Assembly: GCA_913009575.1 (NCBI GenBank)
Contig: CAJVWH010000003.1
Span: 1-43,070, forward strand
Length of the DNA stretch: 43,070 nt
Direction: 5' to 3'
Source of the DNA: an uncultured bacterium
GTDB lineage: Bacteria > Patescibacteriota > Minisyncoccia > UBA9983
Shown here: positions 1 to 43,070 of the stretch, piece by piece
Layout of the letters: each line of letters begins with the position of its first letter
Position numbering within the stretch: the stretch's first letter is position 1
Translations under genes and position numbers: made by a program
The notes under the pieces: model-generated
The model's database searches: none
What the model saw: only the letters and a program-made list of their open reading frames with translations
Told to the model about the DNA's origin: nothing

Positions 1-29
1 TCTTTCCCTACACGACGCTCTTCCGATCT
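1..29 (+). other. Illumina TruSeq read-1 adapter remnant
   Basis: The first 29 bases match the 3' part of the TruSeq universal adapter, ending in GCTCTTCCGATCT. This is library sequence and not genome. It supplies the false last codons and stop of the minus-strand gene that runs into it. Confidence 0.97.
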
Positions 30-1054
30 AAGTCCTCATTTTTTTCAGAAGGAAAGCCAACGATAACCTGGGCTGATAGTTTTAATGCAGGGTTTGTCTT
101 TCTAAATTTTTTTATAGTTTCAATAATCTCCTCACGCTTATGATGTCTGTTCATTAAATTCAAAATCCTATTATTCCCGGACTGTATCCCACATAATATG
201 TATTTAATTCTTTTATACTTTAATATATTTACTAATTCTGATTTATATTTTATGAGCCACCTTGAATGCATTTCTTTTAATGACCAATTTATATTACTAT
301 TTTGTAAATCAATAGACATCAAATTATTAAGAAGTTCTGGAAGAGAGCTTTTTATGTCTAAGCCGTAAGCCCCCAAATCATCAGCCAAAAAGATAAAATC
401 TTTATAGCCTCGCGCTAACGCATCTTTATATTCTTCAATACAAACATCCAATTGTTTGCTTTTTAGTGGCCCTATAGCCTTTTTAATAACACAATACGTG
501 CAGTTTCCAAGACAACCATAACTAATTCGTAAATAATAGGGTTGCTTTTCCTTATTTATTTTCGGACGCACTGTTTCAAAGATACTATTTTTAATTAGAC
601 GAATAGAATTTATTCCTATTTTTTCGGCAGGATTTTTAGAAGAAAATATTAAAAAAGAAGATGTTAAATCGTGATAAATATTATGAGCATCTGGTATTTC
701 TTTTAACGGGTATTTAAATTCTCTAAAAATATCATCAATTTCCTCTAAATTTTTGATAGTAATAATTTTTTCCTTAAAAATTTCCGAAAGTTTATCTTGA
801 ATAATTTTTGGCAAGCAACCGGCTATAATTAGTTGACCTTTGAAATTATTTAATTTTCTAATTATTTTTAATGATTCTCGTTCTCTTTGATCTGTAAAGG
901 CACAAGCAATAAAGACAATTAAATCAACCCCGTTCAATTTTTTGGTAATATAAAAATTATTTATTTTAAAAAAGTTTTTTAATCTTTCTGCATCAAGTTT
1001 TCTTCTTCCACAACCATTACAAATTATACATACTTTTTTTGTTTTATTTCTCAT
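30..1054 (-). CDS. Radical SAM methylthiotransferase-like protein (MiaB/RimO/MtaB type), 3' truncated
   Basis: This belongs to the radical SAM family that adds methylthio groups to tRNA or ribosomal protein S12; which target applies here cannot be told. The N-terminal half looks like the UPF0004 domain, with spaced cysteines in CNGC, ACAFT and AGCLPK that could hold the auxiliary 4Fe-4S cluster. The radical SAM motif CLGNCTYC lies near residue 185. The reading frame continues to base 8 only by translating adapter sequence (tail RKSVV), so the C-terminus, where a TRAM domain would be, is missing. The gene is visibly more A+T-rich than most of the window and sits beside a decayed insertion sequence, which suggests acquisition or a lineage-specific gene. 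Start is the ATG at 1054; no Shine-Dalgarno sequence is seen. Confidence 0.8.
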
Positions 1055-1218
1055 TTTTGATTAAGATATCATTCCGCCTTTTATATCCGTCGTGCCAGTC
1101 TTTGTTCAATTCCGTTTAATTCTAAAGTATTTTATATTGTTTTACTGCTTTTTTCAACTCTCTAAATTATATTTATTCTACAAGAGGAATTTCATTTTAT
1201 CAATGTTTTAACCATAAG

Positions 1219-2144
1219 TTCAACTATTAAACGCAACGCTTGTATGTAAAATACAGGTGTTATGAAAAAACATAAGAAAAACAATAATAAAAATCAAAAA
1301 CGCAGCTTCAGACAATTAACACTGGATGACAGGATAAAAGTAGAGATAAGATACAGAGATGGATGGAAGTTCCGTTCACTTGTATGCCATGGCAAAATTA
1401 AAGCTCGGCTGGTCTCCGGAGCAAATCGGTCTTCGCCTGCCGATAGACCATCCCGGGCAAACAATTTCATACGAGGCGATATACAAGTATGTATACGGGC
1501 AAATTCACTGCGAGTGAAGAGGAACGGTCAAAAGCGGCTGTGAAGATTTGCGAAGCTATCTCCCCCGCAGGCATTCAAGAAGACAAAAAAAGGCCTTGGA
1601 AAAGCCCAAAAACTGGAAAGGCCCGTTTTACCCTCAATAGAAGACCGGCCGATCAAAGCTGACCTTAGAGAAGAAATAGGGCATTGGGAAGACGACTGTG
1701 TGGTATCCCGCCAGAGCAAGGTTAGGATAAAAACAATCAACGAAAAAGGCTGGACTGGTTCTGATTGATAAAATGGCAAACGGAAGCATATTGGAGTCAA
1801 ACAGGGCTGTCTGCCACAGGTTGGGCGAGTTTCCAAAAGAATACAGAAAAACGCTCACTCGCGACAGAGGAACGGAAAACATGGGGTACAAAAAAATTAA
1901 AAGGAATTGAATCTTTCCTGCCATTTTGCTCACGCGTACTCTTCTTATGAGAGAAGGTCCAATGAAAACCTGAACGGATTGATACGGAGATTTTTTCCGA
2001 AGAAAACAAATTTTGCGAAAGTGATCGATGATGAAATACGGCATGTTGAGTATCTCCTCAACACTCGCCCGAGCAAAAGATTTGACGGAAAAACTCCGCT
2101 TGAGGTATTGTATTTGAAGATGGGTGTTGCAGTTGATTATTGAA
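1219..2144 (+). mobile_element. IS30-family insertion sequence, degenerate
   Basis: Imperfect 20-bp terminal inverted repeats are visible: TTCAACTATTAAACGCAACG at 1219-1238 and TGTTGCAGTTGATTATTGAA at 2125-2144 (14 of 20 positions pair). They bracket a broken IS30-type transposase, and the right repeat overlaps its stop codon. At 926 bp the element is somewhat shorter than a typical IS30 element, consistent with an internal deletion. No clear target-site duplication is seen at the borders. Confidence 0.8.
1262..2143 (+). pseudogene. IS30-family transposase, frameshifted
   Basis: This is a DDE transposase remnant readable only by changing frame several times. The N-terminus (RQLTLDDRIKVEIRYRDGW) is followed by an apparent deletion in the helix-turn-helix region. 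A second frame gives LKLGWSPEQIGLRLPIDHPG and ISYEAIYKYVYGQIH. A third gives EIGHWEDDCVVSRQSKV, carrying the first catalytic Asp. Another gives LTRDRGTENMGY around the second Asp. The last open stretch (from about 1907) contains FAHAYSSYERRSNENLNGLI and RHVEYLLNTRPSKRFDGKTP, the conserved IS30 C-terminus with the catalytic Glu. Internal stops and shifts make it inactive unless sequencing errors are responsible. Confidence 0.85.
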
Positions 2145-2160
2145 TGTAGCCATACATTAA

Positions 2161-3093
2161 CTATACTATAACAATTTCCTCCTTCAAATCTATGTTGAAT
2201 TTCTCACGGACTTTTTGTTTGCAAAGTTTAATCAATTCCAACACATTATCGGACGTCGCGCGCCAAACATCGGCGTTAATGATAAAATTACAATGCTCTT
2301 CCGCGATTTTCGCTCCGCCGATTTGTTTGCCCTTCAACCCGCAATTCTCTATCAGCCAGGCGGCCGGAAATTTTCCGCCCTTAATTTTTTCCCGCGGAAC
2401 CAATTCCAAAAATTCATCCTTGTTTTCTAATCCGTCAATGATTACGTTTTTGAAGATGCTTCCGGTGGAGGGATAAGGCACAATTTTAGATTTTCTGTCT
2501 TCCAAAATTTTTTGAATCACTTTTTCACTTTTCCCCTTATCGCCTTTTTCAAGATTAAATTCAACTTCCAAAATAATTTCGCGATTGTCCGGATTTTTAA
2601 ACCTGCTTCCGCGATAAACAAAACCGCATTCATCTGCGGAATAATTTTTAATTTCCCCATTCTCACCGAGAACAATTACACTTTTCACGAATTCGGAAAT
2701 TGAATGGCCATAGGCCCCGCAATTGCCCGCCACTCCTCCACCAACGGTTCCGGGAATCCCGGTCCCCCATTCCAAGCCGGCCAAACCGTTTTCAATGGAA
2801 AAATTTATCAGTCTGCCGAAGGGAACGCCCGCTCCCGCTTCCACGCCGGAATTTCCGATTTTTAATTCCGAATTTTGAATTTTTATAATTATTCCATCAT
2901 ATCCCTCATCGCGAAACAAAATATTGCTTCCTCCGCCCAAAACAAAAAAAGGCAGCCCGCTTTCTTTCGCAAACTCAATCGCCTCCATCAGTTCCCCTTT
3001 TGATTTAACAATAATAAAATACCTGGCCGGTCCGCCAATTCTAAAGGTGGAATGATTCGCCAATATTTCATTTTCTTTTATTTCCAATCCCAA
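2161..3093 (-). CDS. murB: UDP-N-acetylenolpyruvoylglucosamine reductase MurB
   Basis: MurB is the cytosolic FAD enzyme that reduces UDP-GlcNAc-enolpyruvate to UDP-MurNAc with NADPH in peptidoglycan synthesis. At 310 residues it has the usual length. Visible landmarks are NHSTFRIGGPA, the FAD-binding GGGSNIL (53-59), GIPGTVGGGVAGNCGAYG (112-129), YRGSRF (160-165) and the proton-donor Ser212 in STGSIFKN. The only upstream start in frame is TTG at 3093, one base from the end of tRNA-Val on the same strand, so there is no room for a ribosome-binding site; a TTG at 3087 is the alternative. The message is probably released by tRNA processing. Residues 72-82 (IQNSELKIGNS) resemble the A+T-rich repeat peptide seen elsewhere in the window. 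Confidence 0.95.
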   Translation of the reverse strand: MGLEIKENEILANHSTFRIGGPARYFIIVKSKGELMEAIEFAKESGLPFFVLGGGSNILFRDEGYDGIIIKIQNSELKIGNSGVEAGAGVPFGRLINFSIENGLAGLEWGTGIPGTVGGGVAGNCGAYGHSISEFVKSVIVLGENGEIKNYSADECGFVYRGSRFKNPDNREIILEVEFNLEKGDKGKSEKVIQKILEDRKSKIVPYPSTGSIFKNVIIDGLENKDEFLELVPREKIKGGKFPAAWLIENCGLKGKQIGGAKIAEEHCNFIINADVWRATSDNVLELIKLCKQKVREKFNIDLKEEIVIV

Positions 3094-3094
3094 G

Positions 3095-3168
3095 TGGGCG
3101 CGAGAGGACTCGAACCTCTGACCTCTACAATGTCAATGTAGCGCTCTAACCGGCTGAGCTACGCGCCC
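3095..3168 (-). tRNA. tRNA-Val (GAC)
   Basis: Acceptor arms GGGCGCG (3162-3168) and CGCGCCC (3096-3102) pair perfectly. The anticodon stem CTACA/TGTAG encloses the loop TTGACAT, giving anticodon GAC. A GGTTCGAGTCC T-arm is present and the discriminator is A. No CCA is encoded. It lies directly upstream of murB on the same strand. Confidence 0.95.
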
Positions 3169-3234
3169 GCGGGAACAAATAATTGATTTTCACGGAATAT
3201 AGCGTATAATACAACATATTGGAAACCAAGGAAA

Positions 3235-3306
3235 GGCCCTATCGTCTAACGGTTAGGACATCGGCTTTTCAAGCCGATAATCGGGGTTCGATTCCCCGTG
3301 GGGTCA
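3235..3306 (+). tRNA. tRNA-Glu (TTC)
   Basis: Acceptor GGCCCTA/TGGGGTC closes with two G-U pairs. The anticodon loop TTTTCAA gives TTC. The T-arm is GGGGTTCGATTCCCC and the discriminator is A. No CCA is encoded. The last 18 bases plus 4 bases downstream are repeated at 3470-3491. Confidence 0.95.
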
Positions 3307-3491
3307 TAAAAATAAAGAGAACAATGCGAAGCATTGGGCGATTATATTTTTAGATTCCACGGAGAATCGAAAGGCGGACCGAGCGAAGCGAGGGAGTCAG
3401 GGTCGTTGAGCCATATAAAACTAAGGAGTCCGTGGCGACGGACGACTATAGTTTTAATGGACTCCTGACCGATTCCCCGTGGGGTCATAAA
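3289..3491 (+). repeat. 22-bp direct repeat of the tRNA-Glu 3' end flanking a structured 159-bp insert
   Basis: CGATTCCCCGTGGGGTCATA plus two more A occurs at 3289-3310 (the tRNA-Glu 3' end) and again, identical, at 3470-3491, 181 bases later. The DNA between holds hairpins: CAATGC GAA GCATTG (3321-3335), CGAGCGAAGCGAG, and an arm pair AAAACTA/TAGTTTT around TCCGT GGCG ACGGA (about 3417-3454). It has no ORF. The arrangement resembles attachment-site duplication at a tRNA, but no integrase is present. Confidence 0.75.
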
Positions 3492-3509
3492 GTGATGTTA
3501 TCACTTTTT
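3489..3509 (+). terminator. Possible intrinsic terminator after tRNA-Glu
   Basis: The stem AAAGTGAT-GTT-ATCACTTT is followed by further T residues on the plus strand. It sits after tRNA-Glu and its duplicated end. The stem is A+T-rich and short, so the call is tentative. Confidence 0.45.
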
Positions 3510-3561
3510 GAGGGCAAACACCTTTAAAATATGATAACTTTGCCCCGGACATAAATATTAT

Positions 3562-3647
3562 GGAGGGTTGCGCCGAATGGTAAGGCACCGGTTTCGAAAA
3601 CCGGCGGGAATAGTCCCTTACAGGTTCGAGTCCTGTACCCTCCGCCA
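3562..3647 (+). tRNA. tRNA-Ser (CGA), CCA encoded and shared with the tsaD start
   Basis: Acceptor GGAGGGT/ACCCTCC pairs perfectly. The anticodon stem CCGGT/ACCGG holds the loop TTCGAAA (anticodon CGA), a long variable arm follows, as expected for serine tRNA, and the discriminator is G. The encoded CCA is 3645-3647; its final A is the first base of the tsaD ATG (3647-3649). The tRNA and the mRNA therefore cannot both be intact products of one transcript. Confidence 0.95.
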
Positions 3648-4774
3648 TGATAATTCTCGCCATTGAAACAAGCTGTGACGAAACATCAATCAGCGTCCTT
3701 GATGCGAAGGGCGGATTTAGAAACCCGCGTTTTAATATTTTATCCAATATCGTGGCTTCACAAATAAAAATCCATAAAAAGTGGGGCGGAGTTGTGCCGA
3801 ATCTTGCCAAACGCGAACATTTGAAAAACCTGCCGATTGTCTTAAAAAAAGCGATGGTCAAAGCGAAAATTTCCGCAAAAAAAGTGGATGTGATTGCCGT
3901 AACTGTTGGACCCGGACTGGAACCCGCCCTATGGACGGGAATCAATTTCGCCAAAGCCCTAAGCGAGGTTTGGGACAAACCTGTTATTCCAGTCAATCAT
4001 ATGGAAGGGCACTTGCTTTCTGTTTTATTAAACAAAAAGCAATTTCTAATTTCTAATTTTCAATTTCCAATTTTAGGATTATTGGTTAGCGGGGGGCACA
4101 CGGAATTGGTTTTGATGCGTGATTGGCTCAAGTATAAAATTATCGGGCAAACGAGAGACGACGCCGTGGGCGAGGCGTTTGACAAGGTGGCGAGAATGCT
4201 TGGACTCCCCTATCCCGGAGGACCAGAGATCGCAGCTAAAGCTGCTCAAATTTCTAATTCCAAATTTCTAATTTCTAATATCAAACTACCAAGGCCGATG
4301 ATAAATTCCAATGATTTTGATTTTTCTTTTTCCGGCCTAAAAACTGCCGTCTTGTATTTGATTAAGGAGTTGAGCGAAGCCGAGAAAACCGGTTCTCGGA
4401 GGATTCCCCGTTATGACCGTCCTCAAGAGAGCCGGTTTCTTGGCGAAGCGACTGTCATCGGCATTTGCCGCGAATTCCAGCAAGCCGCCATTGATGTCCT
4501 TGTCTCAAAAACAATTAAAGCCGCGCAAAAATACGGAGCGAAGACCATTGTTTTGGGGGGAGGCGTGGCGGCAAACAAGGAATTGCGGAAGCAACTAAGG
4601 GGTGCATTTGCCGGTGATAGCAAGCAAACGGTCAATCTGCTGTTTCCGGAAATTAAATTTACAACAGACAACGCCGCAATGATCGCCGCCACCGCCTACT
4701 TCCGCACATTAAAAAGAGAATTCGTAAAAAAACCAAATCGTTTCAAGGCCAACGGCAATCTCTCTTTAAAATAA
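3647..4774 (+). CDS. tsaD: tRNA N6-threonylcarbamoyladenosine transferase TsaD
   Basis: TsaD transfers the threonylcarbamoyl group from its adenylate to A37 of ANN-decoding tRNAs, working with TsaB and TsaE and metal-dependent. The start MIILAIETSCDETS is the canonical family N-terminus. Metal ligands are in HMEGH (H118, H122). LLVSGGHTELV, DDAVGEAFDKVARMLGLPYPGGP, GGGVAANKELR and TTDNAAMIA follow in order. At 375 residues it is slightly long because of in-frame additions: A+T-rich repeats around 4041-4075 and 4249-4283 (peptides QFLISNFQFPI and ISNSKFLISNIKL) and a palindromic stretch at 4386-4438. There is no Shine-Dalgarno sequence, and the ATG overlaps the CCA end of tRNA-Ser. Confidence 0.96.
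   Translation: MIILAIETSCDETSISVLDAKGGFRNPRFNILSNIVASQIKIHKKWGGVVPNLAKREHLKNLPIVLKKAMVKAKISAKKVDVIAVTVGPGLEPALWTGINFAKALSEVWDKPVIPVNHMEGHLLSVLLNKKQFLISNFQFPILGLLVSGGHTELVLMRDWLKYKIIGQTRDDAVGEAFDKVARMLGLPYPGGPEIAAKAAQISNSKFLISNIKLPRPMINSNDFDFSFSGLKTAVLYLIKELSEAEKTGSRRIPRYDRPQESRFLGEATVIGICREFQQAAIDVLVSKTIKAAQKYGAKTIVLGGGVAANKELRKQLRGAFAGDSKQTVNLLFPEIKFTTDNAAMIAATAYFRTLKREFVKKPNRFKANGNLSLK
4041..4283 (+). repeat. Two A+T-rich in-frame repeats in tsaD
   Basis: The unit AATTTCTAATTTCTAATTTT recurs with variations at about 4041-4075 and 4249-4283, coding for ISNFQF/ISNSKFLISN peptides. The same base pattern appears in the 23S rRNA insertions and the rplL-rplJ gap, so it looks like a dispersed element family and not a TsaD-specific sequence. 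Confidence 0.7.
4386..4438 (+). repeat. Imperfect palindrome in the tsaD coding region
   Basis: Arms AAACCGGTTCTC-GGAGGA and TCCTCAAGAGAGCCGGTTT pair around a central loop. It encodes residues about 247-264 (KTGSRRIPRYDRPQESRF), a stretch not expected in the TsaD family between the helix ending LIKEL and the conserved REFQQAA. Confidence 0.65.
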
Positions 4775-4841
4775 TTCACCACTCTGCTATCATTTAAATA
4801 ACGGACCATATTAGAAAACCTTATTGACGGGGAGAAATAAC

Positions 4842-6974
4842 ATGAAAAATGAATCAAAAAATTCTAAAGGAATGGACGAGAAATTGCTTAAACCTTATGA
4901 ACCGAAAGAAACGGAGGATAAAATTTACGAGATTTGGGAGAAAGGCGGGTTTTTCCGGCCGGAGATTAACCAGTCTCGGACAAATAATCCAAATAAGGGC
5001 AAAACGTTCACCGTTGTTATTCCCCCGCCAAATGTTACGGGTTCTTTGCATATGGGACACGCACTCAACGCCACTATCCAGGACATTCTAGTCCGGCAAA
5101 AAAGAATGCAAGGATATAAAACGCTTTGGCTGCCGGGAACAGACCATGCCGGAATCGCCACTCAAAATGTTGTTGAAAAAAAATTAAAAAAAGAAGGATT
5201 AAGTCGCCACGACTTAGGCAAAGAAAAATTTATTGAAAGAGTATGGGAATGGAAAAAAGAATATGGAAATATTATTTTGGGACAATTAAAAAAACTCGGT
5301 GCCTCGTGCGATTGGTCGCGGACAAAATTCACCATGGATGAGGATTACGCCAAAGCGGTTAAGGCGGCTTTTCTTCATTATTATAAAAAAGGATGGATCT
5401 ACCAAGGAGACCGTGTTGTTAATTGGTGCGTAAGATGCCAAACATCACTCTCTGATTTGGAACTGGAGTATGAAGAAGAGAAAGGAAAGTTATGGCATAT
5501 AAAATATCCTATTAAAGACAGTAAAAAATTCATCACTGTGGCCACAACCAGACCTGAGACGATGTTGGGAGACTCTGCGGTGGCGGTAAACCCGAAAGAC
5601 GAAAGATACAAGAAACTTATTGGAAAAACAGTTATACTGCCCATCGCGAATCGGGAAATACCAATTGTGGCCGACCGCGCGATTGAAATGGAATTCGGCA
5701 CGGGTGCCGTTAAAACAACACCAGCTCACGATATGCTTGATTTTGAAATTGGGCAAAAAAATAATCTGCCGGTTCATAAAATAATAAATCAGTTCGGCAA
5801 AATGACCACCGAGGCCGGAAGTGAATATGAAGGCCTTTCTGCAAAGGATGCACGGGGAAAAATTATTATTGAACTTGAAAAACTGAGCTTACTTGAAAAA
5901 ACGGAAAATTATGACCACAGAGTTTCAAAATGTTACCGATGCGGAAAAGTTATTGAACCCCAAATAAGCAAACAATGGTTCTTGAAAATGGATGAATTGG
6001 CGAAAAAGGCAAAAGAAGCGGTAAAAAAAGGCGAGGTTTCCTTTTGCCCCAAGCGATGGGAAAAAGTATATTTTAACTGGATGGACAACATTAAGGATTG
6101 GTGCGTTTCCAGACAAATATGGTGGGGACACAAGATACCGCTTGAAGGCGTTGACGATGTTCTTGACACTTGGTTCTCATCGGCTTTGTGGCCTTTCGCT
6201 ACGCTTGGATGGCCGGAGGAGGAAAGCTCTGATTTAAAAGAATTTTATCCAACACAAGTAATCTCAACCGCTAGAGATATTATCAATCTATGGGTGGCGA
6301 GAATGATTTTTTCTTCTTATGAATTTATGAAACAAAAACCTTTTACAGACATTATCATTCATCCGACGATTCTCACCAAAGACGGCAAAAGGATGTCAAA
6401 ATCTCTCGGAACAGGCATAGACCCCATGAATTTGATAGAAAAATACGGCGCCGACGCCACGCGCTTTGGACTGATTTACCAAATGATGGGAGGGCAAGAT
6501 ATTCACTTTTCTGAAGATGCCATAATGGCCGGAAAAAAGTTTGCCAACAAACTTTGGAATATCGCGCGTTTTGTTTCAGGACAAAGTGAGGGATTAAAAC
6601 CCGAAACAAAAAAATCAAAACAAGATGAAGAAATCATAAAAAAACTTGATGATATAATCAACTCCGTTAATAAAGATATGGAAGAATATAAATTCGGGCA
6701 AGCATTGCACACTATTTATGATTTTGTCTGGCATGACTTTGCGGATGAATACATAGAATATGCGAAAAAAAACCAAACGGATAAAACCAAGGAAATACTT
6801 TGTGAATCACTCAAAAAAATACTAACTATTCTCCACCCTTTTATGCCTTTTATTACGGAAGAAATTTGGTCAGTACTGCCCAAAAAAAATAATAAATTCC
6901 AACACCTTTCAAGGTTGAAACTCAAGCCGAAAATGTCGGAGTTATTAATAACAAAGGAATGGTTGAAACAATGA
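4842..6974 (+). CDS. valS: Valyl-tRNA synthetase, compact form
   Basis: This class I aminoacyl-tRNA synthetase charges tRNA-Val. The HIGH motif is HMGH near residue 70 (GSLHMGHALNA), the editing domain carries TTRPETMLGDSAVAV, and KRMSKSLG (about 516-523) is the KMSKS loop. DVLDTWFSSALWPFATLGWPEE identifies ValRS. The protein is 710 residues, short for the family: only about five residues separate WWGHKIP from DVLDTWF, where other ValRS have an insert of roughly 35 or more residues, and the C-terminal coiled-coil arm is absent. The start chosen is the ATG at 4842, preceded by GGGGAG at 4829-4834; an upstream in-frame TTG at 4824 is less likely. It heads a valS-prsW-hsp20 run. Confidence 0.95.
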   Translation: MKNESKNSKGMDEKLLKPYEPKETEDKIYEIWEKGGFFRPEINQSRTNNPNKGKTFTVVIPPPNVTGSLHMGHALNATIQDILVRQKRMQGYKTLWLPGTDHAGIATQNVVEKKLKKEGLSRHDLGKEKFIERVWEWKKEYGNIILGQLKKLGASCDWSRTKFTMDEDYAKAVKAAFLHYYKKGWIYQGDRVVNWCVRCQTSLSDLELEYEEEKGKLWHIKYPIKDSKKFITVATTRPETMLGDSAVAVNPKDERYKKLIGKTVILPIANREIPIVADRAIEMEFGTGAVKTTPAHDMLDFEIGQKNNLPVHKIINQFGKMTTEAGSEYEGLSAKDARGKIIIELEKLSLLEKTENYDHRVSKCYRCGKVIEPQISKQWFLKMDELAKKAKEAVKKGEVSFCPKRWEKVYFNWMDNIKDWCVSRQIWWGHKIPLEGVDDVLDTWFSSALWPFATLGWPEEESSDLKEFYPTQVISTARDIINLWVARMIFSSYEFMKQKPFTDIIIHPTILTKDGKRMSKSLGTGIDPMNLIEKYGADATRFGLIYQMMGGQDIHFSEDAIMAGKKFANKLWNIARFVSGQSEGLKPETKKSKQDEEIIKKLDDIINSVNKDMEEYKFGQALHTIYDFVWHDFADEYIEYAKKNQTDKTKEILCESLKKILTILHPFMPFITEEIWSVLPKKNNKFQHLSRLKLKPKMSELLITKEWLKQ

Positions 6975-7681
6975 CAATACAAAATCTGTTGTATGCTCTT
7001 TTGGGAGGTGTTCTTCCGGTATTGCTTTGGCTTTGGTTTTGGCTTAAAGAGGATAACCGCCGGCCTGAACCGAGAAAAGTCCTAATGGCGACATTTTTTG
7101 CCGGAATGATTGCGGTTCTGTTCGCTTTGGTGATAGAACGCTCTCTTTTCATGGGAGAAAAAATCCTGGGAATTGAAAAAACCTTTTTGGGCACAGTTCT
7201 GCTTTTATTTCTATGGGCGCTTGTTGAAGAAGTTGTGAAATATCTCGCCGCTAAATACGCAGCTCTCAAAAGAAAAAGCTTTGATGAACCCATAGACGCC
7301 TTAATTTACCTCATTACCGCCGCACTTGGATTCGCGGCGCTGGAAAATACGCTTTTTCTGCTTCAAGCGTTCGGCATTAGCCCAATGTCCGGGTTTATTA
7401 CCACCAATCTGCGCTTTTTGGGAGCCACCCTGCTTCATGTGGCAACTTCCGGAATAGTGGGCGCGAGCATCGGATTTTCCTTCTTTCACAAAAAAGATAT
7501 GAGGCGCAATGTAATCGGCGGAATCGCGATTGCTACAACTTTGCATTTTATTTTCAACTATTATATAATAAACAATGGCGGGGGTAATGTTTTAAAGACC
7601 TTTATCCCCTTGTGGATAATAATAATAATTGTTATATTTTTATTTGAGAGGGTTAAAAGAATTAAAAAAGAAAAATTATGA
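6971..7681 (+). CDS. PrsW-family intramembrane metalloprotease-like protein
   Basis: A polytopic membrane protein of 236 residues with about seven hydrophobic segments. The motifs EEVVKY, FAALEN and the His of LLHVATSG and LHFIFNY match the PrsW family (CPBP-like superfamily), whose members cleave membrane-bound substrates such as anti-sigma factors. The substrate here is unknown. The start at 6971 makes an ATGA overlap with the valS stop, favouring translational coupling, and AAAGGA lies at 6953-6958. The ATG at 6959 would add four residues (MVET) and is the alternative. The gene in turn overlaps hsp20 by ATGA. Confidence 0.8.
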   Translation: MTIQNLLYALLGGVLPVLLWLWFWLKEDNRRPEPRKVLMATFFAGMIAVLFALVIERSLFMGEKILGIEKTFLGTVLLLFLWALVEEVVKYLAAKYAALKRKSFDEPIDALIYLITAALGFAALENTLFLLQAFGISPMSGFITTNLRFLGATLLHVATSGIVGASIGFSFFHKKDMRRNVIGGIAIATTLHFIFNYYIINNGGGNVLKTFIPLWIIIIIVIFLFERVKRIKKEKL

Positions 7682-8142
7682 AAAAATCATTTTTTGAAAG
7701 ACTCACGGGTTCTTCAAATGACGAAATGGATGAGGAGCGCGATATGGATATTAACAAGGGTGTTATAGATAAAGAAAACAACGGCAACGACTGGATGGAA
7801 GAAAACAACGACGAGGGCCAATTGACAGTGGACGTTTTCCAAACCACTGATGACATTATAATCAAGGCGATGGTCGCGGGAGTAAAGCCGGACGATCTTG
7901 ATGTTTCCATAACACAGGATATGATAACCATTCGGGGCAAACGGGAAGAGCGCCACAAAGTGGAAAGAGAAAATTATTTCTATCGGGAGCTTTACTGGGG
8001 AACGTTCTCACGTTCAATTCTTCTGCCTCAAGAAATTGACCCCGACGAAGCGGAGGCTGCAATCAAAAACGGAATTATCACAATTAAACTTCCCAAATTG
8101 GACAAGGAAAAAGTCCAGAAACTGAAAGTGAAAAGCGAATAG
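7678..8142 (+). CDS. Small heat shock protein, Hsp20/alpha-crystallin family
   Basis: This ATP-independent holdase binds unfolding proteins in the cytosol. The protein has 154 residues. After an acidic, low-complexity N-terminus (about 1-45) comes the alpha-crystallin domain: LTVDVFQTTDDIIIKAMVAG, the GVKPDDLDVSI strand region, ITIRGKREE, YRELYWGTFSRSILLP and the closing GIITIKLPK. The ATG overlaps the preceding protease stop (ATGA), so it is probably translated by coupling in the valS operon. Pairing a chaperone with a membrane protease suggests an envelope or protein quality-control role, which is inference. Confidence 0.92.
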   Translation: MKKSFFERLTGSSNDEMDEERDMDINKGVIDKENNGNDWMEENNDEGQLTVDVFQTTDDIIIKAMVAGVKPDDLDVSITQDMITIRGKREERHKVERENYFYRELYWGTFSRSILLPQEIDPDEAEAAIKNGIITIKLPKLDKEKVQKLKVKSE

Positions 8143-8156
8143 TTCTCAATCAAAAT

Positions 8157-8187
8157 AAAAAAAACCCCGCCTATAAGAGCGCGGGGT
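8157..8187 (-). terminator. Intrinsic terminator for the 8203-8448 gene
   Basis: Read on the minus strand, ACCCCGC/GCGGGGT stems (8181-8187 with 8164-8170) enclose a 10-base loop and run straight into seven T. It follows the minus-strand gene by some 15 bases. It may also act weakly for hsp20 from the other side. Confidence 0.8.
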
Positions 8188-8202
8188 AGGAGGTTTCGGT
8201 TT

Positions 8203-8448
8203 TTAAAAAATACTCTCAGGGAACGCGACCATAACAACAGGTTCATGGTCACAACAACTCTCACCGAGGGACAAAGCGAGATCAAAAATATCAGCATCCT
8301 TGGTCGGTCTAATCTTTGCAACACCGTTTCGGAAACTGACAAAACCCTGATTGCCAATTTTTTCCTTTAAGGGTTTGATATCCTCATAGGAGCTTAAAAC
8401 TTCAATCCTGTTGCTTAATAAAATACCTTCCAATATAGTGCCTTTCAT
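8203..8448 (-). CDS. Small hypothetical protein with a strong Shine-Dalgarno sequence
   Basis: The product is 81 residues starting MKGTILEGILLSN; I do not recognise its family. It contains a CCDHE cluster (ESCCDHEPVVMVAF) near the C-terminus and a FVSFRNGVAKIRP segment. There is no signal peptide or membrane helix. The start at 8448 is chosen because GGAGGAGAG directly precedes it; the frame could also open at a GTG at 8487. A second AAGGAGG lies further upstream at 8504-8510. It has its own intrinsic terminator, so it is a one-gene unit. The strong Shine-Dalgarno sequence is unlike that of most neighbours. Confidence 0.7.
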   Translation of the reverse strand: MKGTILEGILLSNRIEVLSSYEDIKPLKEKIGNQGFVSFRNGVAKIRPTKDADIFDLALSLGESCCDHEPVVMVAFPESIF

Positions 8449-8595
8449 CTCTCCTCCAATTCTTTTAAGTTTTTTTAAAGTAAACACCCAAAAACCAAAA
8501 AAACCTCCTTTCTATTATTTTGTTCTAAACCTAGAAGCCATTATACCACTCACAAAAAATAAAGCAAGAAAAAACGATAGGGTGTGAATGAATGA

Positions 8596-8632
8596 AAAAG
8601 GCGCCTTTTGGATTCTCCGATTGGCGCCTTTT
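8596..8632 (-). terminator. Intrinsic terminator for the 8654-8833 gene, possibly bidirectional
   Basis: Perfect 10-bp arms AAAAGGCGCC (8596-8605) and GGCGCCTTTT (8623-8632) flank a 17-base loop. On the minus strand T residues follow immediately. It lies just after the stop of the small minus-strand gene. Confidence 0.8.
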
Positions 8633-8653
8633 ATATCCGGTTTAGCGGTTTCA

Positions 8654-8833
8654 TCATACCCTCCCCCCTTTGAGATCTTCTTCTGCTTCATTAACGGTGA
8701 TTTCCCTTTTATCCAGCCATTTTAAAGTTTCTACCACGTCCGTCATATCAAACCTGTCGGTAAGAAAAAGGAAATCACTCACCCTAAGAGGCTTTTTTTG
8801 CCAAACCCTTATGAGAATTGACCTTAAATTCAT
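8654..8833 (-). CDS. Small hypothetical protein with a strong Shine-Dalgarno sequence
   Basis: The product is 59 residues, starting MNLRSILIRVWQKKPLRVSD, with no recognised family. It is predicted soluble: mixed hydrophobic and charged, with a VVETLKWLDKREITVNEAEE region that could be helical. The ATG at 8833 is chosen because AAGGAGG stands 8 bases upstream; a GTG at 8842 in the same frame is too close to that site. It is flanked by its own terminator (8596-8632) and resembles the 8203-8448 and 23024-23173 genes in layout: small ORF, canonical Shine-Dalgarno sequence, private terminator. Confidence 0.65.
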   Translation of the reverse strand: MNLRSILIRVWQKKPLRVSDFLFLTDRFDMTDVVETLKWLDKREITVNEAEEDLKGGRV

Positions 8834-9029
8834 TATTCTCACCTCCTTTTTTTAAAACAATCAAAAAGACTTTCTAGTCTCAGGGTAGCACGCTTAAAAT
8901 TTTAATCAATCCCCTTTCCTGAAGCCCGCAAAAATTGACAAATCTTTTAGCGAGTGCGCGCAAAATTTTTCTCTACATTTTTTAAACACCCGTCCCCCAA
9001 AATTTTTTTCAATTAAAGAAAAGAAAATT

Positions 9030-9103
9030 TGGTGGACCCACGGGGAATCGAACCCCGAACTCATCCATGCCATGGATGCGTGTTGCCACTATACCATGGG
9101 CCC
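9030..9103 (-). tRNA. tRNA-Ala (GGC)
   Basis: Acceptor GGGCCCA/TGGGTCC includes the G3-U70 pair that is the alanine identity element. The loop ATGGCAT gives anticodon GGC. The T-arm is GGGGTTCGATTCCCC, and discriminator A plus an encoded CCA (9030-9032) are present. It starts three bases after tRNA-Arg. Confidence 0.95.
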
Positions 9104-9105
9104 TC

Positions 9106-9177
9106 TCTCCTCGGCGGGAATCGAACCTGCATTTGCTCCTTAGGAGGGAGCTGTTCTATCCGTTGAACTACGAGGAG
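9106..9177 (-). tRNA. tRNA-Arg (CCT)
   Basis: Acceptor CTCCTCG/CGAGGAG is perfect, the anticodon stem GCTCC/GGAGC holds the loop CTCCTAA (anticodon CCT), and the discriminator is A. No CCA is encoded. It follows the glutaredoxin gene by six bases and is probably processed from the same transcript. Confidence 0.94.
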
Positions 9178-9183
9178 TGTTTT

Positions 9184-9417
9184 TTATATGCCGAGCAATT
9201 GGGATAATCGCGGCTTGTCAAAGCCAATCACCAATTCCCCTTCCACATCAATCACCGGAACCGCCATCTGGCCTGTTTTTTTAATTACCTCTTCGCGTTT
9301 TTCCGCATTCACCGAAACGTCATATTCTATATAATCAATGTCGTTCTTCCTAAGCCAATCTTTCGCCATTTTGCAATAAATGCATCCCGGCGTGGTGTAA
9401 ATTGCCACATTCTTCAT
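9184..9417 (-). CDS. Glutaredoxin-like thiol-disulfide oxidoreductase (NrdH type)
   Basis: A 77-residue thioredoxin-fold protein with the CIYC active site at residues 12-15 (YTTPGCIYCKMAKDWL), the cis-Pro motif MAVPVIDV and a C-terminal VIGFDKPRLSQLL. It would reduce disulfides in the cytosol, perhaps as electron donor to ribonucleotide reductase. NrdH-like proteins usually have CxxC in this length range, but the exact partner is unknown. It is divergent from hypC and leads into tRNA-Arg and tRNA-Ala on the minus strand. No Shine-Dalgarno sequence precedes the ATG; TAAAAT ends only two bases before it. Confidence 0.88.
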   Translation of the reverse strand: MKNVAIYTTPGCIYCKMAKDWLRKNDIDYIEYDVSVNAEKREEVIKKTGQMAVPVIDVEGELVIGFDKPRLSQLLGI

Positions 9418-9454
9418 AAATTTTAAATATCTTTTAATCTTATAATGCCGACTA

Positions 9455-9483
9455 TTGCATTATACCTAAAAATCGGATAAAAT
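9455..9483 (+). promoter_or_regulatory. Promoter of hypC-hypF, near-leaderless
   Basis: TTGCAT (9455-9460), a 17-base spacer and TAAAAT (9478-9483) form a sigma-70-type promoter. The hypC ATG is at 9493, nine bases after the -10 box, so the transcript should start within about three bases of the start codon. Confidence 0.6.
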
Positions 9484-9492
9484 CAAAATAAT

Positions 9493-9711
9493 ATGTGTTT
9501 GGCAACTCCCATGAAAATAACCGAAATAGACGGGAATAAAGCGGTTGTTGAATCATCTGAACATTCCCACACCGTTGACCTTAACCTGCTTAAAGAGCCA
9601 AGGGTTGGCGATTATATCCTCGCCCACGGAGATTTGGCGATAAGTAAACTGCCGGAAGATGAAGCGCTGAAAATTCTGGAGATGATAAAAGAACTGCCCC
9701 ATGAACATTAA
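9493..9711 (+). CDS. hypC: Hydrogenase maturation chaperone HypC, copy 1
   Basis: HypC/HupF carries the Fe(CN)2CO precursor between HypD and the hydrogenase large subunit. This 72-residue copy begins MCLATPMKI, with the essential Cys2 exposed after removal of Met1, and has the expected small beta-barrel pattern (VGDYILAHGDLAISKLPEDEA). It differs clearly from the second copy at 12946-13164 in the minus-strand operon. It overlaps the hypF start by 11 bases. Confidence 0.93.
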   Translation: MCLATPMKITEIDGNKAVVESSEHSHTVDLNLLKEPRVGDYILAHGDLAISKLPEDEALKILEMIKELPHEH

Positions 9712-10930
9712 GCTCCGAAGCGAAAAAAACATTCCCGTTTTGGCGCTCGGTCCGGAATCAGCCGGAAACTTTTCATTTTGCTTCAATGGAGAAATATTTC
9801 ATTCTCGCAGTTTTGGCGACCTGCTTGAAGAAAAAAATTTTGCAAAATTCAAAAAAGAGCTTTTGTTTTTTTTGCGAAAAAACAAAATAAAACCGATGGT
9901 AATTTTAACCGACCTGCACCCGCTTTATAAAACAACCGGCTTAGGCGCGGAGCTTGCCAAAAAATTCTCCGCCAAGCATCTCAAAGTACAGCACCATATT
10001 GCGCACATCTTTTCCGTAATCGGAGAAAAAGGAATGCCAGAAGCTAAAAATGCCGTTGGAATCGCCTGCGATGGAACGGGCTACGGATTGGATGGGAAAA
10101 TTTGGGGAGGAGAGTGTTTCACAATCTTAAAAATAAAATCTCAAATCTCAAATCTGCGGATTGAGAGAATCGGACATCTGGAAAACCAAACTTTAATCGG
10201 CGGGGATTTGGCGATAAAAGAACCCGCAAGAATGCTTGTCAGTATTTTAAGTAAATTTTTGGATAAAAAAGATGTTTATAATTTTGTCAAGAAATATTAC
10301 ACCCGCAATCAATTTGAATTGCTTTATAATCAATTGAAGCAAGATTTTAATTGCCAAGAAACATCAAGTACAGGGCGAGTTTTGGATGCCGTTTCAGTTC
10401 TGCTGGGCTTTTCCGGAAACGAAAGAAAATACAAGCACGCGCCCGTTGATCTGCTGGAAAAAAATTCCACGGAGCCGTACGGTGACCTGAAGCCAAAAAT
10501 AATCGAGATGGACGAAGAAGAAGCCGAAGGAAAAGTTAAAGAAAAAAAGGAAGAAAACGAACAAAAACAACAAAACCAAAACCGCCAAAATGGTGGGAAT
10601 AACAAGCGGTCGCTTGTTATTCCCACCATTTTGATTCTGGAAACAACCTCCCTGTTTGAATATCTGGTAAAAAACCTTCACCGTGACAAAAAACGGCTCG
10701 CCGCCGCCGCCCAGCTTTATCTCGCCAAAGGACTGTATGAAATAGCCAATCGCGCCCAAGGAAAAAAGCCACCCGCCGTTTATTTTGCCGGCGGAATGGC
10801 GAACAACAAAATAATGTCGGAATATATGAAATCCAAGGGCGCGATTATGAACGAAAAAATCCCGCGCGGAGACGCCGGATTAAGCTTCGGACAGATTGCT
10901 TATTATCTGTCAGCAAATTCTGGGAATTAG
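9701..10930 (+). CDS. hypF: HypF-like carbamoyltransferase reduced to the Kae1-like half
   Basis: HypF makes the carbamoyl group that becomes the cyanide ligands of NiFe hydrogenase iron. Full HypF is around 750 residues with acylphosphatase, zinc-finger, YrdC-like and Kae1-like parts. This protein has 409 residues and begins at the Kae1-like part: ILTDLHPLYKTTGLGAELAK, VQHHIAHIFSV, CDGTGYGLDGKIWGGECF, and near the end VYFAGGMANNKIMSEYM. No zinc-finger cysteines or YrdC motif is visible. Residues about 270-311 form a charged linker (MDEEEAEGKVKEKKEENEQK) followed by a peptide encoded by a perfect DNA palindrome (10586-10633). It overlaps hypC upstream by 11 bases and, tail to tail, hypE by 21 bases. 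The missing steps may be supplied by a separate YrdC/Sua5 protein. Confidence 0.85.
   Translation: MNIKLRSEKNIPVLALGPESAGNFSFCFNGEIFHSRSFGDLLEEKNFAKFKKELLFFLRKNKIKPMVILTDLHPLYKTTGLGAELAKKFSAKHLKVQHHIAHIFSVIGEKGMPEAKNAVGIACDGTGYGLDGKIWGGECFTILKIKSQISNLRIERIGHLENQTLIGGDLAIKEPARMLVSILSKFLDKKDVYNFVKKYYTRNQFELLYNQLKQDFNCQETSSTGRVLDAVSVLLGFSGNERKYKHAPVDLLEKNSTEPYGDLKPKIIEMDEEEAEGKVKEKKEENEQKQQNQNRQNGGNNKRSLVIPTILILETTSLFEYLVKNLHRDKKRLAAAAQLYLAKGLYEIANRAQGKKPPAVYFAGGMANNKIMSEYMKSKGAIMNEKIPRGDAGLSFGQIAYYLSANSGN
10586..10633 (+). repeat. Perfect 48-bp palindrome inside hypF
   Basis: Arms of 23 bases begin CAAAATGGTGGGAATAACAA and read the same on the opposite strand after a 2-base centre. It is in frame, encodes QNGGNNKRSLVIPTIL, and adjoins an acidic/Gln-rich linker. 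Confidence 0.95.
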
Positions 10931-11944
10931 TTTGCCTTTCGGCATCTCTATCGGGCGGAGGCCGCCGAGGGAGGTTTTAAGGAACACACCCTTCCCTTTT
11001 TCCGCTCGCCCGATAATTTTCGCCTCTTTGTTGAATTTTTTGAGAATCGCCAAAACCTTCTTGATATTTTCCGGGGAAACGGCAGCGATAAACCGCCCTT
11101 CGGACGCCAGTGAAAAAATATCAAGCCCTAGAAGCTCAGTGATGGCGATTGTTTCTTTTTTGTACGGCAAGGTTTCCTCATCCAGAACAACTTTCACCTT
11201 TGACTTCTCTGCCATCTCAACAAGGTTCGCCGCCACCCCCCCGCGCGTGGGGTCCTTACAGGCGTTAAGATATTTCCCAACCTTTCCCAATTCCTTGTTC
11301 AACGGTTTTGAATCGCTCTTCAATTTTGTTTTGTAATTAAACCTGCTCGCCAAAAGCGCCACGGCGTGCTCACCAAGATCACCGGAAGAAATGATAAAAT
11401 CTCCGATTTTTACACCATTATTAAGAATTATTTCCTTCGCAAGCCCCACTCCGGCGGTCGTTATCTCTATTTTGTCTATCTTCCCTTTTTCCGTCACTTT
11501 TGTATCGCCGGTGGCAATCGGCACACCAGCCTCTTCGGACATTTTGTTTATTGATGTGATAATCTTCATAAAATCATCCTTTGGAAAACCCTCCTCAATG
11601 ACGATGCTCAGAGAGATTCCCAGCGGTTTGGCGCCCATTACCGACAAATCGTTAATCGTTCCGCACATCGCTATTTTCCCTATGTCCCCGCCGGGGAAGA
11701 AAAGGGGGTCCACAATAAAAGCGTCAGTGGTAAAAACCAACTTCTCGCATTTGGAGACTAAGTCTCCAAGCGCGCTTGGAGACTTAGTCTCCAAGTTGGG
11801 GTTTAGGTCAAACACCGCCGCGTCGTCCTCGCAGTTTTTCCATTTTCCCTTGTATTTCAAAATGCCGCGAATATCCTTGAGCAATTCCCAGGATTTATAT
11901 CCGCCCCCTCCGGCATCCAATTCAATTGTTTTATTGTTTTTCAT
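10910..11944 (-). CDS. hypE: Hydrogenase maturation protein HypE
   Basis: HypE dehydrates the thiocarboxamide on its own C-terminal Cys to thiocyanate, providing cyanide for the active-site iron; it is of the PurM/ThiL ATP-binding fold. The 344-residue product ends exactly in PRIC, with the acceptor cysteine last. Other landmarks are DAGGGG, CEDDAAVFDL, FPGGDIGKIAMCGTINDLSVMGA, IATGDTKV and CKDPTRGGVAANLVEM. The start at 11944 (MKNNKTIELDAGGGG) overlaps the hypD stop by 14 bases; longer in-frame starts only translate hypD antisense frames. Residues about 51-65 (LETKSPSALGDLVSK) are encoded by a perfect DNA palindrome and look like an insertion between AVFDLNP and CEKLVFTTDAF. Confidence 0.95.
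   Translation of the reverse strand: MKNNKTIELDAGGGGYKSWELLKDIRGILKYKGKWKNCEDDAAVFDLNPNLETKSPSALGDLVSKCEKLVFTTDAFIVDPLFFPGGDIGKIAMCGTINDLSVMGAKPLGISLSIVIEEGFPKDDFMKIITSINKMSEEAGVPIATGDTKVTEKGKIDKIEITTAGVGLAKEIILNNGVKIGDFIISSGDLGEHAVALLASRFNYKTKLKSDSKPLNKELGKVGKYLNACKDPTRGGVAANLVEMAEKSKVKVVLDEETLPYKKETIAITELLGLDIFSLASEGRFIAAVSPENIKKVLAILKKFNKEAKIIGRAEKGKGVFLKTSLGGLRPIEMPKGKLIPRIC
11751..11794 (-). repeat. Perfect 44-bp nested palindrome inside hypE
   Basis: The half-site TTGGAGACTAAGTCTCCAAG followed by CG is mirrored exactly by its complement. Each half itself contains the near-palindrome GGAGACTAAGTCTCC, so cruciform or hairpin structure is possible at two levels. It is in frame and contributes about 15 residues. 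Confidence 0.96.
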
Positions 11945-12962
11945 ATCTGTACGCGACATTGCACGCGCCCTCAACGGATACCATACATGGACCGATTGGA
12001 CTTTCCGGCCTGCAAACTTTGCCAAAGACGGGACAATCTTTCGGTTCTTTCAATCCTCTTATAATTTCCCCGCATTTGCAAGGAGTCGGATGGCGCGATT
12101 TTCCGAAATCCACTTTATCCAAAATGTCCTTGTGTTTGACCTTGGCGTCGTATCGGCTGAATTTTTTTCTTATTTCCAATCCCGATTTTGGAATTACGCC
12201 AAAGCCCCGCCAGTTCCCGTCCGCAATTTCAAACACATCAAAAATAATTTTATAGGCTGTCCTGTTGCCTTCCTTCCGAACGGAACGAGTATATTCATTC
12301 TCAACATTCGCTTGCCCTTCTTTAATTTGCCTGAGCAACATATAAATCCCAACCAAAATATCTTCCGGTGTAAAACCCGTTATCACTTGCGGGACACCCA
12401 TACCCTCATACGGTTTAACGCCGATTATTGTGGAAACATGACCGGGGCTGATGAAGCCGTCTATTTTAAGTTCGCCTATTTTGAGAAGCGCCTTCATCGC
12501 CGGGACAAATAATTTATGAGTTGAATAAACTGTCAGTCCGCGTTGAATCGCGCAAGCGGTCATGGGCGCTGTCGTTTCAAATCCGAGCCCGAAAAAAACC
12601 AAATCCGGATAATCATTCAAGCGTTCCAACGCCTCTTCCACCGAATAAACCGAGAAAACTTTGGCGCCTTTCTCCCTCGCGTCATCCAAGCTTCCGTAAT
12701 AACCCGGGACGCGAAGCATATCGCCGTAAGTGGCAACGGGAATTCCCGCCAAAGCGAGATTGACAATGGCGTCAATATCCTCCTGGGCGGTGACGCAAAC
12801 CGGGCAGCCCGGACCTGTTGTTAAATGAATATTTTTGGGCATCAGCTCCCTGATTCCGGCGCGCGCCACCGCCTGCGTGTGCGTGCCGCAGACTTCCATT
12901 AAGTTGATGTCTTTCCCGATATCCTTCGCCAACTCCTCAATTCTTTTAATTACTTTTTTCAT
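11931..12962 (-). CDS. hypD: Hydrogenase maturation protein HypD
   Basis: HypD is the Fe-S scaffold on which, with HypC, the Fe(CN)2CO unit is assembled. The 343-residue protein has usual length and motifs: MEVCGTHTQAVARAGI, TGPGCPVCVT, GDMLRVPG, FFGLGFETTAP, ISPGHVSTIIG, GFTPEDIL, and the C-terminal cysteines in HPTPCKCGEIIRG, KDCPVFGKVC and GACNVAY. It overlaps hypC by 17 bases and hypE by 14 bases, so the three are translated from one message with the hydrogenase subunits upstream. Confidence 0.97.
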   Translation of the reverse strand: MKKVIKRIEELAKDIGKDINLMEVCGTHTQAVARAGIRELMPKNIHLTTGPGCPVCVTAQEDIDAIVNLALAGIPVATYGDMLRVPGYYGSLDDAREKGAKVFSVYSVEEALERLNDYPDLVFFGLGFETTAPMTACAIQRGLTVYSTHKLFVPAMKALLKIGELKIDGFISPGHVSTIIGVKPYEGMGVPQVITGFTPEDILVGIYMLLRQIKEGQANVENEYTRSVRKEGNRTAYKIIFDVFEIADGNWRGFGVIPKSGLEIRKKFSRYDAKVKHKDILDKVDFGKSRHPTPCKCGEIIRGLKEPKDCPVFGKVCRPESPIGPCMVSVEGACNVAYRYEKQ

Positions 12963-13164
12963 TTTCTTCGTGAATCCTGAACACCTCCGCCGCGCTTTGG
13001 CCGGAAAGTTTTTGAATGGCGAAGCCGGCGTGGACGATTACGAAATCACCCTTTTTCGCGCCCCTCACCAAAGAAACATTGATTTCTTTTTCAATGCCGT
13101 CAAAATCAACGAGCGCCTCATCGCCCTTGATTGAAATAATTTTTCCGGGGAACGCCAAGCACAT
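12946..13164 (-). CDS. hypC: Hydrogenase maturation chaperone HypC, copy 2
   Basis: A 72-residue HypC/HupF beginning MCLAFPGKIISI with Cys2, followed by VDFDGIEKEINVSLV and KKGDFVIVHAGFAIQKLS. The start at 13164 is chosen because the family begins MCLA; the frame extends upstream but only into the large-subunit gene. It lies one base after the large-subunit stop and overlaps hypD by 17 bases. Having a HypC directly after the large subunit fits a chaperone dedicated to it. The other copy, at 9493, goes with hypF. Confidence 0.94.
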   Translation of the reverse strand: MCLAFPGKIISIKGDEALVDFDGIEKEINVSLVRGAKKGDFVIVHAGFAIQKLSGQSAAEVFRIHEENEKSN

Positions 13165-13165
13165 T

Positions 13166-14416
13166 TTAGTGAACTGAACAGGTGATGCACGGATCATACG
13201 CCCTGATTACCATATTCATCAGGCGCTCCTTTTCCTCCCTACTCTTTTCCTTATGCTGGTCAAGGACGGCTTGAGCAGACTTTTCCATTGAGGTGAGATT
13301 CTGCACGGTTGGAGTGATGATATTAGCGTAAGTGATAATTCCCTCTTTGTCCAAATGAATTTCATGATAAAGCCCTCCGCGCGGCGCTTCAACGGCACCA
13401 ATCCCTTGATATTCAACACCGAGTGTTTTCTCGTCCGCCGCGACGGACTCCTCAACATTCGCTGTTCCTAAACTTGCGTCCATTTCTGTTTCCAGTAATT
13501 TTTTGATTATCTTCTGCGCTTTTTTATGAAATTGCAAAATTTCTATCGCCTGAGCCGGATTATTATGATAAGGATTTTCAAAATCAAGCTTTTTCTCCCA
13601 CTTGGAAGCCGAGTTCCCGAGTCCGTCTATCACCATTCGCGCCAGAGAACCGACCATCATTTCTCTGCCCTGATATTTGCCGAATTTAGCCGTTGAATTT
13701 TCGCGCAATTCTTCCTCTATGTTATCCTTGTAATCTTTAATGAATTGCGCTCCGGTTTTGCTGGACACAATCTCATTCTCGTCCTGCGCGACCAACTCCA
13801 AATCAACTTTTAATTCCGGGTATTCTAAGCCGGAAAAAAACTCGGCGGTCCACTCCGCGGCATCCGCCGTCTCTTCCAATTTTGAAATCAGTTTGATTAA
13901 ATCCTCTTTCGCCGGAATCTTGTGAAAACCTCCCGCGGTCGTTCTTGTCGGATGAACATTTCTGCCGGCAACGATGTGCGCTATTTCATCGCCGATTTCT
14001 TTTAAAGAAAGCGCCTTGGCAAAAGATGTCGGGTCCTTTTGGGCAAGCTCAGTCCCCCTGTCAATTCCAATGTAGTCCGGCAGCGCGAGAAAAAATAAAT
14101 GCAGAACGTGACTTTGGATATTTTGCGCGCATACCATCAAATCACGCAACAGTTCCGTTGTTTTATTTATTTTAATGCCATAAGCGTCTTCAATCGCCCG
14201 TAAAGAGGCGAGATTATGGGCAATCGGGCATACTCCGCAGATGCGCGGAGTTATCCAATGCGACTCCTCCGCGGTCCTGCCAACCAAAATGCCTTCAAAG
14301 AGCCGTTCGCCCTCATGAACATTGAGCTTAACGGTATTCTTGCTCCAATCAATCTTCAAACTCCCATGCCCCTCAATTTTCGCTATATATTCATTTGAAA
14401 TCATATTATTTTTCAT
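13166..14416 (-). CDS. hyhL: NiFe hydrogenase large (alpha) subunit, group 3b-like, without C-terminal extension
   Basis: This is the catalytic subunit of a cytosolic NAD(P)-linked hydrogenase. The nickel ligands are in the L1 motif RICGVCPIAH (C60, C63) and the L2 motif DPCITCSVH (C410, C413). The protein ends at that last His416, so there is none of the short tail that a maturation endopeptidase normally removes. EGHGSLKI, AGRNVHPTRTTAGGFHKIP and GAVEAPRGGLYHEI match group 3 enzymes. There are 416 residues from ATG 14416; an ATG at 14404 is a possible alternative. It overlaps the small-subunit stop by 11 bases. Subunit make-up (beta-gamma-delta-alpha) is that of Pyrococcus-type sulfhydrogenase, hence the group 3b call. 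Confidence 0.95.
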   Translation of the reverse strand: MKNNMISNEYIAKIEGHGSLKIDWSKNTVKLNVHEGERLFEGILVGRTAEESHWITPRICGVCPIAHNLASLRAIEDAYGIKINKTTELLRDLMVCAQNIQSHVLHLFFLALPDYIGIDRGTELAQKDPTSFAKALSLKEIGDEIAHIVAGRNVHPTRTTAGGFHKIPAKEDLIKLISKLEETADAAEWTAEFFSGLEYPELKVDLELVAQDENEIVSSKTGAQFIKDYKDNIEEELRENSTAKFGKYQGREMMVGSLARMVIDGLGNSASKWEKKLDFENPYHNNPAQAIEILQFHKKAQKIIKKLLETEMDASLGTANVEESVAADEKTLGVEYQGIGAVEAPRGGLYHEIHLDKEGIITYANIITPTVQNLTSMEKSAQAVLDQHKEKSREEKERLMNMVIRAYDPCITCSVH

Positions 14417-15179
14417 TATCCTTTAATTCCAAAATTTCTTTAGTCCTATTATGGAACATAGTCAGGTACCGTTCAACGGTTTTCGGGTCGGCGATTTTCT
14501 CCAAAATTTTAACAAGTGAGGGAATATTCGCCTCTTCGCGGATTCCGAAGCATCCATAGCAAGGCGAACCGCCGGAAACGCAGACAGCCTTGCATCCTCC
14601 TTGGGTAATCGGACCGAGACACGGCTTTTTCTCCTCCGCTATTCTGCACGGATTGCCCGCCTGCTTGCAGTCAAAACAGACGGAGAAACCGCGATAACTC
14701 GGAGTTTTTCCGGCGAGCAGTTCTTCAAAAACTCTCACCACCTCGTCTTCGTCAACCGGACATCCGTGAATCGCGAAATCAACATCAACATAAGCGGACA
14801 AAGGAACCGCGTCCACTCCAGCCGGATGGTATTGAGAACTGTAAATTTTTTCGTACCAAACTTTTCTGTCTTTTTCCGGCATTATGCCGGGAATCCCCGC
14901 CAAAGCCGCGCAAGCTCCAAGCGCGACCAAAATTTTTGAATTCTCGCGCAACTCTTTCAGCAAACTGATTTCATGATGATGTATCGGCGTACCTTCTATT
15001 ATTGTAATATCATAAGGACCGGACTCAAAACGCTCCTGCCCCAACCGCCAATTCACGATGTCAATTTTTTTCTCAAGCGCCAAAAGACGTTCACGCAAGG
15101 AAACGAGTTTTACCTCGCACCCCTCGCAGTCAGTAAAATCATAAATTGCCACTCTCGGCTTTTTATTTTTATCAATCAT
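14406..15179 (-). CDS. hyhS: NiFe hydrogenase small (delta) subunit
   Basis: The electron-transfer subunit that carries Fe-S clusters next to the NiFe site. The 257-residue product starts MIDKNKKPRVAIYDF and binds the proximal cluster with DCEGCE (C18, C21), GACAALAGIPG and IHGCPVDEDE. Later cysteines in VCFDCKQAGNPC, PCLGPITQGGCKAVC and SPCYGCFG supply further clusters. There is no twin-arginine signal, so it is cytosolic. The start at 15179 overlaps the gamma-subunit stop by 8 bases; longer in-frame readings are antisense or overlap artefacts of gamma. Confidence 0.95.
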   Translation of the reverse strand: MIDKNKKPRVAIYDFTDCEGCEVKLVSLRERLLALEKKIDIVNWRLGQERFESGPYDITIIEGTPIHHHEISLLKELRENSKILVALGACAALAGIPGIMPEKDRKVWYEKIYSSQYHPAGVDAVPLSAYVDVDFAIHGCPVDEDEVVRVFEELLAGKTPSYRGFSVCFDCKQAGNPCRIAEEKKPCLGPITQGGCKAVCVSGGSPCYGCFGIREEANIPSLVKILEKIADPKTVERYLTMFHNRTKEILELKDNEK

Positions 15180-15999
15180 GGTTTTTTTCAATCTCATCAT
15201 AATTAAACACCGGGCCGTCAAGGCAGACATATTTTTTGCCGGTGGTGCAATGTTGGCATTTGCCCACCCCGCACTGCATTTTCCTTTCCATTGATACGAA
15301 AATTCTCCTGTCCGAAATGCCAAGTGGCCGCAAAACTTTTTCCAGTGCGCCCATCATCGGACCCGGTCCGCACATCGTGGCAACCGCGTTCGCCTCATCT
15401 ATGTCTATTTCCTTAATCAAGTCCGTGACGAAGCCAACTTGCCCTTTCCAGTTTTTGTCCGGCTTGTCTATCGTCAAAATTATTTTTACGCCCTCCTTCT
15501 TCCATTCCTCAATTTTGTCTTTCATTAATATCTCATCCGGTGTCTTGGCTCCGTAAAGCACATACACTCTCCCGAAATTTTCTTTGTTTTTGATTATGTA
15601 TTCAACAAGCGCGGCAATCGGCGGAATTCCGCATCCACCGGTCGCGCAAACGATATCTTTGCCCTTCATAAAATCAAGGGGAAATCCGTTTCCATACGGT
15701 CCGCGTAAAGTAATTTTATCACCCTCTTTTAATGAATGCAGGTAACCCGTCACGGTTCCGGCCTTGCGCGCGGCAATTTCAATGTATTTATCTTCATAAG
15801 GAGACGAAGACGGACCCAACGGAGATTCGCCGTATCCGATTTGCCCAACCATCACAAACTGCCCGGGTTTGAAAACAAGCCCATCTTTGTCTTTTTCAAA
15901 CCTGCCGCCGATTTTTTCCAAGCGAAACGACTTCACTGTCGGCGACTGCTCTATAATCTTTGTTATTTTGACCAATTGAGGCAAATAAATATTGTTCAT
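15172..15999 (-). CDS. hyhG: Hydrogenase gamma subunit, FAD/NAD(P)-binding reductase
   Basis: This flavoprotein moves electrons between NAD(P)H and the Fe-S chain. It has 275 residues of ferredoxin-NADP reductase type: FKPGQFVMV and the SSSPYE region for FAD, GDKITLRGPYGNGFPLD, ATGGCGIPPIAALVEYI for the nucleotide, ATMCGPGPMM, and a C-terminal 2Fe-2S site in MQCGVGKCQHC with a later VCLDGP. It is homologous to dihydroorotate dehydrogenase electron-transfer subunits, but the hydrogenase neighbours fix the role. Ten bases separate it from beta upstream. Confidence 0.94.
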   Translation of the reverse strand: MNNIYLPQLVKITKIIEQSPTVKSFRLEKIGGRFEKDKDGLVFKPGQFVMVGQIGYGESPLGPSSSPYEDKYIEIAARKAGTVTGYLHSLKEGDKITLRGPYGNGFPLDFMKGKDIVCATGGCGIPPIAALVEYIIKNKENFGRVYVLYGAKTPDEILMKDKIEEWKKEGVKIILTIDKPDKNWKGQVGFVTDLIKEIDIDEANAVATMCGPGPMMGALEKVLRPLGISDRRIFVSMERKMQCGVGKCQHCTTGKKYVCLDGPVFNYDEIEKNHD

Positions 16000-16009
16000 A
16001 AATAAGCTC

Positions 16010-16978
16010 TCAGCTTTCAGCCAAGGTTTTTTTGTAATCTTTAAGGATTACGCTTAAAATCTCATAAATATCAATCCCCGCCGGACATAATTCTTTACAT
16101 CGCTCGCAGCCAACACATTGTGATTTTCCATACTCGTTATAGCCCCTGACAAACTTATGGTAAAACCAGTCGTAATATCTCTCTTTGATTGACGGCCTGA
16201 AATTGTGCCCTCCGGCTATTTTTGCGAAATCAGGAAGAGTGCAAGCGTCCCACTTTCGGCAACGGCTGCATTTGTCGTCCAGTCCCACACTGTCCTCAAT
16301 TGAAAAACAATGGCACAACGGGCAAACATAGGTGCAGATGCCACAACCCAAACACTTTTTCCCCAACTCGTCCCAAATCGGATGGTCGCGCGACCACTCA
16401 ACCGCTTTTGCCAAAAACTCAGAATCCAAAAGTAATTCTCGCATTGAACGAGACCATTCACCCAATGATTCATTGTTCGGTATTTGCGGCGCTCCATCGG
16501 AATCCGCGCCGGCGTTGATATCTGATTCTTCAAAAAAACGTTTATATTTTTTAATTAATTTTTTACCTTTTGCCGTGTTCTCCCAAACCCTGTATTTTGT
16601 CTCGCCGACGTCCTGAAAAACAATATCACCCCCGGGTGCCGTGTCAATATTTTCTGCCGTCAAACCGATTACAACCGATTGTTTTCTTTTTTGCAGATAG
16701 AAAAAATCCTCGTTCGGATTTTGCATTATTTCATCAAGATAAGTCAGGGCTTCCAAATCCGGTAAATCCAAACCAAGGAGGATAAACTTCTTGGGCGCTT
16801 TCATAACTTCAACATTGGAAGTTGAAGTTTTTGAAAATATTTTCTCTACCGGCGGGAAGAAATATTTTTTAAACGACATTCCGCCATCAGATAAACTCCC
16901 CCCAATATTAAACACACTAAAATTAGTTTTAAGTTCCTCTAAAAATTCGTCAATCTTTTCCGTTTTTATAATCAGCAT
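16010..16978 (-). CDS. hyhB: Hydrogenase beta subunit, 4Fe-4S ferredoxin-type
   Basis: The 322-residue subunit carries two 4Fe-4S motifs, CLGCGICTYVCPLCHCF and CVGCERCKELCP, plus further cysteines in DDKCSRCRKWDAC. An N-terminal domain (KFILLGLDLPDLEAL, QKRKQSVVIGLTAEN) is typical of HydB/AsrA-type subunits. It passes electrons between the gamma flavoprotein and the small subunit. It is first in the operon beta-gamma-small-large-hypC-hypD-hypE. The ATG at 16978 lies six bases after a -10 box and has no Shine-Dalgarno sequence, so it is probably translated from a leaderless mRNA. Confidence 0.93.
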   Translation of the reverse strand: MLIIKTEKIDEFLEELKTNFSVFNIGGSLSDGGMSFKKYFFPPVEKIFSKTSTSNVEVMKAPKKFILLGLDLPDLEALTYLDEIMQNPNEDFFYLQKRKQSVVIGLTAENIDTAPGGDIVFQDVGETKYRVWENTAKGKKLIKKYKRFFEESDINAGADSDGAPQIPNNESLGEWSRSMRELLLDSEFLAKAVEWSRDHPIWDELGKKCLGCGICTYVCPLCHCFSIEDSVGLDDKCSRCRKWDACTLPDFAKIAGGHNFRPSIKERYYDWFYHKFVRGYNEYGKSQCVGCERCKELCPAGIDIYEILSVILKDYKKTLAES

Positions 16979-16984
16979 ACTCTT

Positions 16985-17013
16985 ATTTTACCCCTTTAGC
17001 TTTAAATCGTCAA
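16985..17013 (-). promoter_or_regulatory. Promoter of the hydrogenase operon, leaderless geometry
   Basis: On the minus strand TTGACG (17013-17008), 17 bases, TAAAAT (16990-16985), then six bases to the ATG at 16978. Transcription would start at or beside the A of the start codon. Confidence 0.75.
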
Positions 17014-17059
17014 AGGCCAACAACAAGTTTTTGAAAAATCGCTGTTGCGCAAACTTGCG

Positions 17060-18265
17060 TCAATCCGCGGTTTTTGGGAACAACAACCCTTCTTTCACGC
17101 TCAAAAGATTAAACAAAAGAACCGCTGCGGCCGCCAAAATAAAGGTCCACTTTAAGGCAAAGAACAGTGAAATTATTATTGCCAAAATCGCCATAATGGT
17201 TTTGCCTAAATTGACGGCCATTTCTTTGACAACCGTAAACTCATCAACATAATGCCCTTCATCAGCGGCTATTTCATAGGTCAAGGCGTTAAAAGGCGTA
17301 CGAAGAAAAATGCGCGTAAAATTATGGTAGGAACCGATAATAAAAATTTGGAACGCTGTCGCAATGAAAATTTTCGCAATCCATCCCAAAGAATATAAAA
17401 TGCTTCCCATTTGAAGAATTTTACTTCTTCTTCCGCCGTCAATATACTTTCCCAAAACCAACTGAAAAACAACAGTGGCGCCTATAATCAAACTTGAAAG
17501 AGCGCCAACCTTAAAGTAATTTCCGTCCAAAATCTGAAAAATAAAAATCGGCCAAATAATAAAACCAACAACTTCCTCCGAACCGTAGGCCATATAGGCC
17601 ATAATCATTCTCCTGTTCTTTTTGGAAAAAATCTTTTTCAATGTTTCCAAGTAAGTCCAGCTGAATTTTTCATGCGTGCGCGGAATGGTAATATAAGGAA
17701 TGCCCGAAACAAGATAAAGGGCGATGGCGATGACAAAAAGCATGTCAAATCCAAAACGGCTCACGAGAAAACCGGCGGACAACGGAATAAAAACACTGAT
17801 GACCCTGCGCGTTGCCATGATCGCGCTCAATTGCCGTCCCCTGTTTTTTTTATCCGTAAATTTTGCGAAATCAACGTGGTAAGGAATCCAATACAAAAGA
17901 CGGTACAAAACCAAAACAACAATTGAAAAAGGAATTAAATAGATGAGGTTGTTTTTGTCAATAAAATAAAAAATTGTATAAAACAACGCTCCTAAAAAGA
18001 CACTTAACCGCAGGGCGCGGCGAAAGCCAAACCTGTTTAGAAATTTCGCCCCAAAAGCTGCAAACAAGCCGTAAAAAAAATAACCCAAAACATAATAAAT
18101 AAATGTGGATTGAATATTTTGCCCAAATAAATTATATAAAAAGATGGGTAAAAACATACCCAAAAGCCCCGTGGCAATCATTACAATCGTCTTTCCCGTA
18201 TACAAGGAAACAAAGCCATGCGATATTTCCCCGTCAAAATATTTTTTCTGAATGGACAAATTCAT
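17060..18265 (-). CDS. Major facilitator superfamily transporter
   Basis: A 401-residue inner-membrane protein with about 12 hydrophobic segments. It shows the MFS layout, including a charged turn after the second helix (FLNRFGFRRALRLSV) and a central cytoplasmic loop (IPRTHEKFSWTYLETLKKIFSKKNRR) dividing two six-helix halves. Substrate cannot be told; such proteins in CPR genomes are usually left as permease or drug-efflux-like. It is upstream of, and on the same strand as, the hydrogenase operon, but an 82-base gap holding a good promoter separates them. TAATAT lies five bases before its ATG, and there is no Shine-Dalgarno sequence. Confidence 0.88.
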   Translation of the reverse strand: MNLSIQKKYFDGEISHGFVSLYTGKTIVMIATGLLGMFLPIFLYNLFGQNIQSTFIYYVLGYFFYGLFAAFGAKFLNRFGFRRALRLSVFLGALFYTIFYFIDKNNLIYLIPFSIVVLVLYRLLYWIPYHVDFAKFTDKKNRGRQLSAIMATRRVISVFIPLSAGFLVSRFGFDMLFVIAIALYLVSGIPYITIPRTHEKFSWTYLETLKKIFSKKNRRMIMAYMAYGSEEVVGFIIWPIFIFQILDGNYFKVGALSSLIIGATVVFQLVLGKYIDGGRRSKILQMGSILYSLGWIAKIFIATAFQIFIIGSYHNFTRIFLRTPFNALTYEIAADEGHYVDEFTVVKEMAVNLGKTIMAILAIIISLFFALKWTFILAAAAVLLFNLLSVKEGLLFPKTAD

Positions 18266-18289
18266 TGAGAATATTAAAAGTAAAAATTT

Positions 18290-18556
18290 TTAATACACCC
18301 TTCCTCTCCAATCTATTTCTTCTATTAACACAGAGAAATTGTCAAAATTAAATTCCGCAATGATTCTCAGTTTCCCAATTCTTATTCTATAAAACCCTGT
18401 CCATTTTCCTTTGAGTTTTTTAATATCCACATTTAAGTCTTCTCCCTGAAACTTAAGGATTGTTTTTCTCGCAACCTCAACAACATCGCCTTCGGTTATA
18501 TTTTCTTTCTCAATGAATTTCAAAGACGAATTGCTGAAAGAAATCTCCCATTTCAT
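18290..18556 (-). CDS. RelE/ParE-family toxin
   Basis: An 88-residue protein with the RelE/ParE fold pattern: an N-terminal strand (MKWEISFSNSSLKFI), two helices, then LKGKWTGFYRIRIGKLRIIAEFNFDNFSVLIEEIDWRG, where YRIRIGKLRII is the typical ribonuclease-toxin core. Members either cleave mRNA on the ribosome (RelE) or poison gyrase (ParE); which applies is not decided here. It overlaps the upstream antitoxin gene by four bases (ATGA), the normal antitoxin-then-toxin order. Confidence 0.85.
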   Translation of the reverse strand: MKWEISFSNSSLKFIEKENITEGDVVEVARKTILKFQGEDLNVDIKKLKGKWTGFYRIRIGKLRIIAEFNFDNFSVLIEEIDWRGRVY

Positions 18557-18747
18557 ATATTTGTTTTTATTGTTTTTGCGCTTTTTTTAGAAGGTGAGCC
18601 ATACAACTTTTCTACATTTTTCTGCTCGCGCGAAGAAACATAGGGCGTCAAAAAGGCCCTTAACTTTGTCATTTCAAAAGCAAGTGTTTCTTTAACGCTT
18701 TCTCTGACGACTGATTTTAATTCCTTTTTGCTAATTGTGACTGCCAT
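18553..18747 (-). CDS. Antitoxin partner of the RelE/ParE-like toxin
   Basis: The product is 64 residues, beginning MAVTISKKELKSVVRESVKETLAFE, with a helical N-terminus followed by a basic, likely disordered tail (SSREQKNVEKLYGSPSKKSAKTIKT) suited to wrapping the toxin. The family is not named with certainty; the call rests on size, order and the 4-base overlap with the toxin. A TTGACT-17-TAAAAT promoter ends six bases before the ATG. Confidence 0.75.
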   Translation of the reverse strand: MAVTISKKELKSVVRESVKETLAFEMTKLRAFLTPYVSSREQKNVEKLYGSPSKKSAKTIKTNI

Positions 18748-18753
18748 ATTTTT

Positions 18754-18782
18754 ATTTTATAAAGATAAAACGCAAAAGTCAA
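18754..18782 (-). promoter_or_regulatory. Promoter of the toxin-antitoxin operon, leaderless geometry
   Basis: TTGACT (18782-18777), a 17-base spacer and TAAAAT (18759-18754) stand six bases before the ATG at 18747. This is the same geometry as the hydrogenase operon promoter. Confidence 0.72.
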
Positions 18783-18865
18783 CCAACGCGAGAAATTATT
18801 TCCAAATCTTGCTTTCTATTTTATTCCAACAATCCGCTGGAGCAACAGGTAGTTTCATTGATTGT

Positions 18866-19297
18866 TCAACGCGTAAATTGTAATCTATGAAGTCCATCTT
18901 CGTTTTGGGCATGCTCCATCAATTGCTTGTTAAGTAAGCCCCACTTTATATCAATATCTGATGGTTCTTTGCCACCGAATCTCTTTCGCAGGATTTCTTT
19001 CTCTTCCGCAAATTCTTTTTTTCCGGCAACAAAGTTATCATGCACACCTGCTACAATTGACCATTCTTTGTCAATTTTGCCTGCTTCGTCTTTTGTTACA
19101 ATAATGCGAGCATTATCTTTTGGTCGTGTGCGAACAAAAATGAATTCGCCACAGTGCGGACATTTTGTTTTTACGCCCGGCACTTTTGAAAGAGATTGCC
19201 GACAATAAGGACACTCCGCTTTTCTTTCATCTTTTAACTTGGATTGTTTTTGCGGTTGGTCTTGGATTTTATTGGATAAAAAATCGAAAATGCCCAT
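18866..19297 (-). CDS. Zinc-ribbon hypothetical protein
   Basis: The product is 143 residues with two CxxC knuckles (AECPYCRQSL and TKCPHCGEFIF, about residues 29-54) forming a zinc ribbon, preceded by a short basic N-terminus MGIFDFLSNKIQ. The C-terminal half is charged and helical (KKEFAEEKEILRKRFGGKEPSDIDIKWGLLNKQLMEH). The latter pattern occurs in small proteins of mobile or phage origin, but I cannot name a family. It begins six bases after the stop of the 19303 membrane protein, so they are probably co-transcribed. Confidence 0.6.
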   Translation of the reverse strand: MGIFDFLSNKIQDQPQKQSKLKDERKAECPYCRQSLSKVPGVKTKCPHCGEFIFVRTRPKDNARIIVTKDEAGKIDKEWSIVAGVHDNFVAGKKEFAEEKEILRKRFGGKEPSDIDIKWGLLNKQLMEHAQNEDGLHRLQFTR

Positions 19298-19302
19298 AAC
19301 TT

Positions 19303-20106
19303 TTACAGATTCTTGTAAGCCTCAACTTGATTATTGTATTCGTATTTGACCATTTGGTAGTCATCGTCCCACTTTTGCTTTGCACTAGTCATAATATCAG
19401 GATATTCTGTCTGTGCCATTATCCACTCGTAAGCCTCCACCTGATTGTTATATTCGTATTTGACCATTTGATAATCAGTACTCCATCTGGTTTTAGCTTT
19501 TGTCATGATGTTTGGATATTTTGTCTGCGCTTCAACCCAGTTATAAGCTTTAACTTGATTATTATATTCATACTGAACCATTTGATAATCGTTACCCCAT
19601 TTGGAAGAGGCATTTTCTTTTAAGATTGCAAGCGTACTTTCTCTGTTTGTTTTTGGAGCTGGCACTTGTTTAACAGGAATAGCTTTTGTTCTTTTTGGCT
19701 CTTCGACTTTTTGTGTGTCCCGATTTGTAACTACTTCCTCCTGTTGGTTTCGTGTCTGTCCGTTCATATCATTAATATTCGCCTGTTTCGTGCCTTGGTT
19801 GGTGTTCGTGTTAGGAATTGAATCTGTTGACATTGTAGTTCCAATAACGCCAAGCAGAATTATGACGATAACAAATTTTAATCCTCCCGAAATAGAGAAG
19901 TTAAGTTTGTCTGCGACAAGCTTATTTACTGGTGGCAATAAAATTGCTGCCAAAAGTAACATTAAAATACCTGTGAGAAATTGCGAAAACAAAAGTGTGA
20001 TGCCACTTATTGCCGCCAGCACTCCAAGTCCACAACCAAGCACAAGCCCAAGAGTGATTTTTGTGTGTGCTTTATTTCCCTGACTGTTTTGTTCTGTTTT
20101 GTTCAT
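19303..20106 (-). CDS. Membrane protein with three tandem extracytoplasmic repeats
   Basis: The product is 267 residues. Three hydrophobic segments (about 18-40, 42-60, 75-95) are followed by a polar Asn/Gln/Thr-rich linker and then three near-identical repeats of about 38 residues. Each contains a core like W-x-DYQMV-x-YEYNNQV-x-AY-x-W, separated by AQTKYPNIM or AQTEYPDIM; the last is cut short at AYKNL. The repeats are also visible in the DNA. No enzyme signature is seen; a binding or structural role is possible. It sits between a broken XRE regulator and the zinc-ribbon gene. Confidence 0.65.
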   Translation of the reverse strand: MNKTEQNSQGNKAHTKITLGLVLGCGLGVLAAISGITLLFSQFLTGILMLLLAAILLPPVNKLVADKLNFSISGGLKFVIVIILLGVIGTTMSTDSIPNTNTNQGTKQANINDMNGQTRNQQEEVVTNRDTQKVEEPKRTKAIPVKQVPAPKTNRESTLAILKENASSKWGNDYQMVQYEYNNQVKAYNWVEAQTKYPNIMTKAKTRWSTDYQMVKYEYNNQVEAYEWIMAQTEYPDIMTSAKQKWDDDYQMVKYEYNNQVEAYKNL

Positions 20107-20118
20107 CGTATTGTCATT

Positions 20119-20306
20119 TTAATTGCTTAACTCGTCAACGGAAATTCCGAACGCTTTGGCAACTTTTCGCAAAGTTTCAAGCGTTGGATTATTGTTTTCC
20201 CCCGATTCCATTTTGATAATTGCATTATTGGTGGCATTGGCCAATTTCGCCAACTTTTCCGTATTTTTTGTTAAATTTAACGAGTTCAATTGTTTTAATG
20301 TTACAT
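20119..20306 (-). pseudogene. XRE-family helix-turn-helix regulator, start region disrupted
   Basis: Read on the minus strand the frame gives TLKQLNSLNLTKNTEKLAKL, then ANATNNAIIKMESGENNNPT and LETLRKVAKAFGISVDELSN before a stop at 20119. This is a nearly complete lambda-repressor-like HTH. An ATG at 20306 is followed by two extra bases (TA) that put it out of frame; removing them would give MTLKQL, the expected N-terminus. No other ATG or GTG is available in frame; a TTG within the domain would truncate it. It may be inactive, or the two bases may be an assembly error. It lies directly upstream of the 19303 gene. Confidence 0.6.
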
Positions 20307-20377
20307 CCGGGAGGACAAAAAGTTAAAATTTGTTCGCCATTCTCTACAAAGTGAGGGTGGCTCAGTGAGCTCTATTC

Positions 20378-20451
20378 TGGTGCGGGATACGGGAATCGAA
20401 CCCGTGCCTCAACCTTGGGAAGGTCGTATTCTGCCACTAAACTAATCCCGC
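20378..20451 (-). tRNA. tRNA-Gly (CCC)
   Basis: Acceptor GCGGGAT/ATCCCGC is perfect; the anticodon stem CGACC/GGTTG encloses TTCCCAA (anticodon CCC); the T-arm is CGGGTTCGATTCCCG; discriminator A and an encoded CCA (20378-20380) are present. It starts four bases downstream of the ftsB-like stop on the same strand. Confidence 0.94.
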
Positions 20452-20455
20452 TTTT

Positions 20456-20845
20456 TTAAAAAATTGATTTTATTGTCTGCCATATTTTTTGGAAGAAACT
20501 TTCCGATTTTTTTTCAGAATTCATTTTATCATTCTTCTCTGCTTTATCCACTATAACCAATGTTTTCTCTCCCGGCTTTCGCAGATTAAATTTTTCGCGA
20601 AGCTCATTTTCAACTCCAAATTTACTTTGTAGACGTTTGATTTCTCCCTCTAAGACAGATTTTCTTTTCTCAAGATTGACGAGTTTTTGTTCAAATTCCT
20701 CTTTTTTTATTGAAGCGGCCCTACTTCGCAAATAAACCCTAATGGTAGAAGATGACAAAAATACTAAAAACACCGAAAATGCCACGAGAACAGCCGGAGA
20801 AAACAATATCTTCCTTATTTTTCTTTTTTTTTGAAATTCCTGCAT
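20456..20845 (-). CDS. FtsB/DivIC-like septum formation initiator protein
   Basis: A 129-residue bitopic protein: basic cytoplasmic N-terminus (MQEFQKKRKIRK), one transmembrane segment (about 14-36, SPAVLVAFSVFLVFLSSST), then a coiled coil (about 45-80, KKEEFEQKLVNLEKRKSVLEGEIKRLQ) and the closing KFNLRKPGEKTLVIV that is common in this family. It would join the divisome with FtsL and FtsQ-like partners. The gene is immediately upstream of tRNA-Gly. A TATATT box lies nine bases before the ATG. Confidence 0.82.
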   Translation of the reverse strand: MQEFQKKRKIRKILFSPAVLVAFSVFLVFLSSSTIRVYLRSRAASIKKEEFEQKLVNLEKRKSVLEGEIKRLQSKFGVENELREKFNLRKPGEKTLVIVDKAEKNDKMNSEKKSESFFQKIWQTIKSIF

Positions 20846-20950
20846 AATACAAATAATATATCTTAGATTTTTTATATTATAATTTTTATGTTATAATAAT
20901 GAATATTATCAATGATTCGCATGTTCGTAAAGATGTGCATTTAATAACTT

Positions 20951-21055
20951 ATGAAAACAAAAAAACAACAACGGCGTCATCAGATTATTTGGACTTTAAT
21001 AACTCTCCTCTCTGTCGTGGGAATGGTCCTCTTTTTAATTACGCCTCTCCTATAA
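20951..21055 (+). CDS. Tiny single-pass membrane protein
   Basis: A 34-residue ORF: a strongly basic start (MKTKKQQRRHQIIW) and one hydrophobic helix (TLITLLSVVGMVLFLITPLL) up to the stop. Inside-positive charge makes a bitopic or tail-anchored membrane protein likely. It is divergent from ftsB and converges on lepA. No Shine-Dalgarno sequence is seen. A longer frame over the same DNA (20899-21126) has no such coherent composition, so I prefer this one. Confidence 0.5.
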   Translation: MKTKKQQRRHQIIWTLITLLSVVGMVLFLITPLL

Positions 21056-21082
21056 TCAGCAGACTCAAAATATTCAAAACAT

Positions 21083-22894
21083 CTATTTTTGTATCATCTT
21101 CACAAACACTTCTTGGGGAATATTAACTTTTCCCATTTCCTTTAATCGTTTTTTTCCTTTTTTCTGTTTCTGCCACAATTTCATTTTTCTGGTCCTGTCA
21201 CCGCCGTAAAGATGAGCGGTAACGTTTTTCTTTAAAGCCGAGACTGAACGCGAGGCGAGTATTCTGCCCAAACCTCTGGCTTGAATTTTAACCGAAAAAA
21301 GCTGGCGCGGGAGAATGCTTTTCAGCTTCTCAGAAGCCTCTTCCGCCTCTTTTTGGATTTTTTTTCGGCTGACGATGCGGGAAAAAGCCGGCACCAACTC
21401 TTCAGCGACTAATATATCCAACCGAACAATTCCACCCGGCGGAACCTCCCTCATCTCTGTAATCTTATAACTTAATGAAGCGTAACCACTGGTGGTACTT
21501 TTCAGTTCATCAAAAAAATTTCTCATCAATTCACGCAAGGGCATTTTTATATTTAAAATTGTACGAAGATCTCCAAATTGTTCGGTCTCCATTATTTCCG
21601 CTTCGTGCTCGTGAAGCAACTGCATAACGGGGCCAAGCATATCAGGTGTAGTAATAATCTGCATTTCTACCCACGGTTCAAAAATTTTCTTTATCTGATC
21701 CTCGTCGGGAAAGAAAACAGGAGAATAAATTTCTTTTTCACTGTTATCATTGAATTGAATTTTATAAGTAATGGTGGGTGAAGCAATAATGATGTTCAGC
21801 CCAAACTCACGGCGCAGACGTTCCGTAATAATTTCCAAATGAAGCATACCGAGGAAACCACAGCGGAATCCCCTCCCCAAAGCGCCGCTTGATTCCTCTT
21901 CAAATGAAAGAGAACTGTCCGAAAGGCGAAGGCGCTCCAATGCTTGGCGCAAGTTATCAAAATCATCCGCCGCAGGCGGATATACGCTTGCCCATACAAC
22001 CGGCTTGGGTTGAAAATAGCCGGAAAGAGGGGGAAGTGGATTTTCCCCGGATACAACTGAATCACCAACAGCGGCAATGCTCGGCTTCTTAATATTGGTT
22101 ACAATATAACCTATTTCTCCAGCATTCAGAATTGGCGCCCGGCACCGGTTTGGGGAGAAGATACCAACTTCTCCGGCGGTAAACTTCTCTTTTGTCTGTG
22201 ACAGAATAAGCTTATCCCCGGCCTTCACGCTTCCGTTGGTCATTCTCACGTACAAAATCACCCCCTGATGGTTTGAATATTCAAAATCAAAAATTAACGC
22301 CTGCGGCCTGTCTTTAAATTCATATTTGGGAGGAGGAACACGCCGAACTATTTCTTCAAGAAGTTTTTCCACCCCTTCGCCCGTCTTAGCGGAAATTTCC
22401 AAAATCCCACCAATGTCGGAAACCGGGTTTCCGACATTTAAAAGGCGGTTTATCTCATCTTTTGTTTCGTTAATTCTGGCTGAAGCCAAATCAATTTTAT
22501 TAAGCACGGGAATAATCACCAATCCTAAAGATTTTGCCATTTCAACAACGGTCATTGTTTGCGCTTGCACGCCCTGAGTGGCATCAACCAATAAAACCGC
22601 CCCTTCAACCGCTTTCAAGGCACGCGAAACTTCGTAGGAAAAATCAATGTGTCCTGGAGTATCTATCAAATTCAACTGATAGCTGACGGCTGATGACTGA
22701 TAGCTCATTCTAACGGGCTGCATTTTTATGGTAATACCCCTCTCCCGCTCCAGCTCCATCTGGTCCAAAACCTGCTCCTTCATTTTCCTCTTTTCAATGG
22801 TGCCGGTCAACTCCAAAAGCCGGTCAGCCAAAGTTGACTTGCCGTGGTCAATATGAGCTATTATTGAGAAATTTCTAATGTTTTCTATATTCAT
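21083..22894 (-). CDS. lepA: Elongation factor 4 (LepA), back-translocating GTPase
   Basis: A 603-residue ribosome-associated GTPase of usual length. G1 is AHIDHGKST, switch/G2 lies around RGITIK, G3 is DTPGH, G4 NKID and G5 SAKTG. The LepA-specific C-terminal domain is present (ASRSVSALKKNVTAHLYGGDRTRKMKLWQKQKKGKKRLKEMG, quoted in part). Two stretches look replaced or inserted: residues about 64-73 (SYQSSAVSYQ), from a 9-base direct repeat CTGATAGCT at 22676 and 22697, and residues about 153-161, from a 27-base palindrome. TAGAAT lies seven bases before the ATG and no Shine-Dalgarno sequence is seen. Confidence 0.97.
   Translation of the reverse strand: MNIENIRNFSIIAHIDHGKSTLADRLLELTGTIEKRKMKEQVLDQMELERERGITIKMQPVRMSYQSSAVSYQLNLIDTPGHIDFSYEVSRALKAVEGAVLLVDATQGVQAQTMTVVEMAKSLGLVIIPVLNKIDLASARINETKDEINRLLNVGNPVSDIGGILEISAKTGEGVEKLLEEIVRRVPPPKYEFKDRPQALIFDFEYSNHQGVILYVRMTNGSVKAGDKLILSQTKEKFTAGEVGIFSPNRCRAPILNAGEIGYIVTNIKKPSIAAVGDSVVSGENPLPPLSGYFQPKPVVWASVYPPAADDFDNLRQALERLRLSDSSLSFEEESSGALGRGFRCGFLGMLHLEIITERLRREFGLNIIIASPTITYKIQFNDNSEKEIYSPVFFPDEDQIKKIFEPWVEMQIITTPDMLGPVMQLLHEHEAEIMETEQFGDLRTILNIKMPLRELMRNFFDELKSTTSGYASLSYKITEMREVPPGGIVRLDILVAEELVPAFSRIVSRKKIQKEAEEASEKLKSILPRQLFSVKIQARGLGRILASRSVSALKKNVTAHLYGGDRTRKMKLWQKQKKGKKRLKEMGKVNIPQEVFVKMIQK
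22412..22438 (-). repeat. 27-bp palindrome inside lepA
   Basis: AATGTCGGAAACC and its exact complement flank a single central G. It encodes NVGNPVSDI just before ISAKTG, a stretch where LepA proteins normally have a short variable loop. Confidence 0.9.
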
Positions 22895-22939
22895 TTATTA
22901 AATTCTAACTCAAAAACCGTTGGATTTCCACCAGTTTTT

Positions 22940-22973
22940 GAAAAAAAAAGGATTGAGTGAATCACTCAATCCT
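22940..22973 (-). terminator. Intrinsic terminator for the 23024-23173 small gene
   Basis: Arms AGGATTGAGTGA and TCACTCAATCCT (12 bp, perfect) with a one-base centre are followed on the minus strand by nine T. The only minus-strand gene just upstream is the small SD-led ORF. Confidence 0.85.
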
Positions 22974-23023
22974 ATCAGTTTTTTTACTTCTTTTTTGTTT
23001 TTCTAGAATTTTCTAGAATTTCT

Positions 23024-23173
23024 CTACCATTTATCACTCTCCTCTCTCACCTGTAATATCGGTGAGTTTGACTGACAAAAATAAATTCTTTTTGTCAGTC
23101 TTCTAATTCTGCCATCCGGTAGAATTTCTTCATCTACCATTATGAAAACTTCTACATCCATACCAACCTCCAC
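23024..23173 (-). CDS. Small hypothetical protein (49 residues) with a strong Shine-Dalgarno sequence
   Basis: A GTG start at 23173 sits eight bases after AGGAGG. The product begins MEVGMDVEVFIMVDEEILPD and continues GRIRRLTKRIYFCQSNSPIL to a TAG at 23024. It is short, acidic at the start and basic in the middle, with one Cys and no membrane helix; family unknown. Its DNA contains a hairpin (TTTTTGTCAGTC with GACTGACAAAAA) at the RRLTKRIYFCQS codons, and its own terminator follows. It matches the layout of the genes at 8203 and 8654. Confidence 0.6.
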   Translation of the reverse strand: MEVGMDVEVFIMVDEEILPDGRIRRLTKRIYFCQSNSPILQVREESDKW

Positions 23174-23283
23174 TCTTTTCACCTCCTAAATATTTTATCC
23201 GCTCTTATCTTACACTATTTCAAAAAAATATCAAATCAAAAAGACGCGCTATGAAGGCAATCGCTTCAAAATCGCATCTTTTT

Positions 23284-24339
23284 TTATTTTTTAATAAACA
23301 AAGTTTGGGTTGGGTAGGCGAACTCTATTCCCTCTTTTTCAAACGCCTCCTTAATGCCGAGATTGATGGACTGCTGGGTGTTCATATAATCACTATAATC
23401 GGGGCTGGCGATATAATAAACAACCTCAAAATTCAAACTGAAATCTCCAAATTCCTTAAAATGAACCCTGTCAAGCTGCGCTAATTTTTCTTTGGTGATA
23501 ATTTCTTCCACCATCTCGGGGATTTTTTTTAATTTTTCCGTCTGAGTTTCGTAAAGCACGCCAAAGGAAAAAACGATTCTCCTCTTTTCCATTTTTTTGT
23601 AATTGTTAATGCGGGTATCGGTAAGCTCCCTGTTTGACACAATCAGTTCTTGCCCTTGAAGCGTTCTTATTCTTGTTGATTTAATTCCTATTTTTTCCAC
23701 CGCGCCCATATCTCCTCCAATTATAATAAAATCCCCAACCTGGAATGGTTTGTCAAAAAGGATTGAAAAGGAGCTGAAAATATCCCCCAAGACATTTTGG
23801 AGGGCAAAGGCAATGGCGATTCCGCCAATTCCCAAGCCGGCAATTAGCGAAGTGACGTTAAAACCCCAATTGGAAAGGACTATGAGACCCGCCAAAACCC
23901 AAAGAACAATTTTTAAAAGCGCACTGATATTTTTTACGGCTGACTTATCTCTGGTTTCTCCATCCCTTCCCCTGCTGACAAATTTCTGCGCCCAAAAATC
24001 AATAAAAATCTGCAGGGCGCGGACCGCCTGGAATACTACCGCCAGAATAAAAATGCCGTCCACAATCTTTTCCGCCAAACTTGGCATTTTTAAAAATTTT
24101 AACGCGGCGTATATTGAGACGATGAGGTAGAACGGAGGAGTTATATCATGGATAATTTTTATCAAAACATCGTCCAAATCGGTTTTTGTTTTCTCCGCCG
24201 CCTTTTTTAAACGACCAAGAATAATTTCACGGAAGATTTTCAAGAAAATCAATCCGCCGATTAAAAGCGCCAAAGCCAACAGATAATCTTTGCCCGCATT
24301 ACCCATTATTTCAAATTGCAATAATCCTTGAAAATTCAT
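23284..24339 (-). CDS. Small-conductance mechanosensitive channel, MscS family
   Basis: A 351-residue membrane channel that opens under membrane tension to release solutes. Three or more N-terminal hydrophobic segments (about 18-36, 68-90, 92-112) lead to the pore-lining helix and beta domain: SLIAGLGIGGIAIAFALQNVLGD, then KPFQVGDFIIIGG, VEKIGIKSTRIRTLQGQ, VSNRELTDTRINNY. The C-terminal alpha-beta domain is complete (GIEFAYPTQTLFIKK). It is an MscS-type core without large extra domains. TAAAAT overlaps the ATG region and no Shine-Dalgarno sequence is seen; the upstream region overlaps the 5' side of tRNA-Ile on the other strand. Confidence 0.93.
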   Translation of the reverse strand: MNFQGLLQFEIMGNAGKDYLLALALLIGGLIFLKIFREIILGRLKKAAEKTKTDLDDVLIKIIHDITPPFYLIVSIYAALKFLKMPSLAEKIVDGIFILAVVFQAVRALQIFIDFWAQKFVSRGRDGETRDKSAVKNISALLKIVLWVLAGLIVLSNWGFNVTSLIAGLGIGGIAIAFALQNVLGDIFSSFSILFDKPFQVGDFIIIGGDMGAVEKIGIKSTRIRTLQGQELIVSNRELTDTRINNYKKMEKRRIVFSFGVLYETQTEKLKKIPEMVEEIITKEKLAQLDRVHFKEFGDFSLNFEVVYYIASPDYSDYMNTQQSINLGIKEAFEKEGIEFAYPTQTLFIKK

Positions 24340-24368
24340 AAAATTTTATGCTATGATAAATTTTGTAA

Positions 24369-24440
24369 GCGCGTGTAGTTCAATGGTAGAACGCTATCCT
24401 GATAAGATAGAGGTCGTAGGTTCGATTCCTACCACGCGCA
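24369..24440 (+). tRNA. tRNA-Ile (GAT)
   Basis: Acceptor GCGCGTG/CACGCGC is perfect; the stem CTATC/GATAG holds the loop CTGATAA (anticodon GAT); the T-arm is GTAGGTTCGATTCCTAC; the discriminator is A. No CCA is encoded. It lies beside the 16S 3' end but on the opposite strand, unlike the usual spacer tRNA-Ile. Confidence 0.95.
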
Positions 24441-24649
24441 CAAATACATTTCCATCATACCAAAGAACCGTCGTTTTGCAATACGCGCCGGCGGTTTGGG
24501 AACTCATTGAATATTCTTTCTTCTGTTCCGTCCCCCCCGTTAACCGTACGGGAGTGAGGGGCCGAGATTTCGGGCTCATCGGCCAACACCGTTATTCGCC
24601 CGAAGGCGAACCGACCTACTATCTCTCCGCCGTGGCGAAGAGTAAATAG

Positions 24650-26121
24650 TTGAATGTTATCCACGACCAGGTTCCCCTAGCCGTGCCTTGTTACGACTTC
24701 GTCCCTGTCACCGAACTTACCTTAGGACCCATTAAAGGATACTTCGGGTACTCCCGGCTTCCTTGACGTGACGGGCGGTGAGTACAAGACTTGGGAACGT
24801 ATTCACCGCGGTATAGCTGACCCGCGATTACTAGCGATTCCAACTTCATGAGGTCGAGTTGCAGACCTCAATCCGAACTGGGGTACACTTTGATGGGATT
24901 AGCTCCGCCTTACGGCTTCGCGGCCCTCTGTATGCACCATTGTATCATGTGTGTAGCCCAGGGCGTCAAAGGGACATGCTGACTTGGCGTCATCCTCTCC
25001 TTCCTCCCCGTATAACGGGGCAGTCTCGCCTGACACTTGTAACAGGCAACGAGGGTTGCGTTCGTTAACCCACTTAAGGGAACAATTCAAACCACGAACT
25101 GACGACAGCCATGCATCACCTGTCCAGCCGTCCTTGTGAGAAAGAATTCCTTTCGGAAAACCGTCGACTGGATTTCAAGCCCTGGTAAGGTTCTTCGTTT
25201 ATCGTCGAATTAAACCACATGATCCACCGCTTGTGCAAGTCCCCGTCTATTCCTTTGAGTTTTAAGCTTGCGCTCGTACTTCCCAGGCGGTTCACTTAAC
25301 GCGTTAGCTTCGCCACTCCGAGGGTCGATACTCGGAATAGCCAGTGAACATCGTTTAGGGCGTGGACTACGAGGGTATCTAATCCTCTTCGCTACCCACG
25401 CTTTCGTGCCTCAGGGTCAGGAATACGCCAATCTGCTGCCTTCGCCTTTGGTGTTCCCCACGATATCAACGGATTTCACCCCTACACCGTGAGTTCCACA
25501 GATCTCTCGCATCCTCAAAGCCGTGCCGTTTCCAACCCATTTTTCCGGTTAAGCCGGAATTTTTAAGGAAGGACTAACACGGCCCCCTACACACCCTTTA
25601 CGCCCAGTAAATCCGGACAACGCTCGGGGTACTCGTATTACCGCTGCTGCTGGCACGAGTTTAGCAACCCCTTATTCTTGGGCTAATATCATCGAAATTT
25701 TTCACCCATAAAAGCAGTTTACACCCCGAAGGGCTTCATCCTGCACGCGGCGTCGCTCCATCAGGCTTTCGCCCATTGTGGAAGACTCTCGACTGCTGCC
25801 ATCCGTAGATGTATGGCCCGTGTCTCAGTGCCATCGGTGGGGACCAGGCTCTCACCCCCCCTAGCCGTCATAGCCTTGGTAAGCCATTACCTTACCAACA
25901 AGCTGATAGCGCGCAGGCCCATCCTCAAGCGATAAATCTTTACCCCTTGGGGACCATCAAGTATTAGCTACGGTTTCCCGCAGTTATCCCTGACTTGAGG
26001 GCAGGTGCCTACGTGTTACTACCTCGTCTGCCGCTGTCCGACCGAAATCGGACCGCTCGACTTGCATGCCTTCTCCACGCCGCCAGCGTTCGTCCTGAGC
26101 TAGGATCAAACTCTCAAAAAA
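24650..26121 (-). rRNA. 16S ribosomal RNA, lacking a CCUCC anti-Shine-Dalgarno core
   Basis: Conserved stretches are readable on the minus strand: AGAGTTTGATCCTAGCTCAG at the 5' end, GTGCCAGCAGCAGCGGTAAT, ATTAGATACCCTCGTAGTCC, AACTCAAAGGAATAGACGGG, and ACTCACCGCCCGTCAC near the end. Length (about 1.47 kb) is near normal with no large insertion. The 3' end keeps helix 45 (CACGGCTAGG, loop GGAA, CCTGGTCGTG, fully paired) but continues GGATAACATTC in place of GGATCACCTCC. Ends are approximate. The gene stands alone: tRNA-Ile downstream is on the other strand and 23S is about 4.7 kb upstream beyond protein genes. Confidence 0.96.
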
Positions 26122-26267
26122 TGTTCGCTCGCCAAAGGCGAGCAAAACTAGAACGGAACAAAAGAAAAAATATTACAATAGATGAATCTATATTTATCCC
26201 GTAAGAAACCAAAAAATCTCAAACGAGAAATTTTTCAAAGTGCGCGCCGTCTTTTCAGTACCTTATC

Positions 26268-26296
26268 ATTGTATACCCAGAGAATTCTGATGTCAA
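26268..26296 (-). promoter_or_regulatory. Promoter of the 16S rRNA gene
   Basis: TTGACA (26296-26291), exactly 17 bases, then TACAAT (26273-26268). A hairpin GCTCGCC AAA GGCGAGC (26127-26143) lies between it and the 16S 5' end. The strong consensus supports independent transcription of 16S. Confidence 0.8.
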
Positions 26297-26379
26297 GAAA
26301 AATAAAAATAAGATTATACCAAATTCCGGAGACGGCGAGGAAGTGGCATAATTCGTTGGAATTATTTAACGATTTAAGA

Positions 26380-27273
26380 TTATTTTTTTCGCCTCTTTTG
26401 AAATTTATAGATGGTCACCAGCAAAGGTGACGCAATAAAAATTGAGGAATAAGTTCCGGCGGCAACGCCGATAATAAGCGCCAATGAGAAAAATCTTGTC
26501 GTTTCTCCGCCAAAGAAAAAGATGGCTCCCAACACAAGGAGAACCGTCAAAGAGGTGTTTATTGAACGGGTAATCGTTTGATTGACACTGATTCCGACTG
26601 TTCCTTCAAAATCATTGCCTATGCCCCTGTGAAGATTTTCCCTCACCCTGTCAAAGACAACAATCGTATCGTGGACCGAAAAACCAAGAATGGTGAGAAG
26701 TGCGGTGACAAATAAAACATCCACTTCAGCCCCGAAATATTTTCCAAGCACGGCGAAGGCGCCGAGTGGAATCATTACATCGTGCGTCAACGCTACAATA
26801 GCCATTAAGCCAAATTTAAAAGAAGACACCGGTCTTGAAACTTTGCGAAAAACAAAAGCAATATAAAAAATAATCATCAAGACCACCAAAGCGAGAGCAA
26901 TCCAAGATTTTTGGCGCAACTCCCTGCCGATAATCGGGCCAATTGAATCAAAACGAACTTCAGTCAATTCGCCAGAAGAACTGAGCGAAGAAAGCAATTC
27001 AGCGTGTTCTTTTTTGGTAAGGTTTCTTGAACGGGCGATAAGACCTTTTTCTCCCGCGGGCTGTAAGATAACGTTTTTAAAGTCAAGTTTTTTAATTTTT
27101 ATTTGCAATTCCGCCATTGGAGGACGAACGGTTTTATATTCCACTTCCACTAAAGAACCACCGGTAAAATCAATACCAAAATTCAAACCGAAATAAAAAA
27201 CAGAAAATACGCTTGCCGCCACAAGCAATCCTGAAATACTGTACCAAATTTTTCTGTGTTTAATAATTCCCAT
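26380..27273 (-). CDS. secF: Protein translocase subunit SecF
   Basis: A 297-residue partner of SecD that uses the proton gradient to complete protein export. Six hydrophobic segments are visible; family landmarks are FGLNFGIDFTGGSLVEV near the start, then VDVLFVTALLTILGFSVHDTIVVFDRVREN and TRSINTSLTVLLVLGAIFFFGG. It begins one base after the secD stop and is therefore translated with it. The basic tail FQKRRKK is normal. Confidence 0.96.
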   Translation of the reverse strand: MGIIKHRKIWYSISGLLVAASVFSVFYFGLNFGIDFTGGSLVEVEYKTVRPPMAELQIKIKKLDFKNVILQPAGEKGLIARSRNLTKKEHAELLSSLSSSGELTEVRFDSIGPIIGRELRQKSWIALALVVLMIIFYIAFVFRKVSRPVSSFKFGLMAIVALTHDVMIPLGAFAVLGKYFGAEVDVLFVTALLTILGFSVHDTIVVFDRVRENLHRGIGNDFEGTVGISVNQTITRSINTSLTVLLVLGAIFFFGGETTRFFSLALIIGVAAGTYSSIFIASPLLVTIYKFQKRRKK

Positions 27274-27274
27274 A

Positions 27275-28591
27275 TTATTTTATGCCGCTCCCCATTAAAA
27301 ATCCGCTAATTTTGTTTTCACCCTTCACGCCCAACGCCATCAAAAATGTCCTGCTGATGGTAATTGCCGACAGCATACTGATTAAAACTCCTATGCCGAG
27401 TGTGAGGGCAAAACCCTTAACCATACTGGTGCCCATCCAATAAAGTATACCTGATGAAATCAAACTTGAAGCGTTTGAGTCGCGAATGGAAAGCCATGCG
27501 CGGGAAAACCCTTCAGTAATGGCGGTGCCAATCGCCTTGCCCGCGGCGCGTTCTTCTTTCATTCTTTCAAAAATAAGTATGTTGGCGTCAACCGCCATTC
27601 CAACCGACAAAATAAAGCCGGCAATACCCGCAGAAGTGAGAGTAACCGGAATGAGCTTAAAAACTGCCAACACTAAGGCGGTATAAATTGCCAAAGCGAT
27701 AACCGAAATCAAACCGGGAAGACGGTACCAAAAAATAAGAAAGAGGGCCACCAAAATAATCCCATAAAGCCCTGCTCTAACACCTTTAAACAAAACTTTT
27801 TCTCCAAGAGTCGGGCCGATAGTTTGTTGGGAAATTAAACTTATCGGCACAGGCAAGGCTCCCGAGTTAAGCCGCTGGACCAAAATTTTTGCCTCTTTGG
27901 CGGTAAACTGGCCGGTAATCTGCGCCTTGCCGCCCGTGATTTCACTCCTTATAACCGGCGTGCTTATGGGCGCGCCGTCCAGAAAAATCGCCAGCCGTTT
28001 GCCTATGTTTGCTTTTGTGATTTTGGCGAAAATTTTCGTCCCTTCGGAGTTAAACTCAATGGAAACTTCCGGTTCAAAAGTCGTTTGATTAAAATCAAGG
28101 CGCGCCTTTTTAAGAAATCTTCCGGTTAAGCCAGTAGGCAAATAAGCTTTATCCAACGCCGTATCCTGGTTTATTTTTATGTCCGGATTTTCCAGACGGA
28201 ATTCAAGAAAAGGCGTCCTGCCTATCATTTTTATCGCCTGATTTACATCCGTAACTCCCGGAAGTTCAACAATAAGGCGATAATCCTTGTTTTGCGCGGT
28301 TTTTAAAATGCCTTTTTCCTCCACTTGTACCAGCGGTTCAGCAACTCCAAAAAAGTTTATACGCCTCTCAATGACATCTCTCAGGCCATCCATTGCGCCT
28401 GAAATTTCCGATGGCTTAATCGCTGAAATATCCGCCTCATAAACAAGATGCACACCCCCGCGCAAATCAAGCCCCAGTTTAAACGGACGGGAAAGAATTG
28501 ATTCGGGATTGACAACGTGAAGAACATCAAAATAGCCGATTGCCATGCCGACTATCAAAATTGAAATCGCAATAACTCTATATTTTGCCAT
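27275..28591 (-). CDS. secD: Protein translocase subunit SecD
   Basis: A 438-residue SecD of short, single P1-domain-type length. After an N-terminal membrane helix come KLGLDLRGGVHLVYEADI, the periplasmic domain (VIERRINFFGVAEPLVQVEE, VELPGV), and the C-terminal five-helix unit with SLISQQTIGPTLGEKVLFKG, GFILSVGMAVDANILIFERMKEE and ISMLSAITISRTFL. It pairs with secF one base downstream. No Shine-Dalgarno sequence; the -10 box of a TTGCAA-17-TAAGAT promoter is eight bases before the ATG. Confidence 0.96.
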   Translation of the reverse strand: MAKYRVIAISILIVGMAIGYFDVLHVVNPESILSRPFKLGLDLRGGVHLVYEADISAIKPSEISGAMDGLRDVIERRINFFGVAEPLVQVEEKGILKTAQNKDYRLIVELPGVTDVNQAIKMIGRTPFLEFRLENPDIKINQDTALDKAYLPTGLTGRFLKKARLDFNQTTFEPEVSIEFNSEGTKIFAKITKANIGKRLAIFLDGAPISTPVIRSEITGGKAQITGQFTAKEAKILVQRLNSGALPVPISLISQQTIGPTLGEKVLFKGVRAGLYGIILVALFLIFWYRLPGLISVIALAIYTALVLAVFKLIPVTLTSAGIAGFILSVGMAVDANILIFERMKEERAAGKAIGTAITEGFSRAWLSIRDSNASSLISSGILYWMGTSMVKGFALTLGIGVLISMLSAITISRTFLMALGVKGENKISGFLMGSGIK

Positions 28592-28599
28592 TGATGTCT

Positions 28600-28628
28600 A
28601 TCTTATAATATCTTCAGCTTTTTTGCAA
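28600..28628 (-). promoter_or_regulatory. Promoter of secD-secF, near-leaderless
   Basis: TTGCAA (28628-28623), 17 bases, TAAGAT (28605-28600), then eight bases to the secD ATG at 28591. Transcription would begin one or two bases before the start codon. Confidence 0.6.
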
Positions 28629-28662
28629 TATTACCCGGTCTTAAAGCATAAATGGCGGAATT

Positions 28663-29787
28663 TTACGCTCCCAATAACTCCAGCATGGAATCTTCACGAT
28701 AAGACTGCCGGCTGTAGCGGCGCATTCCCATTAAAATTCCCAAACCGGCGAAAATCGTAAGCATATGAGAACCACCATAACTCATAAAAGGCATTGTGAT
28801 GCCGGTAATCGGAAGCAATCCGATATTCATTCCTATGTGTATCGCAAAATGTGATACCAAAAAAATCGCCATTCCAATACCAAAAAAAGACTCAAAATTA
28901 TTTCGGCCCAAAAAAGCGATTTTTAATATACGCCATATAATGATACTAAAAAAAATAAAAATAAAAATCACGCCAACCAAGCCCCACTCCTCAGCGAAAG
29001 CCGCAAAAATAAAATCAGTCTGATGCTCTGGTAAAAAATTAAGCCGCGACTGTGTTCCGAAGCCAATCCCTTTTCCAAAAACACGCCCCGACCCAACGGC
29101 AATCGTTGACTGATAAGCGTTATAACCGGTCCCCTGTACATCTTTGAGGGGGTGCAAGAAAGTGACTACCCGTTCCTTTTGATACGGCTTGAAGACAAAA
29201 AACCAAGATACACCGAAAACAAGAACGATTACCAAAAAAACAAGTAGGAGATGTTTTTTACTTACCCCTGAAGCCATTATCATCCCCAACCAAATAAAAA
29301 AAAGTATAATGGCCGAACCAAAATCAGGTTGGGAAAAAATAAGCACCGCGGGAAGAAAAACATAAAGTCCTGAGACGATAATATGGCGAATATGTTTAAT
29401 TTCAATATGCCTCCCAGAAAAATATTTTGCTAAAATGAGAATAATAAGCAACTTAGCGGGATCTGACGGCTCAATAGCAAAAAAGGGAAGGGCAATCCAT
29501 GAAGCGGCGCCACGTATAACTCTGCCAATCAACAAAAGAGCGAGCAAAACGGCAATTGTAATTGCCCAAAAAAGCATAAGCACCTCCCCTTTTCTCAAAA
29601 AACGCCAGTCAACGAGACTGAATAAAAAAAACAACACCAAAGAAATTGTAATCCATATAATTTGTCTTGAGAAAAAATGATTGTCTCCGCCGCCAATAGC
29701 GCGCATAGTAATAAGTCCGGCCGCGAGAAGAGGAAGTGTGGAAAGCAAAAGTATCCAATCAATATGGAAAAATTTTTTAATTATCAT
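28663..29787 (-). CDS. rodA: SEDS-family peptidoglycan glycosyltransferase RodA/FtsW
   Basis: A 374-residue polytopic membrane enzyme that polymerises lipid II. About ten hydrophobic segments are present; SEDS motifs are AIEPSDPAKLLIILILAKYF, SQPDFGSAIILFFIWLGM, the loop GTGYNAYQSTIAVGSGRVFGKGIGFGTQSRLNFLPEHQTDFIFAAFAEEWG (quoted as landmarks GTGYNAYQS and LPEHQTDFIFA) and the C-terminal GITMPFMSYGGSHML. RodA is favoured over FtsW by length and the GRVFGKG loop, but this is not certain. It overlaps the stop of the upstream hypothetical gene by 11 bases. murB elsewhere in the window belongs to the same pathway. Confidence 0.92.
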   Translation of the reverse strand: MIIKKFFHIDWILLLSTLPLLAAGLITMRAIGGGDNHFFSRQIIWITISLVLFFLFSLVDWRFLRKGEVLMLFWAITIAVLLALLLIGRVIRGAASWIALPFFAIEPSDPAKLLIILILAKYFSGRHIEIKHIRHIIVSGLYVFLPAVLIFSQPDFGSAIILFFIWLGMIMASGVSKKHLLLVFLVIVLVFGVSWFFVFKPYQKERVVTFLHPLKDVQGTGYNAYQSTIAVGSGRVFGKGIGFGTQSRLNFLPEHQTDFIFAAFAEEWGLVGVIFIFIFFSIIIWRILKIAFLGRNNFESFFGIGMAIFLVSHFAIHIGMNIGLLPITGITMPFMSYGGSHMLTIFAGLGILMGMRRYSRQSYREDSMLELLGA

Positions 29788-30538
29788 GCGTAAGATTTGT
29801 TCTCAAAAATATTTTTGTTGAGGCAGGCGGCCGCGAAAACGGCACTGGCCAAGTAAGGGCGGTTTGCCTTGATGAATTGCCGTTTACGGATTCCACCGAA
29901 GTGGCACTGGCACCGATTGCATTACCCTCTTCATCAAAAAGAACGGCGGCAATTGACAAATTTTTTACGGGATCAAATGATTTATTGCTAATTTCAATAA
30001 TTAGACGCGGGAATGGCTCATTGGTAAAATCTTTTTTGGAAACCACAATTTGCGGTTTTTCTTTTTCTATCCTTTCCCATTTCGGATTTTTCTCAAATTC
30101 AACAAAGGCGCGCACGGGAATGCGCTCTCCAACATCAATATTTGCTTGAAAAATTACATAATCTTCTCCGGGATTTATAAAAGTTTCCCCATCACGAACA
30201 GCAACAAGTACATTGTCGCTGTCATAAAGTTTAAATTTATATTTAAGGGCATGAATACCGACAAAAAGGTTGGGATTTTTAACTATAGCAGCAGCATCAT
30301 ACTTGCCATTTTCCAATTTGAACGCTTTGCTCCAAACAACTATAAGGTTTTTCACCTCTCCAAGGCATGGTTTACAGGAACCGCCGCAATCAATACCCAG
30401 TTCATTCTGGTTTTGCTTATTGTCAAAACAGGTCGGTTTTGAGACAAGAATTATCACCAAAACAACCGCAAACACCACTATTGCGCCGAAAACAAAAAAA
30501 ATAGTAATCTGCCTTTTTACTGTCCAAGGAATGGGCAT
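29777..30538 (-). CDS. Membrane-anchored hypothetical protein with Cys-rich motif
   Basis: A 253-residue protein: basic N-terminus (MPIPWTVKRQ), one membrane helix (about 11-34), then an exported part opening with a Cys motif (KPTCFDNKQNQNELGIDCGG followed by SCKPC), which resembles the repeats that hold metal or disulfides in CPR surface proteins. Two beta-rich regions follow (KYDAAAIVKNPNLFVGIHALKYKFKLYD and FPRLIIEISNKSFDPVKNLSIAAVLFD) with a FxxL-type domain pattern of unknown function. The start at 30538 is preferred over 30565 because TATTATAAAG precedes it by a few bases. It overlaps rodA by 11 bases. Confidence 0.75.
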   Translation of the reverse strand: MPIPWTVKRQITIFFVFGAIVVFAVVLVIILVSKPTCFDNKQNQNELGIDCGGSCKPCLGEVKNLIVVWSKAFKLENGKYDAAAIVKNPNLFVGIHALKYKFKLYDSDNVLVAVRDGETFINPGEDYVIFQANIDVGERIPVRAFVEFEKNPKWERIEKEKPQIVVSKKDFTNEPFPRLIIEISNKSFDPVKNLSIAAVLFDEEGNAIGASATSVESVNGNSSRQTALTWPVPFSRPPASTKIFLRTNLTHDN

Positions 30539-30586
30539 AACTTTATAATACAAAAAATTAAGCAAAATTAAAACCCATAACCAAAT

Positions 30587-30645
30587 GGCTGGTTACTTTC
30601 CCTATTTGAGCATCATCACCACATTCCACTTTTATGTCCCCTCGG
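30587..30645 (-). pseudogene. Degenerate 3' half of a second 5S rRNA
   Basis: The plus-strand text GGTTACTTTCCCTATTTGAG, CATCATCACCACATTCCACT and CCCCTCGG lines up with the 5S gene's GCTTACTTTCCCCTTGCGAG, TATCATCAGCACTACGATGC and TGTTCGG. It lies directly downstream of the intact 5S on the same strand and lacks the 5' half. It is most simply a decayed tandem duplicate. Confidence 0.65.
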
Positions 30646-30646
30646 T

Positions 30647-30799
<153 letters not shown>

Positions 30800-31010
30800 A
30801 AAAACATTCAAACATACAAATTTCCTAATAGGAAGACGATTATTAGTACTCCTCGGCTAAATCCGCCTGTGGCGGACTGACACCATCTCAGCCCGAAGGC
30901 CTCAACAATAATCAGTTCACTTGCAAACGAATCAAACACGCATTACTGCGCTTACACCTAGAGCCTATCAACGTGGTCATCTTCCACGCATCTACGATTC
31001 CTAATCTTGG

Positions 31011-31052
<42 letters not shown>

Positions 31053-31282
31053 CAACATAGCTACCCAGCGTTGCTCCTGGCGGAACAGCTGGTACACCAG
31101 AGGTTAGTTCTTTCCGGTCCTCTCGTACTAGGAAAAAATCTCCTCAAGAATCAACGCCTGCAGCAGATAGGAGACCGACCTGTCTTACGACGGTCTGAAC
31201 CCAGCTCGCGTAACCTTTTAATTGGCGAACAGCCAAACCCTTGGGACCTTCTCCAGCCCCAGGATAGGTTGAGCCGACATCG

Positions 31283-32091
31283 TACATTTATCCATTATTG
31301 CTAATGGTGTGGACTATATCTTCTTCCTTCCATTTTTCAACGGAGTGGGAAGTTGGCGTCTTAGCCCTCCGCATTTGGAGGGCTCCATCCGCCGCGGCGG
31401 ATGAGTCTCTACGGGGTCATAACTCAATTTGTATCTCATTGATGGAATAATATACTCATCAATAATGCGATTTAATCCAGGAATACTTTCTTTCAAAAAC
31501 CTGATGCGATAATAACTTTTATCACGATTCAAACGCGCTTTCAGCCCCATTTGGCGCAATAAGTGCAAAAGCCTTTTTTGATCCAAATAACTGAACTGTT
31601 GCGTGTTTAGATAGACATCCGATTTTCTTGATTTACTTCCGTCATCCATAAACCAAACAGCAAGAATTACAGGGTCTAATTTTAAGTCGGAAGAAATTAC
31701 TTTCTTTCCATTCTTGTAAAATTTTTTTATTAATTCCGTAATTTTTTTATGCTGTTGAGTAAAAAAGCGATATGCTGTTTTATCTTTACCGTTTTTTCTT
31801 GCTTTCGGAGCAGATTTGCAAATATCCTTTAAAATTGAAAATTTCCAATCAACATATTCCTTCGCTTTTATGGAATGATTAATTTCTAAAAATGCGTTTT
31901 TTCGCCCGGGCATTATTCTAATATGCCCGTTACCTAAAATCGATCCTAAAATAACCGATTTTTGTAATTGAGTTAGACTTCCCACGGTATTGTCCATAAC
32001 CGCATTATGGCTGATTTTAGTTATGGAGTCCACCGTTATAAGCCAAATTTTTCTTGTAGAATATTACTATTCTAGGCACCCCGATATGTTA
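31283..32091 (-). other. Group I intron in 23S rRNA (peptidyl-transferase region), with homing endonuclease
   Basis: The exons read ATCGACGGCGGTGTTCGGCACCT and CGATGTCGGCTCAACC when the 809 bases between are removed, which restores the universal 23S sequence; by E. coli numbering I place the junction near U2500. The intron holds the P7-like pair GTGGACT (about 32035) with AGTCCAC in AAGATATAGTCCACACC (about 31310), a group I core signature. Exact ends are uncertain by two or three bases: the restored junction leaves the intron ending in TA, not the usual G. Confidence 0.85.
31314..31997 (-). CDS. LAGLIDADG homing endonuclease within the 23S intron
   Basis: The product has 227 residues from an ATG at 31997 (MDNTVGSLTQLQKSVILGSI); the frame also opens at a GTG at 32033 inside the intron core. 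Two LAGLIDADG-like helices are visible: VILGSILGNGHIRI and VILAVWFMDDGSKSR. The rest is typical for the single-chain family found in 23S introns (KAKEYVDWKFSIL, TQQHKKITELIKKFY, SMRYKLSYDPV). The enzyme would cut intronless 23S genes to spread the intron. The C-terminal tail after about residue 195 (HPPRRMEPSKCGGLRRQLPT) is encoded by two hairpins (31386-31403 and 31363-31384) and the stop lies in the intron core GATATAG. Confidence 0.88.
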   Translation of the reverse strand: MDNTVGSLTQLQKSVILGSILGNGHIRIMPGRKNAFLEINHSIKAKEYVDWKFSILKDICKSAPKARKNGKDKTAYRFFTQQHKKITELIKKFYKNGKKVISSDLKLDPVILAVWFMDDGSKSRKSDVYLNTQQFSYLDQKRLLHLLRQMGLKARLNRDKSYYRIRFLKESIPGLNRIIDEYIIPSMRYKLSYDPVETHPPRRMEPSKCGGLRRQLPTPLKNGRKKI

Positions 32092-32661
32092 AGGTGCCGA
32101 ACACCGCCGTCGATATGAACTCTTAGGCGGTACCAGCCTGTTATCCCCGGAGTAGCTTTTATCCGTTAATCCTGCGCCGCATCTAATGCGAACGTTCGGT
32201 TCACTATGCTCCGCTTTCGCGCCTGCTCGACATGTCCGTCTCGCAGTCAAGCCAGCTTATGCCATTACACTATCAGCACGGTTTCCATCCGCGCCTAGCT
32301 GACCTTAATAGACTCCTCCGTTACTTTTTGGGAGGAGAGCGCCCCACTCAAACTACCCACCAGGCACTGTCTCCGCTCCGTTTTACGGAACAGGTTAGAA
32401 TTTAAATTTCAAAAGGGCGGTATTTCACTGGCGGCTCCATTCCGGCCAAAACCGAAATTTCAAAGCCTCCCGCCTATGCTACGCATTTAAAACTTAAACT
32501 CAATACCAAGCTATAGTAAAGCTTCCGGGGTCTTTTCGTCTAGCTGCAGGTAGAGGGCATCTTTACCCCCATTGCATTTTCACCGGGCTGCTTCCCGAGA
32601 CAGTCCCCCAGTCGTTACGCCTTTCGTGCACGTCGGAACTTACCCGACAAGGAATTACGCT

Positions 32662-32963
32662 TAAATTTGTTACTTCGCGACAAATTACTTTCATGTATTT
32701 GTTGCGGAGCAGGTCATTTCTGCCTGCTTCTGCATGTCGCCATGCAGTTCGGACCATATCTTTCCACCTATTGGTGGATTCGGCGTATGGTCTCTGAGGG
32801 GTCATATCCATATAAATGGACAGAGGACTTCCCTGCTGATTATCCGCACCGGACGCATTTTTACCTTTATCTAATATGTAGTAAAGGTAGCGCCGAATAC
32901 TACACCCCTTTTAGGAGACGGATTTTCCAGCATATAGCCGAATTTTACTAAGGCAGCTTTCCT
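32662..32963 (-). other. ORF-less group I intron in 23S rRNA (I-CeuI/Simkania-type region)
   Basis: The flanking exons TATAATCGTCCTAAGGT and AGCGTAATTCCTTGTCGGG join to restore the conserved domain IV sequence around E. coli 1920-1930. P1 is visible: exon CUAAGGU with intron GCCUUAG, closing with the expected U-G. The core has GTGCGGATAATCAGCAGGGA (P4-P6 region), CTCAGAGACCATACG and AAGATATGGTCC, where GACCAT pairs with ATGGTC as P7. Length is about 302 bases with no endonuclease frame. The 3' end is uncertain by a few bases because no terminal G fits perfectly. Confidence 0.85.
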
Positions 32964-33157
32964 ACCTTAGGACGATTATAGTTATCGCCGACATTCACCG
33001 GGGCTTATATCGCTCAGCCTCCGACCGAAGTCAAAGACCCGCAATATTTAACCTTCCGGCATTGGTCAGGCGTCACCCCCTATACATCCTCTTGCGAGTT
33101 CGCAGGGAGCTGTGTTTTTGATAAACAGTCGCCAGGGGTACTTTCGCTGCGGCCAAA

Positions 33158-33315
33158 CCGCACCTCGCTACGCTCGGGCGGAATTTATAATTTCTAATTC
33201 TTAATTTCTAAATAAACCTTAATTATCCAATGCTTAAAAATTAAAACATTAGAAAATTGTTTAAAAATTTAAAATTAATAATTAAAAATTCCGTGCCGAA
33301 TGCAATGAGGTACGG
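33158..33315 (-). repeat. 23S hairpin insertion with A+T-rich core (IVS 1)
   Basis: G+C-rich arms (CCGCACCTCGCTACGCTCGG and its near-complement ending GAATGCAATGAGGTACGG) enclose about 110 bases of A+T-rich repeat such as TTTATAATTTCTAATTCTTA. It lies in the domain IV/V approach of 23S. Its arms match those of the insertion at 35106. Confidence 0.8.
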
Positions 33316-33859
33316 TCTGGCAACCCTTATTCCGAAGTTACGGGTGCTTTTTTGCCGAGTTCCTTAGAAAGCACTCACCCGTTCGCCTTGGTCTTCTCGA
33401 CCTGCCTACCTGTGTCGGTTTACGGTACGGTTTTCCCAATCTTAGCTCTAGAGGTTTTTCTTGGAAGCCCGCTCAATGAGATTTTTCCTGCCGAAACAGA
33501 AAATTTTCCCAACGCTTGGATTTGCCCGAAAGCGCGTTGTGGATTTACCTGCAACGCATCCTCACGCAAGGAACATGAATCCAATAACATGCCCCATTTA
33601 CAGAGCTTCGTCACCCCGTCGAAAAATTGAGAAAGGGACGGAATATTAACCGTCTGTCCATCGGCTTCGGATTTCTCCATCGCCTTAGGCCCGCCTAACC
33701 CTTGGATGATCACCATTGCCAAGGAAACCTTAGGCTTTCGGCGTCCCGGTAATCTCACCGGGATTGTGGTTACTTGTGCCAACATTCTTGCTTCATAACG
33801 CTCCACCCCGGGTCACCCCGTAGGCTTCACAGCAGTTATAAATACTCTCCTACCGCTCA

Positions 33860-34012
33860 ATCACATCTCACCATGTTCAATGTTCAAATTTTCAATTTTG
33901 TAATTTTTAATTTCCAAACAATTTCCAATAATTTAATGATTTAATTTTTAAAATTTAGGCATTTAATCATTGTTTGAAAATTAGAAATTCATCGAATACA
34001 ATGAGATGTGAT
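33860..34012 (-). repeat. 23S hairpin insertion with A+T-rich core (IVS 2)
   Basis: Arms ATCACATCTCA (33860-33870) and TGAGATGTGAT (34002-34012) close a stem whose interior is A+T-rich inverted repeat (AATTTTTAATTTCCAAACAA paired with TTGTTTGAAAATTAGAAATT). It resembles 23S intervening sequences that are excised without ligation. Confidence 0.8.
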
Positions 34013-34642
34013 CAAGCCCTCACCTTCGGTAGCATACTTAGTCCCGATTATTTTCGGCGCAAAACCTCTTAACGAGTGAGCTATTACGCTTTCTTTAAAA
34101 GATGGCTGCTTCTAAGCCAACTTCCTCGTTGTCTGAGAAATTTTACCTCCTTAAGTACACTTAGTATGCATTTAGGGACCTTAGATTGAGATCTGGGCTG
34201 TTTCCCTTTTGACCAATGGAGCTTAGCCCCCACAGTCTAACTGCCAAGCTTTAACCTTTGGTATTCGGAGTTTGATTGAATAGACGAGGTTTCCCCCTGT
34301 TCCATCCATCCAGTAGCTCTACCCCCAAAGGGAACGCTTGACGCTAACCCAAAAGCTATTTCGGAGAGAACCAGCTATTACCAAGTTCGATTAGCTTTTC
34401 ACTCCATGCCACAGGTCATCCGATGGAATTGAACGACCAACCGGTTCGGGCCTCCATCCCGCCTTCGCGGAACTTCACCCTGCCCATGGCAAGTTCACCT
34501 GGCTTCGGGTCCCAAGCATATAGCATGTTCCGTAAACGGAACAAACGCGCTATTCACACTCGCTTTCGCTAGGCCTCCGCCCTCTCGGGCTTAGACAAGC
34601 TATATACTTGGACTCGTTGGCTCATTCTTCAATAGGCACGCC

Positions 34643-34803
34643 GTCGCGCTCGCTTCGCTTCACGCTCCAATTTCTAATTTTTAATTCTCAATTTCTAAAC
34701 AATGATTTAATTTCTTAATTTTAAAATTATATCATTGGAAATTGTTTGAAAATTAAAAATTTATAATTGAAAATTAAGCGCACAGCGAAGCAAACGCTTC
34801 GAC
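34643..34803 (-). repeat. 23S hairpin insertion with A+T-rich core (IVS 3)
   Basis: Arms GTCGCGCTCGCTTCGCTTCA and GCGAAGCAAACGCTTCGAC flank CCAATTTCTAATTTTTAATT and its complement-like partner. The position, next to GGCACGCCGTC and GACTCCTTGTAGAC, fits helix 25, a known insertion site in other bacteria. Confidence 0.8.
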
Positions 34804-34850
34804 TCCTTGTAGACATATGGTTTCAGGTTCTATTTCACTCCCCTCACCGG

Positions 34851-34891
<41 letters not shown>

Positions 34892-35105
34892 ATCTTGAAG
34901 AGTATTTAGCCTTGGGAGTTAGTGCTCCCTGATTCGCTCGAGGCATTCTTTCCTCGAGTTACTCAAGATCAACAGCAAGAAAGATAATTTTGTTTTCGCT
35001 TACGGGGCTATTACCCTCTTTGGCTTCGCTTTCCAGCAAAATTCAACTAACAAAATAATTTTGTAACTTTCCAGTTAATGAAAACTGCGCTGTTGTCTTA
35101 CAACC

Positions 35106-35197
35106 CCCGGCCGCACCTCGCTACGCTCGGGCGGAATTTCTAAATTTTAAATTAAAAATTGAAAATTCCGTGCCGAACACAGTGAGGTGCGGCCGGG
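35106..35197 (-). repeat. 23S hairpin insertion (IVS 4) sharing arms with IVS 1
   Basis: Arms CCCGGCCGCACCTCGCTACG and its near-complement ending GTGAGGTGCGGCCGGG enclose a short A+T-rich core TTTCTAAATTTTAAATTAAA. The motif GCACCTCGCTACGCTCGGGC is shared with 33160-33179. Confidence 0.82.
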
Positions 35198-35474
35198 TTT
35201 GGGCTGTTCCCTTTTCGCTCGCCACTACTTAGGGAATAATACATTGTTTTCTTTTCCTCCAGGTACTGAGATGTTTCACTTCCCTGGGTTCCCATTCCGA
35301 TTGCTCGGAATGCTGCAGGTTTACCCGCAGCAGGTTTCCCCATTCGGAGATCCCCGGATCAAAGCCTGCTAGGCGGCTCCCCGAGGCTTATCGCAGCCAC
35401 ACTACGTCCTTCATCGGCTCTTCAAGTCAAGGCATCCACCATACGCCCTTAATTTTCCTATTAGGAAATTTGTA

Positions 35475-35880
35475 TATTTGTTTTTTGTCTGTCTTTGTTT
35501 TTAATGCTTTTTTATCCCATTAGAAACAGCTTAAGATGTCGTTTTTCTAACGGGATTTACCTGCCCCTCCACCAGTTGAAACACAACCGGCAAAGGGTAA
35601 ATTTGATTCTTTAAATTGTCAAAGTTCATTCATTCGGGAATTAAATTCCGTTAGAAATAAATCTTTATCTTTTCTCTGCGAATAATAATAATCTGCCATT
35701 CAGAATAATTTTTGCAAGACTTATACTTTGCGAAATTTCTAAACGAAATAAAAATACCGCCCTTGAGAAGCGGTTTTTTGAGGCACAACAACCACAAAAC
35801 GCAGCTATGCTTTCCGCTTCCAAAATTGATATTTTTTTCCTCTACTCATATCTTGTTTACATTATATACCTGCCAAAAAA
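35475..35880. other. Intergenic region upstream of 23S rRNA
   Basis: No gene is seen. On the minus strand a weak promoter candidate for 23S is TTGACA (35622-35617), 17 bases, TACCCT (35599-35594). A hairpin TCCCATTAGAAA/TTTCTAACGGGA lies near 35516-35555, probably part of precursor folding. A short plus-strand stem ACCGC/GCGGT with T6 (35756-35779) has no plus-strand gene before it. Confidence 0.4.
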
Positions 35881-35883
35881 CAA

Positions 35884-35912
35884 GTCAACCCCGGCGCAAA
35901 GCCGGGGTTGAC
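35884..35912 (-). terminator. Intrinsic terminator for the 35934 gene
   Basis: Arms GTCAACCCCGGC and GCCGGGGTTGAC (12 bp, perfect) around GCAAA; on the minus strand TTGTTTTTTGG follows. It stands 22 bases beyond the stop of the TM-helix gene. Confidence 0.85.
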
Positions 35913-35933
35913 TGTGGACAAATTCCAATCGGA

Positions 35934-36623
35934 TTATTCTCTGTTTCCTCCTATATCCTTTCGCAATTTTGCCAGATATTGAGAAGCCGCCTCTTTTCCG
36001 CCAAGTCCGAACGCCAGACCGCCGGCAATGGAAAGCATCGCCACGAATCCTGTAAATAATGTCTGGGCGAAAACTCCCGCAATTCCAAGCTGGTACAGCG
36101 CCGCCAAAATGGCAAAAACCCAAATTGCCCATTTGGTAATTCCTCCAAGAAGATTAGGTGAAGGAACATCGGCGGCCTTAGCCGAACCCACTACAATTCT
36201 TTTCATTACGTCGGCAATAAATGCCGCCACAACCAAAATAAGAGCTGCGACAATAACATTAGGCAAATAAAGCAAAACGACATTGCGTAGGAAAGAATTA
36301 ACCTGATTCAACCCCAAAACATCAATGGATGCCACCAAAAAGACGATTATAAAAAACCATCTGACGAGACCTCCAATGAAAGCGCCTGCGTCAAGGCGGA
36401 AACCCGCTTTTGACAAAGTTTCCTCGGCGCCTATTGCTTTAAGGGCGCGATCAACTTTGAAAGCCCTCACAATCTGAGAAACCAACCTTCCTAAAGCCAC
36501 CGCAATCACCCAGCCAATAATAAATATTGCCAAGGCAATGACAAGTTTTGGAATAAACGCAATTACACCTTCCCATAACTGCTGGAAAGAAACAGCCAAT
36601 ATTTCACTCCAAGTTTGCACCAT
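35934..36623 (-). CDS. TM-helix (mechanosensitive-channel-like) membrane protein
   Basis: A 229-residue protein with about five hydrophobic segments, containing the repeated TM_helix-type unit: IPKLVIALAIFIIGWVIAVALGRLVSQIVRAF and, later, YLPNVIVAALILVVAAFIADVMKRIV (landmarks quoted). The end GFVAMLSIAGGLAFGLGGKEAASQYL resembles the pore helix of MscS channels, but the beta domain is missing. It is best described as a CmpX-like or mechanosensitive-channel-related protein of unknown gating. It is a one-gene unit with its own terminator. TAAAAT lies next to the ATG, without a Shine-Dalgarno sequence. Confidence 0.85.
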   Translation of the reverse strand: MVQTWSEILAVSFQQLWEGVIAFIPKLVIALAIFIIGWVIAVALGRLVSQIVRAFKVDRALKAIGAEETLSKAGFRLDAGAFIGGLVRWFFIIVFLVASIDVLGLNQVNSFLRNVVLLYLPNVIVAALILVVAAFIADVMKRIVVGSAKAADVPSPNLLGGITKWAIWVFAILAALYQLGIAGVFAQTLFTGFVAMLSIAGGLAFGLGGKEAASQYLAKLRKDIGGNRE

Positions 36624-36697
36624 AATTTTATTGATTATTTAAATTGATAAAATTATTACGCGTAATAACTCTATAATCGACCACTGTATCTATTTTA

Positions 36698-37324
36698 TCA
36701 GATATCCAACCTATTGAGAATCTCCTCATGTGGATAATCAAGAATATCATGCACAAAACGGTCATACATTCCAAAACGATACAAAAAATCCTTGGTGCCA
36801 AAAACCGAATAACTTAATTCTTTTCCTATTTCCGCCTCCATATTTCTTAAAATCCGTTCCAAAATTCCTTTCTTTATCGCATCGCCAACCAAAAGCAAAT
36901 CCACTCTACTCTCGTCGGATTGGATAAAAATTCCCGAAAGAATTATTAATTTCATTCTTCCCGCCGACTTAAATGATTTTAGTATTTTGGTTCTGTCAAT
37001 CGGAGCGGCATTAAGGACAAGATTCTTTAACGGGCGAAGAAAAGGAAAAAATCCATTCAATCTTAATCCTTGAATTTTCTTCTTCTTATTTTTGATTTTC
37101 CCGTTTTTAAGTTTGATTAAATCATCAATGGACTCCGTTTTTTGCTTTATAAAATCAATCTTCTTCAAAAGAGAAATCTCTCTCCTTGCAACAACAGGAA
37201 GAACCTTGCATCTGCGGGAAATATCCTTGGGAGCAAAAAGCGTGTCAGAATTCAGCAAAAATAGACGAATAATCTTAATTCTAGCTGTAGAATCAAATAA
37301 TTTTTCCAATACACCTGTCGGCAT
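36698..37324 (-). CDS. Winged-helix protein with a nucleotidyltransferase-like domain
   Basis: The product is 208 residues. The N-terminal winged helix (about 1-65) is MarR/ArsR-like: STARIKIIRLFLLNSDTLFAPKDISRRCKV followed by REISLLKKIDFI. After a basic linker (KNGKIKNKKKKIQ) comes a segment like a minimal nucleotidyltransferase domain (KLIILSGIFI, SRVDLLLVGDAIKKG, the acidic DLLLVGD taking the place of the catalytic strand). Such fusions are frequent in CPR genomes with unknown targets. A TTGAAT-18-TATAAT promoter ends six bases before the ATG. Confidence 0.75.
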   Translation of the reverse strand: MPTGVLEKLFDSTARIKIIRLFLLNSDTLFAPKDISRRCKVLPVVARREISLLKKIDFIKQKTESIDDLIKLKNGKIKNKKKKIQGLRLNGFFPFLRPLKNLVLNAAPIDRTKILKSFKSAGRMKLIILSGIFIQSDESRVDLLLVGDAIKKGILERILRNMEAEIGKELSYSVFGTKDFLYRFGMYDRFVHDILDYPHEEILNRLDI

Positions 37325-37330
37325 GCGTTT

Positions 37331-37360
37331 ATTATAGCATTTTCCGCTATTTCAATTCAA
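37331..37360 (-). promoter_or_regulatory. Promoter of the 36698 gene, leaderless geometry
   Basis: TTGAAT (37360-37355), 18 bases and a perfect TATAAT (37336-37331) stand six bases before the ATG at 37324. Confidence 0.72.
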
Positions 37361-37751
37361 CAACCCCTCCGGCTTCCTCCAATTTTACCTTCAGTTCTTC
37401 AGCGGACTTTTTATCCAGCCCCTCCTTAACGACAACCGGAGCGCTGTCAGCCAAATCTTTCACCTCTTTAAGACCGAGACCAAGCGCGTCTCTCAATGCC
37501 TTGATTACCTGGATTTTCTGCTCGCCCGCGCTTTTCAGTTCAACATCAAAAGAAGATTTTTCTTCAACCGCTTCGCCCTCCCCGGCCGCCGGAGCCGCGG
37601 CAACTGCCACCGCTTGGGCCGAAACGCCAAACTTTTCCTCCAAAAGCTTCACGAGCTTGGATAAATCAAGAACGGACATTTGCTCTATTTGCTCCACGAT
37701 TTTTTTGAACTTCTCCGGTATTTCAATTTTTATTTCTTTCTCTTCGCTCAT
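37347..37751 (-). CDS. rplL: Ribosomal protein L7/L12
   Basis: The 134-residue stalk protein binds translation GTPases and attaches to L10. It shows the N-terminal dimerisation helices ([28 protein letters not shown]), an Ala/Glu-rich hinge (about residues 48-65) and the globular C-terminal domain ([45 protein letters not shown], quoted as family landmark). Slightly longer than usual at the N-terminus. It follows rplJ, with an unusual 127-base A+T-rich gap. Confidence 0.97.
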
Positions 37752-37878
37752 AATTTTACAATTTTTTAATTCTTAATTTTGTAATGTTTAAACAATTTCT
37801 AAATGATAAAATTTTTTAAACATTAGGAAATTAAAACATTATTTACAAAATTAAAAATTTGAAATTAAAAATTAAATT
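37752..37878 (-). repeat. A+T-rich repeat element between rplJ and rplL
   Basis: The gap is composed almost entirely of A and T, with long inverted parts such as TTTGTAATGTTTAAACAATT and ACATTAGGAAATTAAAACAT. It shares strings (AACAATTTC, ACATTAGRAAATT) with the 23S insertion cores. It may be a transcribed hairpin that tunes the L10:L12 ratio, or simply an insertion. Confidence 0.7.
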
Positions 37879-38397
37879 TTACGACCTTTTTTTCTGCGCT
37901 TCGCTTAAAACTCCAACGAAGTTTCTAAGAATTCCCTGCAAGACGCCTACCACTCCCTGTATCGGAGAATTGATGACATTGGCAAACTGACCCAGTAAAA
38001 TTTCTCTGGGAGGAATGTTGGCGAGCATTACAACCGTTTCACTTCCGATAAACTTATTTTCAAAAACTCCACCCAAAATTTTAATATTATTTTTTTTTGC
38101 GAAACTATTTAATTCCCTCGCTGGTCCTATCGGGTCCGATTCTGAAAAAGCCATGGCGGCTTCTCCGTCCAGAGAAGGAATCTCTCCTTCAAACCCGAAT
38201 TGGCTCAGAGTTTTTTTAATCAAGGTCTTTTTGGCAACAGTGTATTCCGAACCAATATTTCGCAATATCACTCTCAACTCACTGGCTCTGGATACATTTA
38301 AACCATGAAAATTAACAAAAATAATGATTTTTGCTCCTTTCAGCTTTTCTTGCAGTCCTTTTAATATCTCTTCCTTTTTTTGTTTGGTGATTGGCAT
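37879..38397 (-). CDS. rplJ: Ribosomal protein L10
   Basis: The 172-residue base of the ribosomal stalk, anchoring L7/L12 dimers to 23S rRNA. Landmarks are KGAKIIIFVNFHGLNVSRASELR, YTVAKKTLIKKTL, GEAAMAFSESDP and, near the C-terminus, the helix PIQGVVGVLQGILRNFVGVL that binds L12 dimers. It begins directly after a hairpin GCGGC-TTTTG-GCCGC and has no Shine-Dalgarno sequence. It is preceded by an L10-leader-like region. Confidence 0.97.
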   Translation of the reverse strand: MPITKQKKEEILKGLQEKLKGAKIIIFVNFHGLNVSRASELRVILRNIGSEYTVAKKTLIKKTLSQFGFEGEIPSLDGEAAMAFSESDPIGPARELNSFAKKNNIKILGGVFENKFIGSETVVMLANIPPREILLGQFANVINSPIQGVVGVLQGILRNFVGVLSEAQKKRS

Positions 38398-38404
38398 AAT
38401 AAAA

Positions 38405-38492
38405 TGCGGCCAAAAGCCGCAAAAAACTACCTTACTTTGTCTTGATAGGGCTTATGCCGTTTTTCTCCCGACCGCCTATTGTCTGCGACTGT
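38405..38492 (-). promoter_or_regulatory. Ribosomal protein L10 leader-like RNA
   Basis: The transcript between promoter and rplJ contains CGCAGACAATAGGCGGTCGG and AACGGCATAAGCCC, close to the conserved GCAGACAxTAGGCG motif of L10 leaders, in which L10 binds its own message. A last hairpin GCGGC-TTTTG-GCCGC (38406-38420) abuts the start codon region. The assignment rests on motif and position only. Confidence 0.6.
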
Positions 38493-38498
38493 ACCCCC

Positions 38499-38527
38499 AA
38501 TGTACACCCTAATAACTTTAATGTCAA
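38499..38527 (-). promoter_or_regulatory. Promoter of rplJ-rplL
   Basis: TTGACA (38527-38522), 17 bases, TACATT (38504-38499). The leader is about 95 bases, in contrast with the leaderless promoters elsewhere. Confidence 0.75.
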
Positions 38528-38530
38528 CCC

Positions 38531-41500
38531 CTATTTTAGCGTGGTGGTGGCGTTGTTGCTGAAAAATTCAACATTTTCAAGATTTATCGGCGAATTTTCA
38601 TAAATGAGCGCCGTGTCCGCGTATTTGAAAGCGGCGCCCCTGATGTCAGAATAACTTCCCGGCTTCATCCAAATGCCCTTCCACTGGCCGGCGCCCGGCG
38701 CTGTTGAAGTGGCATCGTTGTTCGTATCCCCTCCAACGCTGTCATCATAAAAGGAAGTAAAAGTAATGTCGCCCGCATTTTCTCCTTCAACAATCAAATT
38801 TCCAAACACATTTAATCCGGCCGCCGACGCCTTTAATATGATTCCGGCGGGAACCACAAGTGTTGAACTGGCAACCACGCCGACATTAAAATCATTCATT
38901 ACATAGGGCAACTTGTTAATTTCAAGAGTCGTGGTAGAATTTTTTATCGTTATGTCCCCGGAAAGAAGTATGCCATTTACGGTGTTGTTCTCTCCGGAAT
39001 TGTTTATGAAAACATTTTCCGGGCTGTTAAAAGAATAAATTGCCTCTCTACTGTTTAAATCAAAAAGATTGGAATCAACAAGCGCCTTGGAACCGCCCAA
39101 AACAATTCCTCGCGCGTTTCCCTTAAAGATATTATTCTTAATTGCCGGAGCTCCACCCAGGACAAAAACAGCGCCGTCATATCCGGCCGGATCTCCAACA
39201 GCGTTATTATTTCTGAAATTATTGTTTGAAACGGATGAACCGGAGTTGAATAATTTTAATCCGTAAACCTCTGAACGCTCAAAAACCGAATCGGAAACGG
39301 AAAGCGAACAATCCTCCACGGTTAAATCGGCTGTCCCCAGACCCGGTCCTCCGGAATAATATTTGCCCCCGTACCTGAAAATCGTGTGTTCCAACAAGGA
39401 GCCGTCTCCCGATTTAATTTTAATCCCATACCAATTGCCCGGATTCGGAGAGGTTGAAGTGGCGTCATTACTCATATCTCCGCCATATTCGTCATCATAA
39501 AAACTTGTGAAAACAATCGGTTCACTTTCGGTTCCGCGCGCGATTATCTTGGAATTTCCAATAAACCTCCAGCCGGCGTCATTATAAAACTTAACCACCA
39601 CTCCGGACTCAATTTTTAAAACCGCTCCCGATTGAAAATTTTGGATATTATTATCAACAAGATAAGGGCTGTTTTCTTTTGTGAGCGTAATATCTGAATT
39701 TATTTCTCGGCCTTTATTTACAAGATAATTGACACTGTTCCTTGCCTTGGGCGTGCCGTTAAGGGGATTGCCGGCGGCGTCTTTGCCATTTGCAATAACG
39801 CCATTGTTCGTCCCCCAATTCGCGATATCGCCGCCCGGAATATTCGGGTCGTATCTTTCCATTGTATAATGGCGATTACCGCTGCCACCGGGCCATTGCC
39901 CCGTCCATGTCACGGCTGTCCGGTCAATTGTCGTTGAAGCGCGGGAGAGAATCAAGGATTCGCCGCTATTGCCCAGTCCCGAACCGGTTCCAATTCCGCT
40001 AAAAGGAACCGTTATGTCCGCCGCGATATCGCTTACGGTATTATCGTCGCCGCGTTCAATTAAGTAATAAGCGTTCGCGGGAATAATTCCCGAAAGGTTT
40101 AAATATGGAACTCCGTCTTCCGCGCGAAGCGTCCAGCCGCTTAAATCTACCGCGCGCGCGGTGCGATTATATAATTCAATCCATTCGTCGGCGCTTGAGG
40201 TGGCGGTTCCCGCCCACGCCACCTCGTTGATGACAATCGGCATTGTTGAAATTTCCGCCGCGCGCGTGGAGGTGGCGGAACAATTGCCGGCAATGTCGCA
40301 CGCCGAAACGCCGAAAGAATATAGCAAATCATCCCCGCCATCGACAACCGTTGTCGATGTGGCGGTGGTGGTGGAAAACGCGCCGTTGTCGTTAACCGAG
40401 AAAAACGAAAGGTCGGCCGCGCTTGACGACCATGAAATGTTTAGAGTGGTGGTGGCGACAAGGCAGACTTCGCTTGAAAGTGAATCCGAGCATTCTGAAA
40501 TGGCAAGGGAAACATCCGGCGCCTCTGAATCAACAAAAAGGGAAACTTCGGTTGAGCTGGAAATGTTACCGGCGGGGTCGGCGCTGAAAAAATCAACAGT
40601 CGTGCTCCCTTGGTTAAATGAAAGCGCTAACGACCACGCGCCATTTGAATCAACACTGGTTGTGGCTGAATTAAAATCCGTGGAAATTGTTGACGACGCC
40701 TCCGCCGTTCCCGAAAAAACAATGTCCGGGGAGGTGAAAATTTGTGAAAAATCGGCGGGTGAAATTATTATCGGGGCGGCGGGGGGAGTGGTGTCGGATT
40801 GCGTAGGGGGCGAATTATTTTCGGATTCCGGCTGACCGCCGGACTCGGAACCACCGGCGGGGGCGGAATTGCCGGAATTGCCCGATTTGCCGGAATTGCC
40901 GGAAGATGTGGAACCACCGCCCCCGCCTCCGCCAAATCCGGGATAAGGTGGAATGTATTTGAATTTCGGTATGCCGGCGCCGCCGTTTGTTTTTTTGCCG
41001 GGCTGTTTTGGTTTTACAATGCTCGGTTTCGGCTTTATGGGTTTAACCGGTCTTGGCGCCGGAGCAATATTCCCCGCCGCCGCCACGATTTGAGAAGGGG
41101 CGATGGGCGGTTTTTGTTTTTGAATATTTTTTTTCAAAATTTTTGCCGCTCCGGTAATTTCTTTCTTGGCTCTCTTGGCTGCCTTATATCCGGAAACCTC
41201 CACGGAAACTACAGCTTTGTCCAGAAAATCATTAATCTTTATGACGATAATTTTAGGCGCGGATTTAAGCGCTTGAATAATCGGCTCATTGGAATTTCCA
41301 ACAATAGGTTCAAGTAACTCCGGGTTCTTTTTGTATTTCTCAACTTCCCTAAAAAATAAATCAATCACGCCCGCGGCAGTGAGGACGGCTTTTGGAACAA
41401 GGTGGGAAAAATACGAGGGAAGGACGAGAGATTTGTCTTGTAGAGTATAGTTTTTATGTGCCACAACTTTTGCCAAAAACATTTTATTTAAAGGATCAAA

Positions 41501-42325
41501 AAGAAATTTTTTGTCTTTACCAGAAATATTTTTTATTTTTTCCTCCAATCTTCCCAAATCCGGCTTCTGAAAATCATCATTATTTATCGTGTCCTCGGAA
41601 AAGAAATTTTCGTTTGAATAATCCGCCAAGTAATTGAAAGCGTCCGAAAGTTTTTCAAAATCGGGAATCGCTTTGTTTTTCTTAATCAAGTCATTAACAA
41701 CAGTTACTTCCTCTTCATGGAAATTAGTGGTGTCTTTCGCGTAATCCTCGTAGGGGCTGCCGGGATCTCCGGCAAGCCCCGGGTGGGAATCGTTTCTAGT
41801 GTGCGCCGGCACGCTTAAATCTTCAATGAGATGCAAAATGTCCCCCAACGCCAGAAAAGCCATTCTCTTGTTTCCGTCAATATATGATTTTATGGCTTTT
41901 TGCCAAGTCCTGTTGCCGTATTGCCTTCCGTAGGCGGCTTGATATTCTTGGTTCACGGCCCATTCAATGGAAGCGATTGGCGGTTTGGGAGCCATACTCG
42001 CCCCCGTTTTGTAGCCCTCGCTTTCCGAAAGATTTCCGTAATGCTTGCCCGTCCATCCGATATTGTGAACCGGGTCGTAAAAATGGTTAATCCATCTCGG
42101 AGGCTCATCTTCCTCTATTGAACCCTCTTTCATCCATTTGATTTCCTTGGGAGAAATTTTGTTCTTTTTGTCTTTCAAATTATGGAACTTCGCTATTTTC
42201 TCAGTCAAAAAGGGATGTGTGTTGTTAGTGGAATACGCAAAAATATTATTGGATATAAATATAATCGCACCTAGTGATAAAAAGGCAAAAATTGATATAA
42301 TTAATTTTTTGTAAATTTTATTCAT
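38531..42325 (-). CDS. Large secreted multidomain protein: zinc phospholipase C-like, Ig-like, lamin-tail and beta-helix domains
   Basis: The product has 1264 residues. A signal peptide (about 1-31, LIISIFAFLSLGAIIFISNNIFA) leads to a domain resembling zinc-dependent phospholipase C/S1 nuclease: THPFLTEKI, INHFYDPVHNIG and GDILHLIEDLSVPAHTRND supply His and Asp ligands. A Pro/Lys linker and a Gly/Ser-rich stretch (GFGGGGGGGSTSSGNSG) follow at about 400-500. Then come Ig-like beta domains (about 520-715), a lamin-tail domain (INEVAWAGTATSSADEWIEL, DLSGWTL; about 715-865) and a right-handed beta-helix (about 880-1264). The helix region contains a duplicated unit: FTSFYDDEYGGDMSNDATST and FTSFYDDSVGGDTNNDATST. 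The product is probably exported and cell-surface or released. It starts directly after the 42327 gene with a one-base gap. Confidence 0.85.
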   Translation of the reverse strand: MNKIYKKLIISIFAFLSLGAIIFISNNIFAYSTNNTHPFLTEKIAKFHNLKDKKNKISPKEIKWMKEGSIEEDEPPRWINHFYDPVHNIGWTGKHYGNLSESEGYKTGASMAPKPPIASIEWAVNQEYQAAYGRQYGNRTWQKAIKSYIDGNKRMAFLALGDILHLIEDLSVPAHTRNDSHPGLAGDPGSPYEDYAKDTTNFHEEEVTVVNDLIKKNKAIPDFEKLSDAFNYLADYSNENFFSEDTINNDDFQKPDLGRLEEKIKNISGKDKKFLFDPLNKMFLAKVVAHKNYTLQDKSLVLPSYFSHLVPKAVLTAAGVIDLFFREVEKYKKNPELLEPIVGNSNEPIIQALKSAPKIIVIKINDFLDKAVVSVEVSGYKAAKRAKKEITGAAKILKKNIQKQKPPIAPSQIVAAAGNIAPAPRPVKPIKPKPSIVKPKQPGKKTNGGAGIPKFKYIPPYPGFGGGGGGGSTSSGNSGKSGNSGNSAPAGGSESGGQPESENNSPPTQSDTTPPAAPIIISPADFSQIFTSPDIVFSGTAEASSTISTDFNSATTSVDSNGAWSLALSFNQGSTTVDFFSADPAGNISSSTEVSLFVDSEAPDVSLAISECSDSLSSEVCLVATTTLNISWSSSAADLSFFSVNDNGAFSTTTATSTTVVDGGDDLLYSFGVSACDIAGNCSATSTRAAEISTMPIVINEVAWAGTATSSADEWIELYNRTARAVDLSGWTLRAEDGVPYLNLSGIIPANAYYLIERGDDNTVSDIAADITVPFSGIGTGSGLGNSGESLILSRASTTIDRTAVTWTGQWPGGSGNRHYTMERYDPNIPGGDIANWGTNNGVIANGKDAAGNPLNGTPKARNSVNYLVNKGREINSDITLTKENSPYLVDNNIQNFQSGAVLKIESGVVVKFYNDAGWRFIGNSKIIARGTESEPIVFTSFYDDEYGGDMSNDATSTSPNPGNWYGIKIKSGDGSLLEHTIFRYGGKYYSGGPGLGTADLTVEDCSLSVSDSVFERSEVYGLKLFNSGSSVSNNNFRNNNAVGDPAGYDGAVFVLGGAPAIKNNIFKGNARGIVLGGSKALVDSNLFDLNSREAIYSFNSPENVFINNSGENNTVNGILLSGDITIKNSTTTLEINKLPYVMNDFNVGVVASSTLVVPAGIILKASAAGLNVFGNLIVEGENAGDITFTSFYDDSVGGDTNNDATSTAPGAGQWKGIWMKPGSYSDIRGAAFKYADTALIYENSPINLENVEFFSNNATTTLK

Positions 42326-42326
42326 A

Positions 42327-42818
42327 TTAAAGTATTATGATTTTCCATACTTTCGTGTAAGGGTTAAGATAGAAAACAACCGGTGAATAAATAAAACCGC
42401 TCTCTGATTCTGGGAATGGCATTTTTATATGGTAATATGCTTTATCGTTTTGTATTCCACCTTCTTTCTCAAAAGTTGAAAAATTTTTCAAAATGGTATT
42501 TAGTTTCCCTTTATCCATAATAGTTTTTATTTTTTCTTTCCACTCTGCTTGCTTGTCAACTACAAAATATTTACTTGCCAAATCAATATCTCCCTTTTTA
42601 AGGGCGTCCAAAAACATCGCCCAGGTTTGTTCCGGGGTTTTGCCGCCATAGACATCCTCTCTGAACGGTTTTTCAATGGATGCCTGAAAATTATCAACGG
42701 CTTTTTGTCTTTGATATCCTTCCCATGCCAGTTTGACGACAACCGCCAGATAAATTAATAAAAAGATACTTAATATGATAAGTATCGCCATCACCCATTT
42801 TTTCTTAAAAAATTTCAT
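42327..42818 (-). CDS. Membrane-anchored hypothetical protein
   Basis: The product is 163 residues: basic N-terminus (MKFFKKKW), one membrane helix (about 9-31), then an extracytoplasmic domain with GGKTPEQTWAMFLDALKKGDIDLASKYFVVDKQAEW. This pattern recalls SnoaL/DUF4878-like cone folds that occur in CPR lipoprotein-like proteins, but I cannot assign a family. The end PVVFYLNPYTKVWKIIIL is complete. It is followed one base later by the large secreted protein, so the two form an operon at the contig edge. Confidence 0.7.
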   Translation of the reverse strand: MKFFKKKWVMAILIILSIFLLIYLAVVVKLAWEGYQRQKAVDNFQASIEKPFREDVYGGKTPEQTWAMFLDALKKGDIDLASKYFVVDKQAEWKEKIKTIMDKGKLNTILKNFSTFEKEGGIQNDKAYYHIKMPFPESESGFIYSPVVFYLNPYTKVWKIIIL

Positions 42819-42889
42819 CGTTTAATTGATTGCGGTTGCGCGGTTGTAATTATTATTACGCATAATCATAACATTTTCCGCGACACTTT

Positions 42890-42955
42890 AGATCGGAAGA
42901 GCACACGTCTGAACTCCAGTCACACTGATATATCTCGTATGCCGTCTTCTGCTTG
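42890..42955 (+). other. Illumina TruSeq index adapter
   Basis: The sequence starts AGATCGGAAGAGCACACGTC, contains the index block ACTGAT followed by ATCTCGTATGCCGTCTTCTG, and ends CTTG. It is followed by ten A (42956-42965). This is read-through adapter, not genome. Confidence 0.98.
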
Positions 42956-42965
42956 AAAAAAAAAA

Positions 42966-43070
42966 CATAAACAAAAAATATAAATGTAAGAATTGCGATT
43001 TTCTATTCTGGCCTTCTTTACCTATATCGTTATTCATCCAACTATTCAGTTCATCCACCTTATAACATTT
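42966..43070. other. Post-adapter tail of uncertain origin
   Basis: These 105 bases lie beyond a complete adapter and a poly-A run, so they were probably called after the end of the library molecule or joined by assembly error. I see no gene or repeat in them and would not treat them as part of this genome. Confidence 0.7.

Follow-up and report, generated by a model that had tools for sequence, protein, structure and literature searches.

Probable ancestral loss of the anti-Shine-Dalgarno sequence from the 16S rRNA of a large Parcubacteria clade

Most bacteria locate their gene starts by the anti-Shine-Dalgarno (anti-SD) sequence of the rRNA, which counts among the most invariant stretches in bacterial rRNA. 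The 16S rRNA gene of an uncultured member of the Patescibacteriota seems to end without it, which raises the questions whether this end is real, how old the change is, and how gene starts could be found in such an organism. The gene is part of a stretch of 43,070 nucleotides that was analysed as a whole (contig CAJVWH010000003.1 of assembly GCA_913009575.1; hereafter the window). The corresponding genome of 651,712 bases is a MAG of 39 contigs, which is 94.6% complete and has an estimated contamination of 1.85%.

The 16S rRNA gene is encoded on the minus strand at 24649-26121 (Rfam RF00177, 1400.8 bits, model positions 1-1533), and its 3' end reads ...AAGTCGTAACAAGG CACGGCTAGG GGAA CCTGGTCGTG GATAACATTCAACTATTTACTC. 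Helix 45 (CACGGCTAGG-GGAA-CCTGGTCGTG; 24662-24685, minus strand) is intact with all of its ten pairs, two of which are G-U, and RNA folding yields the same helix, in agreement with an earlier sequence-only reading of this DNA. That reading had further regarded the compensated helix as an argument against misassembly, which is weak since much of the clade has an identical helix-45 sequence. Directly after the helix, bases 24661-24652 read GATAACATTC where GATCACCTCC is expected. Three of the ten positions differ, and the CCUCC core is lost with CATTC (24656-24652) in place of the expected CCTCC. At the RNA level the helix is followed by GAUAACAUUCAACUAUUUA, while anti-SD-positive relatives have GAUCACCUCCUUUCUA. 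The 3' tail of the 16S is GATAACATTCAACTATTTA (24643-24661, minus strand). The missing CCUCC, the central claim of the sequence-only reading, is thus confirmed, and GGATCACCTCC does not occur once across the whole 652-kb genome. A second 16S copy with a normal end, which would have spoken against the claim, was searched for in the genome and not found; the gene at 24649-26121 is the only one. The hidden anti-SD known from Bacteroidota, where CCUCC is present but masked by ribosomal proteins, does not apply here, the window's tail having no CCUCC that could be masked. The rRNA genes of the window are split and arranged in an unusual order on one strand (24649-35462, minus strand), with 23S and 5S followed by about 4.5 kb containing a 262-aa ORF and genes for FtsW/RodA, SecD, and SecF, and then by 16S. 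The 23S rRNA gene (30902-35462, minus strand) is about 4.6 kb long and includes a group I intron match (32730-32993) and an ORF for a LAGLIDADG_2 homing endonuclease (31314-32033, minus strand).

The sequence-only reading had proposed a comparison with the 16S genes of close relatives, and by this comparison the loss is clade-wide and not new to the window's genome. An independent MAG (L037), whose 16S is 94.4% identical over 483 nt, has an identical 13-base tail, and the anti-SD is missing from each of the eight members of the window's family in which helix 45 is readable. From the class, 384 genomes were sampled, and helix 45 fits a strict pattern in 213 of these. NNACCTCC directly follows the helix in 72 and is absent in 141 (66%), and complete loss is at most this frequent because near-canonical variants such as ATCTCC (L328, L306) and CCTTC (L173) are counted in. 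When named bacterial genomes were scanned for the window's type of helix 45, at least 119 loci were found, and among the matches listed 118 of 119 are without CCTCC; the titles listed name Parcubacteria/Paceibacterota (Kaiser-, Nomura-, Zambryski-, Yonath-, Giovannoni-, Niyogi-, Taga-, Vogel-, and Campbellbacteria) or unnamed bacteria. Tails lacking the anti-SD are also present in genomes that contain one very long contig (e.g. G242 and G345). Starting with the last base of helix 45, a run of 16 letters shows hardly any variation among 33 anti-SD-positive relatives, and thus the changed tail of the window is not a matter of chance. Among 92 distinct anti-SD-less tails, GGA are the only virtually invariant letters beyond helix 45. 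The constraint on the tail was thus released. Further losses or changes of the anti-SD were noticed in L159 (G204), L173 (G243), and L176 (G300), which have GGATCATTTTTTT, GGATCACCTTC, and GGATCACTTAC, respectively, and whose families otherwise retain the anti-SD.

Concerning the age of the loss, a tree of 70 partial 16S sequences was computed by a quick method with helix 45 and the tail excluded. On this tree 45 anti-SD-less sequences are found on one side of a branch with a support of 87, and 43 of them are united by a starred branch with a support of 97. The anti-SD state changes four times in all, two of the changes being forced by starred branches. The window's 16S groups with its own family, which is located inside the large anti-SD-less clade and adjoins a branch of 36 sequences. 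Because of this position the loss must predate the family, and on this tree it is ancestral to the clade of 45 sampled sequences. A relaxation of the tail might also be linked to Era, whose binding sites in the 16S tail are GAUCA and CCUCC (PMC10582724); the loss of Era would remove one constraint on the tail. The genome of the window gave no true Era over the cut-off. The search of the class sample resulted in weak matches to other GTPases and in one match over the cut-off, a Der-like two-domain protein of 471 aa in G009. This agrees with the loss of era from most CPR (PMC10582724, PMC12641178).

In the sister branch, the tail appears to have become a short covarying hairpin. Many tails of this branch have the forms UUC-AAUUU-GAA, UCC-AAUU-GGA, CUC-AAAUU-GAG, and GUC-AAUU-GAC, and in L031-L149 the covarying inverted repeat (UUC/GAA, UCC/GGA, CUC/GAG, GUC/GAC) occupies the position of the anti-SD. 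A stem of at least three pairs near this position is present in 92% of 112 distinct tails compared to 51% of shuffled ones. Of 64 distinct 19-mers, 32 are paired when the register is fixed, compared to 15.4 (s.d. 2.5, maximum 25, 2000 trials) with swapped 3' arms and 0-18 after sliding; these counts are inflated by related sequences, but pair changes on both sides are nonetheless seen. The stem is weak, and one of three tested tails does not form it in an energy fold. RNA folding of the window's own tail did not reveal a hairpin.

For the gene starts, the set comprised 544 genes from about 600 kb of the window's genome, the first ATG of the longest ORF being taken as start, while about 75-140 kb were sampled per genome for the relatives. 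Relative to the ATG, TATAAT peaks at -12. A Pribnow-like word is found at -15 to -11 in 109 genes (19 expected), and 74 of the 544 genes have the extended -10 motif TGnTAnnnT immediately ahead of the ATG, compared to 4-9 in control windows. The -10 signal is present in 22-30% of the genes with upstream space of their own but in 12% of those directly behind another gene. Leaderless genes of bacteria are characterised by a TA-like signal some 12 bp ahead of the start (PMC3160421), and a -10 box at this distance suggests that transcription begins at or beside the ATG. Leaderless mRNAs are therefore a likely initiation route for many genes. In addition, the start regions are predicted to be little structured, with a mean 41-nt folding energy of -2.6 to -2.8 kcal/mol compared to about -4.7 upstream and -6 inside genes. 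The same promoter position was found in several anti-SD-positive relatives, and thus leaderless-type promoters are not a consequence of the anti-SD loss. Leaderless expression is therefore likely to have come first and to have allowed the anti-SD to be lost. In anti-SD-less relatives AATTAA, which is complementary to UUAAUU of several tails, is found 30 times at -18 to -4 compared to 2; this enrichment may be explained by the A+T-rich composition.

The sequence-only reading had noted that most genes lack SD sequences. This is true but incomplete, because strong SD words, counted at -16 to -9 before the start, are present in 31 of the 544 genes where 6.5 are expected. Strong SD words at normal spacing mark about 4.5% of the genes, nearly all of them accessory, and the spacing is the same as in anti-SD-positive relatives. 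They are found in none of 54 conserved, 5 of 246 shared, and 26 of 244 unshared genes, unshared meaning that relatives were missing in the sampled parts of 17 genomes of the class. The expected coherence of an anti-SD loss with SD-poor genes is thus supported by SD-free conserved genes in a lineage that has ancestrally lost the anti-SD. According to Pfam scans, the SD-bearing genes encode radical SAM, LysM, M23, Band 7, Clp-protease-like, and thymidylate-synthase-like proteins, and there were no ribosomal proteins among the genes scanned. By the rule applied, the window's only strong SD word at SD spacing before an ATG is the GGAGGA of a 94-aa ORF (8203-8487, minus strand), which has no Pfam match. 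Among the genes of the anti-SD-positive relatives, the SD excess amounts to only some 2-11%, again mostly in unshared ones. The simplest account is that the SD genes were probably imported from SD-using donors. The protein of one of them (L192:4749-5516) shares 70% identity with a homolog from another family, whose genome is anti-SD-positive and has the same SD before the gene. The contig that carries L192:4749-5516 also holds infC, whose best matches are from the window's family, and is therefore not foreign. Contamination as a source of the SD genes was rejected because they are spread over most contigs, including this one. A near-identical leader (AACATAATAATACAGAAAGGAGGCAGTG or its core AAAGGAGGCA) precedes accessory genes on three contigs of one genome (L189:110-1624 and 6768-8234, L294:15578-16153, L315:2439-2945), as if a leader cassette had spread.

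What else could have led to such a 16S end? The genome being a fragmented MAG with some estimated contamination, the end could be chimeric or the contig could derive from another organism. However, it is hard to imagine how an artefact would produce the same tail in the independent MAG L037, anti-SD-less tails in every family member read and in the long-contig genomes G242 and G345, and a 16S that groups with its own family. There is also no sign of the chimeric junction that had been named as a possible refutation, and hardly any credence can be given to this explanation. Alternatively, the CCUCC could be displaced and supplied by a separate RNA or behind an intron following helix 45. Introns do occur in the rRNA genes here, as in the 23S rRNA, and a displaced anti-SD would also explain why the retained SD words hold their normal spacing of -15 to -11. 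However, the 1.5 kb downstream of the window's 16S contain no ACCTCC, and the convergent tRNA-Ile(GAT) gene at 24369-24441 (plus strand; ARAGORN and Rfam) leaves little space for a displaced 3' exon. In addition, across 154 anti-SD-less loci CCTCC has no preferred position in the downstream 1.5 kb, and the conserved genes would still be without SD. A displacement is therefore extremely improbable.

The pairing could also have evolved anew, because TGTTA and ATGTTA, which would pair with UAACAU of the new tail, are enriched upstream of the starts (30 compared to 10.5, and 15 compared to 4, respectively). However, almost every copy of the word opens an extended -10 box (TGTTAnnnT). Boxes of the form TGnTAnnnT whose middle base differs are enriched to the same degree (52 compared to 5), the enrichment is also present in relatives with other tails, and no other word complementary to the tail exceeds what the A+T-rich composition would give, all of which makes a new pair very improbable. 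CUCUU in the tail (positions 21-25, numbered from the last base of the helix) was rejected as a weak, displaced site since its complement AAGAG is not enriched (12 compared to 11.5). One point that counts against a true loss is that 31 genes retain strong SD words with the usual spacing, an odd finding if these words are read by nothing. They might be functional and under selection instead of being marks of import. The excess over expectation and the normal spacing would fit, as would their location on genuine chromosome contigs, where a distance of only 0.8 kb separates the family-type infC from a radical SAM gene with an SD. However, the anti-SD loss is older than the family, no conserved gene carries an SD, and five genomes of other anti-SD-less branches (G345, G242, G052, G262, G116), four of which have hairpin-like tails, are at background with 5 SD words compared to 3.5 expected. 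Together with the homolog that shares its SD with an anti-SD-positive genome, this renders selection on functional SD words unlikely. Even less likely is a separate initiation channel, in which the SD words of accessory genes would be recognised by something besides the 16S tail, perhaps a trans-acting RNA or protein supplied by mobile elements.

Thus, a true loss of the anti-SD in a Parcubacteria ancestor, with leaderless starts and with SD words on imported genes that are not read by the 16S, is the preferred explanation, to which as a whole we assign a probability of about 0.8. We infer the following order of events. SD pairing was probably already marginal in the ancestor of the large clade, and the anti-SD was then lost. 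A tail without use would have drifted in sequence until only GGA was kept beyond helix 45. Many first genes would be translated from leaderless mRNAs with the often extended -10 box 12 bases before the start codon. The internal and the remaining leadered genes would probably depend on coupling, on IF3 and a protein similar to bS1, and on a start region that is rich in A and unstructured, while the few strong SD words would belong to probably imported accessory genes and would not be read by 16S pairing. The window's genome encodes IF3, a protein with four S1 domains, and bS21, which was missed by the Pfam model but found at C25:2035-2244 with the protein of a relative (46% identity). A loss of bS21 as correlate was rejected because bS21 is present in anti-SD-less and anti-SD-positive genomes alike.

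A species-rich branch of the Parcubacteria without anti-SD would mean that bacteria can do without SD pairing on a large scale, beyond a few symbionts and the Flavobacteriia. The Parcubacteria would offer a natural series of kept, degraded, lost, and hairpin-replaced anti-SDs for testing the role of the 16S tail, and gene-start prediction in anti-SD-less genomes is affected. It has been stated that CPR 16S 3' ends are "often not fully annotated" (PMC12641178), and part of these may be real losses. The clade-wide ancestry and breadth, the hairpin tail, the leaderless signal, and the restriction of SD words to accessory genes were not found in the literature searched, with preprints and most subscription journals outside.

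As a kind, the anti-SD loss is known. SD-scarce organisms without CCUCC reported in 2024 include five CPR genomes, namely one Campbellbacteria, one Wolfebacteria, two Absconditabacteria, and one Peribacter genome (PMC10783764). They resemble the window's genome in lacking CCUCC after helix 45 and in having few SD motifs, and Campbellbacteria loci (L088, L107) fall into the window's anti-SD-less clade. The window's genome corresponds to category iv of that study, with a tail without CCUCC, a sole 16S copy, a lineage-typical loss (8/8 of the family, 45-row clade), and scarce SD words (31/544 genes, none of the 54 conserved ones). However, single CPR genomes are listed there, whereas here the loss could be followed back to the root of a large clade of Parcubacteria, and the leaderless promoter signal, the confinement of SD words to accessory genes, and the hairpin tail of the sister branch go beyond that listing. 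An earlier study reported 128 organisms with variant or no anti-SD in 2018, and its main text names no CPR groups or Patescibacteria (PMC6107228). Flavobacteriia, Mycoplasma, Carsonella, and Hodgkinia (PMC6107228, PMC10783764) have independently lost the anti-SD and have few or no SD words like the window's genome, but belong to other phyla. The small-subunit rRNA of mammalian mitochondria also has no anti-SD (PMC10582724), and their transcripts are leaderless (PMC9881170), as is predicted here for many genes; mitochondria are, however, organelles and keep the Era homolog ERAL1, while no Era exceeded the cut-off in the window's genome. The leaderless genes of bacteria (PMC3160421) have the same signal at the same position as found here, a -10 box about 12 bp upstream of the start codons including the TG of the extended form, but those bacteria generally keep the anti-SD, which the window's genome has lost.
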